Assembly (NCBI RefSeq): GCF_030253575.1
Contig: NC_080561.1
Span: forward strand, 9,582,501 to 9,646,500
Direction of reading: 5' to 3'
DNA length: 64,000 nucleotides
From: Rhododendron vialii
Taxonomy: Eukaryota > Streptophyta > Magnoliopsida > Ericales > Ericaceae
The notes under the pieces were generated by a model. It ran no database searches. It saw nothing but the letters and a program-made list of their open reading frames with translations, and had not been told where the DNA came from. Shown here one piece after another: positions 1 through 64,000 of the stretch (the first letter of the stretch is position 1; each line of letters starts with the position of its first letter). The translations under genes and the position numbers were made by a program.

Positions 1-3000
1 TTTCCACTCGTGGATAGCTAGACTCGCTAAGTGTATCGGTTTTCTACTCAACGCATCCGCCACGACATTCGCTTTCCCCGGGTGATATTGCAATTCGAAA
101 TCGTAGTCCTCTAAATGCTCCATCCAACGGCGTTGTCGAAGGTTAAGTTCCTTTTGAGAGAATAAGTATTTCAAACTTTTATGATCGGAAAAGACTTCAA
201 ACTTCTCACCGTACAAGTAATGGCGCCAACTTTTCAAAGCAAAAACGACGGCTGCAAGTTCTAGATCGTGGGTAGGGTAGTTTCGCTCGTGAGTTTTCAA
301 CTGTCGCGATCCATACGCCACTACTCGCCCTGCTTGCATCAACACGCACCCTAACCCTTCCTTAGACGCATCACAATATACAGAGTAGCCAACTCCACGT
401 TCGGGCACAATCAGAACCGGTGCAGTCGTCAATCGCTTCTTCAATTCTTCAAAGGCCATCTCACATGCGTCACTCCAAACAAAACGAGTCCCCTTACGTG
501 TTAATCTAGTCATTGGCGCTGCTAAACAAGAGAAATCAAGAACAAAACGGCGGTAGTACCCGGCCAAACCCAAAAAACTACGAATTTCGAACACGTTCTT
601 CGGTCGTTGCCAATTCATAACAGACTCTATTTTTCCTGGATCGACGGACACGCCACCCTTCGAAACCACGTGACCCAAAAATTTGACTTCGGATAGCCAA
701 AACTCACACTTACTAAGCTTGGCGTACAATTGGTGCTCCCTTAAGATTTCAAGAACAATGGTGAGATGCGATTGGTGTTCCTCCTCCGTTGGCGAATAGA
801 TAAGGATATCATCGACGAATACAACCACAAAACGATCAAGGTATGCACGAAAGATACGATTCATTAAGTCCATGAATGTAGCTGGAGCGTTCGTCAATCC
901 GAAAGGCATAACAACGAATTCGTAATGGCCATAACGAGTGCGGAATGCGGTCTTAGGAATATCCTCTCTCCGAACCCTCAACTGGTGGTAACCGGACCTC
1001 AAATCAATTTTGGAAAAACAGGTCGCACCCCGAAGTTGATCAAACAAATCATCGATTCTAGGCATGGGATACTTATTCTTAATGGTGACTCGGTTTAGCT
1101 TACGATAATCGATACACAAGCGGAGTGAACCATCCTTCTTTTGCGCAAAAAGAGCCGGTGCTCCCCACGGTGACGTACTCGGACGAATGAATCCTAAGTT
1201 CTCCAATTCCTGCAACTGAGTCTTCAACTCTCTCAATTCGGCTGGCGCGAAACGATACGGAGGTATAGAGATAGGAGCGGTACCGGGTAGTAAATCGATA
1301 ACGAATTCAATCTCTCTTTCAGGAGGTAAACCAGGTAACTCTTCAGGAAAAACATCGGGAAATTCGCGAACTACTAAAGGTAACTCCCCACGTGTCGACA
1401 AATCTTCATCTAACGTCAAACTCGCCAACAAGGAATAAATTGACTCGCGCTCTCGAGACCCACATAGATACGGTTCCAACGGCTCCCGACGCTCCCCAAA
1501 GAATTGGAAACAAGGACCCTCAAGAGGACAAATACGAACTCGACGCTTGAAACAATCGATGGTAGCATGAAAGGTAGATAGCCAATCCATTCCCAAGATA
1601 AGATCAAACCCCGACATTCCCAAAACGATGCAGTCGAATACAAAACGATGGTCACAAATGACTAACTCGCAATCTCGACAAATATGACCAAGAGGCGTTC
1701 TACCCCCTAATGGTGTCTCAACAAACAAAGGAGGACTAAGACTCTCCGTTTCCAATTCCAAGGCACACACAAATGATGCAGCAATGAATGAATGCGATGC
1801 TCCAGAATCAAAGAGTACTTTAGCAAAGGAGTTGAACAAAAGAAATGTACCCCTCACAACGGATGCTTCTGGAACCTGAGAAATAGAAGGTGAAGCATTC
1901 GAGTTGATGTTGAAAACACGCCCCTGGGTACTCTGACCTTGTGCAAAACCTCCCCTCTGACCAGAACCCTGAGTAGGCGCGGAAGAACTCGCTCCCTTGT
2001 CACCCCCGGAACTCTGAACCGACGTAGTCTGGCGGAAGTGAGGTTGTTGCTGCCTCTGAGTGCCCCTAAACTGTTGGCCAACATTATACCCCGTTCCCGG
2101 CTGCTGCACGGAACCCGACTCACTTTGCACTATCGACCCCTGAGGACAATTCCTAGCGAGATGATCCATCTTCCCACAAACATAACAAGCCTTCTGGAGA
2201 TGTGGACACTGAGCACGAACGTGTCCAGGTTGATTGCACTTGTAGCACACAGACGGAGGTCTAGACAAAGCACCCCGAGTCCCTGAAGAAGAAGGTACCC
2301 TAAAGTTGGATTGGTTAGATGGTTGCTGAGATGGTTCCCTCTGTCTCTTCCGTCCTTGACTCCCAAAGCTTCCTGACGATGAACTCACACTCACAACTTG
2401 TTGCCTCGGCTCCCAAACTCCCCTATTCCTCTGTGCTTCCTTTGGTATTTCAATACTTCTCGCACACTCAACAACCTCGGCGTATTTTGTCTTACGTTGC
2501 ACCATTACCATTCTCCTCACGGTATTATGAAGCCCTTTCTCAAAACGTCTACATTTCCTTTCCTCCGTCGCCACCAACTCTGGCGCAAATCGAGATAAAG
2601 ACTGAAACTTTTGAGCGTATTCCGACACGGTCATACCCCCCTGCTCCAACTTCTCAAACTGATCTCTCAACTGCTCACGACTAGTCTCTGGAAAGTATTG
2701 TTCCTCAAATAATGTCTCAAACTCGGCCCACGTCAAATTTTCAACATCCGGTTCATTTACTTGAGCTACGGTCCTTGCCGCTCTCCTCGCATCCTTCCTA
2801 GATTCTAGGACAGACTCCCACCACTCATTGGCTTCCCCGGTAAGTTGAACAGCCACGATATTCACTCGTAAATCGTCTTCGGTAATCTTAAGAGCATTGA
2901 AAAGTTTACGGATTTGTGCTAACCAATGATCGGCCACAAGAGGATCACTACTTGTCCCATCAAACGTCGGTGGATTCCTACGGCTAAATTCTCGCATTGC

Positions 3001-3264
3001 CGATAAGGCTCGGTTGTCTGCATTTTCTCTAGGAGCTTGGTTGAACAGATTTGCAGCTGTAAGTGCTGCGACAAGATCCCTAGCAAATTGAGTTTGATTG
3101 GGTGGTATTTCTGCAGCCCTACCGGCCCCAGCCCCCGGATTCCTACCTGGGTTCTCCCCATGCTGACTAACCTCATCCTCTGGTGGCACCCCACGGCCAC
3201 GACCACGGCCACGACCTCCCCGGTTTCCTGCCACACCCCGCCTAACACGCGATTTCGGAGGCAT
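1..3264 (-). CDS. Gypsy Gag-protease-RT polyprotein, partial (left copy)
   Basis: This is the N-terminal two thirds of the gypsy polyprotein, cut by the window edge. It corresponds to the 5' half of the frame in the middle copy, offset by 6915 bp. The start codon at 3264 begins [10 protein letters not shown], followed by an Arg/Gly-rich stretch. Present are the Gag region, two CCHC zinc knuckles ([14 protein letters not shown] and [14 protein letters not shown]), the aspartic protease motif DSGASHSF, the RT active site FVDD and part of RNase H. The rest of RNase H, the integrase and the tail lie outside the window, so intactness cannot be judged. Confidence 0.9.
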
Positions 3265-3499
3265 TTTACTACAAGATATAAGAAAGGAAAACTATTAATC
3301 ACAACATCACAACTATGTCCCCAAATTCCCAACACAGGTTAATAACAACTCTACACCACTCTACGATATCGAAAATGCAATGCCACGTAATCATACGAAT
3401 GTTAGTCACACAAGCATGCACAAGTCATGTAAAAAAATATATATATAATTTTGAACCCATGAGACGAAACGTCTCCCCACGGTCGCTAGGTGTTCTAAA

Positions 3500-3515
3500 C
3501 CTCGCTTTGATACCA
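3500..3515 (-). other. Primer binding site of the gypsy element
   Basis: Read on the minus strand the sequence is TGGTATCAAAGCGAGG, starting three bases after the LTR end. It resembles the initiator-methionine tRNA primer site (TGGTATCAGAGC) used by many plant LTR elements. Equivalent sites follow the other two LTRs at the same offset, near 10415-10430 and 17329-17344. Confidence 0.75.
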
Positions 3516-4067
3516 AGTTGTCACACCCTCGATTTTTAACATAAATATAAATGATTTCCATAAATAAAATCTCGCCATAATTTGTACGATAACCAAAATG
3601 AAGTAGCGATCCCAAAATATTACATCTTCGGCTCCGAGGCCCAAATTAACGCAAGTACTGAATATTCAAGAGTTAAAGGTTACAATATTCCATAGTCAAA
3701 AGATTTACTATAAAGTTACAAATACATCTTCAAAGAGATTTACAAAGATGCCTAAGTAACTCCTCAATCGATAGCTTTCAAAATAATGATCACATCCAAG
3801 CATTCCAAGCATGCACGCTATTGTCCTGTATTAGTACCTGAAAATGATAATAGGCTTGAGCTACACTAGCCCAGTAGGAAATTCTACGCTAACATTATAT
3901 GCAAGAGAAATGCAAGGATGATCACAAGGAAGAACGAGATACAGACCACACAATAGGCAATAACCGAGGCTTAACAATCCGACAAACTCAGTATGAAATT
4001 TGGTATACACCTCAATCTTTAACCGTTTCACTCTCCATGTGTTCAATATCGCTTCACGTTAAGTGTC

Positions 4068-4219
4068 ATGAGCCGAAGCTCCTGCCGGGCTAATTATGGG
4101 ACCCCGATATCCCCTGCCAAGCGCCCACCGAGAAGGTTAGGCCTTGAGTGATCATTATGAGCATAAGCTCCTGCCAGGCTAATTATGGGACCCTGATATC
4201 CCCTGCCAGGCACCCACCC
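4068..4219. repeat. 63-bp direct duplication within the gypsy LTR
   Basis: Two imperfect copies, 4068-4130 and 4157-4219, are spaced 89 bp apart start to start. Each contains AGCTCCTGCC, GGCTAATTATGGGACCC and GATATCCCCTGCCA. The same pair recurs in the other two LTRs. It looks like an old tandem duplication inside the LTR, and a role is not evident. Confidence 0.85.
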
Positions 4220-4496
4220 GTCGATGGGCCCCAAATGTTCTCGTTGTGTCGACAAGTGTCCAAAAATCTCTTACTCACATAACGTGTCATTTCAATTTAA
4301 TCAAAGTCCATATGGAAATCAACGTCCAATTATACCAAACAAGGGGCGAGGGTTGCAAAGATACTCAACGAACTCAACGAATATGATCGATAGTGTTATG
4401 GAGTGATTTGGTGACGTTTGGAACAAGTTAGAAGCGATCGGGGGTCAAGACAATGGAGTCGGAACAAGAAACAAAACTTAGCCTTAAGGCATTGAA

Positions 4497-4651
4497 GTAT
4501 AGATACTATGAATTTCAGTATCTATACAACAGGCCTTAAAAACTTCCAGAGACCGATTGTATCGATACTGATTTAATCAGTATCGATACGACAGTAACCT
4601 AAGCCGTTCCAGAGATTCCTGTATCGATACTGAGAAGAGCAGTATCGATAC
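4497..4651. repeat. Cluster of three palindromes in the gypsy LTR
   Basis: Three inverted repeats share one core. The first is GTATAGATACT with its complement (arms 4497-4507 and 4517-4527). The second is a 15-bp perfect stem around one base, GTATCGATACTGATT (arms 4559-4573 and 4575-4589). The third is GTATCGATACTG (arms 4621-4632 and 4640-4651). They are about 60 bp apart and all read GTATxGATACT. The cluster is repeated in the other LTRs at 11412-11566 and 18326-18480. Confidence 0.92.
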
Positions 4652-5193
4652 AAATGGGTGTTCGAGCAGATTTTCTGCAGATTTCAAGAAATCCAACCAC
4701 AACAACAACAACAACAATAGACACGATTTCAAGCAAGGAGAGCACTTCTATTACATATATTGAGAGGTAGAATCCCTACCTCGAGGCCGAAGAACGAAAC
4801 CCACAAGAATTTCAAGCCCTAGCTTCCGAAAATCGAAACTGAGAGCAATACGACTCCACCGAGCTCCAACCGGTGAAATACGGACCACAATACGCGTAGA
4901 GGATGAATGTTTGAAGGTTGTGTTGAGTGGGTTTTGGGTTATTGGAGTGAAATTTGGTGAGAGGGCAAGAGAGAGGGAGAGAGCCGAGAGAGAGCTGGGA
5001 GAGAGATGAAAAAAAAGTGAAAAGGGAAAAAATTTCCCAGGCATATACACGGCACACACATGCACAAATTACACTAGCACCCATAACTTTCAACTCCTTA
5101 CACTTTGACCCCCAACTACAATATTCTCATTAATCCATCACTTTTCCATTTATAAAACAATAAAATTATAAAATGAATTTACGGGTCTCTACA

Positions 5194-5206
5194 TTCTACT
5201 CTCCTT
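5194..5206 (-). other. Polypurine tract of the gypsy element
   Basis: The minus strand reads AAGGAGAGTAGAA immediately before the LTR start TGTAGAG, the position expected for the plus-strand primer of an LTR retrotransposon. The middle-to-right junction carries the same tract at 12109-12121. At 19023 it is replaced by copia sequence, as expected at the outer end of the array. Confidence 0.75.
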
Positions 5207-5346
5207 AAAGAAATTTCGTCCTCGAAATTTTTCCAAGCCAAGGTTAGCTAACATATACATCATATATGCATGCAACAATCATAGCCATTAATCTTATGCA
5301 ACAAGTCAATTATCAAGACACGTAAATCTTAAACACTCACATTGGT

Positions 5347-8300
5347 TCATTCCGAAAATAGGTGCGGATACTTTTCTCTAACTTCGTCCTCCCTTTCCCA
5401 TGTCGACTCTTCTCTACCCTGATTGCTCCACAAGACTCGCACTAACGGTATCGTCTTACCCCTTAGTACTTGGTCGCGCGAATCTAGGATACGCATCGGT
5501 TCCTCTCCATAAGACACGTCGGCCTCCAACTCAAGTTCGGACCATTCTAACACGTGCGACGGATCCGGTTCATATTTCCTCAACATAGACACGTGAAACA
5601 CGTCATGTACACCCGATAGCTTCGGTGGCAACGCCAAACGATACGCGACCTCCCCAATTTTCTCAATGATATCAAACGGCCCAATATAACGTGGCGAAAG
5701 CTTCCCTTTCTTTCCAAAACGCGACAAACCCCTACGAGGCGATACTTTAAGGAATACGTGGTCCCCTTCTTCAAATGACAATGGGCGACGACGACGATCA
5801 GCATAGTTCTTTTGTCTACTTTGAGCGGTCAACAATCTTTGGCGGATCACTTTGACTTGTTCGGTTGTTCTTTCTTGTGCTTTCTTAAGGCGTTGGCGAA
5901 TAGCTTTCATACTCTCGGAGGTCTCCTTGATCATATCCGGCCCCACTAACGTAGCCTCACCTAATTCGGTCCAACACACAGGCGATCGACATGGTCTCCC
6001 ATACAAAGCCTCATAAGGTGCCATCTCGATACTAGATTGATAGCTATTATTGTACGCGAATTCGACTAACGGTAAGTGATCCTCCCAACTACCCTGAAAA
6101 TCCAAGACACAAGCCCGAAGCATGTCTTCCAAAATCTGAATCGTTCTCTCGGATTGCCCATCGGTTTGAGGATGATACGCAGTACTAAACAAAAGGTTGG
6201 TGCCCAAAGCGGCTTGCAAGCTTTGCCAAAAACGCGCGGTAAATCTCGGATCTCGATCGGACACGATAGATACGGGAATCCCATGAAGTCGGATAATCTC
6301 CCGAATATACAAACGGCTAAGTGCATCCACGGAATCGGTAACCTGAATAGGTAAAAAGTGTGCTGTTTTCGTCAAACGGTCCACGATTACCCAAATAGCG
6401 TCATGCCCCCTTGGCGACCTCGGTAAACCCGTAACGAAATCCATCGTCACGTTCTCCCACTTCCACTCGGCCACAGGCAATGGTTGTAACTCTCCCGCGG
6501 GTCGTTGATGTTCGGCTTTCACTTGTTGACACGTAAGACACCTGGATACGAAAATCACAACGTCCCTCTTCATTCCGGACCACCAAAATTGCCTACGCAA
6601 GTCATGATACATTTTCGTTCCCCCCGGATGGACGGCTAACGGTGAATGGTGAAACTCTCGCAAGATTTCTTCCCGACACGAAACGGGTACGAACAACTTT
6701 CCTTGATAGCGCAAGCTTTGATCGGCGTGTATCATCCACCCCTCTTGAGCTTTTCCACTAAGGAATTTAGCACGAAGTTCCTCCGCTTCTTCATCGTGTT
6801 GTTGTGCCTCAATTACTCGAGTCGATAAAGTTGATTGCACGGTCAAGTTGCATAACGTAACCCCTTCCCGAACTTCCTCGAAATGCGAAGCATAAAAGCC
6901 CAAATCGTTCATCATTTTCCACTCGTGGATAGCTAGACTCGCTAAGTGTATCGGTTTTCTACTCAACGCATCCGCCACGACATTCGCTTTCCCCGGGTGA
7001 TATTGCAATTCGAAATCGTAGTCCTCTAAATGCTCCATCCAACGGCGTTGTCGAAGGTTAAGTTCCTTTTGAGAGAATAAGTATTTCAAACTTTTATGAT
7101 CGGAAAAGACTTCAAACTTCTCACCGTACAAGTAATGGCGCCAACTTTTCAAAGCAAAAACGACGGCTGCAAGTTCTAGATCGTGGGTAGGGTAGTTTCG
7201 CTCGTGAGTTTTCAACTGTCGCGATCCATACGCCACTACTCGCCCTGCTTGCATCAACACGCACCCTAACCCTTCCTTAGACGCATCACAATATACAGAG
7301 TAGCCAACTCCACGTTCGGGCACAATCAGAACCGGTGCAGTCGTCAATCGCTTCTTCAATTCTTCAAAGGCCATCTCACATGCGTCACTCCAAACAAAAC
7401 GAGTCCCCTTACGTGTTAATCTAGTCATTGGCGCTGCTAAACAAGAGAAATCAAGAACAAAACGGCGGTAGTACCCGGCCAAACCCAAAAAACTACGAAT
7501 TTCGAACACGTTCTTCGGTCGTTGCCAATTCATAACAGACTCTATTTTTCCTGGATCGACGGACACGCCACCCTTCGAAACCACGTGACCCAAAAATTTG
7601 ACTTCGGATAGCCAAAACTCACACTTACTAAGCTTGGCGTACAATTGGTGCTCCCTTAAGATTTCAAGAACAATGGTGAGATGCGATTGGTGTTCCTCCT
7701 CCGTTGGCGAATAGATAAGGATATCATCGACGAATACAACCACAAAACGATCAAGGTATGCACGAAAGATACGATTCATTAAGTCCATGAATGTAGCTGG
7801 AGCGTTCGTCAATCCGAAAGGCATAACAACGAATTCGTAATGGCCATAACGAGTGCGGAATGCGGTCTTAGGAATATCCTCTCTCCGAACCCTCAACTGG
7901 TGGTAACCGGACCTCAAATCAATTTTGGAAAAACAGGTCGCACCCCGAAGTTGATCAAACAAATCATCGATTCTAGGCATGGGATACTTATTCTTAATGG
8001 TGACTCGGTTTAGCTTACGATAATCGATACACAAGCGGAGTGAACCATCCTTCTTTTGCGCAAAAAGAGCCGGTGCTCCCCACGGTGACGTACTCGGACG
8101 AATGAATCCTAAGTTCTCCAATTCCTGCAACTGAGTCTTCAACTCTCTCAATTCGGCTGGCGCGAAACGATACGGAGGTATAGAGATAGGAGCGGTACCG
8201 GGTAGTAAATCGATAACGAATTCAATCTCTCTTTCAGGAGGTAAACCAGGTAACTCTTCAGGAAAAACATCGGGAAATTCGCGAACTACTAAAGGTAACT

Positions 8301-10179
8301 CCCCACGTGTCGACAAATCTTCATCTAACGTCAAACTCGCCAACAAGGAATAAATTGACTCGCGCTCTCGAGACCCACATAGATACGGTTCCAACGGCTC
8401 CCGACGCTCCCCAAAGAATTGGAAACAAGGACCCTCAAGAGGACAAATACGAACTCGACGCTTGAAACAATCGATGGTAGCATGAAAGGTAGATAGCCAA
8501 TCCATTCCCAAGATAAGATCAAACCCCGACATTCCCAAAACGATGCAGTCGAATACAAAACGATGGTCACAAATGACTAACTCGCAATCTCGACAAATAT
8601 GACCAAGAGGCGTTCTACCCCCTAATGGTGTCTCAACAAACAAAGGAGGACTAAGACTCTCCGTTTCCAATTCCAAGGCACACACAAATGATGCAGCAAT
8701 GAATGAATGCGATGCTCCAGAATCAAAGAGTACTTTAGCAAAGGAGTTGAACAAAAGAAATGTACCCCTCACAACGGATGCTTCTGGAACCTGAGAAATA
8801 GAAGGTGAAGCATTCGAGTTGATGTTGAAAACACGCCCCTGGGTACTCTGACCTTGTGCAAAACCTCCCCTCTGACCAGAACCCTGAGTAGGCGCGGAAG
8901 AACTCGCTCCCTTGTCACCCCCGGAACTCTGAACCGACGTAGTCTGGCGGAAGTGAGGTTGTTGCTGCCTCTGAGTGCCCCTAAACTGTTGGCCAACATT
9001 ATACCCCGTTCCCGGCTGCTGCACGGAACCCGACTCACTTTGCACTATCGACCCCTGAGGACAATTCCTAGCGAGATGATCCATCTTCCCACAAACATAA
9101 CAAGCCTTCTGGAGATGTGGACACTGAGCACGAACGTGTCCAGGTTGATTGCACTTGTAGCACACAGACGGAGGTCTAGACAAAGCACCCCGAGTCCCTG
9201 AAGAAGAAGGTACCCTAAAGTTGGATTGGTTAGATGGTTGCTGAGATGGTTCCCTCTGTCTCTTCCGTCCTTGACTCCCAAAGCTTCCTGACGATGAACT
9301 CACACTCACAACTTGTTGCCTCGGCTCCCAAACTCCCCTATTCCTCTGTGCTTCCTTTGGTATTTCAATACTTCTCGCACACTCAACAACCTCGGCGTAT
9401 TTTGTCTTACGTTGCACCATTACCATTCTCCTCACGGTATTATGAAGCCCTTTCTCAAAACGTCTACATTTCCTTTCCTCCGTCGCCACCAACTCTGGCG
9501 CAAATCGAGATAAAGACTGAAACTTTTGAGCGTATTCCGACACGGTCATACCCCCCTGCTCCAACTTCTCAAACTGATCTCTCAACTGCTCACGACTAGT
9601 CTCTGGAAAGTATTGTTCCTCAAATAATGTCTCAAACTCGGCCCACGTCAAATTTTCAACATCCGGTTCATTTACTTGAGCTACGGTCCTTGCCGCTCTC
9701 CTCGCATCCTTCCTAGATTCTAGGACAGACTCCCACCACTCATTGGCTTCCCCGGTAAGTTGAACAGCCACGATATTCACTCGTAAATCGTCTTCGGTAA
9801 TCTTAAGAGCATTGAAAAGTTTACGGATTTGTGCTAACCAATGATCGGCCACAAGAGGATCACTACTTGTCCCATCAAACGTCGGTGGATTCCTACGGCT
9901 AAATTCTCGCATTGCCGATAAGGCTCGGTTGTCTGCATTTTCTCTAGGAGCTTGGTTGAACAGATTTGCAGCTGTAAGTGCTGCGACAAGATCCCTAGCA
10001 AATTGAGTTTGATTGGGTGGTATTTCTGCAGCCCTACCGGCCCCAGCCCCCGGATTCCTACCTGGGTTCTCCCCATGCTGACTAACCTCATCCTCTGGTG
10101 GCACCCCACGGCCACGACCACGGCCACGACCTCCCCGGTTTCCTGCCACACCCCGCCTAACACGCGATTTCGGAGGCAT
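5347..10179 (-). CDS. Gypsy Gag-Pol polyprotein with chromodomain-like tail (middle copy)
   Basis: A single open frame of 1610 residues that looks whole. In order: a basic Arg/Gly N terminus, a Gag core (~90-290), zinc knuckles (~340-353 and ~360-373), an aspartic protease (DSGASHSF, ~486), RT (~640-850, with [20 protein letters not shown] and FVDDILIYS), RNase H ([10 protein letters not shown] and [10 protein letters not shown]), an integrase with an HHCC finger (CLTCQQ) and a DDE core ([21 protein letters not shown]), then [10 protein letters not shown] and a C-terminal segment with [13 protein letters not shown] that matches the chromodomain of plant chromoviruses. These mediate particle formation, reverse transcription and targeted integration. 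The length fits a single-ORF plant chromovirus. Confidence 0.95.
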
Positions 10180-10433
10180 TTTACTACAAGATATAAGAAA
10201 GGAAAACTATTAATCACAACATCACAACTATGTCCCCAAATTCCCAACACAGGTTAATAACAACTCTACACCACTCTACGATATCGAAAATGCAATGCCA
10301 CGTAATCATACGAATGTTAGTCACACAAGCATGCACAAGTCATGTAAAAAAATATATATATAATTTTGAACCCATGAGACGAAACGTCTCCCCACGGTCG
10401 CTAGGTGTTCTAAACCTCGCTTTGATACCAAGT

Positions 10434-12108
10434 TGTCACACCCTCGATTTTTAACATAAATATAAATGATTTCCATAAATAAAATCTCGCCATAATTTGT
10501 ACGATAACCAAAATGAAGTAGCGATCCCAAAATATTACATCTTCGGCTCCGAGGCCCAAATTAACGCAAGTACTGAATATTCAAGAGTTAAAGGTTACAA
10601 TATTCCATAGTCAAAAGATTTACTATAAAGTTACAAATACATCTTCAAAGAGATTTACAAAGATGCCTAAGTAACTCCTCAATCGATAGCTTTCAAAATA
10701 ATGATCACATCCAAGCATTCCAAGCATGCACGCTATTGTCCTGTATTAGTACCTGAAAATGATAATAGGCTTGAGCTACACTAGCCCAGTAGGAAATTCT
10801 ACGCTAACATTATATGCAAGAGAAATGCAAGGATGATCACAAGGAAGAACGAGATACAGACCACACAATAGGCAATAACCGAGGCTTAACAATCCGACAA
10901 ACTCAGTATGAAATTTGGTATACACCTCAATCTTTAACCGTTTCACTCTCCATGTGTTCAATATCGCTTCACGTTAAGTGTCATGAGCCGAAGCTCCTGC
11001 CGGGCTAATTATGGGACCCCGATATCCCCTGCCAAGCGCCCACCGAGAAGGTTAGGCCTTGAGTGATCATTATGAGCATAAGCTCCTGCCAGGCTAATTA
11101 TGGGACCCTGATATCCCCTGCCAGGCACCCACCCGTCGATGGGCCCCAAATGTTCTCGTTGTGTCGACAAGTGTCCAAAAATCTCTTACTCACATAACGT
11201 GTCATTTCAATTTAATCAAAGTCCATATGGAAATCAACGTCCAATTATACCAAACAAGGGGCGAGGGTTGCAAAGATACTCAACGAACTCAACGAATATG
11301 ATCGATAGTGTTATGGAGTGATTTGGTGACGTTTGGAACAAGTTAGAAGCGATCGGGGGTCAAGACAATGGAGTCGGAACAAGAAACAAAACTTAGCCTT
11401 AAGGCATTGAAGTATAGATACTATGAATTTCAGTATCTATACAACAGGCCTTAAAAACTTCCAGAGACCGATTGTATCGATACTGATTTAATCAGTATCG
11501 ATACGACAGTAACCTAAGCCGTTCCAGAGATTCCTGTATCGATACTGAGAAGAGCAGTATCGATACAAATGGGTGTTCGAGCAGATTTTCTGCAGATTTC
11601 AAGAAATCCAACCACAACAACAACAACAACAATAGACACGATTTCAAGCAAGGAGAGCACTTCTATTACATATATTGAGAGGTAGAATCCCTACCTCGAG
11701 GCCGAAGAACGAAACCCACAAGAATTTCAAGCCCTAGCTTCCGAAAATCGAAACTGAGAGCAATACGACTCCACCGAGCTCCAACCGGTGAAATACGGAC
11801 CACAATACGCGTAGAGGATGAATGTTTGAAGGTTGTGTTGAGTGGGTTTTGGGTTATTGGAGTGAAATTTGGTGAGAGGGCAAGAGAGAGGGAGAGAGCC
11901 GAGAGAGAGCTGGGAGAGAGATGAAAAAAAAGTGAAAAGGGAAAAAATTTCCCAGGCATATACACGGCACACACATGCACAAATTACACTAGCACCCATA
12001 ACTTTCAACTCCTTACACTTTGACCCCCAACTACAATATTCTCATTAATCCATCACTTTTCCATTTATAAAACAATAAAATTATAAAATGAATTTACGGG
12101 TCTCTACA
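10434..12108 (-). repeat. Gypsy LTR, second in window
   Basis: Same boundaries and content as the LTR at 3519-5193, offset by exactly 6915 bp, and visually identical over the stretches compared. It joins the middle and right copies. Confidence 0.92.
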
Positions 12109-12261
12109 TTCTACTCTCCTTAAAGAAATTTCGTCCTCGAAATTTTTCCAAGCCAAGGTTAGCTAACATATACATCATATATGCATGCAACAATCATAGC
12201 CATTAATCTTATGCAACAAGTCAATTATCAAGACACGTAAATCTTAAACACTCACATTGGT

Positions 12262-15200
12262 TCATTCCGAAAATAGGTGCGGATACTTTTCTCTAACTTC
12301 GTCCTCCCTTTCCCATGTCGACTCTTCTCTACCCTGATTGCTCCACAAGACTCGCACTAACGGTATCGTCTTACCCCTTAGTACTTGGTCGCGCGAATCT
12401 AGGATACGCATCGGTTCCTCTCCATAAGACACGTCGGCCTCCAACTCAAGTTCGGACCATTCTAACACGTGCGACGGATCCGGTTCATATTTCCTCAACA
12501 TAGACACGTGAAACACGTCATGTACACCCGTAGCTTCGGTGGCAACGCCAAACGATACGCGACCTCCCCAATTTTCTCAATGATATCAAACGGCCCAATA
12601 TAACGTGGCGAAAGCTTCCCTTTCTTTCCAAAACGCGACAAACCCCTACGAGGCGATACTTTAAGGAATACGTGGTCCCCTTCTTCAAATGACAATGGGC
12701 GACGACGACGATCAGCATAGTTCTTTTGTCTACTTTGAGCGGTCAACAATCTTTGGCGGATCACTTTGACTTGTTCGGTTGTTCTTTCTTGTGCTTTCTT
12801 AAGGCGTTGGCGAATAGCTTTCATACTCTCGGAGGTCTCCTTGATCATATCCGGCCCCACTAACGTAGCCTCACCTAATTCGGTCCAACACACAGGCGAT
12901 CGACATGGTCTCCCATACAAAGCCTCATAAGGTGCCATCTCGATACTAGATTGATAGCTATTATTGTACGCGAATTCGACTAACGGTAAGTGATCCTCCC
13001 AACTACCCTGAAAATCCAAGACACAAGCCCGAAGCATGTCTTCCAAAATCTGAATCGTTCTCTCGGATTGCCCATCGGTTTGAGGATGATACGCAGTACT
13101 AAACAAAAGGTTGGTGCCCAAAGCGGCTTGCAAGCTTTGCCAAAAACGCGCGGTAAATCTCGGATCTCGATCGGACACGATAGATACGGGAATCCCATGA
13201 AGTCGGATAATCTCCCGAATATACAAACGGCTAAGTGCATCCACGGAATCGGTAACCTGAATAGGTAAAAAGTGTGCTGTTTTCGTCAAACGGTCCACGA
13301 TTACCCAAATAGCGTCATGCCCCCTTGGCGACCTCGGTAAACCCGTAACGAAATCCATCGTCACGTTCTCCCACTTCCACTCGGCCACAGGCAATGGTTG
13401 TAACTCTCCCGCGGGTCGTTGATGTTCGGCTTTCACTTGTTGACACGTAAGACACCTGGATACGAAAATCACAACGTCCCTCTTCATTCCGGACCACCAA
13501 AATTGCCTACGCAAGTCATGATACATTTTCGTTCCCCCCGGATGGACGGCTAACGGTGAATGGTGAAACTCTCGCAAGATTTCTTCCCGACACGAAACGG
13601 GTACGAACAACTTTCCTTGATAGCGCAAGCTTTGATCGGCGTGTATCATCCACCCCTCTTGAGCTTTTCCACTAAGGAATTTAGCACGAAGTTCCTCCGC
13701 TTCTTCATCGTGTTGTTGTGCCTCAATTACTCGAGTCGATAAAGTTGATTGCACGGTCAAGTTGCATAACGTAACCCCTTCCCGAACTTCCTCGAAATGC
13801 GAAGCATAAAAGCCCAAATCGTTCATCATTTTCCACTCGTGGATAGCTAGACTCGCTAAGTGTATCGGTTTTCTACTCAACGCATCCGCCACGACATTCG
13901 CTTTCCCCGGGTGATATTGCAATTCGAAATCGTAGTCCTCTAAATGCTCCATCCAACGGCGTTGTCGAAGGTTAAGTTCCTTTTGAGAGAATAAGTATTT
14001 CAAACTTTTATGATCGGAAAAGACTTCAAACTTCTCACCGTACAAGTAATGGCGCCAACTTTTCAAAGCAAAAACGACGGCTGCAAGTTCTAGATCGTGG
14101 GTAGGGTAGTTTCGCTCGTGAGTTTTCAACTGTCGCGATCCATACGCCACTACTCGCCCTGCTTGCATCAACACGCACCCTAACCCTTCCTTAGACGCAT
14201 CACAATATACAGAGTAGCCAACTCCACGTTCGGGCACAATCAGAACCGGTGCAGTCGTCAATCGCTTCTTCAATTCTTCAAAGGCCATCTCACATGCGTC
14301 ACTCCAAACAAAACGAGTCCCCTTACGTGTTAATCTAGTCATTGGCGCTGCTAAACAAGAGAAATCAAGAACAAAACGGCGGTAGTACCCGGCCAAACCC
14401 AAAAAACTACGAATTTCGAACACGTTCTTCGGTCGTTGCCAATTCATAACAGACTCTATTTTTCCTGGATCGACGGACACGCCACCCTTCGAAACCACGT
14501 GACCCAAAAATTTGACTTCGGATAGCCAAAACTCACACTTACTAAGCTTGGCGTACAATTGGTGCTCCCTTAAGATTTCAAGAACAATGGTGAGATGCGA
14601 TTGGTGTTCCTCCTCCGTTGGCGAATAGATAAGGATATCATCGACGAATACAACCACAAAACGATCAAGGTATGCACGAAAGATACGATTCATTAAGTCC
14701 ATGAATGTAGCTGGAGCGTTCGTCAATCCGAAAGGCATAACAACGAATTCGTAATGGCCATAACGAGTGCGGAATGCGGTCTTAGGAATATCCTCTCTCC
14801 GAACCCTCAACTGGTGGTAACCGGACCTCAAATCAATTTTGGAAAAACAGGTCGCACCCCGAAGTTGATCAAACAAATCATCGATTCTAGGCATGGGATA
14901 CTTATTCTTAATGGTGACTCGGTTTAGCTTACGATAATCGATACACAAGCGGAGTGAACCATCCTTCTTTTGCGCAAAAAGAGCCGGTGCTCCCCACGGT
15001 GACGTACTCGGACGAATGAATCCTAAGTTCTCCAATTCCTGCAACTGAGTCTTCAACTCTCTCAATTCGGCTGGCGCGAAACGATACGGAGGTATAGAGA
15101 TAGGAGCGGTACCGGGTAGTAAATCGATAACGAATTCAATCTCTCTTTCAGGAGGTAAACCAGGTAACTCTTCAGGAAAAACATCGGGAAATTCGCGAAC

Positions 15201-17093
15201 TACTAAAGGTAACTCCCCACGTGTCGACAAATCTTCATCTAACGTCAAACTCGCCAACAAGGAATAAATTGACTCGCGCTCTCGAGACCCACATAGATAC
15301 GGTTCCAACGGCTCCCGACGCTCCCCAAAGAATTGGAAACAAGGACCCTCAAGAGGACAAATACGAACTCGACGCTTGAAACAATCGATGGTAGCATGAA
15401 AGGTAGATAGCCAATCCATTCCCAAGATAAGATCAAACCCCGACATTCCCAAAACGATGCAGTCGAATACAAAACGATGGTCACAAATGACTAACTCGCA
15501 ATCTCGACAAATATGACCAAGAGGCGTTCTACCCCCTAATGGTGTCTCAACAAACAAAGGAGGACTAAGACTCTCCGTTTCCAATTCCAAGGCACACACA
15601 AATGATGCAGCAATGAATGAATGCGATGCTCCAGAATCAAAGAGTACTTTAGCAAAGGAGTTGAACAAAAGAAATGTACCCCTCACAACGGATGCTTCTG
15701 GAACCTGAGAAATAGAAGGTGAAGCATTCGAGTTGATGTTGAAAACACGCCCCTGGGTACTCTGACCTTGTGCAAAACCTCCCCTCTGACCAGAACCCTG
15801 AGTAGGCGCGGAAGAACTCGCTCCCTTGTCACCCCCGGAACTCTGAACCGACGTAGTCTGGCGGAAGTGAGGTTGTTGCTGCCTCTGAGTGCCCCTAAAC
15901 TGTTGGCCAACATTATACCCCGTTCCCGGCTGCTGCACGGAACCCGACTCACTTTGCACTATCGACCCCTGAGGACAATTCCTAGCGAGATGATCCATCT
16001 TCCCACAAACATAACAAGCCTTCTGGAGATGTGGACACTGAGCACGAACGTGTCCAGGTTGATTGCACTTGTAGCACACAGACGGAAGTCTAGACAAAGC
16101 ACCCCGAGTCCCTGAAGAAGAAGGTACCTTAAAGTTGGATTGGTTAGATGGTTGCTGAGATGGTTCCCTCTGTCTCTTCCGTCCTTGACTCCCAAAGCTT
16201 CCTGACGATGAACTCACACTCACAACTTGTTGCCTCGGTTCCCAAACTCCCCTATTCCTCTGTGCTTCCTTTGGTATTTCAATACTTCTCGCACACTCAA
16301 CAACCTCGGCGTATTTTGTCTTACGTTGCACCATTACCATTCTCCTCACGGTATTATGAAGCCCTTTCTCAAAACGTCTACATTTCCTTTCCTCCGTCGC
16401 CACCAACTCTGGCGCAAATCGAGATAAAGACTGAAACTTTTGAGCGTATTCCGACACGGTCATACCCCCCTGCTCCAACTTCTCAAACTGATCTCTCAAC
16501 TGCTCACGACTAGTCTCTGGAAAGTATTGTTCCTCAAATAATGTCTCAAACTCGGCCCACGTCAAATTTTCAACATCCGGTTCATTTACTTGAGCTACGG
16601 TCCTTGCCGCTCTCCTCGCATCCTTCCTAGATTCTAGGACAGACTCCCACCACTCATTGGCTTCCCCGGTAAGTTGAACAGCCACGATATTCACTCGTAA
16701 ATCGTCTTCGGTAATCTTAAGAGCATTGAAAAGTTTACGGATTTGTGCTAACCAATGATCGGCCACAAGAGGATCACTACTTGTCCCATCAAACATCGGT
16801 GGATTCCTACGGCTAAATTCTCGCATTGCCGATAAGGCTCGGTTGTCTGCATTTTCTCTAGGAGCTTGGTTGAACAGATTTGCAGCTGTAAGTGCTGCGA
16901 CAAGATCCCTAGCAAATTGAGTTTGATTGGGTGGTATTTCTGCAGCCCTACCGGCCCCAGCCCCCGGATTCCTACCTGGGTTCTCCCCATGCTGACTAAC
17001 CTCATCCTCTGGTGGCACCCCACGGCCACGACCACGGCCACGACCTCCCCGGTTTCCTGCCACACCCCGCCTAACACGCGATTTCGGAGGCAT
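12262..17093 (-). pseudogene. Gypsy Gag-Pol polyprotein, broken (right copy)
   Basis: Near-identical to the middle copy, with the same start ([10 protein letters not shown]), knuckles, protease, RT, RNase H, integrase and chromodomain-like tail. A small number of base differences separate it from the middle copy, and the frame is broken by about one lesion. The element is therefore young but probably not independently functional. Confidence 0.9.
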
Positions 17094-17347
17094 TTTACTA
17101 CAAGATATAAGAAAGGAAAACTATTAATCACAACATCACAACTATGTCCCCAAATTCCCAACACAGGTTAATAACAACTCTACACCACTCTACGATATCG
17201 AAAATGCAATGCCACGTAATCATACGAATGTTAGTCACACAAGCATGCACAAGTCATGTAAAAAAATATATATATAATTTTGAACCCATGAGACGAAACG
17301 TCTCCCCACGGTCGCTAGGTGTTCTAAACCTCGCTTTGATACCAAGT

Positions 17348-19022
17348 TGTCACACCCTCGATTTTTAACATAAATATAAATGATTTCCATAAATAAAATC
17401 TCGCCATAATTTGTACGATAACCAAAATGAAGTAGCGATCCCAAAATATTACATCTTCGGCTCCGAGGCCCAAATTAACGCAAGTACTGAATATTCAAGA
17501 GTTAAAGGTTACAATATTCCATAGTCAAAAGATTTACTATAAAGTTACAAATACATCTTCAAAGAGATTTACAAAGATGCCTAAGTAACTCCTCAATCGA
17601 TAGCTTTCAAAATAATGATCACATCCAAGCATTCCAAGCATGCACGCTATTGTCCTGTATTAGTACCTGAAAATGATAATAGGCTTGAGCTACACTAGCC
17701 CAGTAGGAAATTCTACGCTAACATTATATGCAAGAGAAATGCAAGGATGATCACAAGGAAGAACGAGATACAGACCACACAATAGGCAATAACCGAGGCT
17801 TAACAATCCGACAAACTCAGTATGAAATTTGGTATACACCTCAATCTTTAACCGTTTCACTCTCCATGTGTTCAATATCGCTTCACGTTAAGTGTCATGA
17901 GCCGAAGCTCCTGCCGGGCTAATTATGGGACCCCGATATCCCCTGCCAAGCGCCCACCGAGAAGGTTAGGCCTTGAGTGATCATTATGAGCATAAGCTCC
18001 TGCCAGGCTAATTATGGGACCCTGATATCCCCTGCCAGGCACCCACCCGTCGATGGGCCCCAAATGTTCTCGTTGTGTCGACAAGTGTCCAAAAATCTCT
18101 TACTCACATAACGTGTCATTTCAATTTAATCAAAGTCCATATGGAAATCAACGTCCAATTATACCAAACAAGGGGCGAGGGTTGCAAAGATACTCAACGA
18201 ACTCAACGAATATGATCGATAGTGTTATGGAGTGATTTGGTGACGTTTGGAACAAGTTAGAAGCGATCGGGGGTCAAGACAATGGAGTCAGAACAAGAAA
18301 CAAAACTTAGCCTTAAGGCATTGAAGTATAGATACTATGAATTTCAGTATCTATACAACAGGCCTTAAAAACTTCCAGAGACCGATTGTATCGATACTGA
18401 TTTAATCAGTATCGATACGACAGTAACCTAAGCCGTTCCAGAGATTCCTGTATCGATACTGAGAAGAGCAGTATCGATACAAATGGGTGTTCGAGCAGAT
18501 TTTCTGCAGATTTCAAGAAATCCAACCACAACAACAACAACAACAATAGACACGATTTCAAGCAAGGAGAGCACTTCTATTACATATATTGAGAGGTAGA
18601 ATCCCTACCTCGAGGCCGAAGAACGAAACCCACAAGAATTTCAAGCCCTAGCTTCCGAAAATCGAAACTGAGAGCAATACGACTCCACCGAGCTCCAACC
18701 GGTGAAATACGGACCACAATACGCGTAGAGGATGAATGTTTGAAGGTTGTGTTGAGTGGGTTTTGGGTTATTGGAGTGAAATTTGGTGAGAGGGCAAGAG
18801 AGAGGGAGAGAGCCGAGAGAGAGCTGGGAGAGAGATGAAAAAAAAGTGTGAAGGGAAAAAATTTCCCAGGCATATACACGGCACACACATGCACAAATTA
18901 CACTAGCACCCATAACTTTCAACTCCTTACACTTTGACCCCCAACTACAATATTCTCATTAATCCATCACTTTTCCATTTATAAAACAATAAAATTATAA
19001 AATGAATTTACGGGTCTCTACA
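17348..19022 (-). repeat. Gypsy LTR, outermost right (5' LTR of the array)
   Basis: Same termini as the other two LTRs. It ends at 19022 and is followed directly by gcaat and copia RNase H coding sequence, so this is the insertion junction. The 5-bp target duplication should reappear at the left end of the array outside the window. Only a few bases differ from the other LTRs. Confidence 0.92.
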
Positions 19023-22000
19023 GCAATGGCCATATACTCCGCTTCTGTTGTAGACAGCGCGACTGAAGCATGTAAAGTAGCTTTCCAACTAATGGCACTT
19101 CTGGACAGAGTAAAAACATAACCTGTCAGAGTCCTCCTCTTATTGTGGTCACCGGCAAAATCCGAATCAACATAACCAACAGCATAATTACCAGAATTGG
19201 CAACCCCAAACAATAGACCAACACCTGCAGTTCTGCACAAATACCGTAGTATCCATTTCATAGTCTCCCAATGTGCCTTTCCTGAACGCCCCATATACCG
19301 ACTAACGACACTAACTACATGTGAAATATCAGGACGAGTACATACCATGGCGTACATAAGGCTCCCAACTGTGCACGAATATGGAACCTGAGACATATAT
19401 TTCTCCTCATCCTCCGACTGTGGTGACAACTTATCTGAAAGTCGAAAGTGTGCTGCCAAAGGGGTACTGACTGGCTTCGAGTTCTACATGGCAAAGCGCT
19501 CAAGCACTTTAAGAACATAAGACTTCTGATTCAAAAATAATTTGCCAGCTACTCGATCTCTGCAAATCTCCATACCCAAAATACGTTTTGCTGCACCCAA
19601 ATTTTTCATCTCAAATTCACCACCTAACTGTTGTTTCAACCGATTGATTTCTGATACACTCTTGGCAGCAATAAGCATATCATCAACATACAACAGTAGA
19701 TAAGCAAATGAACCATCTGAAAGTTTTCAAAAATACACACAACTGTCATACTCACTCCTAGAATATGACTGGCTTATCATAAAAGTATCAAACCGCTTAT
19801 ACCACTGCCTAGAGGATTATTTGAGGCCATACAAAGACTTACGAAGTAAACAAACGTGATCCTTTTTACCAGAAACAACAAATCCCTCAGGCTGACGCAT
19901 ATAAATCTGTTCTTCAAGCTCGCCATGCAAAAACGCAGTTTTGACATCTAGTTGCTCTAACTCAAGATCATAACATGCAACAATAGCAAGTAAAGTGCGA
20001 ATGGAACTATGTTTTACAGCTGGTGAAAATACCTCATTGTAGTCAACACCCTCCTTCTGGCTGTATCCTTTCGCCACTAACCGAGCTTTGAACCGAGCGT
20101 CTTCTACCCCTGGAATACCTGATTTGCGCTTGAAGACCCACTTGCATCCAACAATCCTTTTCCCTTTCAGCGGTTCTACTAACTCCCATGTCTGATTCTT
20201 CTGAAGAGACTCAATCTCCTCATTCATAGCAACAAACCACTGTGCAGACTCAGCACTCAAAACAGCTTCTGTATAGCTTGAAGGCTCCTCATACTCAACT
20301 ATTTCAGCAACTGATAAAACATAGGTCACCATCTCAGAATAAGCCAAATACCTTTCAGGAGGCCGAATCTCCCTCATTGGCCTATCTTTAGCAATAATGC
20401 GTGGTTGCTCAACTAACACATCAACCTCTATGTCTGAACTCTTGAACTCTTCTTCAATTGGCTTTTCAATGTGCTTCTTCGCTGAGTCGGAAGATTCACC
20501 CAAAAACTCCACCTGCTTTGGAACACTATGTTCCTGAACTGTATCATCAACCTGTTTAGACCCCTTAATCAGATAATTTTCATCAAAAGTCACATCCCTA
20601 CTAATCAAAAACTTCAAATCATCAGAGCACCATAACCTGTACCCTTTAACACCTGCTGCATAACCCAAGAAAATACACTTCTTGGCCTGTGGCTCCAATT
20701 TACCTTCATTCACATGAGCGTAAACTGGACACCCAAAAACACGCAACACAGAATAATCAGCCGGATGACCTGACCATACCTCAAACGGAGTCTTACACTC
20801 AATAGCAGTCGACGGAGACCTGTTCACCAAATAGCATGTTGTGGTAATGGCTTTAGCCCAAAATTCTTTGCCCAATTTGGAATTGGACAACATACAACGT
20901 GCCTTCTCCAAAAGAGTCATATTCATTCGTTCAGCCACACCATTTTGCTGAGGGGTTTTTCTCACTATGTGATGCCTCACAATGCCCTCATCACTGCAAA
21001 ATCTATCAAACTCGCTAAGACAAAACTCCATACCATTATCAGTTCTCAAACGTTTTATTTTCTTACCAGTCTGATTCTCAATCAAAGTTTTAAACTGTTT
21101 GAATGTTTTAAAGGCGTCACTCTTATGTTTCAACATATACACCCAAACCTTACGAGAGAAATCATCGATAATACTCATAAAATATCGAAAAATACCTTTA
21201 GAAGTTACCTCTGCGGGACCCCAAAGATCCGAGGGAAAATAATCCACCGTGCCTTTGGTGCGATGAACAGCTGTACTGAATTTTACCCTGCACTGCTTGC
21301 CGTAAACACAATGCTCAAAGAAATCCAGCTTCTCAATTTTCTGGCCACTTAGCAGACCCTGTTTGCTCAAAACTGTCATCCCCTTCTCGCTCATATGCCC
21401 AAGGTGCATATGCCACAAACGAGTCAAGTCTGAATCTGAAACCTTGGATGAAACAACCGTTGCTGCAGCACCTATAACTGTACTGCCCTGGAGTGTATAG
21501 AGGTTACCACACTTCTGACCCTTCATCAGTACTAATGCATCCTTTGAGACTTTCAAAACTCCACCTTCATCGAGGAATTTGCAACCATGAGAATCAAAAG
21601 CACCCAAGGAGATAAGATTTTTCTTCAAATTTGGAACATGTCGAACCTCAGATAAAGTCCTAACAATACCGTCATGCATCCTAAGCTGAATCGTTCCTGA
21701 ACCAACAGTCTTACATGCCATGTTGTTGCCCATCAAAGCTGTACCTCCATTGACCGCCTCATAAGTAGAAAACCACTCTCTATGCGGACACATATGGTAT
21801 GAACATCCAGAATCTAGAACCCACTCGGTATTAGAGCGAGAATCGACCTCTGTAACTGATAACACATTATCTGACTCATTTGAACTTTCAACAATTCCAA
21901 CAATTACTTTACCCCCTTTCTGGTCTTCTTTTTCCTTCTCCTTGAGTTTTAAACAGTCATTTTTCCAGTGCCCGGGTTTCTTGCAATAATTGCACTTTCC

Positions 22001-22672
22001 CTTCTTCTTACCTGATGACCTGGATCTTCCCCTATTACTCGACTCCTCCCTTCCTGTTGTTCTTCCCCTAACAAACAAACCCTCCACATGTGCATCACCC
22101 TTACCTGACACTTTCTTCCTCAATTCTTTCGAATATAGGCTGGCCTTAACATCCTCCATGGATATCGTGTCTTTGCCATACAATAGGGTTATAACAAAGT
22201 GCTCATACGAAAGTGGTAAAGACCATAGCAAAATTAGGGTTTGGTCCTCATCCTCAATTTTACTATCAATATTTTTCAGATCCATAATAATGCGATTGAA
22301 CTCGTCTAAATGATCCTTAACAGGTATACCTTCTCGCATACGAAACGTATAAAGACGTTGTTTGAGATATAATCTGTTGGTGAGCGACTTCGTCATATAT
22401 ATGCCTTCCAACTTCAGCCAGATTCCTGCTGCTGAAGTTTCTTCTTCCACCTCGCGAAGAACGTCATCTGCCAGACTCAACTGAATAGAACTCAGAGCTT
22501 TGGCATCCGTATCATCCCAATCTTCCTCTTTGATTCCAGAATTAGTCTTGCCTAACAAAACCTTGTGCAATCCTTGTTGGGTTAACAGAGCCTTCATCTT
22601 TACTCTCCAAAGACTGAAACTGCTGCTCTGCCCATCAAACGTCGTAATCTCGAATTTAGACGCCATAACCAC
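19023..22672 (-). pseudogene. Copia Gag-Pol polyprotein, broken
   Basis: The longest open stretch (19817-22672, 951 residues) carries a UBN2-like Gag region, a CCHC knuckle CNYCKKPGHWKNDC (~230), the protease motif LDSGCSYHMC, a GAG-pre-integrase segment (LWHMHLGHMSEKGM), an integrase core (DLWGPAEVTSKG, DNGMEF, PQQNGVAERMN) and the start of RT (WELVEPLKGK, QLDVKTAFLHGELEE). Further left, the RT site YVDDML and RNase H residues TTEAEYMAIA are recognisable. A few lesions break the frame, and the gypsy insertion removes the end. Confidence 0.9.
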
Positions 22673-22706
22673 AATCGGAAACGAAACCCTAATTTTTGCA
22701 ACCTAA

Positions 22707-22719
22707 GGCTCTGATACCA
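22707..22719 (-). other. Copia primer binding site
   Basis: The minus strand reads TGGTATCAGAGCC, the complement of the initiator-methionine tRNA 3' end, three bases past the LTR end. The start codon of the Gag frame follows about 35 bases downstream. Confidence 0.85.
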
Positions 22720-22722
22720 GTT

Positions 22723-23039
22723 TGTTGTAACGAACGCTATGAATGCAAGCTAAGAACGAGAAATTGAAAACTAAACAAGAAATCACAAAGACACAAGATA
22801 TACGTGGTTCCCCAAGATGGGTACGTCCACGGGCGAAGAGAGAGAGAGGATTCACTAACCAACGTGAAGAAGAGATACAAAGAGCCGGCTATAATCCGTA
22901 ACTCTAGAAAAGCCACAATATGAAAGCCCAAAAGATAATTCCTAGAAGTTCCCCAAAAGCCTTATTTATAATAGGCTACAAAAACGGGAACAACATAATT
23001 AACCAATGTGGGACTAAAGAATACAAGGCATTCCCAACA
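22723..23039 (-). repeat. Copia 5' LTR (317 bp)
   Basis: On the minus strand it runs from TGTTGGGAATGCC to CGTTACAACA, with 5-bp inverted ends TGTTG/CAACA. The next five bases at 23040-23044, gtagc, are the expected target duplication, whose partner lies outside the window to the left. Confidence 0.88.
22963..22970 (-). promoter_or_regulatory. TATA box in the copia LTR
   Basis: The minus strand reads TATAAATA, about 75 bases into the LTR from its 5' end, a standard location for the U3 promoter of a compact copia LTR. Confidence 0.6.
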
Positions 23040-24318
23040 GTAGCCTTGCAGATGTCGTGGAGGAATGTAAATACCCTTGAGAAATATTTAAATTAGAAAC
23101 TTCGTTTAGAACAAATGAAAAATGATGATAGGATGGTATGAAGAAAAATGTGAAACACCAAAGAAGAATATGTATCTCTATATAGTTGTATAATGATTTG
23201 TGAAAGATAATTCTCACAACAATAGGATGGTAGGAAGAAAGAATGTGTAAGATCAACTCTTCTCGACCGGCGCAGATTTGAGCATACTCCTCGATATACA
23301 CTCTAGGACGATGAAAAAACACATCCTGACGAATCAAAGAACGGATAGTTTTCCTTCAAGGCAATGCCACAAGTGCGCATGTACTCAAAGCACTGAATTA
23401 TGTTTCCGCCACGGCATTCACTCCAAGCAGTGTAGTCAGTCAACTCTCGATCAAATGGTAAGAGGAGCCAAACTCCCACGTCCAAAGATGTGGTTGGCAC
23501 TACCCACCACATCAGTGACGACATGGGCAAACAAGTCAATGTAAATAAAAAAAGGTTAATGTTTGGCTTTAGCCTCAACTATATTTGATTTTTAGGGGAG
23601 GGATCAAAAGACTTTTGGGGCAAATTGGTGACTGCTCTAAGGAGTAGCAGAAATGACAATAGAATTAGAAACCTTACTGTTTTGCCATTTCTAATTCCAC
23701 TGTTTTGCCGTTTCTGCTGCTCCTTAGAGCAATCATCATTTTGCCGCAAAATCTTTTGTTTCCTTCGCTAAAAATCAAATATAGTTGAGGCAAAAGCCAA
23801 CAATAACCATTTTTAATTTACAGCGACTTGTTTTGCCCATGTCGTCATTGATGTGGCTAGTGCCAACCACATCTTTGGACGTGGGAGCTAACTTTTGTCT
23901 TCGAGAGTTGACTGACTACACTGCCTGGGGTGAATGCTGAGGCGGAAATATAGTTTAGTGCTTTGAGTACATGCGCATTTGCAGCACTGCCTTGAAGGAA
24001 AACTATCCATTTTTTGGTTCGTGAATATGAGTTTTTTCGTCGTCCTAGAGTGTATATCGAAGGGTACGCTCAAATCCGCACTGGTCGAGAAGAAGAGATC
24101 TTGCACATTCTTTCTTCCTACCATCCTATTGTTGTGAGAATTGTCTTTCACAAATCATTATACAACTATATATAGGTACACATTCTTCTTTGGTGTTTCA
24201 TATTTTACTTCCTACCATCCGATCATCATTTTTCTTAATGAAGTTTATAATTTGCATATTTTTCGTAGGGTAACTAAATCCTCTACGACATGTGCGAACT
24301 GCATTTTGTATAGGCTAC
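23040..24318. repeat. Large imperfect foldback, ~630-bp arms
   Basis: The segment 23040-23672 is an imperfect reverse complement of about 23690-24318, with the centre near 23680. Matching landmarks include TTGTGAGAAT/ATTCTCACAA, CACGTCCAAAGATGTGGTTG with its complement, CCTTGAAGGAAAACTATCC with its complement, and the arm tops GGAGTAGCAGAAA and TTTCTGCTGCTCC. Arms have diverged by point changes and small gaps. The left arm is cut exactly at the copia boundary, so its outer part should continue beyond that element. It is probably a non-autonomous DNA transposon or a duplicated segment in inverted order. No coding function is seen. Confidence 0.88.
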
Positions 24319-24926
24319 CATTTCATGTCATTGGTGGGGTTTGGAAGTTTCAAGGGAAAACCACACTAGTGTATTGCATGTTCCCTAGAGATGGCACTTT
24401 TGGGGGATGCTTAGGCATGAACTTGTGCCAATGGTTCCCACTAGTAGGCCCTCTCAAAAGGTATGCAATTAAACTATACAAGTACAAAGGTTTGGTATGG
24501 TTCTAGTAGTACAAAATATAGAAACTTGACTATGCTAGTTCATTCTAGAAGACCTAGTCTGACTATAGTCAGTAGTAGTATAGATAGTTAGATTTGTAGA
24601 ACAGAAGAAGAGCCTTTACTTTCTATTATATTAGTAAAGCGCTAGCACCCATATAGAGTAAGGGGATCTTCTGGATAGCTACGAAGCCTTCCCTATTCGA
24701 CGTGAAGTTGAACAAAAAGCTGCGGAATTGACCTATTTCTTGCGTGTACCGATTGAAGTTTTTTGAAAGTTAAAATCTTCGTAATTGTAAGAAATTGTGT
24801 TAATCGGATACCACCTGGTAGCTAGTATCGCATCGAACTGCATTACGCTTTATAAAATTAGGTTTGGCCACGTTGGATCAAACCCTCAAACACATTTCAC
24901 GTTTCAACGCTTACAATGGTACCCTC
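24319..24926. other. Non-coding stretch with a plastid-like fragment
   Basis: No host gene is seen. A perfect 14-bp palindrome CTGACTATAGTCAG lies at 24559-24572. The only recognisable part is a ycf4-like fragment (24695-24766). The bases around it may belong to the same organelle-derived insert, but I could not place them. Confidence 0.5.
24695..24766 (+). pseudogene. ycf4: Plastid ycf4 C-terminal fragment (nuclear plastid DNA)
   Basis: Twenty-three codons followed by TGA read IRREVEQKAAELTYFLRVPI then EVF. This matches the conserved C terminus of plastid Ycf4 (photosystem I assembly), which usually ends EQKAAELAYFLRVPIEVF. Only this short tail is convincing. The surroundings are nuclear transposon DNA, so it is most likely a decayed plastid-to-nucleus transfer; a route through mitochondrial DNA is possible. 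Confidence 0.65.
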
Positions 24927-25605
24927 TGTTGGAACATGTGTGAAGGTTAGTCCCACATTGGAAAAATAGAAGAAGAATTGGTCCTTAATATACAATTGGA
25001 TGGCTCACCACTTACAAGGCTTAGCCTTTTAAGTGGATATGAGTCGTTCAATGTATATTCGGCTCTGGTAATGTGGTGGACTTTGTTGACACTCCCCAAT
25101 CAGACTGGGCCTAGAGCACAAGATCGAAGGCTCTGCACAATAAATTGGTATCAGAGCCCATGGCTACGATCTATGGGCAAGCAGATTCTCCTGGAAACAT
25201 CGGTGGCCTGCACAGAAACTCTTGATGGAGTAGGATGCCAGGAGGCAAGGTGACTCTCGATGGAGTAGGGTGCAGTGATGGACACAATGTTAAGAGGAGG
25301 ATAACATATTAGAATTCAGACGGAGTCATAGGTCATCAGATCAAGGGGGAGCTAGGGCCAAGACACGGGCTCACACACGAGGGGGATATTGTTGGAACAT
25401 GTGTGAAGGTTAGTCCCACATCAAAAAAATAGAAGAAGAATTGGTCCTTAATATACAATAGGATGACTAACCACTTACAAGACTTAGCCTTTTAAGTGGA
25501 TATGGGTCATTGAATGTATATTGGGCTCAGGTAATGTGATGGACTCTATTGACACTCCCCAATTAGACTGGACCTAGCGCACAGAATTGGAGGCTCCGCA
25601 CAACA
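24927..25605 (+). mobile_element. TRIM (terminal-repeat retrotransposon in miniature), complete
   Basis: Two 216-bp direct repeats (24927-25142 and 25390-25605), both starting TGTTGGAACATGTGTGAAGG, flank about 250 bp of non-coding internal DNA. A primer site TTGGTATCAGAGCCC follows the 5' repeat, and a purine tract ACGAGGGGGAT precedes the 3' repeat. The 5-bp duplication ccctc occurs at 24922-24926 and 25606-25610. It has no coding capacity, so mobilisation would depend on enzymes supplied by another LTR element. The repeats have diverged visibly, so it is older than the gypsy array. Confidence 0.92.
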
Positions 25606-26138
25606 CCCTCCTCCTCTCTTCTTCCCCTTTTGGTTTAAGCAGTCATAACTTTAGTGCAATTATGGTGTGCTTTAGTAGGTGTTTTCCCTTTTGAAGTGAC
25701 TAAAAGCTACCTTGTTTTTGCTAAAAAGTCCAAAAAGCTGATGTATGTGAGTAGAAAAATCAGCTTTTTTTGGCTCTTTAGCGTAAACAACGTGGCTTTT
25801 AAAAAATCGGGCTTTGTAAGAGAAACGCTGAATTAATCTTTTCAGAAGTTAAATTATGGTTTAAGCAGAATTATATGATATCAGTGATATTACCTGTTAA
25901 TTGCATTTTAGTTAAGCGTAGAGGATTGTCCAAGTTACATCGAAAACACTGGTTTTGTATGAAATACTACATTTTTGTCAAGAAAGATTCCAACGTTTCT
26001 TTGAGAAATTAAAAGAACTCATTGATATCGAATAATTAGCACCAAAAGTTTTGACTTTTTTTTTTTTTGATAAAATTATAAATAATGCTGCTGCTGCTGC
26101 TGCTTCTTCGACGAGCATGACATCAATCTTCTGATGAT
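25606..26138. other. Intergenic, AT-rich
   Basis: No gene is seen. A poly-T run lies near 26058-26068, and a short GCT repeat near 26088-26104 sits just past the 3' end of the TNL gene, so part of this stretch may be its 3' untranslated region. Confidence 0.4.
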
Positions 26139-26932
26139 TTAATTCGTCTCCGTAATGTTCGTTTTTTCCTTCTCTGTAGTGTTGCCATCATCCTCGTAAA
26201 TGATCTTAAGCCCACACTTCTTCACCATGAACGGCAAAATCATACCATTCACCCCAGACCGTGATTCTATAGAGATCTCCACTTCATCGCCGCTTTCTAA
26301 CATCAGCATGGGACAACATGCTAGCGGTATATAGAGGAAGCACATCTTATCTTCAGCTTCATCTTCATCAAGACAATATTCCAGGGGGACGGAAAATGCA
26401 TGCACGTGATGAAATCCGTTGGCAGGACGCTGATCAAAATTCTCGGTGGTTGTTTTATTGCCGATATGGTAATCAAGATAACTCCACAAATAAAATTCAT
26501 CTCTAACTGTGGGTCGCATAATTACGCATAACATCAAGCCCATTATTTTCCATGTTACAAGAGGAGGCACAGCAAAAGATAGATATGACCCTCCTGTATT
26601 CTGGTACTCGAACCAATTGGGAACCTCGACCCCGGGAAGAATGATACCAATAGGTGGCCGAATTGAAAACAATATCTGTTCCAATTAATGGATCATGCAT
26701 TATTACTCCATTACAAACCAAACTTATTTTTCTCATCACTTGATGAGATATATATCAAATAAAAGATATGTATAGGCAGTTGTAAGCAAAGTTTTAAATC
26801 ACGGTATTGGGATACGTAACAGTATCAGTAATACGGTCATATTTCGGCCGATATCAGACCATATCGGCCTATAAGTAAGTAAATAACTGTATCAAAGGTC
26901 CCAAATCCCGTTAGGTAACGGCCAATATAATA

Positions 26933-27165
26933 TTCCCTCAGTCCCTTTTTAAATGTCTGCTTTGAAAAACATGTATTTTCTTGAACATAAAAACATGTAT
27001 TTGCATATAACTTATTTAAGATTTTTTTGCACCAAATTAAAGTGCTCAATGATTACTTTAATATGGTGTAAAAAAATAACAAAATCATATAGAAAAAAAT
27101 ATATTTTCGGGGGTTTGAAAATTCACGTATTCCTATAACGAAGACTTAAAAGGGGACGGAGGGAG
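26933..27165. mobile_element. Stowaway-like MITE in TNL intron 4
   Basis: 233 bp with ends TTCCCTCAGTCCC and GGGACGGAGGGAG, flanked by TA on both sides (26931-26932 and 27166-27167). The inverted ends and the TA duplication fit Stowaway (Tc1/mariner) elements. It is non-coding. Confidence 0.82.
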
Positions 27166-27709
27166 TACGTAACAGCATTTGTTTAAAACCCTAATTGTAA
27201 GGCAAATTAGGCTATTGTATCCCACATTTTTTACCCCCCACTCATATTTTAAGGCCCTTTATTTATAACACGTACGACTATACATTTAGTCTTTAGAAAG
27301 AAACCCACGATGACAAAATTCTCAAATGTATGTGTTATTTTATGAGCACAAAAGAGGCTTGTAAAGATAAAAGTAACAATGGAAAAACTCATAGGGGAAA
27401 GAAAAAAAAAACCCTCCTTTTTCTACAATAGTAATTGAACAATTCGATTGTCAAATATTAATAGCTAATCTTGCATCTCAAAAAGGGAAAGAATGAAACT
27501 TAAATATACTTCATTTAAAAAAAATCGCAATAATATTTTTGTGCCAAAAAGCCTTGACTAGTGATCTCCGCCTATGGCCAGGCCAGGCCGCCCCTCATTT
27601 CACCCAAACTCATTATATTGATAACACGAAGACGAATGGATAATAGCGATCATCTTGATTAAAAAATAAGCATGATCATGATTTAATAATATGCATGGTT
27701 CTTTAGTTT

Positions 27710-27710
<1 letters not shown>

Positions 27711-27737
<27 letters not shown>
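27711..27737. repeat. (GA)n microsatellite at a TNL splice donor
   Basis: About 13 GA units. Read on the TNL strand this is a CT run that starts a few bases after the exon 4 donor (AAG then GTTCCT). Confidence 0.9.
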
Positions 27738-27740
<3 letters not shown>

Positions 27741-30420
27741 CCTTATATTGTTGGATTCTTTCTATGACAATAGTTGCAAAATTGTTCTTCACAAACTTCT
27801 TGGCACCCCAAAAACACATGGATACTTTGCAACGCGCTGTAGGTACGCTTTCTAATGATGTGCAGAGACTTGCATCCACGAGGAGTAAACCTGATGGAAT
27901 CTCTGGAATTGATTCGAGTCTTGTACAATTACCCAAGTAAAGACCCCATAAGTTAGAAAGGTTACGGAAACTATCTGGTAAGCTGGTAAAACTATTTCCT
28001 CCAAGATCCAAAACCTCTAATGAGATCAACCTCTCAACTTCAGCGGGTAGATGTGAAACATTGCAGCAATCCATGCTCAATTCCTTCAGGTAAACAAGGT
28101 TACAAACACTATCTGGTAAGGTACATAAATTGTTTCCGTCAAGAGTCAATGTCTCTAAGGAGATCAAACTTCCAATTTCACCGGGTAAATGTGACAAATT
28201 GCAGTCTGCGATACTCAATCGCTTTAAGCAACTCAAGCCCTGTACACATGCCAGTGACAAACCAATCGAATCCATTTTCTTTGTTCTCAATGTCCAAGAT
28301 GACAAGAAAGAGAGCCGTGATTTAGACGGTGATCCTTTGAGTCCAGCTAATTTTCCTAGTTCCCGGCATCCAGAGAAATCAAGATATTCTAGAGATTTCA
28401 ACATCCCAATGCCGAAGGGAAGCTTCCAAAGTTTTCTACAGTTCCTCATATCTAGGACAACAAGTTTGTGGAGACATCTAATAGATTCATCAACCTCTAC
28501 CAACCTTATACAGTCATTAAGCAACAGTTCCTTGAGATTGTTGAGTCCAGAGAAGTCAGGGGTTTTGGGTAGGTAATAGCAATGACTGAGATAAAGGAAT
28601 TTCAGTTTAACCGATACCTACCCAAAAACAACGAGTGAATATTGTTACTGATCGATCTTCAAATAATATACAGAGAGATAGAGAAATAATGTCGTAGTCG
28701 TACCTTCGTTCCCTTCCATACTTGTTTTAGTTTGCTATAACACAAGTCAAGAGTAACCAAATTCTCCATGTGTAAGTTTGACGGCACATGTTTCAAAGGG
28801 AAGCCATTCCAGCATAGCCACACAAGCCTTGTGGAGCTATGCTCATAACCTACGCTTAGATGAACGTAATTGAGATTAAGTAGCCTCATTCTGTTCATTT
28901 TTTCAAATGCCTTTGCGTTCACTTGGACGCCATTCAGCTCAGGAAAGTTCAAGACGAGGCCTTCAACAGCCTCAGTTCCCTGATAAGAAAATCGATCGAT
29001 CGCATAATGAGAAAACAGAATATGAACTTACCAAAAAGAAACACAGAATATGAAAGTCAGTTATGTTCTTGTCAAGTAACTATGCAAATTAAGAATGTGC
29101 ATATTCATTTTGGCAATCTTACGTACCGTAATATTAGACAATGTATATATTGAATCAAAGTTCATCGGTATGGGTCTCACCGTGCCCTCTCTCAACACTT
29201 CAAGGGCATCCTAATGATACCACAATCTGCTACGCCTCCCTGGCTCCTTAATAGATTCTTGCCTAACGATCTCTCTGCCCATGTCTCTAAGCAAATCATG
29301 CATCACAAGCTGTTTACTAGTGGGCTCATATTTTATGAGACAACGATCGGCTAAAACCCGAATCCCAATTGCTGGGAAGAAGTTACAACCTTCCAATACT
29401 GTGATTGTAAAATCTCGATCCCTTCTAAGAAAGAAACATGTCACATCCAGGAACAACTCCTTCACTTCATCACTAAGCGAATCAAAACTTATCTTGAGTT
29501 TTCTTTGAATATCATCATGAGGGATTTTTTCTAATTTCACAATTGCACTCTTCCATTCAGGTATGCTCTTGCCACACAAAAAGGAACCCAAAACTTCAAG
29601 CGCTAACGGAAGCCCTCCAGTATAACCCACAACTTGATTTGAAAGGCCCAAATAGTTGTCTGTGGGATGGTCTTTCTTAAAGGCATGCCAACTGAAGAGT
29701 TCAAGCGATTCGTCCTTGGTCAACTCCTCTGGTGCATATATCTTATCCACTTTAAGCAAACTTAGTGAAGACATATCTCTTGTTGTTATGACAATCCTAC
29801 TTCCAGAACTTAGGGAACCTCGATTGATGGCTAATGCCTTCAGTTGTTGGACATCATCCACATCATCTAGAACAAGAAGAACCTTTTGACAGAAAGCTCT
29901 CCGCTTTATAACCTCAATTCCTTGATGAAAATTTCTTACGTCATGAGTTCCGTTCCTGATTATATCTGAAAGAAGTTGCTCTTGTAAAATGACCAAACCA
30001 TTCGGCTGCTTCGAAGTTTCTCCAACATTTGCAATAAAACTGCTACCTTCGAAATTATGTTGGATGAGATTATACAGCTTTTTAGCTATTGTTGTCTTAC
30101 CAATTCCACCAATCCCCCATACTGCAACAATGCGAACATCATCTGATTCCATGTTCAACAACAGATTGAGCTTTTGTAGATGAGACTCTAGTCCAACTTG
30201 GTGGTCTGCAACATGTAGATGTGCAAAATCTAACCTCTTTCTGACCTCTTCAATGCTTTTCTGAATCAGCTTTGTTTCATCTCTGCGAATTTGTGCATAA
30301 AAAGCCAAAAAAAAAAAAAAAACTAATACCTTAGCAATTTAGAAGGCCCATGATATATTTGCAAAAATGTAATGAGGAACTCTGGCCTAGAAATCCATAT
30401 AACAAACTAAATGTAAGCTT

Positions 30421-30665
30421 TTAGAGCATCAGTAGTGGAATAAGCAAATGTGAATAATCAAAACATGCCACATCAGATTTTGATTATCCATTTAAGGGTT
30501 ACTAAAGTTAGCAATGTCAAATCCCACATTGGTTATTTTTTGCTCATAATCAAAACCAATGGGACCTCCAAACTTTTTCCCTTCATTTCACGTATATTTT
30601 TTGAAAATGCGGTTTTTGAAGGGAAAAAAAACAGTTTATAGTTCAAATTGCCAAATGGTATGATC
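30421..30665. mobile_element. MITE remnant in TNL intron 1
   Basis: The stretch contains GCTAAAG/ACTAAAGTTAGCAATG, CAAATCCCA and CATAATCAAAACCAATGGGA, in the same order and spacing as the element at 44747-45620. It starts with AGAGCATCAGTAGTGG. The right end is not clear, so this is a partial relative of that family. Confidence 0.55.
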
Positions 30666-31472
30666 GAGGGCATGCACAGCAGTGATTTTGAAATTGCCAA
30701 AAGGTAGTCCTATCCAAATTTTCATCAAGAACAACGATCGATCAAATAGTTCAAATTTTTAAGCAAATTCACACGTCTGCAGGCATTGTGGTATTTGGAA
30801 ATTCAATGGATAAACTGAAAAAAATTGATCCTATTTATAAATTAACTTATGACTGCAGTTAATTAAAAAAGCTGGAGCTATTTTAGGCTATTTATGTTTG
30901 TTTGAATATTAGAAGGGTGGAGGAAAATACCCATTGGCCACCATTGGCAAGTTCCAACCGGACAAATTGGCAACCTCAGTAAGAGCTTCCCTCCACTTGT
31001 CCAGCTTGCCATCTGAGCCCGCTTTGAAATGTTCTTCATGCTTGGCTAATTCTTCCACAAGATTACTCCCGTTCTGCGCCCTCACGCCAGATGGGTCAAC
31101 GTCATAAAAGATAGGCATGACAATCTGTTGCAAGGTCTTCTTGCACTTCATGATCTTCACAAGTTCGTCAAGGCACCACTGTGACCCGGCATAATTTTTC
31201 GAGAGAATGACAATCGAAATCCTCGACTCCTCAATCGCTTTCAGTAGTTCGGTGCTAATGTATTCTCCTCTGTTGAGCCCTGTGTTATCTTTGAATGTAC
31301 GAAAACCATGTCGCTCTAAAGCAGCTAAAAGATGGCTGGTAAAGTTGTGGCGCGTATCAACTCCCCTGAAACTCAAGAAGACGTCGTATTTACATTGTGG
31401 GGGGTTGGGAGAGAAAGTGCAAGAGGCTCCCTTTGCGCAAGCAGCCGCCATGCTTGCACAAATTAAGCTCAA

Positions 31473-33637
31473 AGACGACTGAAAGTTTGTAGACTTGTGC
31501 TTCTGTTGGAGGAACAGCCTTCTATGTACTCATTCTTGCTAGTGACTTGTTTGGCTTACAGGAAATTCATACAAATCGAACCCCTGAAAGGAAAAAAAAA
31601 AAGGTTAAGGAATGGTGAATTAATCAAACTAAGAAGACTTTTGGAAGAAGAAACTAGTTTATAGTAGTACATGTGTTGAAAATTAAGCTTGATTATGAAA
31701 AACATGGGTCGGCTGCAGCCCATAACAAACACATGGTTTACCGTTCCAATATCAGACGAGAAGATTTTTTAAGACTTTGGAACTTCCATGATACACTTTG
31801 TGATTTGCAGAACAAATGAGAACTTGTCTCATCTTTGTATTGTTCTTTTTGTTCATTGTTCAGCCTATAAATAGGCTTGTAATCTGATTGGGGAAAATTT
31901 CAAAAAAACCTCTGAACTTTCTGACAACTTGCAAAAAAAACACCTGGACTTGTACTATTGACAAAAAAACACCTAAACTTAGCATTCCGTTAACAATTAG
32001 GCTCCTGCCGTCCAATTCCGTCTAGTCCTAACGGATGGAGCTAACTTTTTATTTTATTTTTTACTTTTTACATTCAAAAATTACTTTTAACTCTTTCTTT
32101 TTTTATTGGTAAATAAATATGCAATAAAGTTCTTTTTATTCTTACTATTTATCAAAAAATTACTTTAAAGCTTGGGTAACCCCAAAAAGATATTTTTAAT
32201 TGAAGAAGTTGATTAAAACACGATTGCATAAACGGATGAAGATTGTTTCGTTAGATTCATCGAAATGAACATGTTTGATATTGTTGATAGTAAAATTATA
32301 ATTTAAAGCTGTCTAGATATGAAGAGTACTTGTGGTGGCATAATATCTGGTGCTAAGATTTTATACGAGAAAGTATTCAGTATTGTTTTGTGAAACAGTA
32401 CGTGAACTCTACAGGTAAAGTGTGCTTATGGTGTGGAAAGTTTATTTATAACATTGTTGGTTTATCAAAAATAGACAGTGTATATCGCTAAATTAAAGTT
32501 TATATTCTATTCAGAATTTTGTGTAGTCATTAAACTCTATATATTTTTGTCACCACTAAACTAAAATCTTGAAGCTCCATCTGATGTTGATGAGGTGGCA
32601 GTGGTAGTGACGGCGTATATGTGGATGCGAGCGTGGATCGGAGGTGGTTGTGGTGACGATAATGGTGGTATAGGTGGAGAGGTGATGGGAACGATGACAT
32701 GAAAGGTGGAGCGTCAAGATGGTTATAGTGCGGTGTGTTTGTTGTTGGAGTAGTGATGGTAGTGGTTGCGTGAAGGTAATGGCATTATTATTTCCAATAT
32801 TGGGGGAGAAGTCGTGGTAGTGGAGGCGCATTGGTGGTGTAGTAGAACTGACAGTGGGGTGGAGAGATGGTGGTAGAATTGCAGAGGTGTGGTGGTGGTG
32901 GCAGTGGTGTTGTGAGGTTGAGATTGTACTAACATTTCGACGACCACTGTTATGCAAAGTTATCAATCCTCTAATGGCAAGCATACCAATTTCTCTACTG
33001 GGAATCAGTGTATATCTCAGTACCGTTTCAAATTGACTGTAACATATTTTATACGATTTTAAGATATGTACAAAAAAACTGAAAGTAGAGGTATAAAATA
33101 AATTCTAACACTTTGATATATCTTAAAATTAATCCTAATAATAAATTAAGATGATTAACATATATATTATGGACTCCAAGTTTTGTTGAATTATATTAAA
33201 ATTCAAGCATTTTTTTATGCAAGAAACAATATATAATTTTTAAGTTTGGAAATTGCAAATAAACACTTATTTTTAAAGAACCTTTAGAAGAACAGGGCCT
33301 AAATGAGATTGGTACTTTTAATTCTTTCTATTGCTTTGTATATTGCAACATCGAATACAAGTTATACAACGGTTTTCTTCGTTACGACTGTGGGTGACTA
33401 AGATAGGTTATGCTCATGAGACGAATTGTGCCGTTGGACAGACGTACTTCGAGACGGATTGTGCCGTGAGATATATCTTATGCCAATTGACTGGTTGCAA
33501 ATATGTTCTTGACAAATATCTTCGGGTTTGCAAGCCCTAGCAATATTCCTTACCAATACCAATTCGAATGATATACCGGGTTTTTGCGATACTCCGTATG
33601 TGGTTATGCGATAAAGGGCCTGTTACCAATTCAAATG
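31473..33637. other. Intergenic upstream of the TNL, repeat-rich
   Basis: No supported gene. The first few hundred bases should hold the TNL promoter and 5' leader. A dispersed-repeat-like piece with AAAAAACACCTGGACTTG and AAAAAAACACCTAAACTTAG lies near 31890-32050. A GGTGG/GGTAGT-rich simple stretch spans about 32585-32930, in which open frames on either strand are low-complexity. The rest is AT-rich. Confidence 0.5.
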
Positions 33638-34342
33638 TAGGGCTGCTAAACGAATCAAACAACTCGAGCTTGGATCGAATTTTGGCTTGGTCAAACTCGT
33701 TTGAAAAAAATATAAGCCAAGCTCAATCACATTTTTTTGTTTGTTTATGAATTCAAACTAAGCTTGAGCATATAAATGTTTGGCTCGATAGGCTCGTGAA
33801 CAAAGAGGTCATTTCATAAATTATATTACAAATATAGGGGTAGATTTAATAAATGTTCCAAAATATGAGATCTACGTCGGCCTTTTATATAGATATTTTC
33901 ACCAATTTTAAAGTACTATTGTATCCAAATAAGAAATATCCTATGTGAGATATGAAAATTTAAGGATTTGAGGGTTTTTTATTTAATGAATGTAGCGAGT
34001 AACTGAATTTTATGTTTATGAGCTTTTTTGGCCTAGATTAATGATGGTAGTTGTTCTTTATGGCTTTAAATTAGCTCCTTTTATTTTGGAACTTAACGAG
34101 TCTAGCTTGAAAATGTCAAAATTTATGAGTTTAAGCTCATGCTTGAAAGCTCGAGATTGGCTTGCATATTCTACAAGCCAAGCCAAACTTATCATGAACA
34201 CAAAATCTCAAGCTCGAGCCAAGCTTGAACAATTAATCTTAAAAAGTTTCAATCTCAAGCCAAATTTGAACACATGTAATAAGGAGTCAAGTCAAGCTTG
34301 AGCAATATTGTGCTTGGCTTGTTTGGCTCGATGAGCACCCTA
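33638..34342. mobile_element. hAT-like non-autonomous element (705 bp)
   Basis: Ends TAGGGCTGCTAAACGAATCA and GGCTCGATGAGCACCCTA form an imperfect terminal inverted repeat. The flanks ttcaaatg (33630-33637) and ttcgaatg (34343-34350) are an 8-bp duplication with one mismatch. The interior is full of CTCGAGC/CAAGCTTGAGC motifs in both orientations. No transposase is seen. TAGGG ends and an 8-bp duplication fit hAT. Confidence 0.78.
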
Positions 34343-36296
34343 TTCGAATGTAGATGTTCTTTTCTCACCTTTTCCAAATCAATCATATTCTAGCTTGTTA
34401 GTTAGGATTTATTTTAAACCAACTCGACTTAATTAATCTTTTCTGCCCTAATTCCCTAAGTGCAAAAATATAGTAAAAAAAAAAGATAGACGGAGAATAC
34501 ATGAACTAGATATACAAATTACCTTCAGCCATGAAGAGATAATTGAAAAACTATCAGAAAGAAAAAGATGAACCTTCAACTATATCCTCCCAATAATTGA
34601 GAGAACCTTGACCTGTACATTCAGAGTAGTTCATTTGGAAATCAGAATATATAATCACAAATTAATAATCATGATCGTTGTATGATAGACGCATAAATGT
34701 TTACATAAGCGCCCTCTAATTTATCTTTGCTAAGTCTTTTTAATATTGTTACTAGGAATTTAATGCTTAATTATTGTGTTGTAGGTATTTAGAGAGTTTG
34801 ATACAAAAATATGCAAAATTGAAATATTAAATGGTGTAAGACGTTGGGCCGTTCGAATTCAATCAAGTGGAAGGTCTTGACCGCAATCGGAGTAATGATT
34901 CGCAAGTCAAATCGGCGGCGGATAGTTTTAGTGAAAATGAAGAATTGGACTAGATGGGGCCAGTGGTTCACAATTGGTTTTGACTAAATGATGGGCCAAG
35001 AAGGGAAAAACAGAAATCGGTTTGGAATAAAAGAAAAAGAAAAGAAGTATAGGGTTTGGTTTTAAGTCGGCACTTCACTTATTAAAGGAAGAGAACAGTG
35101 GGGCGGAAAAAGAGAATCACGCTATCAGAAGAAAAAAAAAGCCGTAACCGAGAGCTGCAGAGGAAAAACGAGAGCAGCGCATATCGTCACTACACATTCC
35201 GAATATTACTTTGCAGTTTTAAACTTACGTAGTTCCTGTTCGGCCAAAAAAATAAGTTGGCTTTTCCGCCGGAAATAAGCCAAAAAAGCCATCAAATTTC
35301 TGACTAAAAAAAGCCAACCTTAAAAAGCTGGACAACAGAGGCGTGAAATTATCAAATTGCCCTGGTTATTTGTCTTGTTCTGGCTTCCCAACAAGGGGTA
35401 TTTTTGGAACACTGGGGTGGGGTCGGGTCTGGTGTGTGTGTCAGACGGGGGAGTCAGGGAAATGGCTTTTTTGGGAATTGCCGATAAGCCAACAAGTCAA
35501 ATGCGATTTTTTGTCCGAAATGCTTAAGAACTCCTTGTCTTAAAGTTTTCGAAGTTTTGTTCAATTACTCGCACTTCGATAACTCATTTTAATTTCTGTT
35601 CTTAATTTAAGTTGTTCGTTTGTATTTAATTAGTTGTTATCCCTTGTTTATTTTTCATCTCGCGTAATAGAAACATGATTCAAACTAGGGTTTTTTCCGT
35701 TTCTCGCTTGATAATGAGTGAGTAGTCGTTTAGGTAGGGTCACAGGGTGATTAGCACGCCGTGACCAGTTCGGGCAATTCTCCTATTTTCAAACAATAAA
35801 AAAAGGCAATTTTACGTTAATAAAGAACATCCGTTAGACGAACTCAGACATCGTCGGAGCCCATGTGAACGGAGGATGAGGGACCAAAACTCATTATCCG
35901 CTTCGCATGGATAACCGGCGACCATAAAGGTTCGCATCTTTTGGGGTATCTTTTTCTCTCTAAAATCGAACGTTTTCAAGAACAACGAATGGAGCAGATA
36001 AGTCTGGACTGGTTGCGAGCGCTATGAACTCTATAACCGTACCTTCTTTTTAATTATTTAAAAAATCAAACAATTTCTTAAATTTAGTTAAACTCAACAT
36101 CAAACGACAAGGGATGGCTACCTAAGAGTTCGTTTCAATTATAATAACCCGAGTTTTTAGTAAGTACACATCGTCGTCTTTGTGGATTCGACTCTGGTCT
36201 TACCGAATATTGTGCTACGTTGGTCTCCGCCCTAAGCTTGGAACAACCCATTAATTTAAGATTAAGAAATCGTCAAGCATTGTATGATATAGTACA
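34343..36296. other. Gene-free stretch, possibly a decayed LTR-like repeat
   Basis: No open frame with family features. The stretch from about 34777 to 36250 has the look of the non-coding end of a large LTR element: a long transcribed-looking AT/GC-mixed tract ending near GTGGATTCGACTCTGGTCTT. No paired LTR or coding region confirms this. A small inverted-repeat segment with TTGGCTT and AAGCCAA arms lies at about 35228-35520. Confidence 0.3.
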
Positions 36297-36698
36297 ACTA
36301 GTGCTTGCCCGTGCCTACGGCACTACCCATCCCAATTGAAATTGGAATTACCCTTTGAATCTTGATAGCGTCTCAACTTGAAGGCATTTTTGTAATATAT
36401 TTGTAAGAGTGTGGATACTTTCTTAAGAAAGTTGGAGAGCACACGTCGATCATTGGATCAAATCAATTTCAACCATTGGATCAACTTGTCTTGTGTGGAG
36501 GCCCACACCCTTGTGTTTTATTATATAGATGAAAACTTGCCAACGAGTGCTATATCATACAATGAAAACTTGCCAACGAGTGCAATTAATGGTGAGTTTG
36601 GGGTGGCAGGTATGATGCAGGAGGGCGCGAGAGGGTTAAATATTGGAGGGCTTTTCTGATGCTGATGGTCGACGAGTGTGTGTAATAAAAATCAATTA

Positions 36699-36969
36699 CT
36701 CCCTCCGTCTCTTTTTAAGTGTTCTGCTTCGTAATTTCAACTTATTAAAAAGACATCATCATTATATCTTTCACATCAACTTTTTCCTCTACTTTCCCTA
36801 CTTACCCATCATCATTACACTTTTACTCACTTACTTTTTAAAATGGAATCTACTTTTAGGGACAAAATAGACAATTCACCAACTTTTATCCATTAACTTT
36901 ACAAAATGGACACTTATTAAGAGATAGCCCAAAATAAAATACCGAACTATAAATAAGGGACGGAGGGAG
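36699..36969. mobile_element. Stowaway-like MITE nested in the ACTAGT element
   Basis: 271 bp with ends CTCCCTCCGTCTC and GGGACGGAGGGAG and TA on both flanks (36697-36698 and 36970-36971). It is non-coding. Confidence 0.85.
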
Positions 36970-37313
36970 TACGTTTTAAGGTTTATTGAAGATGGGGCAT
37001 TTTGTACTAAATTAAACTTTTTTTAGCGGGTATTGCGAGAAAACAACGATTAATATATGTATTTTACTTCCAAAAATATAATCTCCCTTTAAATCATTGC
37101 ACTATGTTTGTGACGTTTGTCTTACATGTGCAACCTTTAACATTGTCATTTGCAAGTCAAAAAATTAGTAATTCTCTTCTCACACACACCCCCGGCCCCA
37201 CTCCCCCCTTTCCGAAAATACCCTCAGAAATACAACCTCTCGTTTTCTCATATTTCTCTATTATTAATAATCTTTATACTCCTTTTTTCATTTTTATTTA
37301 TTTAATATTATTT

Positions 37314-37576
37314 AAGTGTTCCGATTTACAATCCGGTTGAATCGGTGCAAAGATCTTATTTTTTTTTTATTATTTTATCTTCAATGATCATAATGAATTT
37401 TTGGCTTTAAGGCCTTTCAACGATCACCCTAAGACTCTTTATTTAGTTTTAGGTCTCTCTTAAGGTGCTCATTAAAAGGCCTTAGGACCAAAAATTCATT
37501 ACAACCATTTAAGATTAAATGATAAGAAAAACAAGATCTTCGCACTGATTCAAAAGAATTCAAAATTGGAACACTT
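37314..37576. repeat. Small foldback nested in the ACTAGT element
   Basis: Ends AAGTGTTCC and GGAACACTT. Arms pair through GATCTTATTTTT and AAAAACAAGATC, AATGAATTTTTGG and CCAAAAATTCATT, AAGGCCTTT and AAAGGCCTT. About 263 bp in all, with the loop near 37440. It looks like a foldback MITE. Confidence 0.78.
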
Positions 37577-38131
37577 TTTTTTTTTTTACATAATTTTCTT
37601 TTTTATTTAATTTCTTAATCCATTTACGTTATTTAATTAATTATTCATTTATCTATTTATTTAGGTCTTTTTATTTATATATTTTACTCTTTATATGTTT
37701 TTTTTAATCTACCTAATAAAACACAAAGGTGTGAGGACTACACAAACATAAGTTGAAAGAAGGTTGAGATTCATTTCATCCAATAACTGATGTGTGCTCT
37801 TCAACTCTCTTAAGAAAACACCCACACTCTTACAAATATATTACAAAATGTCATCGGTTTTTTTTACCCACTGCTTGGCTTCTAGTGTTGTCATAAAAAA
37901 ATAAAAATATATTACAAAAATACCCGTACGTAGTGCCGTAGGTATGAGCAAGTACTAGTATTATATACGTGAGTAATTTTTTTTAATTTTATAATTCTTT
38001 TAGGTTGTTGAATTTATTAATTTTGTATTTATTTATATCTTTTATCTATTTTATTTTTAACCAGTTATTCAGATTTCCTTTTATCGTTTTATCTTCAACT
38101 ATAATCACTTATTTATTTTCACTCTTCGACG

Positions 38132-38490
38132 AAATTAGTAGAAGTTATATTTTAATATTCATTTATTAATTAAAATTAGTACAAGTTATATTTTAATTAT
38201 TCATTTATTAATTAAAATTATAGTAAGAAGTCTTTTAAAAGTAAAACAAAAAAAACTAGTAAAAGTAAATAAAAAAAGGGAATAGTAATTAAAGTATTTT
38301 AAAAGTAAAAAAAAAACTAGCATAAGTAAAAAATAAAAAAGACAAAACAATAATTAAAGTCTTTTAAAGGTAAAACAAAAAAAACTAGTAAAAGAAAAAA
38401 AAGAAAGAAAAGGAAACAATAATTAAAATCTTTTAAAAGTAAAAAAAAAAAACTAGTATAAGTAAAAAAAAAAAAGACAAAACTGAGGGG
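38132..38490. repeat. AT-rich minisatellite
   Basis: Two units of about 45 bp (AAGTTATATTTTAAT with TTCATTTATTAATTAAAATT) are followed by four degenerate units of about 62-70 bp built from TAATTAAAGTCTTTTAAAAG, AAAAAAAACTAGTAAAAGTA and AAAGACAAAAC. It is A-rich on the plus strand and non-coding. Confidence 0.75.
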
Positions 38491-38792
38491 AAGAGGAGGG
38501 GCAAGGGAGGAAAGGTGGTGGGGTACGGAGGGGAGGGGTGTGTCGGGGGTGGGGGGGGTGCGAAAAGAGACTCTCAAAAATTACTACTCCGTACTACAAA
38601 CGAAGGACAATTTTGAATTTCAAATAGCAAAAGTGAAAAGCAATTTTTTCGTACAAAATGGAATGGTGAAAATAATTTCACAAATAAAGTCAGCCATTTT
38701 ACAAAAAATGTCCATGGAATTTTAGCACAAATTTATGGCAAGGACTTCGAACTAATATTCCAATAGGACCTGGATTTTCTAAAGTCCAGAGC

Positions 38793-38852
38793 CAAATATA
38801 GTACAGTACAGAAATTATTATGCAAATATAGTACAGTACAGAAATTATTATG
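38793..38852. repeat. Perfect 30-bp tandem duplication
   Basis: Two identical adjacent 30-bp units start CAAATATAGTACAGTACAG. The perfect match suggests a recent slippage duplication. Confidence 0.92.
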
Positions 38853-39384
38853 TACAAAAGGATTGATAAAAGATAACTGACCTTATTATTATTTAAGGCC
38901 GAAACCAATACAAAAGGGAGGAGAGAAGATCAGAGTGCTTGGATTTTAGAGAGAGAGAGGACAATCCAAAAACCTGCTCTTACAAAGACAGACGCGTTCT
39001 TTTTATAAAGGACTCTTTACATGAAATTCAAATGAAAATTACAATGAAATTCCACTCAAATTAAAATAAGATGGAGATTCGCCGTGTGGACTCTGAGCCC
39101 CATCGTCACAGATTTCTTCCATCGAAAGATGAGTGTAAAATATCATCCATAATTGAGTTCCTATCCCATGAGTGGGATCTTTCACTGAAAGTTGGTTGGA
39201 CGTTAGAACATTATTGATTTTTCTCTTTTCCTTTACGAGAGGACAACTGTTCCGCCATTATTTCGTCATGCTGTTCTAGAAGTCACCTAAAGTTAGTGTC
39301 AGTGCTGATGTAGTACCATCATCTTCATAGGGGTCTCGAGACTCTCTACTAGACAAGCAAAAGAATTATTATCATCATCATTAT

Positions 39385-40278
39385 TTATGTCATTGATTCA
39401 TCATCAGCCATATGAGTAACTTGGACAGATTGTAAATTGGTCCTTAATGTAATCTCGTAATCCTCTTGCTTCTCAACCTCTTCCTCGTCCTCCGACAAAC
39501 CCAAATCCTCATTCCCATCCAAATCCTTCACTCCCGTACTATTACCCTCATCACCAACCCACATCCTATTCCTAAAATACTCCTTCAAAAACTTCTCATT
39601 CTCATCCAAATTTCCATCTTCTCCAAAATACTCATTCAATTTCTTCTCAACCTCGCCCATATCATCATCATCATCATCATCCCCCGTACCATTCCTTGCT
39701 CTCTCTTTCAACAACTCTCCACCATCATCGTCATCCAAAGCCGCCTCGGCCGCATCCAGGAACTCCCTCCTCAACTCCTCTTGCTCCTCTTTATAACTCT
39801 TCACCCTCTTCTCCTCCTTCTCCTCCTCCTCCTCATCATCATCATCAAACTCTGCCCCCTCCTCGATCAAATGCCTTGCCGCCACATCCTTCAAATACAT
39901 TGGCTTCTTCTTCTCCTTCTAATCTCTTTTTTCTACCTCCTCTCCTCCGCTCTCGTCTTCTTCGTCATCGGACTCGAATAGCTTAGCCTCTCTGTTCCTC
40001 AGCTCAGGGTCGTGTTTCTTGACCTTAATCAACGCGCTCAAGAACTCCAAATCCCTCTTTGAGTTAGTTAACTCGTCCTTTTCCGCTTCGTCGAAGGACG
40101 ATTCGTCAGAGTCGGACGAGCAAGATACGACGCCGTTCTTCTTGAGCTCGTCGAGCTTTTGCAAATCCTCTCGCTTCTTGTTGTGCTCGTAACGGCGGGC
40201 GAACTCTTTGTTGATTTTGATCTTCGATATGTCTTCTTCATCAGACACGTCGCTGCCCTCAAATAGCTTCGTGCCCAT
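39385..40278 (-). pseudogene. KRI1: KRI1-like ribosome biogenesis gene fragment
   Basis: From ATG at 40278 the frame reads MGTKLFEGSDVSDEED, ISKIKINKEFARRYEHNKKR, then an LIKVKKHDPELRNREAKLF segment and, further on, PMYLKDVAARHLIEEGAEF and long acidic tracts. This is the N-terminal half of KRI1, a nucleolar factor needed for 40S subunit assembly. An in-frame TAG (39919-39921) lies between residues EVEKRD and KEKKKPMYLKD, with the frame unchanged on both sides. The sequence loses resemblance after EKQEDYE, where family members continue into the conserved C-terminal region, and it stops at 39385. No C-terminal exon was found to the left, so it looks like a truncated, dead copy. Confidence 0.7.
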
Positions 40279-40439
40279 GGATTGCGAGAGACGTTCAAGC
40301 TCAGCAGAAACTGAAAATCGAACAAAATGGGGATAATAAGAGCAAGCAGAAAATGGATGTGTAAACATGTTCAATAGATTAGGGTTTAGTGGATTCCAAT
40401 TGACGCGAATTCGACAAAATTAGGATTTTAAGAAAAGAG

Positions 40440-40895
40440 AAGCGCAGCTGTATTAGTCCTTTTTAATTTCACAAAATTAAATACTCCCATGGATTTTCCT
40501 ACCATTATAAACTAAATAGAAATCATCAATAAAAGCTACACCGAACAGGTTCAGCTCGGTCAATAACGGTTAAACCGGTTTTCTGGTTTGGTTCGGTTCA
40601 CTTTGGGCAAAAATCCCATACTTGGTTCCCACACAAATGTGACAAACCTTCACCAGGGTTATTAGTGGTGATACCGGTCTGATTCGGTCCGGTTTTGGGC
40701 TATTTTTAGGACTGAAGCCGATTTCGGTTTGGAGATTAGTCAACCAGAATTGGTTGAAACATGACCGGTCCAGTTTCAATCAATTTTACCGGTTTCAGTC
40801 CGGTTTGATCAGTTTCCATTTTGGACTACATTTTGGGTCAGGCGCAATAAAAATAAAGATCGACTTTGGGCAAATACACCAAGAAACACGCAATT
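40440..40895. other. Repeat-like stretch rich in CCGGTT/GGTTCGGTT
   Basis: Many scattered copies of ACCGGTTT, GGTTCGGTTC and TCGGTCCGGTTT in both orientations. The same motif style recurs near 47310-47420. It probably belongs to a dispersed plant repeat; no boundaries can be set. Confidence 0.4.
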
Positions 40896-42240
40896 CAATA
40901 GATAAGCGGATCCATAATTTGGTTGATAACAAAGTTACAAGTCACCCTCCTCCAAATTGTAGCTGGACAAAAGTGGCAGACTTTATAGACCAAGCAAACA
41001 AAACCTGGGATGTGGACAAACTCAGACAATGTATCACAGAAGCTGAATCTATTGCTATCTCCTCTATTCCTATCAGCATCTCCAATGCAAAAGACAAGCG
41101 AATTTGGAAGTTCAACAAATATGGAAAGTATTCTGTGAAGTCGGGATATCACCAAGGGATAAAAAAGATTGCACTTTCTAAGCCCTCTCAAGCATCCACT
41201 TCTTACTCTCCACCAAAATCTTTGTGGAACAAACTCTGGGATGTTCCTACTGCCCCTAAAATCTGTCACTTTATGTGGAAGGTGGTCAAGAATTGGGTGG
41301 CTAGCAAGGCCAATCTTTTCAAGCGTAAATGCTCCCCATCCCCTACTTGTTTGTTATGCAATTCTGAGAAGGAATCCATTGAGCATATTCTCTTTCACTG
41401 CCCATGGACGAGAGCAGTTTGGTTTGGATGTGACAAGGCTTTTTGGATTTTGGACTCACCTATTCATTCGGCTGATAAATGGATGGAGGGACTTCTGTGT
41501 GGTAACCTGGCTAAAGAAACCCCTCCTGAGGAAGCAGCTGCAATCTTTCAGATTTGTTGGGCTATTTGGAAAGCTAGGAACTCCTTCATTTTCTCGGGTA
41601 AGCTTCCTAATCCTGCCGATACAATTGAGAAAGCTAGGAAGGCTAATTGTGATTACCTATCTGCTCTGTTCAAAAAGCCAGTGGAGAAAATCCCTAAACC
41701 TACTAGAGATGCTATTTGGTCACCCCCCCCCCCCCCCCCCCCCCCTTTTATTAAATTTAACTATGACGGAGCTTTCAATTCCTCCCGCAGCCTAGCTACC
41801 TTTGGCGTAATCGCGAGAGATGGTGGTGGAAAAACTCATGTATGGCGTGCTGGAAGAGTGGTTGCCTCTTCAGCTGTCTCTATTGAAGCTTGGGCGCTTA
41901 GAATTGCTTGTAGCACTGCCATGGAAATGAACTACCCTGAAGTTATCTTTGAGTCAGATTGTCAGGAGCTTATTAAATACATCAATGACAGCAATCGCCC
42001 TTGTGCTTGGGAAATTTGCTCGGTGGTGGAAGACATTAAAGCTTGGGCTCAGTCAAGAAGATGGTCCTTTGTTTGGTGTAATAGGGAAAAAAATATTGTT
42101 GCCCACTGGCTTGCTTCTTCTTGTCTTCGTAGGAGTCTTGTTAATCTTACAGGTTGTATCCCGCCTGGCTTGTCTCCTTTGCTTGCGAATGATGTAACCC
42201 GTCTTTAACTTCCTTAATATAGTGATCTTTCAAAAAAAAA
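40896..42240 (+). mobile_element. 5'-truncated LINE (L1-like) with intact 3' ORF2 part
   Basis: The open frame, about 430 residues from the truncation to TAA at 42208, covers the C-terminal part of a plant L1 ORF2: the lead-in (WTKVADFIDQANKTWDVDKL, KYSVKSGYH), a zf-RVT zinc-binding region (WNKLWDVPTAPKICHFMWKV, CLLC, HILFHC) and an RNase H domain (NYDGAFNSS, IEAWALRIA, FESDCQELI, VAHWLA). A short A tract follows at about 42232-42240, as expected for target-primed insertion. The endonuclease and RT core are missing. A run of 23 C (41723-41745) encodes a proline linker before the RNase H part. Confidence 0.88.
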
Positions 42241-42588
42241 TAATAATTTGGAAATGGAAATGGAAAGATTCAAGCGTTTTAATTGAAGACCCATTTGGGA
42301 AATTACCAAATCTTAGGCAATTTTGACTACAATCAGCTGAAATTAAGGAAAGAAAAGAGAAAATTAAGGAGCCCATGTCCAAACCAAGACCTGTTTTGCA
42401 AAATTGAAGGAAACACAATTGGAAGGCATTTGGAAAAATGGCAGTAAACCAAACGAGAGAGAGAGAGGAATCTTGGTTGTGCGGCTGGTGGGGTGCGGTG
42501 GTCACTGGGCAGTAGTTCGCGTGATGGTTGTCGAATGACTCGAATCTGTGACTGAAACTCGTAAGATAATGAAGATGATGAGATTGAA

Positions 42589-42592
<4 letters not shown>

Positions 42593-42638
<46 letters not shown>
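42593..42638. repeat. (GA)n microsatellite, about 23 units
   Basis: An uninterrupted GA dinucleotide run. It creates a long Ser-Leu run in a minus-strand frame that should not be read as a protein. Confidence 0.95.
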
Positions 42639-42641
<3 letters not shown>

Positions 42642-42724
42642 CACTGTTGCCCAAGAAATCGCCATCGCTGGCTGTCTGAAGTTGGCTGGTGATAGGGTTT
42701 GAGTCTGGAAAAGGTGAAGATTAC

Positions 42725-43150
42725 GGCTCCGTTTGTTGAGACGTAAAATGTTTTCTGGTAAAATGTTTTATTTATTTTTCAGTATTTGATTGTGTAAAAA
42801 ATGAAGAAAACATTTTATATATAAAACATTTTTCATTAATTGGATGAAAATGACTTACCCTTAAATCTTCCATAAGTTATTTTTCGAAATGAACATGTTG
42901 TCTTCTATTGCAATTCTCATTGCTCAGTTCCTTTGATCGTCAGTACTGACCCACGTTCAATTCCAATAATCTCATATAGCTTTCCACCGTTTAAGCTCTC
43001 CATCTCTCTTTCTATACTATTTTGTTGATTTTTGAAAATATTTTCAATTGCCAACCAAATACCAAAAAATAAAAATTTGAAGTTTGTTTTTGAAAAAATA
43101 TTTTACATGCAAAATATTGTAAAATATTTTGCATTGAAACAAACGGAGCC
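42725..43150. mobile_element. MITE with GGCTCCGTTTGTT ends
   Basis: The inverted ends GGCTCCGTTTGTT and AACAAACGGAGCC match perfectly over 13 bp, and the next-inner parts pair as AAAATGTTTT-like tracts. Both flanks read tac, a possible 3-bp duplication. It is AT-rich and non-coding. PIF/Harbinger-like or hAT-like; not settled. Confidence 0.72.
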
Positions 43151-43285
43151 TACTACATATCGCTTGTTTTTTTATGCTGTATTTGGAGAAAAATTTTACC
43201 ATTCCCAAAACTATTGTTATTTTCTCCTTCTCTTTAGCCATGAGAACCGTGAACCGGTTTTAAAATTTCAGATGTTAGCAACCTG

Positions 43286-43706
43286 ATGACGGCTCAGGAT
43301 ATTTTGGGGCCCAAATTACCAAGAAGGATGAGCTCATTTTCAAAAGGAAGATTTAGCAAAAAAATCTCTCATTTTTTCATTTTTTGAGCTCAAGGACAAG
43401 CCTTAGGGTACTCAACGAAAGTACCTAAAACCTTAAGGTACCTTATGAAAGTGCATACGACCCTAGGGTACCCTTTATATGAAAGTGCCTAAAACTCTAG
43501 AGTACCCAATGAAAGTGACTAAACCACTAAAACCCTATAACAAAAAAGTGCACCTTAAAATTCTATAAAAGTGTCTAAACCATAAGACACCCTACGCTAA
43601 GGTTACCTTCCCAAAATAAGAAAACCACAATAATCATTACTGGTCATTAACAATAAATCACGTCCTTACCGGGCATTAAGGGGGAATTCTAATCCTGAGC
43701 CGTCAT
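43286..43706. mobile_element. MITE with ATGACGGCTCAGGAT ends and internal minisatellite
   Basis: A 15-bp inverted repeat, ATGACGGCTCAGGAT at 43286-43300 and its perfect complement at 43692-43706. The interior (about 43390-43600) contains some five degenerate 35-45 bp units with CCTAAAACCTTAAGGTACC and GAAAGTG. The target duplication is not clear. It is non-coding. Confidence 0.75.
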
Positions 43707-43770
43707 TTTCCCGAACCTAAATGGCTAAAAAAAGGGGAAAACCGATCGGTCCAGTTTTCCAGTTATCTCA

Positions 43771-44745
43771 AGGGTTTATTTGATTAGCGAGAAAAACGTA
43801 ATGGAAAGTGAAAATGAGAGAAAATGAAGTAAAAAAAAAAAACGCATTTTTCTTCTTGCATCCATTTGATTATGATGAAAGTTTTGCGAGAAAATAAGAA
43901 AGTCAGAGTAATTGTTGTTGATCTCACGATAAAATAAAATAAAAAAATTCACTTTTTGTGAGAAAAATTAAAGTAAGGTAAGCTTTTTAACTTTAGGGTC
44001 CATTTGATTAACGAGAAAAATAAAATGAAAAGTGAAAATGAAAGAAAGTGAAGTGAAAGAAAGGAAAAAGAATTTTATTTTTCTCACATCCATTTGATTA
44101 GAATGAAAGTTTTGTAAGAGAATAGTAGAGAAAATAAGATATCCTTGTTTGGATGGAATAAAATTGTCGAAGTTGATTATAAGTCTAGTATGATATGTTT
44201 TAGAAGAGAAAATGTGGACGGAAAAGGATAAAGAAGGAAGTTAGAGTAATTGTTGTTGATTTTTCTCAAGAAAATAAAAAATTTCTGCACAATTTGGCCC
44301 CGTTCAGTTGCAAAGAAAGGACGAAAAAATCAACTTTCCTTTAATTTTTGTGTGTTTAGTTACCAAAAAAGTTATAGGACCCACAACTTCAACTTTCCTA
44401 CTGGAAAACACTTTCCTACAAAATAGGTCTTGCTAAAATGTAGGGATTCATGTTTTCCTACAATATTTCTTGTCAACATAAAACACACAGGAAAATAATT
44501 TTCATTTTCTTTTACTTCACCTCATTTTATTTTTTTTGGGAACTAATTTCCCATACAATATTTCCGACAACTAAATGGAGCCTTTGTGAGAAAAAATAAA
44601 CTAAGCTCTTATGCTTTAAAATGTTGTACAAGAAAGTTCATTTTCTATCACTTTCTAGTATATTCTTGCTAAATGAACACTAAAAAATATAATTTACTCC
44701 TCTTTCTTGCATTTTCTACCGTTATGTCGCTAATCAAACAGACCT
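43771..44745. mobile_element. AGGGTCCATTTGATTA MITE family: partial copy plus longer copy
   Basis: A partial copy (about 43771-43994) is followed directly by a longer copy (43995-44745); both begin AGGGTxxATTTGATTA. The longer one ends CGCTAATCAAACAGACCT, the approximate complement of its start. The two copies share GAAAAATAAAATGAAAAGTG-like and GAGTAATTGTTGTTGAT segments. The longer copy hosts another MITE (44296-44582). Non-coding. Confidence 0.65.
44296..44582. mobile_element. MITE with GGCCCCGTTCAGTTG ends, nested
   Basis: 287 bp; ends GGCCCCGTTCAGTTG and CAACTAAATGGAGCC are imperfect inverted repeats. Both flanks carry ttt, a possible 3-bp duplication. It interrupts the element at 43995-44745. 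Confidence 0.7.
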
Positions 44746-44746
44746 T

Positions 44747-45620
44747 TAAAACATTCACAATGTAATAATCAATGAATAATTAAAATTTGTCACGTCAGCT
44801 TTTAATTATTCATTTAAAAAATTGCTAAAGTTAGCAATATAAAATCCCATATTATTTATTTTGTACACATAATCAAAATCAATGGGTCCACTGCCAACTC
44901 TTCCTTCCCTCCTAACTTTTATCCTACATTTCGTCCCTCCAAAATTTTCCGCTGGTCTGTCCCTCCAATTCTTTTCCGTCCCCTCCAATTTTTTCTGTTG
45001 TTCCTTCCCTTTCTTTTCCCCTTCACGCCTACTACCATGCTCACCTATTTCTTCTTCTTTCTTCCTTCAATGGAAATCATTACTCTCAATCATCTCAAAC
45101 TATGGAATCAGAATCACAAGGTCCAACCCAAATGGAAATAGAGAATCAGAGGAAAACTAATTATTCACAAGGGTAAGATGAAGCTCTTGTAACCGAATCG
45201 AACTAGACACCGGCAAAACAACGGGGACGGCGGCCAGTAACCGAACCAGACGCCGGCAAACAACGTGGAGACGAGAAAGCAGTGGTGAGGATGAAGTCGA
45301 AAAAGGACAATGATGAGGAGAGAGGAGAGAGCAAAGGCACGTTGGGAAAGTGTACCCACTTTTCAGTTGGCCAATTAAAAACGCGTGTGGCTCACAACAG
45401 GAGTCTTTCGACTTGTAGTAGTAAGTTATGGAGGGTGGGGACCAATAAATTTGGTTATTGAAAAAAATATTATTACTTTTGATTATTCAAATGTTCAAAT
45501 TTAATTATTGGTTAGCAGATTGCTAATTTTTGTTATTATAATGTGAACACTTTTTTAAACACACATTACTAACTTTAGCAATATTTTGATTTTGATTGTT
45601 ACATTATGCATGCTCTTAGA
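44747..45620. mobile_element. Non-autonomous element related to the one in TNL intron 1
   Basis: Left end AAAACATTCACAATGTAATA and the complement of the right end AGAGCATGCATAATGTAACA are alike, and both arms carry GCTAAAGTTAGCAAT or its complement. The left part shares CAAAATCAATGGG and TAAAATCCCA with the remnant at 30421-30665. Small open frames inside have no recognisable features. Confidence 0.6.
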
Positions 45621-45751
45621 GGATTGTACAAGAAAGTTTGATTTCTACCATTTTTTAGGATATTTCTTGCTAAGTGAACACTAAAAAATATATTTTTTCT
45701 TTTCTTTCTTAAACTTTTCTACCATTATTATATCGCTAATCAAACGGACCT
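45621..45751. repeat. Right-end fragment of the AGGGTCCATTTGATTA MITE family
   Basis: About 130 bp matching 44621-44745 in the same orientation: TTGTACAAGAAAGTT, GAACACTAAAAAATAT and CGCTAATCAAACxGACCT. With the partial left copy at 43771 it may be the other half of one element that was split by later insertions. Confidence 0.65.
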
Positions 45752-45879
45752 CAAATTCTCACCCGCAAGAATAATCAATTTTCGGAATCCGAAACATAGA
45801 TGAACTTTTCGTGCTCGTATGGTTTTCTAGATTTGGGGCGATAAAAAATAAGGAGTTGTGATTCTATATTTCTATCAGT

Positions 45880-46266
45880 AATGCTACACACACAGCAAAT
45901 GTGCACAAATTTTGTACACAGATTTTTTTTGGAGCCCACTACGGATCACACACAAATAATCTAAGCCGTTCATTAAATGTAAAACATTTTTTCAAAGGCC
46001 TCCGCGAAAAATCAGCTCAATCCGATACTCATAGATGCTTGATTCAATCATTTAACTTTTCATTCGAATCTCAGGATAATGAAAAGTTAAATGATTGAAT
46101 CAAACACTTATAGATATCGGATTGAGCTGATTTTTTGCAGGGGCCCTTCAAAAAATGTTTTACATTTAATAAACGGCTCGAATTATTTTTGTGGGACCCG
46201 TAGTGGGCTCCACAAAAAATCTGTGTACAAAATCTGTACACTTTAATTTGCTGTGTGTGTAGCATT
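45880..46266. repeat. 387-bp hairpin MITE
   Basis: A near-perfect palindrome with ~190-bp arms and its centre near 46073. The ends AATGCTACACACACAGCA and TGCTGTGTGTGTAGCATT are exact complements. Inner arms pair through GGAGCCCACTACGG and CCGTAGTGGGCTCC, ATGTAAAACATTTTTT and AAAAAATGTTTTACAT, and AATCATTTAACTTTTCATT with its complement. No coding content; the small frames on both strands mirror each other. Confidence 0.9.
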
Positions 46267-46859
46267 TCTGTATTTCTATTTATGCGCTACAGTACATATG
46301 CAGACACAGAGAGCTACAGTACATATGCAGAGAGAGAGAGAGAGAGAGCACGCGCATACCGGGCAATAGAACTCTAGTCTTGATGTCGTCTAAGAGGAGT
46401 CGAATAGAGAAAGAACGCGAAAACTATTTCGTATAGAGGCGTAGAACGGTAGAAGTCAATTGGGAGACTTAAAGAATAGTTCTCGGGTTTAACTATTCGT
46501 AATTTTCATTTGGCACTTTTAGGACAATTATGTTTTCATCATTTTAGATGGTGAATTACATATATTAACATTTTAATAAGCTATTCATATGTAGATGTAT
46601 ATTTTCTTTCTAAATTAGTGGGATTCTAGTAATCATTTTGCTATTAGGCCAAAATAGGATAAAGTTATGAAACACAATGTAACGGTGCTCCAGGAGCACT
46701 GAATATTCACTCGAGAAAGTGGGTCCTAAATCCTCCCGTACAACACCAGCGTGGGTCCCACTCTCTAAAACGGAACATCATCGGATCTGGGTGATGTTAG
46801 ATAGGACTGGCAGAGCAAGTCTGTCGTAATGAAGGCGAATATTGATCTGCAAGTCTGTT

Positions 46860-46985
46860 CTTTCTTTTTTTTTTATCACTCGTTAATTCTTACACTATTG
46901 GGAGTTTGGGGAGGGGGCAGGGTTCGAACCCTGGATGAGCGTGGGGCAAGAGAATACCCTTCCACTTGGGCTAGGCCACCACCTC
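46860..46985 (-). mobile_element. tRNA-derived SINE with target duplication
   Basis: Read on the minus strand, it has an A-box-like TAGCCCAAGTGG and a B box GGTTCGAACCC about 40 bases apart, and an A-rich 3' tail. The direct repeats CTGCAAGTCTGTT (46847-46859) and CTACAAGCCTGTT (46986-46998) flank it exactly, a 13-bp target duplication with two mismatches. It is 126 bp. Box motifs, tail and duplication together identify a SINE, probably of the Au-like plant type. Confidence 0.82.
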
Positions 46986-47639
46986 CTACAAGCCTGTTCA
47001 AAAGCTGGATAAGCTGGCCTCTAGACCCATCGCCATCTCCTGCGTTTGACTCATTACGGACTCAGTCAACCGACTCATCGAGTTACCCCTGGAACTCTCC
47101 CAAAACATTGACACAAAACAAACACAAACAACATTTTCATTGTTCCAATGTGTATATGTGACGATCTGCATTTGCCAAAGGATAAAGAGAGAGAGCGCTA
47201 CAACATATATACGGTGCCATACATACTACATATATAAGGAATGAAACCACCTTCGTATATTCCGTTCACCCCTATCCTCATCATCAACGTGACCGGAGAA
47301 ATGACCCAAAATTGGTTCGGTTCAATCCACCCCGAATCGAAAAAAATCTGCCACCACCCCAACTGAAAACTGAACCGATTGGTCAGTTTTTTCGATCCGG
47401 TCGATTTTGTAACACCCCTACCCGTTGGTTCCGGAGCCATTTGATCTCCTTCACTCCATCACTAAATGAAACCCTAGGAAACCCGTCGCGACAAACAATT
47501 ACAATACAAACCCACGAAACCATGGTTCCCGTAAAACTACTAGAGGTGTGTATACCTTTTTGATCGTTTTTCTAGCCACTCCTCCGACCTCGACTTAGAA
47601 GCTTCACGAGTATCAACTCATCGTGACTTGGCCTGTTTC

Positions 47640-49482
47640 TTTTTGCTCCACTTTCGAACGGGTTAGACTCACTCTTGTGCAATCTGTTTCATCAACCATC
47701 CCTACTTACTTTATGCAAACCATGCACTTGTCTGCTTCTATGTGTGAAAGACTTGACAGGTTGAACAGAAATTTCCTATGGGGCGATTTTCCTGATAAAA
47801 GGAAAATTCATCTTTTCAAATGGGATAAGATGTGTAAAAGTAAAGAATGTGGTGGATTGGGGATTAAAAAAGCCAGAAATCACAATATGGCTATCCTTAC
47901 TAAGCTTGGTTGGAAAATTTCCAGTCAAGAAGCAGGAGGATTGTGGGCTGCCATTCTTAAGAGACAAATATTTGTCTAACCATTCCATATCATCTTGGCC
48001 AAGAAACCGGCCTGCCTCATATATTTGGAAGAGCATTGTGGACACAAAAAAGGTACTTGAACAAGGGATGAAGCGGGTAATTGGTGATGGTAAATCTGTG
48101 AACATATGGCACGACTGGTGGTGTGGGGACAAACCCTTCGCACTAGCACACCCTGGTGTGCATGTTAACTCCAATCAAAAGGTAGAAACGTTAATAGTGA
48201 ATGGTACTTGGGTTCTGGATGAAATAGCTCCATATGTAGATGTCGATACCTTTGAATGCATAAATGCTATAAACAGTCATGTCTACACCCAAACTGCTGA
48301 TCATACTACTTGGGTAGGATCTGGAAATGGCAATTTTACTGTTGCTGCTGCTTATGATATTATTAACAAGGATGCTCTGGACTTGAAAGGTTGGAAATGG
48401 TTTTGGAAACTTAAAATACTAGAAAAATTCAAAACGTTTTTATGGATTATCTTTCACAATAGCCTTCCAACCAATCTTCTCCGGGCCAAAAGAGGTATTG
48501 CAACTTCGGACTTATGTCCAAGATGCAGTATTTTTTCTGAGAGCATCAATCATTTGTTTAGGGAATGTAACAAAGCTAAGGAGCTTTGGAGACACATCCC
48601 TTTTGGCCATCTATTGAGAGGGGACACGGATATACCAATACAAGATTGGATCTCTCTTAATATGAGAAGCCAAAGACGTGCAGGGCATGGTAACAATATT
48701 CCTTGGCACATCTTGTTTATTACCTCGTTATGGCAGCTTTGGAAAGATCCAAAAAAAAAAAGCTTTGATAACATTGACATCCCACCGCTTACCAGTGCCA
48801 AGACTATTATTGCTTATGCCCAAGAAATTGTGGATATGCTTTCAAGTCCCCTCTCACTAATGGCTCGACAAGAACTTGTCTTAATTCTTGGTCTAACCCA
48901 TCTGCAGGAAATGTCAAACTGAATACGGATGGATGCTGGTATGAATCGAATGGAACAGGAGGGTTTGGAGGATTATTCAGAAATCATATGGGAGATTGGA
49001 TCATGGGATACTATGGCAAGCGAAGCTTTCATTCAAGCTTGGAGGCAAAGCTATGGAGTATATACAAGGGGCTGGAAGTCATACTAGAAAGGAAGCTGGA
49101 AAATGTGAAGATTGAATCCGACTCTCTCGTAGCGGTGAACCTCACCATGGAAGGAAACCCAGGCAATCACCCCCAGAGTGTGCTGATTAATGAAATCCAT
49201 GCCCTTCTGACTCAGACCAACACTACGATTGGGCATATCTCTCGTTCGACCAATCAATGCGCCGACCACCTTGCCAGGATGGGTGCGGAACGCACAGAAG
49301 AGCTCGTGTTTGTTATGGACATGCTCATCGCGATAAGGGAATTTGTAATTAGAGATAGCCTGAATATCAGGCAAGTGCTTGACTAGGTTGCAAGTTCTTG
49401 TGCTCTAGTATTTAAAACTCTTGTTGTACTCTTATGTGGTCCTCTCTTTAAGTTTTATTGAATTTTCCGCTTGACCGAAAAA
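47640..49482 (+). mobile_element. 5'-truncated LINE (L1-like), frameshifted
   Basis: Three successive frames read the end of RT (LTLVQSVSSTIPTYFMQTMH, FLWGDF, KWDKMCKSKECGGLGIKKAR), the linker and zf-RVT region (VNIWHDWWCGDKPF, LCPRCSIFSESINHLFREC) and an RNase H domain (TDGCWYESNGTGGFGG, LEAKLWSIYKGLEV, IESDSLVAVNLT, NQCADHLARMGAE). At least two frameshifts separate them: one between RT and the linker (47850-47980) and one near 48900-48990. An A tract ends it at about 49475-49482. It differs in sequence and state from the LINE at 40896. Confidence 0.88.
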
Positions 49483-50867
49483 AAAGAATGATCCCTGCAA
49501 ACCGTACATCAAGAAGTTTTGGTTGCATGGCTAGTGGGGCTTTAATGACAAAGGAGATGTGCTTCCACGGCCATGGTATTCCCCGGCGGTTTGCAAGGTA
49601 GATGTATTTCTGTTTTATCTTATCGATGCACAAATCCAGTGTCATTCTCCTCAGCTTTTGCGCGTTATTTGCATCTTTGAATAGTTTGATGAGTTCACCA
49701 AGGGACCTCAATTGTATAAATTATATCGGGATACGTATTGCGTATCTTAAAATACATTTGTTAGAGGAGTTAGAATTTTTATTGTTTAATTGGACAATAT
49801 TTTTAAAAGAGTGAGAATACTAATGACAAGAGTGAGGAAAGAGAGTATTTGTATTGCATTTGAAGCTTGGTACAAAGTGGCTGAAACCTATCCCTATTTA
49901 TATTATTCCATGAAAGCTCTAGTACCTTTTCATACAAGATAAATTTTGAGGTAATTCTATAATTACACATGTGACTAATTTTCATTAAAAAAAAACTCTA
50001 ATATTTCTCAAGGATATTCTAAAGCTTCCAGAGCTAGATATTTTGGAGTTTCTAAAAATGAGATATTTATATCTTCCTCAATAATATCTTCTATCTTTGG
50101 GTTTTGTCAATTGGAGGTCAATTGGACTTGTTTGACTTAATTTTCTTATGCCAAAATGCTAAACTTAGTTTATACTTCAACAACGTTAATCATAATTAAT
50201 ATACAATTAAAAAGTAGATACACCTAATAATACCAACAAACTATGCTTACATTTTAAAAAAAAGTTTTTAAGATGCAAAATTTTTCAAGTCTCTCAACTA
50301 GGGCCTATATTACATTAAGGATTTCTGTTCCGCAATCGCAGTATGATTCTTTCTTCTATACAAACCTACATTGAGGTTGAATTTTTTTTATATGTTTTGA
50401 AAGACGCCATAATTGGATCAAACGACTTCGATTAATGCATTTGGAGTTCTGCTTCTTGATCGATATCTTGACCAACGGGTAGCTTGCAGTTGGAAGGTTT
50501 CGAAGAACACCCAAAAACAAACACGTTTTATTTTCAAAATCCCAGAACTTACTTAACATGAAGTTTTTCTTTGCATAAATTTGTTCAAGGAAGTAAATTT
50601 GCTTACGTTTGTTGCCTATAGTGGATTTTTAGTTGAACACATCTGGCTCATTAAATTCCCGTCAACGACCCAGGTGAGCAGGCAAGGGTCAAAGCACACA
50701 TTTGCGTACTAGGAGTAATTATTTATTGATAAAGAAGTAGAGTCCAAATCATTTTCCACCTTGTTGAAGAAAGCCCATAGAATATGGACATGAATAGACA
50801 TGCATTTTGAAAAGAATGAAAGGGCATTGGCTCTTCATGGCCCTGAAAGGTTAAACTACAGCCTCAA
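49483..50867. other. Intergenic stretch
   Basis: No supported gene. A minus-strand frame at 49448-49711 (GIPWPWKHISFVIKAPLAMQ) has no family I recognise. The rest is AT-rich. Confidence 0.4.
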
Positions 50868-50873
50868 TATAAG
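50868..50873 (+). promoter_or_regulatory. Possible TATA box of the phytoglobin gene
   Basis: CAATATAAGTGC contains TATAAG about 90 bases before the upstream ATG at 50960. Its position supports transcription starting before the proposed first exon. Confidence 0.35.
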
Positions 50874-50959
50874 TGCTCAATAGCCATTTCTTGTTTCTCC
50901 ACCTCCCTTATACTGAACTGTTTTTCCTTCAACACTATTCTTTTCAATCCATCTATACC

Positions 50960-52787
<1,828 letters not shown>

Positions 52788-54248
52788 TGAGAGATACCAA
52801 GCTGGGAAAAATAGGAAAAGAATTCTCTTAAGATACACAATAAGTTTTGATACAGCTAGCACATGTTATCAAATTGAGGAAAGGCTGAGACATACAGCAT
52901 GTTACTCATGTAATTAGGAAATCTTGTTATCTAATCTGCTCTTCAGCTCTTTTCAGGCCCCATTCCGCTAATTAAAATAAATAAGAACCTTAGCTGAACG
53001 TGGCCTCAGAATTCATGTCCTTATTTGTCCTCATGATTTTGCTATATTATTGATGATTTTTTCATGTCGCGATTTCGACTCTCCCTAAATTATTAACATA
53101 AGCTGTGAGATATTATTGTCTTTAATTCTCAAAACAGAAAGGGTAATTCATACTTTAGATTGAGACTGTTAAATTTTAACTAGATTTTGCAGTTCAGTCC
53201 ACCACATGGGCTTATCTGGTCACATTTGGACCTTACCTGGGGTTGTGTGTGTTATGGGAAAACCACAAGGCTTAAATGGTAATTAACCCTCAATTTATGG
53301 AATGACAATCACAATTTAGCTTACCTTGCTTTTAAACCAGGTGACTTTGGTTTAAGGAAGGAGTGTTTAATTCAGCTTCCTTTGTTAAGGACCACTACTA
53401 AATCACAGACTTAGAAAATTTGTTGAGTGCTCTCCACCACACTGGACAAATGTGTGGTGGAAAGAAAAGGTTAGGGCAAGTCCAAGTAGTATGAATAATC
53501 TCTCCACATATATTTTGATATCATAGGTGTCCGGGTCAGCTTACGCGCACTTCGACTAATTTTAAGGTCCAATTCCACCATTCACTTGCGGGGAACTCAA
53601 TTAAAGGCGAAGCAAAGTTCTGTATGAACTAACCCAAAGGACTTGATAGCAGCTGAGAAGTTTCGACTTGAAATCTTAGGAGGGAGCAAACTCCTAAATT
53701 CCAGGCCTCCACCACCTTAATCTCTCCACAAACTTATGCTTAATTATCCTAGCGATGGTTTTTTCCAGCCAAGTATCTCAATTTCATTTCTTATAGGAGA
53801 AAATATTTAGTGCTCGTTTGGTAACTCTTGCTTATTAACTTATTTTGCTTATTGGCTTATTATGTCTGAATTTTTACTAATTTTCTGTCTTGGTTCAGAC
53901 GCGCACACACAAAAAAAAGCAAGGATTACCAGAAAGGCTTCATACACTTTTGTGGCCTTAGATGACCTTTATCTAGCATTCCCCATTCCAATTCCAAACA
54001 CAACTAACCTTATCAGGGACACCCACAGTTCTTCACAAATGATAAGATAATATTCTTCACAAATCAGTCTTGAACGAGCTTTCAATAAGTCAAACACAAG
54101 CTCGAACTCGAACAACTTGATTCGTTTATCAGTACTCTTCAAGGGGAAAAAAAAAAAAAAAAAGACCAACCACTGAACGAAAGAATTACGTAAAGAGAAA
54201 CCCGTTTTTTCGTTGGACTTTCGTAGGATTCGGGCCACAACCACAACT
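52788..54248. other. Phytoglobin 3' region and intergenic DNA
   Basis: The first part should hold the phytoglobin 3' untranslated region (AATAAGTTTTG and AATTAAAATAAATAAG near 52839 and 52970 are polyadenylation-like). Beyond that no gene is seen. Confidence 0.4.
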
Positions 54249-56105
54249 CTATTTGGAAATGAGTGAGCCAACAACCCCAGCAATAAGGGTAGTGGGATCC
54301 CCAAGAACAGCCGAAACAACAAACTGGATAGCCAAACCAGCCATCTCAGAACATTTCTTCATTTTCCCCTTATTGCCACTCCTCTTCTGATAGCTCTGAA
54401 GCGTTCCCTTTGGAATCCTGGTCTCCAGTTTCCCACCACCATGGAAGTTGTTGTTAACCCCGCGCCCGAAATTGCTATTGTTAGCCATAATCTGATGATC
54501 GTGCCAGCTCTCCACCAGCATCTCCTTCACACAAGCGACGTGCAAGTTGTACTTCTTGCAGGAAGACCGGTAGCTCCAGCTCCTCCCCTTCCTCCCGCAC
54601 CGGTGGCACGACGCGCTTACCTATCAGAAGAAAAGAGTGCACTATCAATTAAATTCACTAAAAACAAAGGAATTGCGCGTACGACTTAGCGAGATTCGAA
54701 TACGGAAAGCATCAGTATGAATGATTTTGTTTTTGTGAATTTGTGAGGGCTTTTTCTTATCCAATGTTCATGTTCATCAAGAAAGTGTTGCTTGTGAATT
54801 TGTGAGGATTGCTTGTGGGCCATAGCGTTTCTGATCCGATGTTCACGTCCATCAAGAAATGTTTCAAAATATTCCATGCATATGAGTACTATTTCCTCCG
54901 TCCAATAATATTTGTCCGGTCCGCAAAACGAGTACTATAAAATAATATATTTCTTTCAAGAAAAAATTTCAAGAAAAAATTCAAATTTTTTTCATAAGTT
55001 AAAAGAATTCGTCAAGATCTAGTAAATTGTTGAATTTTTTCCAACTTTTCTTACAAAAATTGTATTATTTTTACGTCTCCGTTTTGCGGACCGGACAAAT
55101 ATTATGGGACGGAGGGAGTATATCTTATTCTCTCCGTCGCAATTTCTTTGTCCACTTTTTTTACTTTTATTTATCCCAAAATGTTTGTCCACTTTGGAAG
55201 ACTAAGGGACCAAAAGCTACAAAATTATATTTTTGTCCCTTACCATTTGAACTAAAGTACTCTTTTCCAAAAAGTTAGGAGGGCAATTTTTGGAAAGTTG
55301 AGCATTTAGGTGCAATGATTGTGTTTCCTAAAAAAATTGTATTCTCCAAATTAGACAAACAAATTGGGACGAAGGGAGTATCTCCTAACGTGTATAGTTT
55401 CACATCATATATGATATCAAAATTCGTGCATGTATATATGAGAATATTGTTCTCAAATGACGTTCTTTCATTTCTAAAACGTGCGGCAAGTCTATTTGTA
55501 CATGCACATATCATGACACGAAAACGTGTCTAGACCCGTCCAAATTTACATAAACCCCCAAAAAAATAATAAGAACCCCGGCCCATACATTGACTGCATG
55601 GGCCGGCCAAATTCCAATGTGCAAATATGTGCACGAAGATCTGTGTGCTCGTAATTTGTTCTAACAAATAAGATTACCCAATTTCCGACGTACCCAAAAA
55701 AAAAAATTTACCCCAAAAACATACCTTCCTATAGAGGTAAAGCTTGACATCACCATCATCAAGCACCACGGGGAGCTTAGCACAACAAGGGTGCAAATCA
55801 AACCCACAAGACTTGCAATGGTACATGAACCCGGTCACGTCCTTCTCGCACGCGTTGCAGTAACGCGCCACCGTGCCGGGCGGCCGGGAGCAGAACTGGA
55901 AGCTGCATTTGGTGTAGAAAGGGTGAACGAAGGAGGGGGAAGGGAGGGCGCAGTGGAGGTGGAGGTCGTAGTCGCAGGCGGCGCATCTGTACCGGGAGCC
56001 GATGCCGACTTCCTTGCAACCGTCGCACTTGAACAGAGCCTCTGTGTACTCGAACTTGAGCTTGTGCTGAGGGTGGCTGAAGTGAGGGATCTCGTTGTAT
56101 CTCAT
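54249..56105 (-). CDS. DC1 (C1-type zinc finger) domain protein
   Basis: Two exons, 56105-55725 and 54620-54249, join in phase (KLYLYRK then VSASCHRCGRKG) with GT/AG borders to give 250 residues. It starts MRYNEIPHFSHPQHKLKF, typical of the family. Cys/His-rich C1 modules follow: FKCDGCKEVGIGSRYRCAAC with DYDLHLHC, YCNACEKDVTGFMYHCKSC with GFDLHPCC, and CHRCGRKGRSWSYRSSC with KKYNLHVACV. A glycine/asparagine-rich linker leads to a hydrophobic C terminus (FVVSAVLGDPTTLIAGVVGS) that could sit in a membrane. DC1 proteins of this type are linked to stress and defence responses and lipid or diacylglycerol-like binding; the partner of this one is unknown. The 1.1-kb intron contains two MITEs. Confidence 0.9.
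54892..55118. mobile_element. Stowaway-like MITE in the DC1 intron, first
   Basis: 227 bp, ends TTTCCTCCGTCCAATAATAT and ATATTATGGGACGGAGGGAG, with long paired arms through TTTGTCCGGTCCGCAAAACG and its complement. TA lies on both flanks (54890-54891 and 55119-55120). Confidence 0.85.
55128..55378. mobile_element. Stowaway-like MITE in the DC1 intron, second
   Basis: 251 bp, ends TTCTCTCCGTCGCAATTTCT and AAATTGGGACGAAGGGAG, TA on both flanks (55126-55127 and 55379-55380). The interior differs from its neighbour, so it is a separate insertion rather than a duplicate. Confidence 0.8.
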
Positions 56106-56165
56106 GGTGTTTTTTGTTTTGTTTTTGGGTGGGTAAGTAGTGGGAAAAGAGATCAGGTGGGTTTG

Positions 56166-56171
56166 TTTATA
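56166..56171 (-). promoter_or_regulatory. Possible TATA box of the DC1 gene
   Basis: The minus strand reads TTTATAAAC about 61 bases before the ATG at 56105, a compatible distance for a short 5' leader. Confidence 0.4.
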
Positions 56172-58464
56172 AAGGTGGTTTCTTGGAGTTTTTCGGCTGG
56201 CTCGAGGGATAAGAAGAGAAAAAAGTGATTCAGCCTCCGTTCTTGTAAACTTATTTTTCTTGTTTGTTTTGTGTATTTTGTTCGTCTTTTTTTAATTTTT
56301 ATTAGATTCGCATCGTATTTTTTGGATTAATTAACCATCTATCTCGACGAGAGGAGTCTCAAAAGGATAAAATTATGATGGAACTAAAGACGAAAAAAGT
56401 ATCAAGCAACTATCGTATTTGTCTAAAGTGCCGTGTTGTTTGAATTTTTTCAATAGTAGTCCATATTTTTTTACTTTTTCAATTCGTCTTGTGGAGACGA
56501 ACGATTAACTCCAAAAACTTCGACGAAAAGCTAAACAAAAAATTATGAAAAATAAAAAGTATCGAAATAAGTTTTAGACTTAAAAGTTTACAAGAACGCA
56601 GCCTTACTACCTCCGTCCAATAAGAATGTCTGATCCGCAACAACAACAACAAAAAAACTTACAATACTCTAGTTTTCATCAACAAAATTCAAACTTTTTG
56701 CTGCCAGTTACTAAATAACATATTGTGTTTTTTCCAATATTCTATCAAAAAAGTTTGAATTAATTTTTCTTGGTTGAAATGTGTTTTTTATAAGTTCTTA
56801 TTTTGAAGACCGAAGAATCTTTTTGAGATGAAAGAAGTATTAGTTTTACTTTCAGTCTTTCTGAATTTGCGTTAGTCTGTTGGTCTTTTATGACAAACAA
56901 CGGTCTGACAGAGGGAAGTGTGCAAGCAGGACGGAGCCCAAATTTTACCACAACCTTTGGTGGAACAAACACTCGCAATGTATTTATTGGAACATTTCCT
57001 ATTGCAATTAGGATTGTAAGGTGGCTTGTTGTTGAAGCAACTAGAGAGGGATTTATGCTCATGGATGGTTGTGATAGTGGAAATGTGTAGTACTTAAAGG
57101 ACAGACATAAGGAATTTTGGTTGATGTCCCACAAGAGAATAAGAATTTTCTCTTTGTGTACGTATTCCAAATCTAATGTACTAGCTAGCTAACATGGAAC
57201 AAGATATATTTGAATGTGGATATCCTTTTGTGACCAAGTAATGAACCGTAAGGAAAGGAGGAATGGAGTTGGCTTAGGTGCCGTTCCGGATACGCAGTAA
57301 AGAACTTTAGGAAAATAAAGGTTTTTCGAACTCATATATTATGAAAATGAAAAATATTTTTTTGAATTTTTTTGCATTGTTTAAAAGATCTCAATGAGAT
57401 CTATCAAATAAGATTTGTATTGGTAGGAAAATTATTTGCGTAAACACGTGATTTTTGAGCTTGAAAAACCTTCATTTTCCTAAAGCTCCTTTTACCATCG
57501 GGAACACCCACTTAGCGATAAGGAGACTCAGACCTGGATTACATTTCGTTCTCATTCCGTTCTCGTTCTTGTGAATTTTAGTGGTTTAAATATTTTTGAA
57601 ATACACTTTCACACTTGCGCTCCCACTCATTTCACACACTCAATATAAACTAGAATGTGACTTAGCATTGGACGCTATACTTCTAGTCATCAGGTCCCCG
57701 GATCAACCGCTGATCAAATCTTACTTATCTCAAAATCTTCTCCTCTCTATAGAGGTCACGTAGGGTTAACTTGATGGCCCAAATTAAACTACAATGTCAT
57801 CCACAAAATTGAATCAGATGCTAATATATCGCTATCGTTGATGCATCTGGATGTTGAAATAAAGGGCAAATGGTTTTCGGATATACCAGTTGGCATGCCA
57901 ATGGATATGGCATGTGATGTGGAATTGATTCTCAATTAGGTTGCATAAAGCCCAAGGGTTAGGCGGGTTAGTTGATGGGTTTGCTCTTCACACAATTGAT
58001 CAAGATTTAATTCTCGAGGCCAAGCCGCAAGAAAGTAATTTGTTTAATTTGAATTCCCTAATCCCGGCGTGCATGGATGGCATGCCTTTGACAAGACCGG
58101 AGAAATGATTAGTCGAGGTGCACGTAAAATGGCCCGGATACCCCGGACTATCGAGAAAAATATAAAATAGGTTGCATAAATGTTGATTTAAGGCAAGCAC
58201 AGCCAAAGGCATGTAATATTCGTGGAATCGATACTCAATTATATGGGCTTGTTATTGTTATCCCCATTGGGTCAACGGGGGAATTTTTTTTCTTTCTTTC
58301 TTATGTTTTTGTTTTTTGGCCATAAGTGGCGTTGGTGGGTTTGTGAGTTTAGATTATCAGGCGGTGTCAACGTTGTTCCATTAGCTTTAACTTGATTATT
58401 GATAACATGACCCATTGAGAAGGAAGCCGAGGTGGCCAGGTCCCAGGGGTATTTGTTCAAAATT
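56172..58464. other. Intergenic stretch
   Basis: No supported gene. At about 56605-56845 there is a degenerate Stowaway-like start (CTACCTCCGTCCAATAAGAA) without a clear right end. The remainder shows no recognisable frame. Confidence 0.4.
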
Positions 58465-58740
58465 AAGGTGATAGTTCAAGTGGTAGGAGCAAGCAACATA
58501 AGATTACTTCTCTTTCCACTGTTCTTGAGTTCGATACTTAGAATCAGATGGTTGAAAGAGAAGGCTTCAATTTAATTTGTATTTCGGTAGGACCTGATGA
58601 GGGAGCCTGCGACACAGTAACGGATCAATATTTTCTCTTCGGCCGGATCAGGTATGGCTGTTCTCTAGTTAATCAGGAATCGCTACGCTGGTTCAATTTA
58701 GCCCACCCATTCCCGGTGACAAGAAATTAAACAGAAGGGT
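58465..58740 (+). mobile_element. Possible tRNA-related SINE
   Basis: TAGTTCAAGTGGTAGGAGC resembles an A box and GAGTTCGATAC, about 50 bases later, a B box, as in plant tRNA-type SINEs. The body after it resembles such elements in style. No tail or target duplication was found, so this is tentative. Confidence 0.35.
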
Positions 58741-58979
58741 GATGATGGGGAATCTTACCCACATGGTCAAGAGTGCTGAATGTTTGAAGAAGAAGCGTCA
58801 ACTCTGTTCATATGCCCAATAAAATCAGAGAAGTCCTTTTTTGTTTTTGCCTCTTTATCTTTATCTTTTTGCTTCTTTAAGTACAAAGAAACATCTGAAG
58901 TGTTCTCAAATAAGTGAAAGGGGATAGATTTGCGCAGTGTCAAAATCCAGTCATTTTGCATGTAGATTTGTACTAAAAG

Positions 58980-58982
<3 letters not shown>

Positions 58983-59013
<31 letters not shown>
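58983..59013. repeat. (GA)n microsatellite
   Basis: About 15 uninterrupted GA units. Confidence 0.9.
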
Positions 59014-59016
<3 letters not shown>

Positions 59017-59490
59017 GGAAAATTGAATTTGATTCTTTTTGTTTTGCTTCTTCTGCACTCATGATATCTCTCTCTGTCCTATAGTTTTCATGTCCCCTTT
59101 TGCTTTATTTTGCTTCCAAATTCTTGATGTCTTTGAGTCGTGCCAGCCATCTCTTCTAAAAAAGATGTTATTTGTTTTGTGGGACCTTGCGCTTTGTTCG
59201 TAGTATGAGTATGTGTAATCGGATATGCGTGTTCAGGTGTGGTTCTAGCATTGTTCTATAGCATTAATTTTGTGCTTAAATTTTATCTGACTTGCGCCTA
59301 GCTGTGATGAAGAACTCGTTACAAAACAAAGGCTCAACAATGGGTAATGGCAAAAGATCCCTTATCAATTGGAAACTAGCTTGCTTTTAATTTTTCTTTT
59401 GAATATGTATATCCACTTATATATGTGGTTTGCAACAAGATGAGATCTAACAACTCCCGAGTACGATTTCCTTGGAAAATTTTAACCTCA

Positions 59491-60168
59491 AGCCGTGTTT
59501 GGATGGCAGACATCTTAGAGAGGAATAAGAATGTGATTCCAGAACTCTAAGATTCCTATATTTGGGAAGAGCTTGAATGATAATCTGATTACTATCTCTC
59601 ATTCCAGGAGTAATCATTTTCCTAAATAGATAAGGAATCTGATCACTCCACTACTCCTGAGAATTTTGAGATTGCGAGGTAATATGATTAAGGGAGAAAA
59701 CGGAAAGATTAAAATTTTCCTCGTCTCCCTCATCGCCACATTAATTTGGTCTAACTTTGTTATGGAATTATCATTTTTTATTTGTACTCCAATATTATTT
59801 ACTTTGTTTTTTGTTACAATTTTTTGAATTATTTATTCATTTCAATGAGAGGAAATATAAAGCTACAAAAACATGAATCACCTTAACAAAATAAGAAAAT
59901 CAAAATTAATTCATAAATGTCTGTCTATTTTTACTTGTCTTTAGTAAACTTTTTTCAAATTTTTATCATTATTTCTTATTTTTAGGATTTCTTTCATCTA
60001 GACAAACAAATAATCCAAAGAAACTTACAAAAGCAAAAAATAAAAATAAATAGAATCTTAACATTCCTGTGTTAAAACGAACGCTTGAATGGAAATTACA
60101 TTAGCAGGAATCACAGTCTGGGAATAGAATACCCATTCCTGATTCTCGATTGCCGTCATTCAAAGGCT
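59491..60168. mobile_element. Possible MITE with AGCCGTGTTTGGATGGCA end
   Basis: The left end AGCCGTGTTTGGATGGCA and the complement of the right end (AGCCTTTGAATGACGGCA) are alike over 18 bases. Inner parts pair weakly (AGGAATAAGAATGTGATTCC against GGAATCACAGTCTGGGAAT). It is AT-rich and non-coding. Confidence 0.45.
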
Positions 60169-61350
60169 CACTGTAAATATCCTCTTTTCACAAATGAGCT
60201 TTAGGCGAGGTCATAGATTCTTCGAAAGTACGAGGCTCATTATCTTATCCAACAGATAAGTCAGAAGAACGGGACCAATTAATTTTACGCGGAAATGGTG
60301 AAACGTTGAGATCAATACTCAATTGTCTCGGCAATGGCACGGTGAGTTGCAGACCAGAGTATGCCCTCTAGTTAAGTAAGGAGTACAACTATAAGGTTAG
60401 GCTTACCCTCTGTAATTGGTACGTACCGGGATTGGCTCTGATTCCACAGGTAACGACAATAGTAACTGTAACTCCCCCGAAAGGTGGATCCAAAAAGATG
60501 TCACTTAGTTTCATCGCTCCTACTTATTTCCCAAAGATCCCCTAACAAACTTCCAATGCGTGAAAATCGCACATACAAACTTCCAATGACTCGGCTGATC
60601 AAAAGAGCAAATGACTGGAGTTTGAGATCGTTATACGAAGATTTGTTTGCAGTTTCAGAGCAGGCATAACACCCTTATTTGAGTTGTCTACCCAGTCACA
60701 TAAACCAGTAACGCGCTGTGCATTGTGTACGAAGTTGTGTTTGGAAGTTGTGTTCGTAGACTTCTTGTATTACAAAACTTAAAATTGGCGATGATCAACT
60801 TGAGGAGATTTCATGTCTTTATTTCCAGAGTTTTGAGACTCAGAGAGAAATCTCAGAACTGAGATAATTGTGTACGTTCTCCTCATTGTTACAGTTTCAC
60901 TGACAAGTGCTTTACTTGTCAAAAATTTGCAGAACCCCGACACAAGGACGAATGCAGAATATAAAGGAATTGGAAACACTAACATGCAAAAACACCAGAT
61001 TTTTTGGTTGGAACCGTTTCAAAATAATGAGTAAGATACATCGGAATTGTCATATCGTTGCAATCTATGGTTAGGGAAACAACCAAACAAGTACATGAAA
61101 AATACCAAAAGGGCTCCATAAACAGTTGAAGACAGAACATGTATGGCAACACTTGCATTACATCATGCCCATTTTTCTCCAAAGTGGCAATATTTCAGGT
61201 GAAGTTTCACATCTACGCCGAAACTCTATCCATTCGAAACTTTATTTTGTAAAAATGATTCCTTCTGTCAAAATTTTGATCAATATGTATGTACAGAATC
61301 GAGAGAACAGCACAGAAAAAGCAATAGATAACAGACAGCAGCAATGAATC
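60169..61350. other. Intergenic and 3' region of the CASP-like gene
   Basis: No supported gene. The part next to 61350 should contain the 3' untranslated region of the CASP-like gene on the minus strand. Confidence 0.4.
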
Positions 61351-62327
61351 TTACAAGGAAGGAAGTAACCAAAGGTTGAAAAGGCAAGAACCCAATGAAA
61401 GAAACCAAGACAAGAAGGCCATAGCAGCAGATATCAAATATCTGCTGCAAAGATTCGGAGGGCAGTCCGACCCGTCGGTCGTGAACATAAGTTCGGCCAC
61501 ACTAGCCGTTGAGCAGGCGGCTGCTAGTGTCAGAACCGACAACACCTGCCATTAAAGATTGCGTTAAGTGTACAGAATTCAGACAGAAAGGTTCATAGAA
61601 AGCACACTTTGGGACTCGGGTTCATCTTATGTAGGGTGATAGAACTCAGACAACTATGTTACGTGACCTTTTCGAAATGCAAAGTACCCGCGTCCCTAAT
61701 TTTTAGTTGACAATTCACATGGCAAGCATTTTTATTGATCAAGTTTGCAGCATAACTACAATTAGAACACCCATACAAATATGACACTAATGCACTTAGC
61801 CGTAATTTCAATACACATAGGAAGCATTTTTAATAAAATGGGTATTTTAAACTCAACCCATGCACTTTCCATGGTCCTAATTTCGATACACATCGGAAGC
61901 ATTTTTATCATTTGCAGAACTACCCTTAGAATACCCATTTAATGGCTCCTTGTAACCCAATTTACCTTAAAATGAAAGTACTGCACCAAGAACTACGAAA
62001 ATTATGCAGTGTCCTCGTGTCTTTGACTCGATAATTAAAAGAATCTGACACTTAAGCAGTAAGCACATGACCGTTCTAGACACTTGTACCGGGGTCCATG
62101 TAATATTATGTGACAGTTCACTTTCTGCACTTTTCTGTGTCCTAATTTTGTTTGCCAAGTAGAATCAAGATTTAGAGTGAAAAGCAGGACATACCCAATC
62201 TCCAACTACAATAATCACCAGTATTCCGGGCTGACGAAGAGGGCACTTAACCAGTACAGAATATCCGTCAATCAGTGCATGAGTGAAGCTCCATGGGATA
62301 ACTAAACCCATTATCGTCACCAAGAAG
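61351..62327 (-). CDS. CASP-like membrane protein, family 5 (C-terminal exons)
   Basis: Two exons, 62327-62195 and 61545-61351, join in phase with GT/AG borders. The first starts with the last base of a codon and reads FLVTIMGLVIPWSFTHALID, then GYSVLVKCPLRQPGILVIIV and VGDW. The second reads VLSVLTLAAACSTASVAELM, FTTDGSDCPPNLCSRYLI, then AMAFLSWFLSLGSCLFNLWL and stops after LLPSL. These match transmembrane segments 2 to 4 of CASPL5 (the C subgroup by resemblance). CASP-likes are four-pass plasma-membrane scaffold proteins. The exon with segment 1, expected to begin near an ELPGxxGTSASLALR motif and end in FC, was not found up to 64000 and may lie further right. Confidence 0.82.
61696..61945. 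repeat. Degenerate tandem repeat in the CASP-like intron
   Basis: Three related units start near 61697, 61800 and 61876, each with CTAATTT or GTAATTT, a CACAT stretch, then GGAAGCATTTTTAT or GCAAGCATTTTTATT; two continue to TTAGAACACCCAT or TTAGAATACCCAT. An old local duplication. Confidence 0.6.
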
Positions 62328-64000
62328 CTGCAAGCAGAACCGTTACGTGGATAAAATTAGGGAAATGTTTGCATTACAACACAGATTGGAAAAAGCCAAA
62401 ATCAGGGCAACACACATTAGGATCCTCAAATGGTTAACAGACACGAAGCTGCAAATGTGAAGTGTTCCATTTTCTTCTCCTATATCTTTGTTTCTTTAAA
62501 CCAATTCATGTAACCGGCCTCAATCGGTTGAGACTTAAGGCTCGGTTTGATATCGTTGTTTCTTTGCAGGTAAAATAAAAACAGTGCACAGAAAAGAAGA
62601 AGAAGAAAATGAGAAACATATGGTAGAAAGTATGAAACGAGATACCCCCTTATATCCATTAATAAGTACTAGCTAAAACAAAGGGGCCATTTCCTTAAAA
62701 GAACCTGCACAAATTACCAGCAAAAGAAAAAAAAAAAAAACACAGCACAGGCACTAGTTTTCAACCAAAACAAGATCAAGACATGAGAGAGGATTCCGAG
62801 CTACCTAGCAAAGAGTAACAACCTAAAACAAAAAGAATCAAGTCTACTGAGATTGAAATATTACTGCCAACTAAAGGGTAATGCCAATTCCAAGACTACA
62901 AGGTTTATTGTGTATGGCTGAGAATTTAGCTTATTCCATTCATTCTCCACATTGTCTTTGTTTCTCCTTCCTTTCTCTTTCATTTCTCAAACTCTAAAAG
63001 GTTATGGACAATGCATACATAATAGGAGCTAATCAAGTTAGCTTATGGGTGAATAATACTGAACTTACATATCTAATCACTATCATCACAAGATGAGTCA
63101 TTGAGGCAATGATTGGCGAGCAAACATCCAAACCCAACAGGCTATTGACATTTGAGACAATCCAGATATCAAAGATAAACTTCTCTCTCAAAAACCTTAT
63201 TCTAGATTCAGCAGCATTTGTAGAACTTGGCAAGAACCGCATGTGGGTGGATCAATGCATCACTGAGCTCCGGATTCTCTATCCCAAATCACTATTTCAA
63301 CTCTCATTTCTGCGAGAGGATTGGCATTAAGAGGTGGCCATGTGGCAATAGGGGAAAATGGGACCATCCACAGCATTGATATCACAAGTCTTGCAGACAA
63401 AAGTTTTCGCCCGAAATTCATGCTATAGCTAAGAATGTTCACCTAGAAAATAAGTGAAACACTCATCCAATTTCAGCTTTATGCCTTTTGCGAAGGGAAT
63501 GTCTTGACAAAGATGACCGGGTCTACAGCCACAATTATTGAAATGCAACTCCCACGTACGCCAGGCACTCCAAAAGAAATTGAGCAAAAATATGAACTTG
63601 ATTAGACAGTTCCTACTTTCCAATCTTCACAAGGAAAATTTTCCAAAATCAAGCAGCACTGAACTACTCCTACAACATAATCCTATTACTCTTGTAAGAA
63701 ATTGAAGTCACCAATTTAGGCTATGTATGCAGGTTTTGATTGGTTTGTGGAAAAGAAAAGGAAATAGAAAAGAGAGGAAAAGAAGATGGAGCAAAACCCA
63801 ATTCAGAACTTCTATGAAATCTTGAAATACTGGTTCTATGATTTCATTCTGTTTTCCTGAGTTATTTAGTTGTAGCCTTGTAGGATTTGTCCACCACTGC
63901 ATTTTAGAAACTTTTCCAGCTAACATGAAAATACGCAAGGGAACTACATTCTAGGGCCTAGGCGAACTTGCAAGCTAACACAGTTGGTTGGGTGCTTGTT
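62328..64000. other. Upstream part of the CASP-like locus
   Basis: Probably the long first intron and possibly further exons, but none could be supported. Small frames on both strands have no family features. A 14-base poly-A run lies near 62728. Confidence 0.35.

Follow-up and report, generated by a model that had tools for sequence, protein, structure and literature searches.

Satellite DNA has been suggested to originate from tandem transposon insertions, and tandems of LTR retrotransposons alter genome size and the number of copies at a single locus. In plants, Morales-Diaz et al. (2025; PMC11899658) reported 266 tandem candidates in the rice pangenome and 28 curated tandems in one rice genome, together with 11 tandems each in Arabidopsis and almond and 130 in cotton. 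Gypsy elements were enriched among the tandems of the rice pangenome and of Arabidopsis, not significantly so in almond and cotton, a perfect outer 5-bp target site duplication (TSD) was present in 10 of the 28 curated rice tandems, and the origin of plant LTR tandems was left undecided (PMC11899658). The array described here, array A, is a good example of this structure, already known from rice, Arabidopsis, almond and cotton. Like the rice tandems (TLI1, TLI2 and the 28 curated cases; PMC11899658), which are mostly gypsy, it alternates LTRs with internal regions, ends in LTRs, is enclosed by an outer 5-bp TSD and consists of similar units. Like TLI2, it is also nested in another transposon, and unlike TLI1 and TLI2, which have two internal regions each, it has three. 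Its units can be placed in order by single-base differences, while in the rice study SNPs were noted in the TLI2 flanks and the order of events was not settled (PMC11899658). The Cassandra arrays (PMC7215508) are likewise LTR-sharing, head-to-tail and found in plants; unlike Cassandra, which is devoid of gag and pol, the array A element encodes gag-pol. Integrase-independent tandem formation, reviewed for yeast Tf1 and other elements (PMC12786077), would yield the same LTR-sharing product as array A.

The window, a stretch of 64,000 nucleotides (C5:9582501-9646500), belongs to a 532.6-Mb assembly of 13 contigs. The original prediction had at least three internal regions alternating with single LTRs at a period of 6914-6915 bp in an array that runs off the left edge. 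Self-comparison bears this out: positions 1-12108 match 6916-19022 at 99.93% identity and positions 1-5193 match 13830-19022 at 99.87%, with periods of 6915 and 6914 bp, and repeats so long and so alike cannot be due to chance. The 1-bp difference between the periods arises because the third internal region (Ic) carries a single-base deletion near window position 12531. A BLAST search with one period, run against the window and the stretches to its left, placed the entire array, which is oriented on the minus strand, at C5:9579104-9601522 (22,419 bp). It extends 3.4 kb past the left edge of the window, and the count now stands at four LTRs, all of 1,675 bp, alternating with three internal regions of about 5,240 bp, with an LTR at both ends (Table 1). 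Within the window lie three LTRs, two complete internal regions and 3,518 bp of the first internal region. The right edge, predicted at 19022, is exact: the LTR ends in ...TCTCTACA and the TSD gcaat follows. The stretch adjoining LTR d resembles a tRNA-iMet-type primer-binding site in its motif.

Table 1. Features of array A and of the element that it interrupts. Plain ranges are window positions; C5 ranges are contig positions.
Feature	Position	Strand	Remark
LTR a	C5:9579104-9580778	-	outside window
Ia, left part	C5:9580779-9582500	-	outside window
Ia, right part	1..3518	-	unit comparison
LTR b, inner, shared, 1675 bp	3519..5193	-	TG...CA on + strand, without TSD
Ib	5194..10433	-	open frame 5347-10206, gag to SH3_Tf2-1
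LTR c, inner, shared	10434..12108	-	same sequence as LTRs a and b
Ic	12109..17347	-	unlike Ia/Ib; 1-bp deletion near 12531
LTR d, outer, 5' in element sense	17348..19022	-	3 substitutions (= 2 events) relative to LTRs a-c
Primer-binding-site-like sequence adjoining LTR d	17333..17347	-	sequence resemblance
Purine-rich, polypurine-tract-like stretch beside LTR c	12109..12131	-	minus-strand composition
Host Copia element cut by array A	19028..22702	-	frames 18995-19483 and 19817-22702

Array A occupies a single insertion site. A single 5-bp TSD, GCAAT, surrounds the entire array (C5:9579099-9579103 and window 19023..19027), standing directly before the TG of the left end and directly after the last CA of the right end. 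No TSD is present at the inner LTRs, which abut the internal regions at their primer-site-like and purine-rich ends, and this absence rules out nested insertions as the source of the array. Once joined, the flanks form a single open frame across the junction, and a 273-base query made from them gave full-length matches of 95-96% identity at all 40 places scored among 163 candidates. A merger of two separate insertions is ruled out, as the same 5-bp duplication lies in both flanks and the rejoined sequence is contiguous elsewhere. The view that the array sits inside a Copia element is upheld by these flanks, which rejoin as a Copia-like open frame contiguous in 40/40 scored paralogues. Pfam finds Copia gag, integrase and RVT_2 domains in 19820-22702 and no match in 19025-19483 taken alone; we call the joined-flank frame Copia RT/RNase H because the frames of the same element further right match Copia domains and because the joined flanks contain what we assume to be an RNase H motif.

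Pfam searches with pieces of the minus-strand frame recovered the Ty3/gypsy domain order gag-protease-RT-RNase H-integrase, with matches to Retrotrans_gag, a zinc knuckle, RVP_2, RVT_1, RT_RNaseH, Integrase_H2C2 and SH3_Tf2-1; the match to the rve core lies under its cut-off and that to Integrase_H2C2 over its own. At the expected C-terminal position, a chromo-like match (PF00385, E 4.5e-5 to 1.1e-4) reaches 22.5-23.7 bits against a cut-off of 25.1. The element had been called a young chromovirus: that it is a young Ty3/gypsy element holds, and the chromodomain part has to be tempered. Judged by its domain matches, it is a Ty3/gypsy element with a putative chromodomain-like C-terminus. Ic has lost one base near 12531; this puts the 3' end of its frame out of register, truncates the SH3_Tf2-1 match and removes the chromo-like match.

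Elsewhere in the assembly, an internal probe found at least 16 places at ≥99% identity (40 scored), comprising the three internal regions of array A, two of a second array and 11 other loci. The latter represent at least 11 single elements, each seen with LTR probes as two LTRs at a distance of about 6.9 kb. Divergence is greater in the LTRs of two elements (C11 and C9:23.3 Mb; 95-98%), and all 10 of the 11 that were examined for TSDs have matching 5-bp TSDs. There are also at least eight solo LTRs, with both LTR ends at 96-100% and no nearby internal match among the matches listed in two internal searches, and a perfect 5-bp TSD stands directly at both ends of each (8/8). This count leaves out five places at which one or a partial LTR end was listed (C6:28.49, C11:33.19, C11:19.00, C1:3.14 and C5:3.50 Mb). 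The TSDs of the eight solo LTRs indicate that LTR-LTR recombination is active in this family. With 40 candidates scored per search, the family counts (2 arrays, 11 singles, 8 solo LTRs) are lower bounds. The statement that arrays are much rarer than single elements or solo LTRs is thus too strong here, and LTR tandems are reported to be common in plants (PMC11899658).

The second array, array B, lies 3.5 Mb from array A (C5:6107623-6123141) and has three 1,677-bp LTRs and two internal regions of the same family. It is flanked by the TSD AATTT. Contiguous paralogues exist for its joined flanks too, and the best of them aligns over 370/370 bases at 96%; a merger of two separate insertions is ruled out here likewise. 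Its units are near-uniform, with one substitution among them, and its frame is stopped by an in-frame stop after 383 open codons, a stretch over which the two units are identical, both carrying the stop. The repeat that flanks array B occurs four times at C11:13421826-13426005 with a spacing of about 1,260 bp, possibly as another tandem array.

The units of array A differ at few positions. There is no difference among LTRs a, b and c or between Ia and Ib; those that exist lie in Ic (16087, 16129, 16239, 16795 and near 12531) and in LTR d (18290 and 18849-18850). At window 2410/9325, Ia and Ib have C, and Ic has T at the equivalent 16239, as do 12/12 other aligned internal copies (two of array B and ten single loci). 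Ia and Ib carry the derived base, Ic keeps the ancestral one, and Ia and Ib are therefore sisters. The third unit (Ic and LTR d) has six changes of its own, namely three C:G>T:A changes and one deletion in Ic, and one C:G>T:A change and one adjacent two-base change in LTR d. All are absent from the other aligned copies except 16795, which is also found in one single locus (C6b) and may be older or recurrent. Furthermore, the three units have in common a set of alleles that no other aligned copy has, and therefore come from one founder lineage. Within it, the shared alleles place the units in the order in which Ic would have split first and Ia and Ib would have separated last.

Suppose that the six events were independent and spread evenly over an array that was complete by then: the probability that every one of them lands in the third unit is 0.00086, or about 0.003 without the event common to C6b. 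Insertion of three identical units in a single event, with nothing but independent mutation afterwards, is rejected by this clustering and by the common base of Ia and Ib (unless that base passed between the two by gene conversion). A gene-conversion patch in the third unit is unlikely, its differences extending over nearly the whole unit (12531-18850). Seven private internal substitutions are common to the array A units, within the range of 4-20 seen at ten single loci, and concerted evolution of an old array is accordingly not needed. In the LTRs, seven private substitutions exceed those of most single elements (0-3, one with 16), and five of the seven lie in one short stretch.

LTR a and LTR d differ at 3 of 1,675 positions, counted as two events, and the outer LTRs of array B at 1 of 1,677. 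At 1.3e-8 or 7e-9 substitutions per site and year, rates that are not established for this plant, these differences correspond roughly to 69-128 thousand years for array A and 23-43 thousand years for array B. Between the LTRs of single elements, changes are distributed 4:0 (C7), 4:0 (C11), 1:4 (C1) and 4:2 (C6b), and C:G>T:A is the commonest change between the LTR pairs of the family (13/22). At the single loci C7, C11 and C12, all LTR-pair changes fall in one LTR (4:0, 4:0 and 2:0).

We favour, with a probability of about 0.58, a single insertion followed by at least two growth steps through unequal LTR-LTR recombination. One Ty3/gypsy element would have inserted once into the Copia element, giving rise to the GCAAT duplication, and the locus would then have expanded stepwise, at least twice, through unequal homologous recombination among the LTRs of sister or homologous chromatids that had paired out of register; every step would have contributed one internal region together with one LTR. 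By the order of shared alleles, the unit at the outer end, Ic with LTR d, would have split off first and kept its own mutations, and the unit that had acquired the new base at 2410/9325 would have been duplicated last to give Ia and Ib. Stepwise growth is favoured because it explains both the clustering in the third unit and the common base of Ia and Ib; it also fits the solo LTRs, which would be the reciprocal or intrachromatid product of LTR recombination. Where three origins had been left open by the original prediction, the unit genealogy thus favours the one listed first, unequal LTR recombination. The numbers of changes in the third unit and in its sister lineage (6 versus 1, one-sided p 0.034 for equal ages) put a mild strain on this reading, which is eased if the LTR d changes predate the first duplication (4 versus 1 for internal regions only, p 0.19); similar unevenness is seen in the LTR pairs of some single elements (C7, C11, C1), less so in C6b. 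Base differences within near-identical repeats can also be polishing errors, which counts against stepwise growth.

An alternative is that a multi-unit cDNA, formed before integration by recombination of non-identical transcripts or circles, was inserted in one event. The single TSD around the whole of array A, the near-uniform units of array B (one substitution) and the identity of Ia and Ib beside an Ic and LTR d that differ over 12531-18850, as if from two templates, all agree with it, and Morales-Diaz et al. deemed insertion of a tandem transcript possible (PMC11899658). It requires at least two templates of the founder lineage, however, and a second copy was not found: no other LTR among the 40 matches listed equals the score of those of array A, and its common alleles occur at no other locus of the internal alignment (two array B units and ten single loci). 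The four isolated substitutions of the third unit are all C:G>T:A, as expected of chromosomal mutation, a weak point since 4/4 is not rare at 13/22. We regard a pre-formed multi-unit cDNA as unlikely. Less likely still is integrase-independent addition, in which a resident element, Ic with LTR d, would have taken up new cDNA at its LTR through either homologous recombination or annealing. The greater number of changes in the third unit would suit this route, which, according to a 2025 review, has a tendency to produce tandems and probably plays a part in plants (PMC12786077). Resident and newcomers nevertheless have all the array-specific alleles in common, so that the newcomer's source would have to belong to that lineage as well, and such a source copy was not found among the loci examined. 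Integrase-independent tandem formation as reviewed there (PMC12786077) is not firmly separated here from chromosomal recombination, and the common founder lineage leans against foreign cDNA. The lowest probability goes to the unit number, or the array itself, being an assembly artefact. Ia and Ib and LTRs a-c repeat without any difference, and because of this identity, counting the units needs reads that span about 15.9 kb; moreover, of the 10 contigs whose lengths were considered, 5 are an exact multiple of 2,500 bases long, a pattern that binned scaffolding would leave. Against an artefact stand (i) the lack of any N in the window, (ii) the alleles by which Ic and LTR d differ from the other units, which make two or more units real provided that the bases are correct, and (iii) the second array of the same family elsewhere.

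Under stepwise growth, the units of array A would form an ordered genealogy (Ic, then Ia and Ib) that records the growth and answers, at one locus, whether such an array arrives ready-made or grows in place; we offer this only tentatively, at somewhat under even odds. If the record is true, a family with 2 arrays, 8 solo LTRs and 11 single elements becomes a system that measures both products of LTR recombination. As the units are separable by single bases, and single elements, solo LTRs and arrays can be counted, the origin of LTR tandems is testable here in population haplotypes.

The surroundings of the array contain further repeats. About 45 bp to its left, C5:9579040-9579057 resembles the tip of the array's LTR in inverted orientation, perhaps as the end of an older related LTR; the array A LTR itself has no match at the loci left of the array. 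On the right, just upstream of the Copia gag frame, window 23117-24234 is a long foldback with 334-nt arms that are 89% complementary and with shorter nested arms. Window 24927-25140 and 25390-25603 form a 214-bp direct repeat, 89% identical and 463 bp from start to start.
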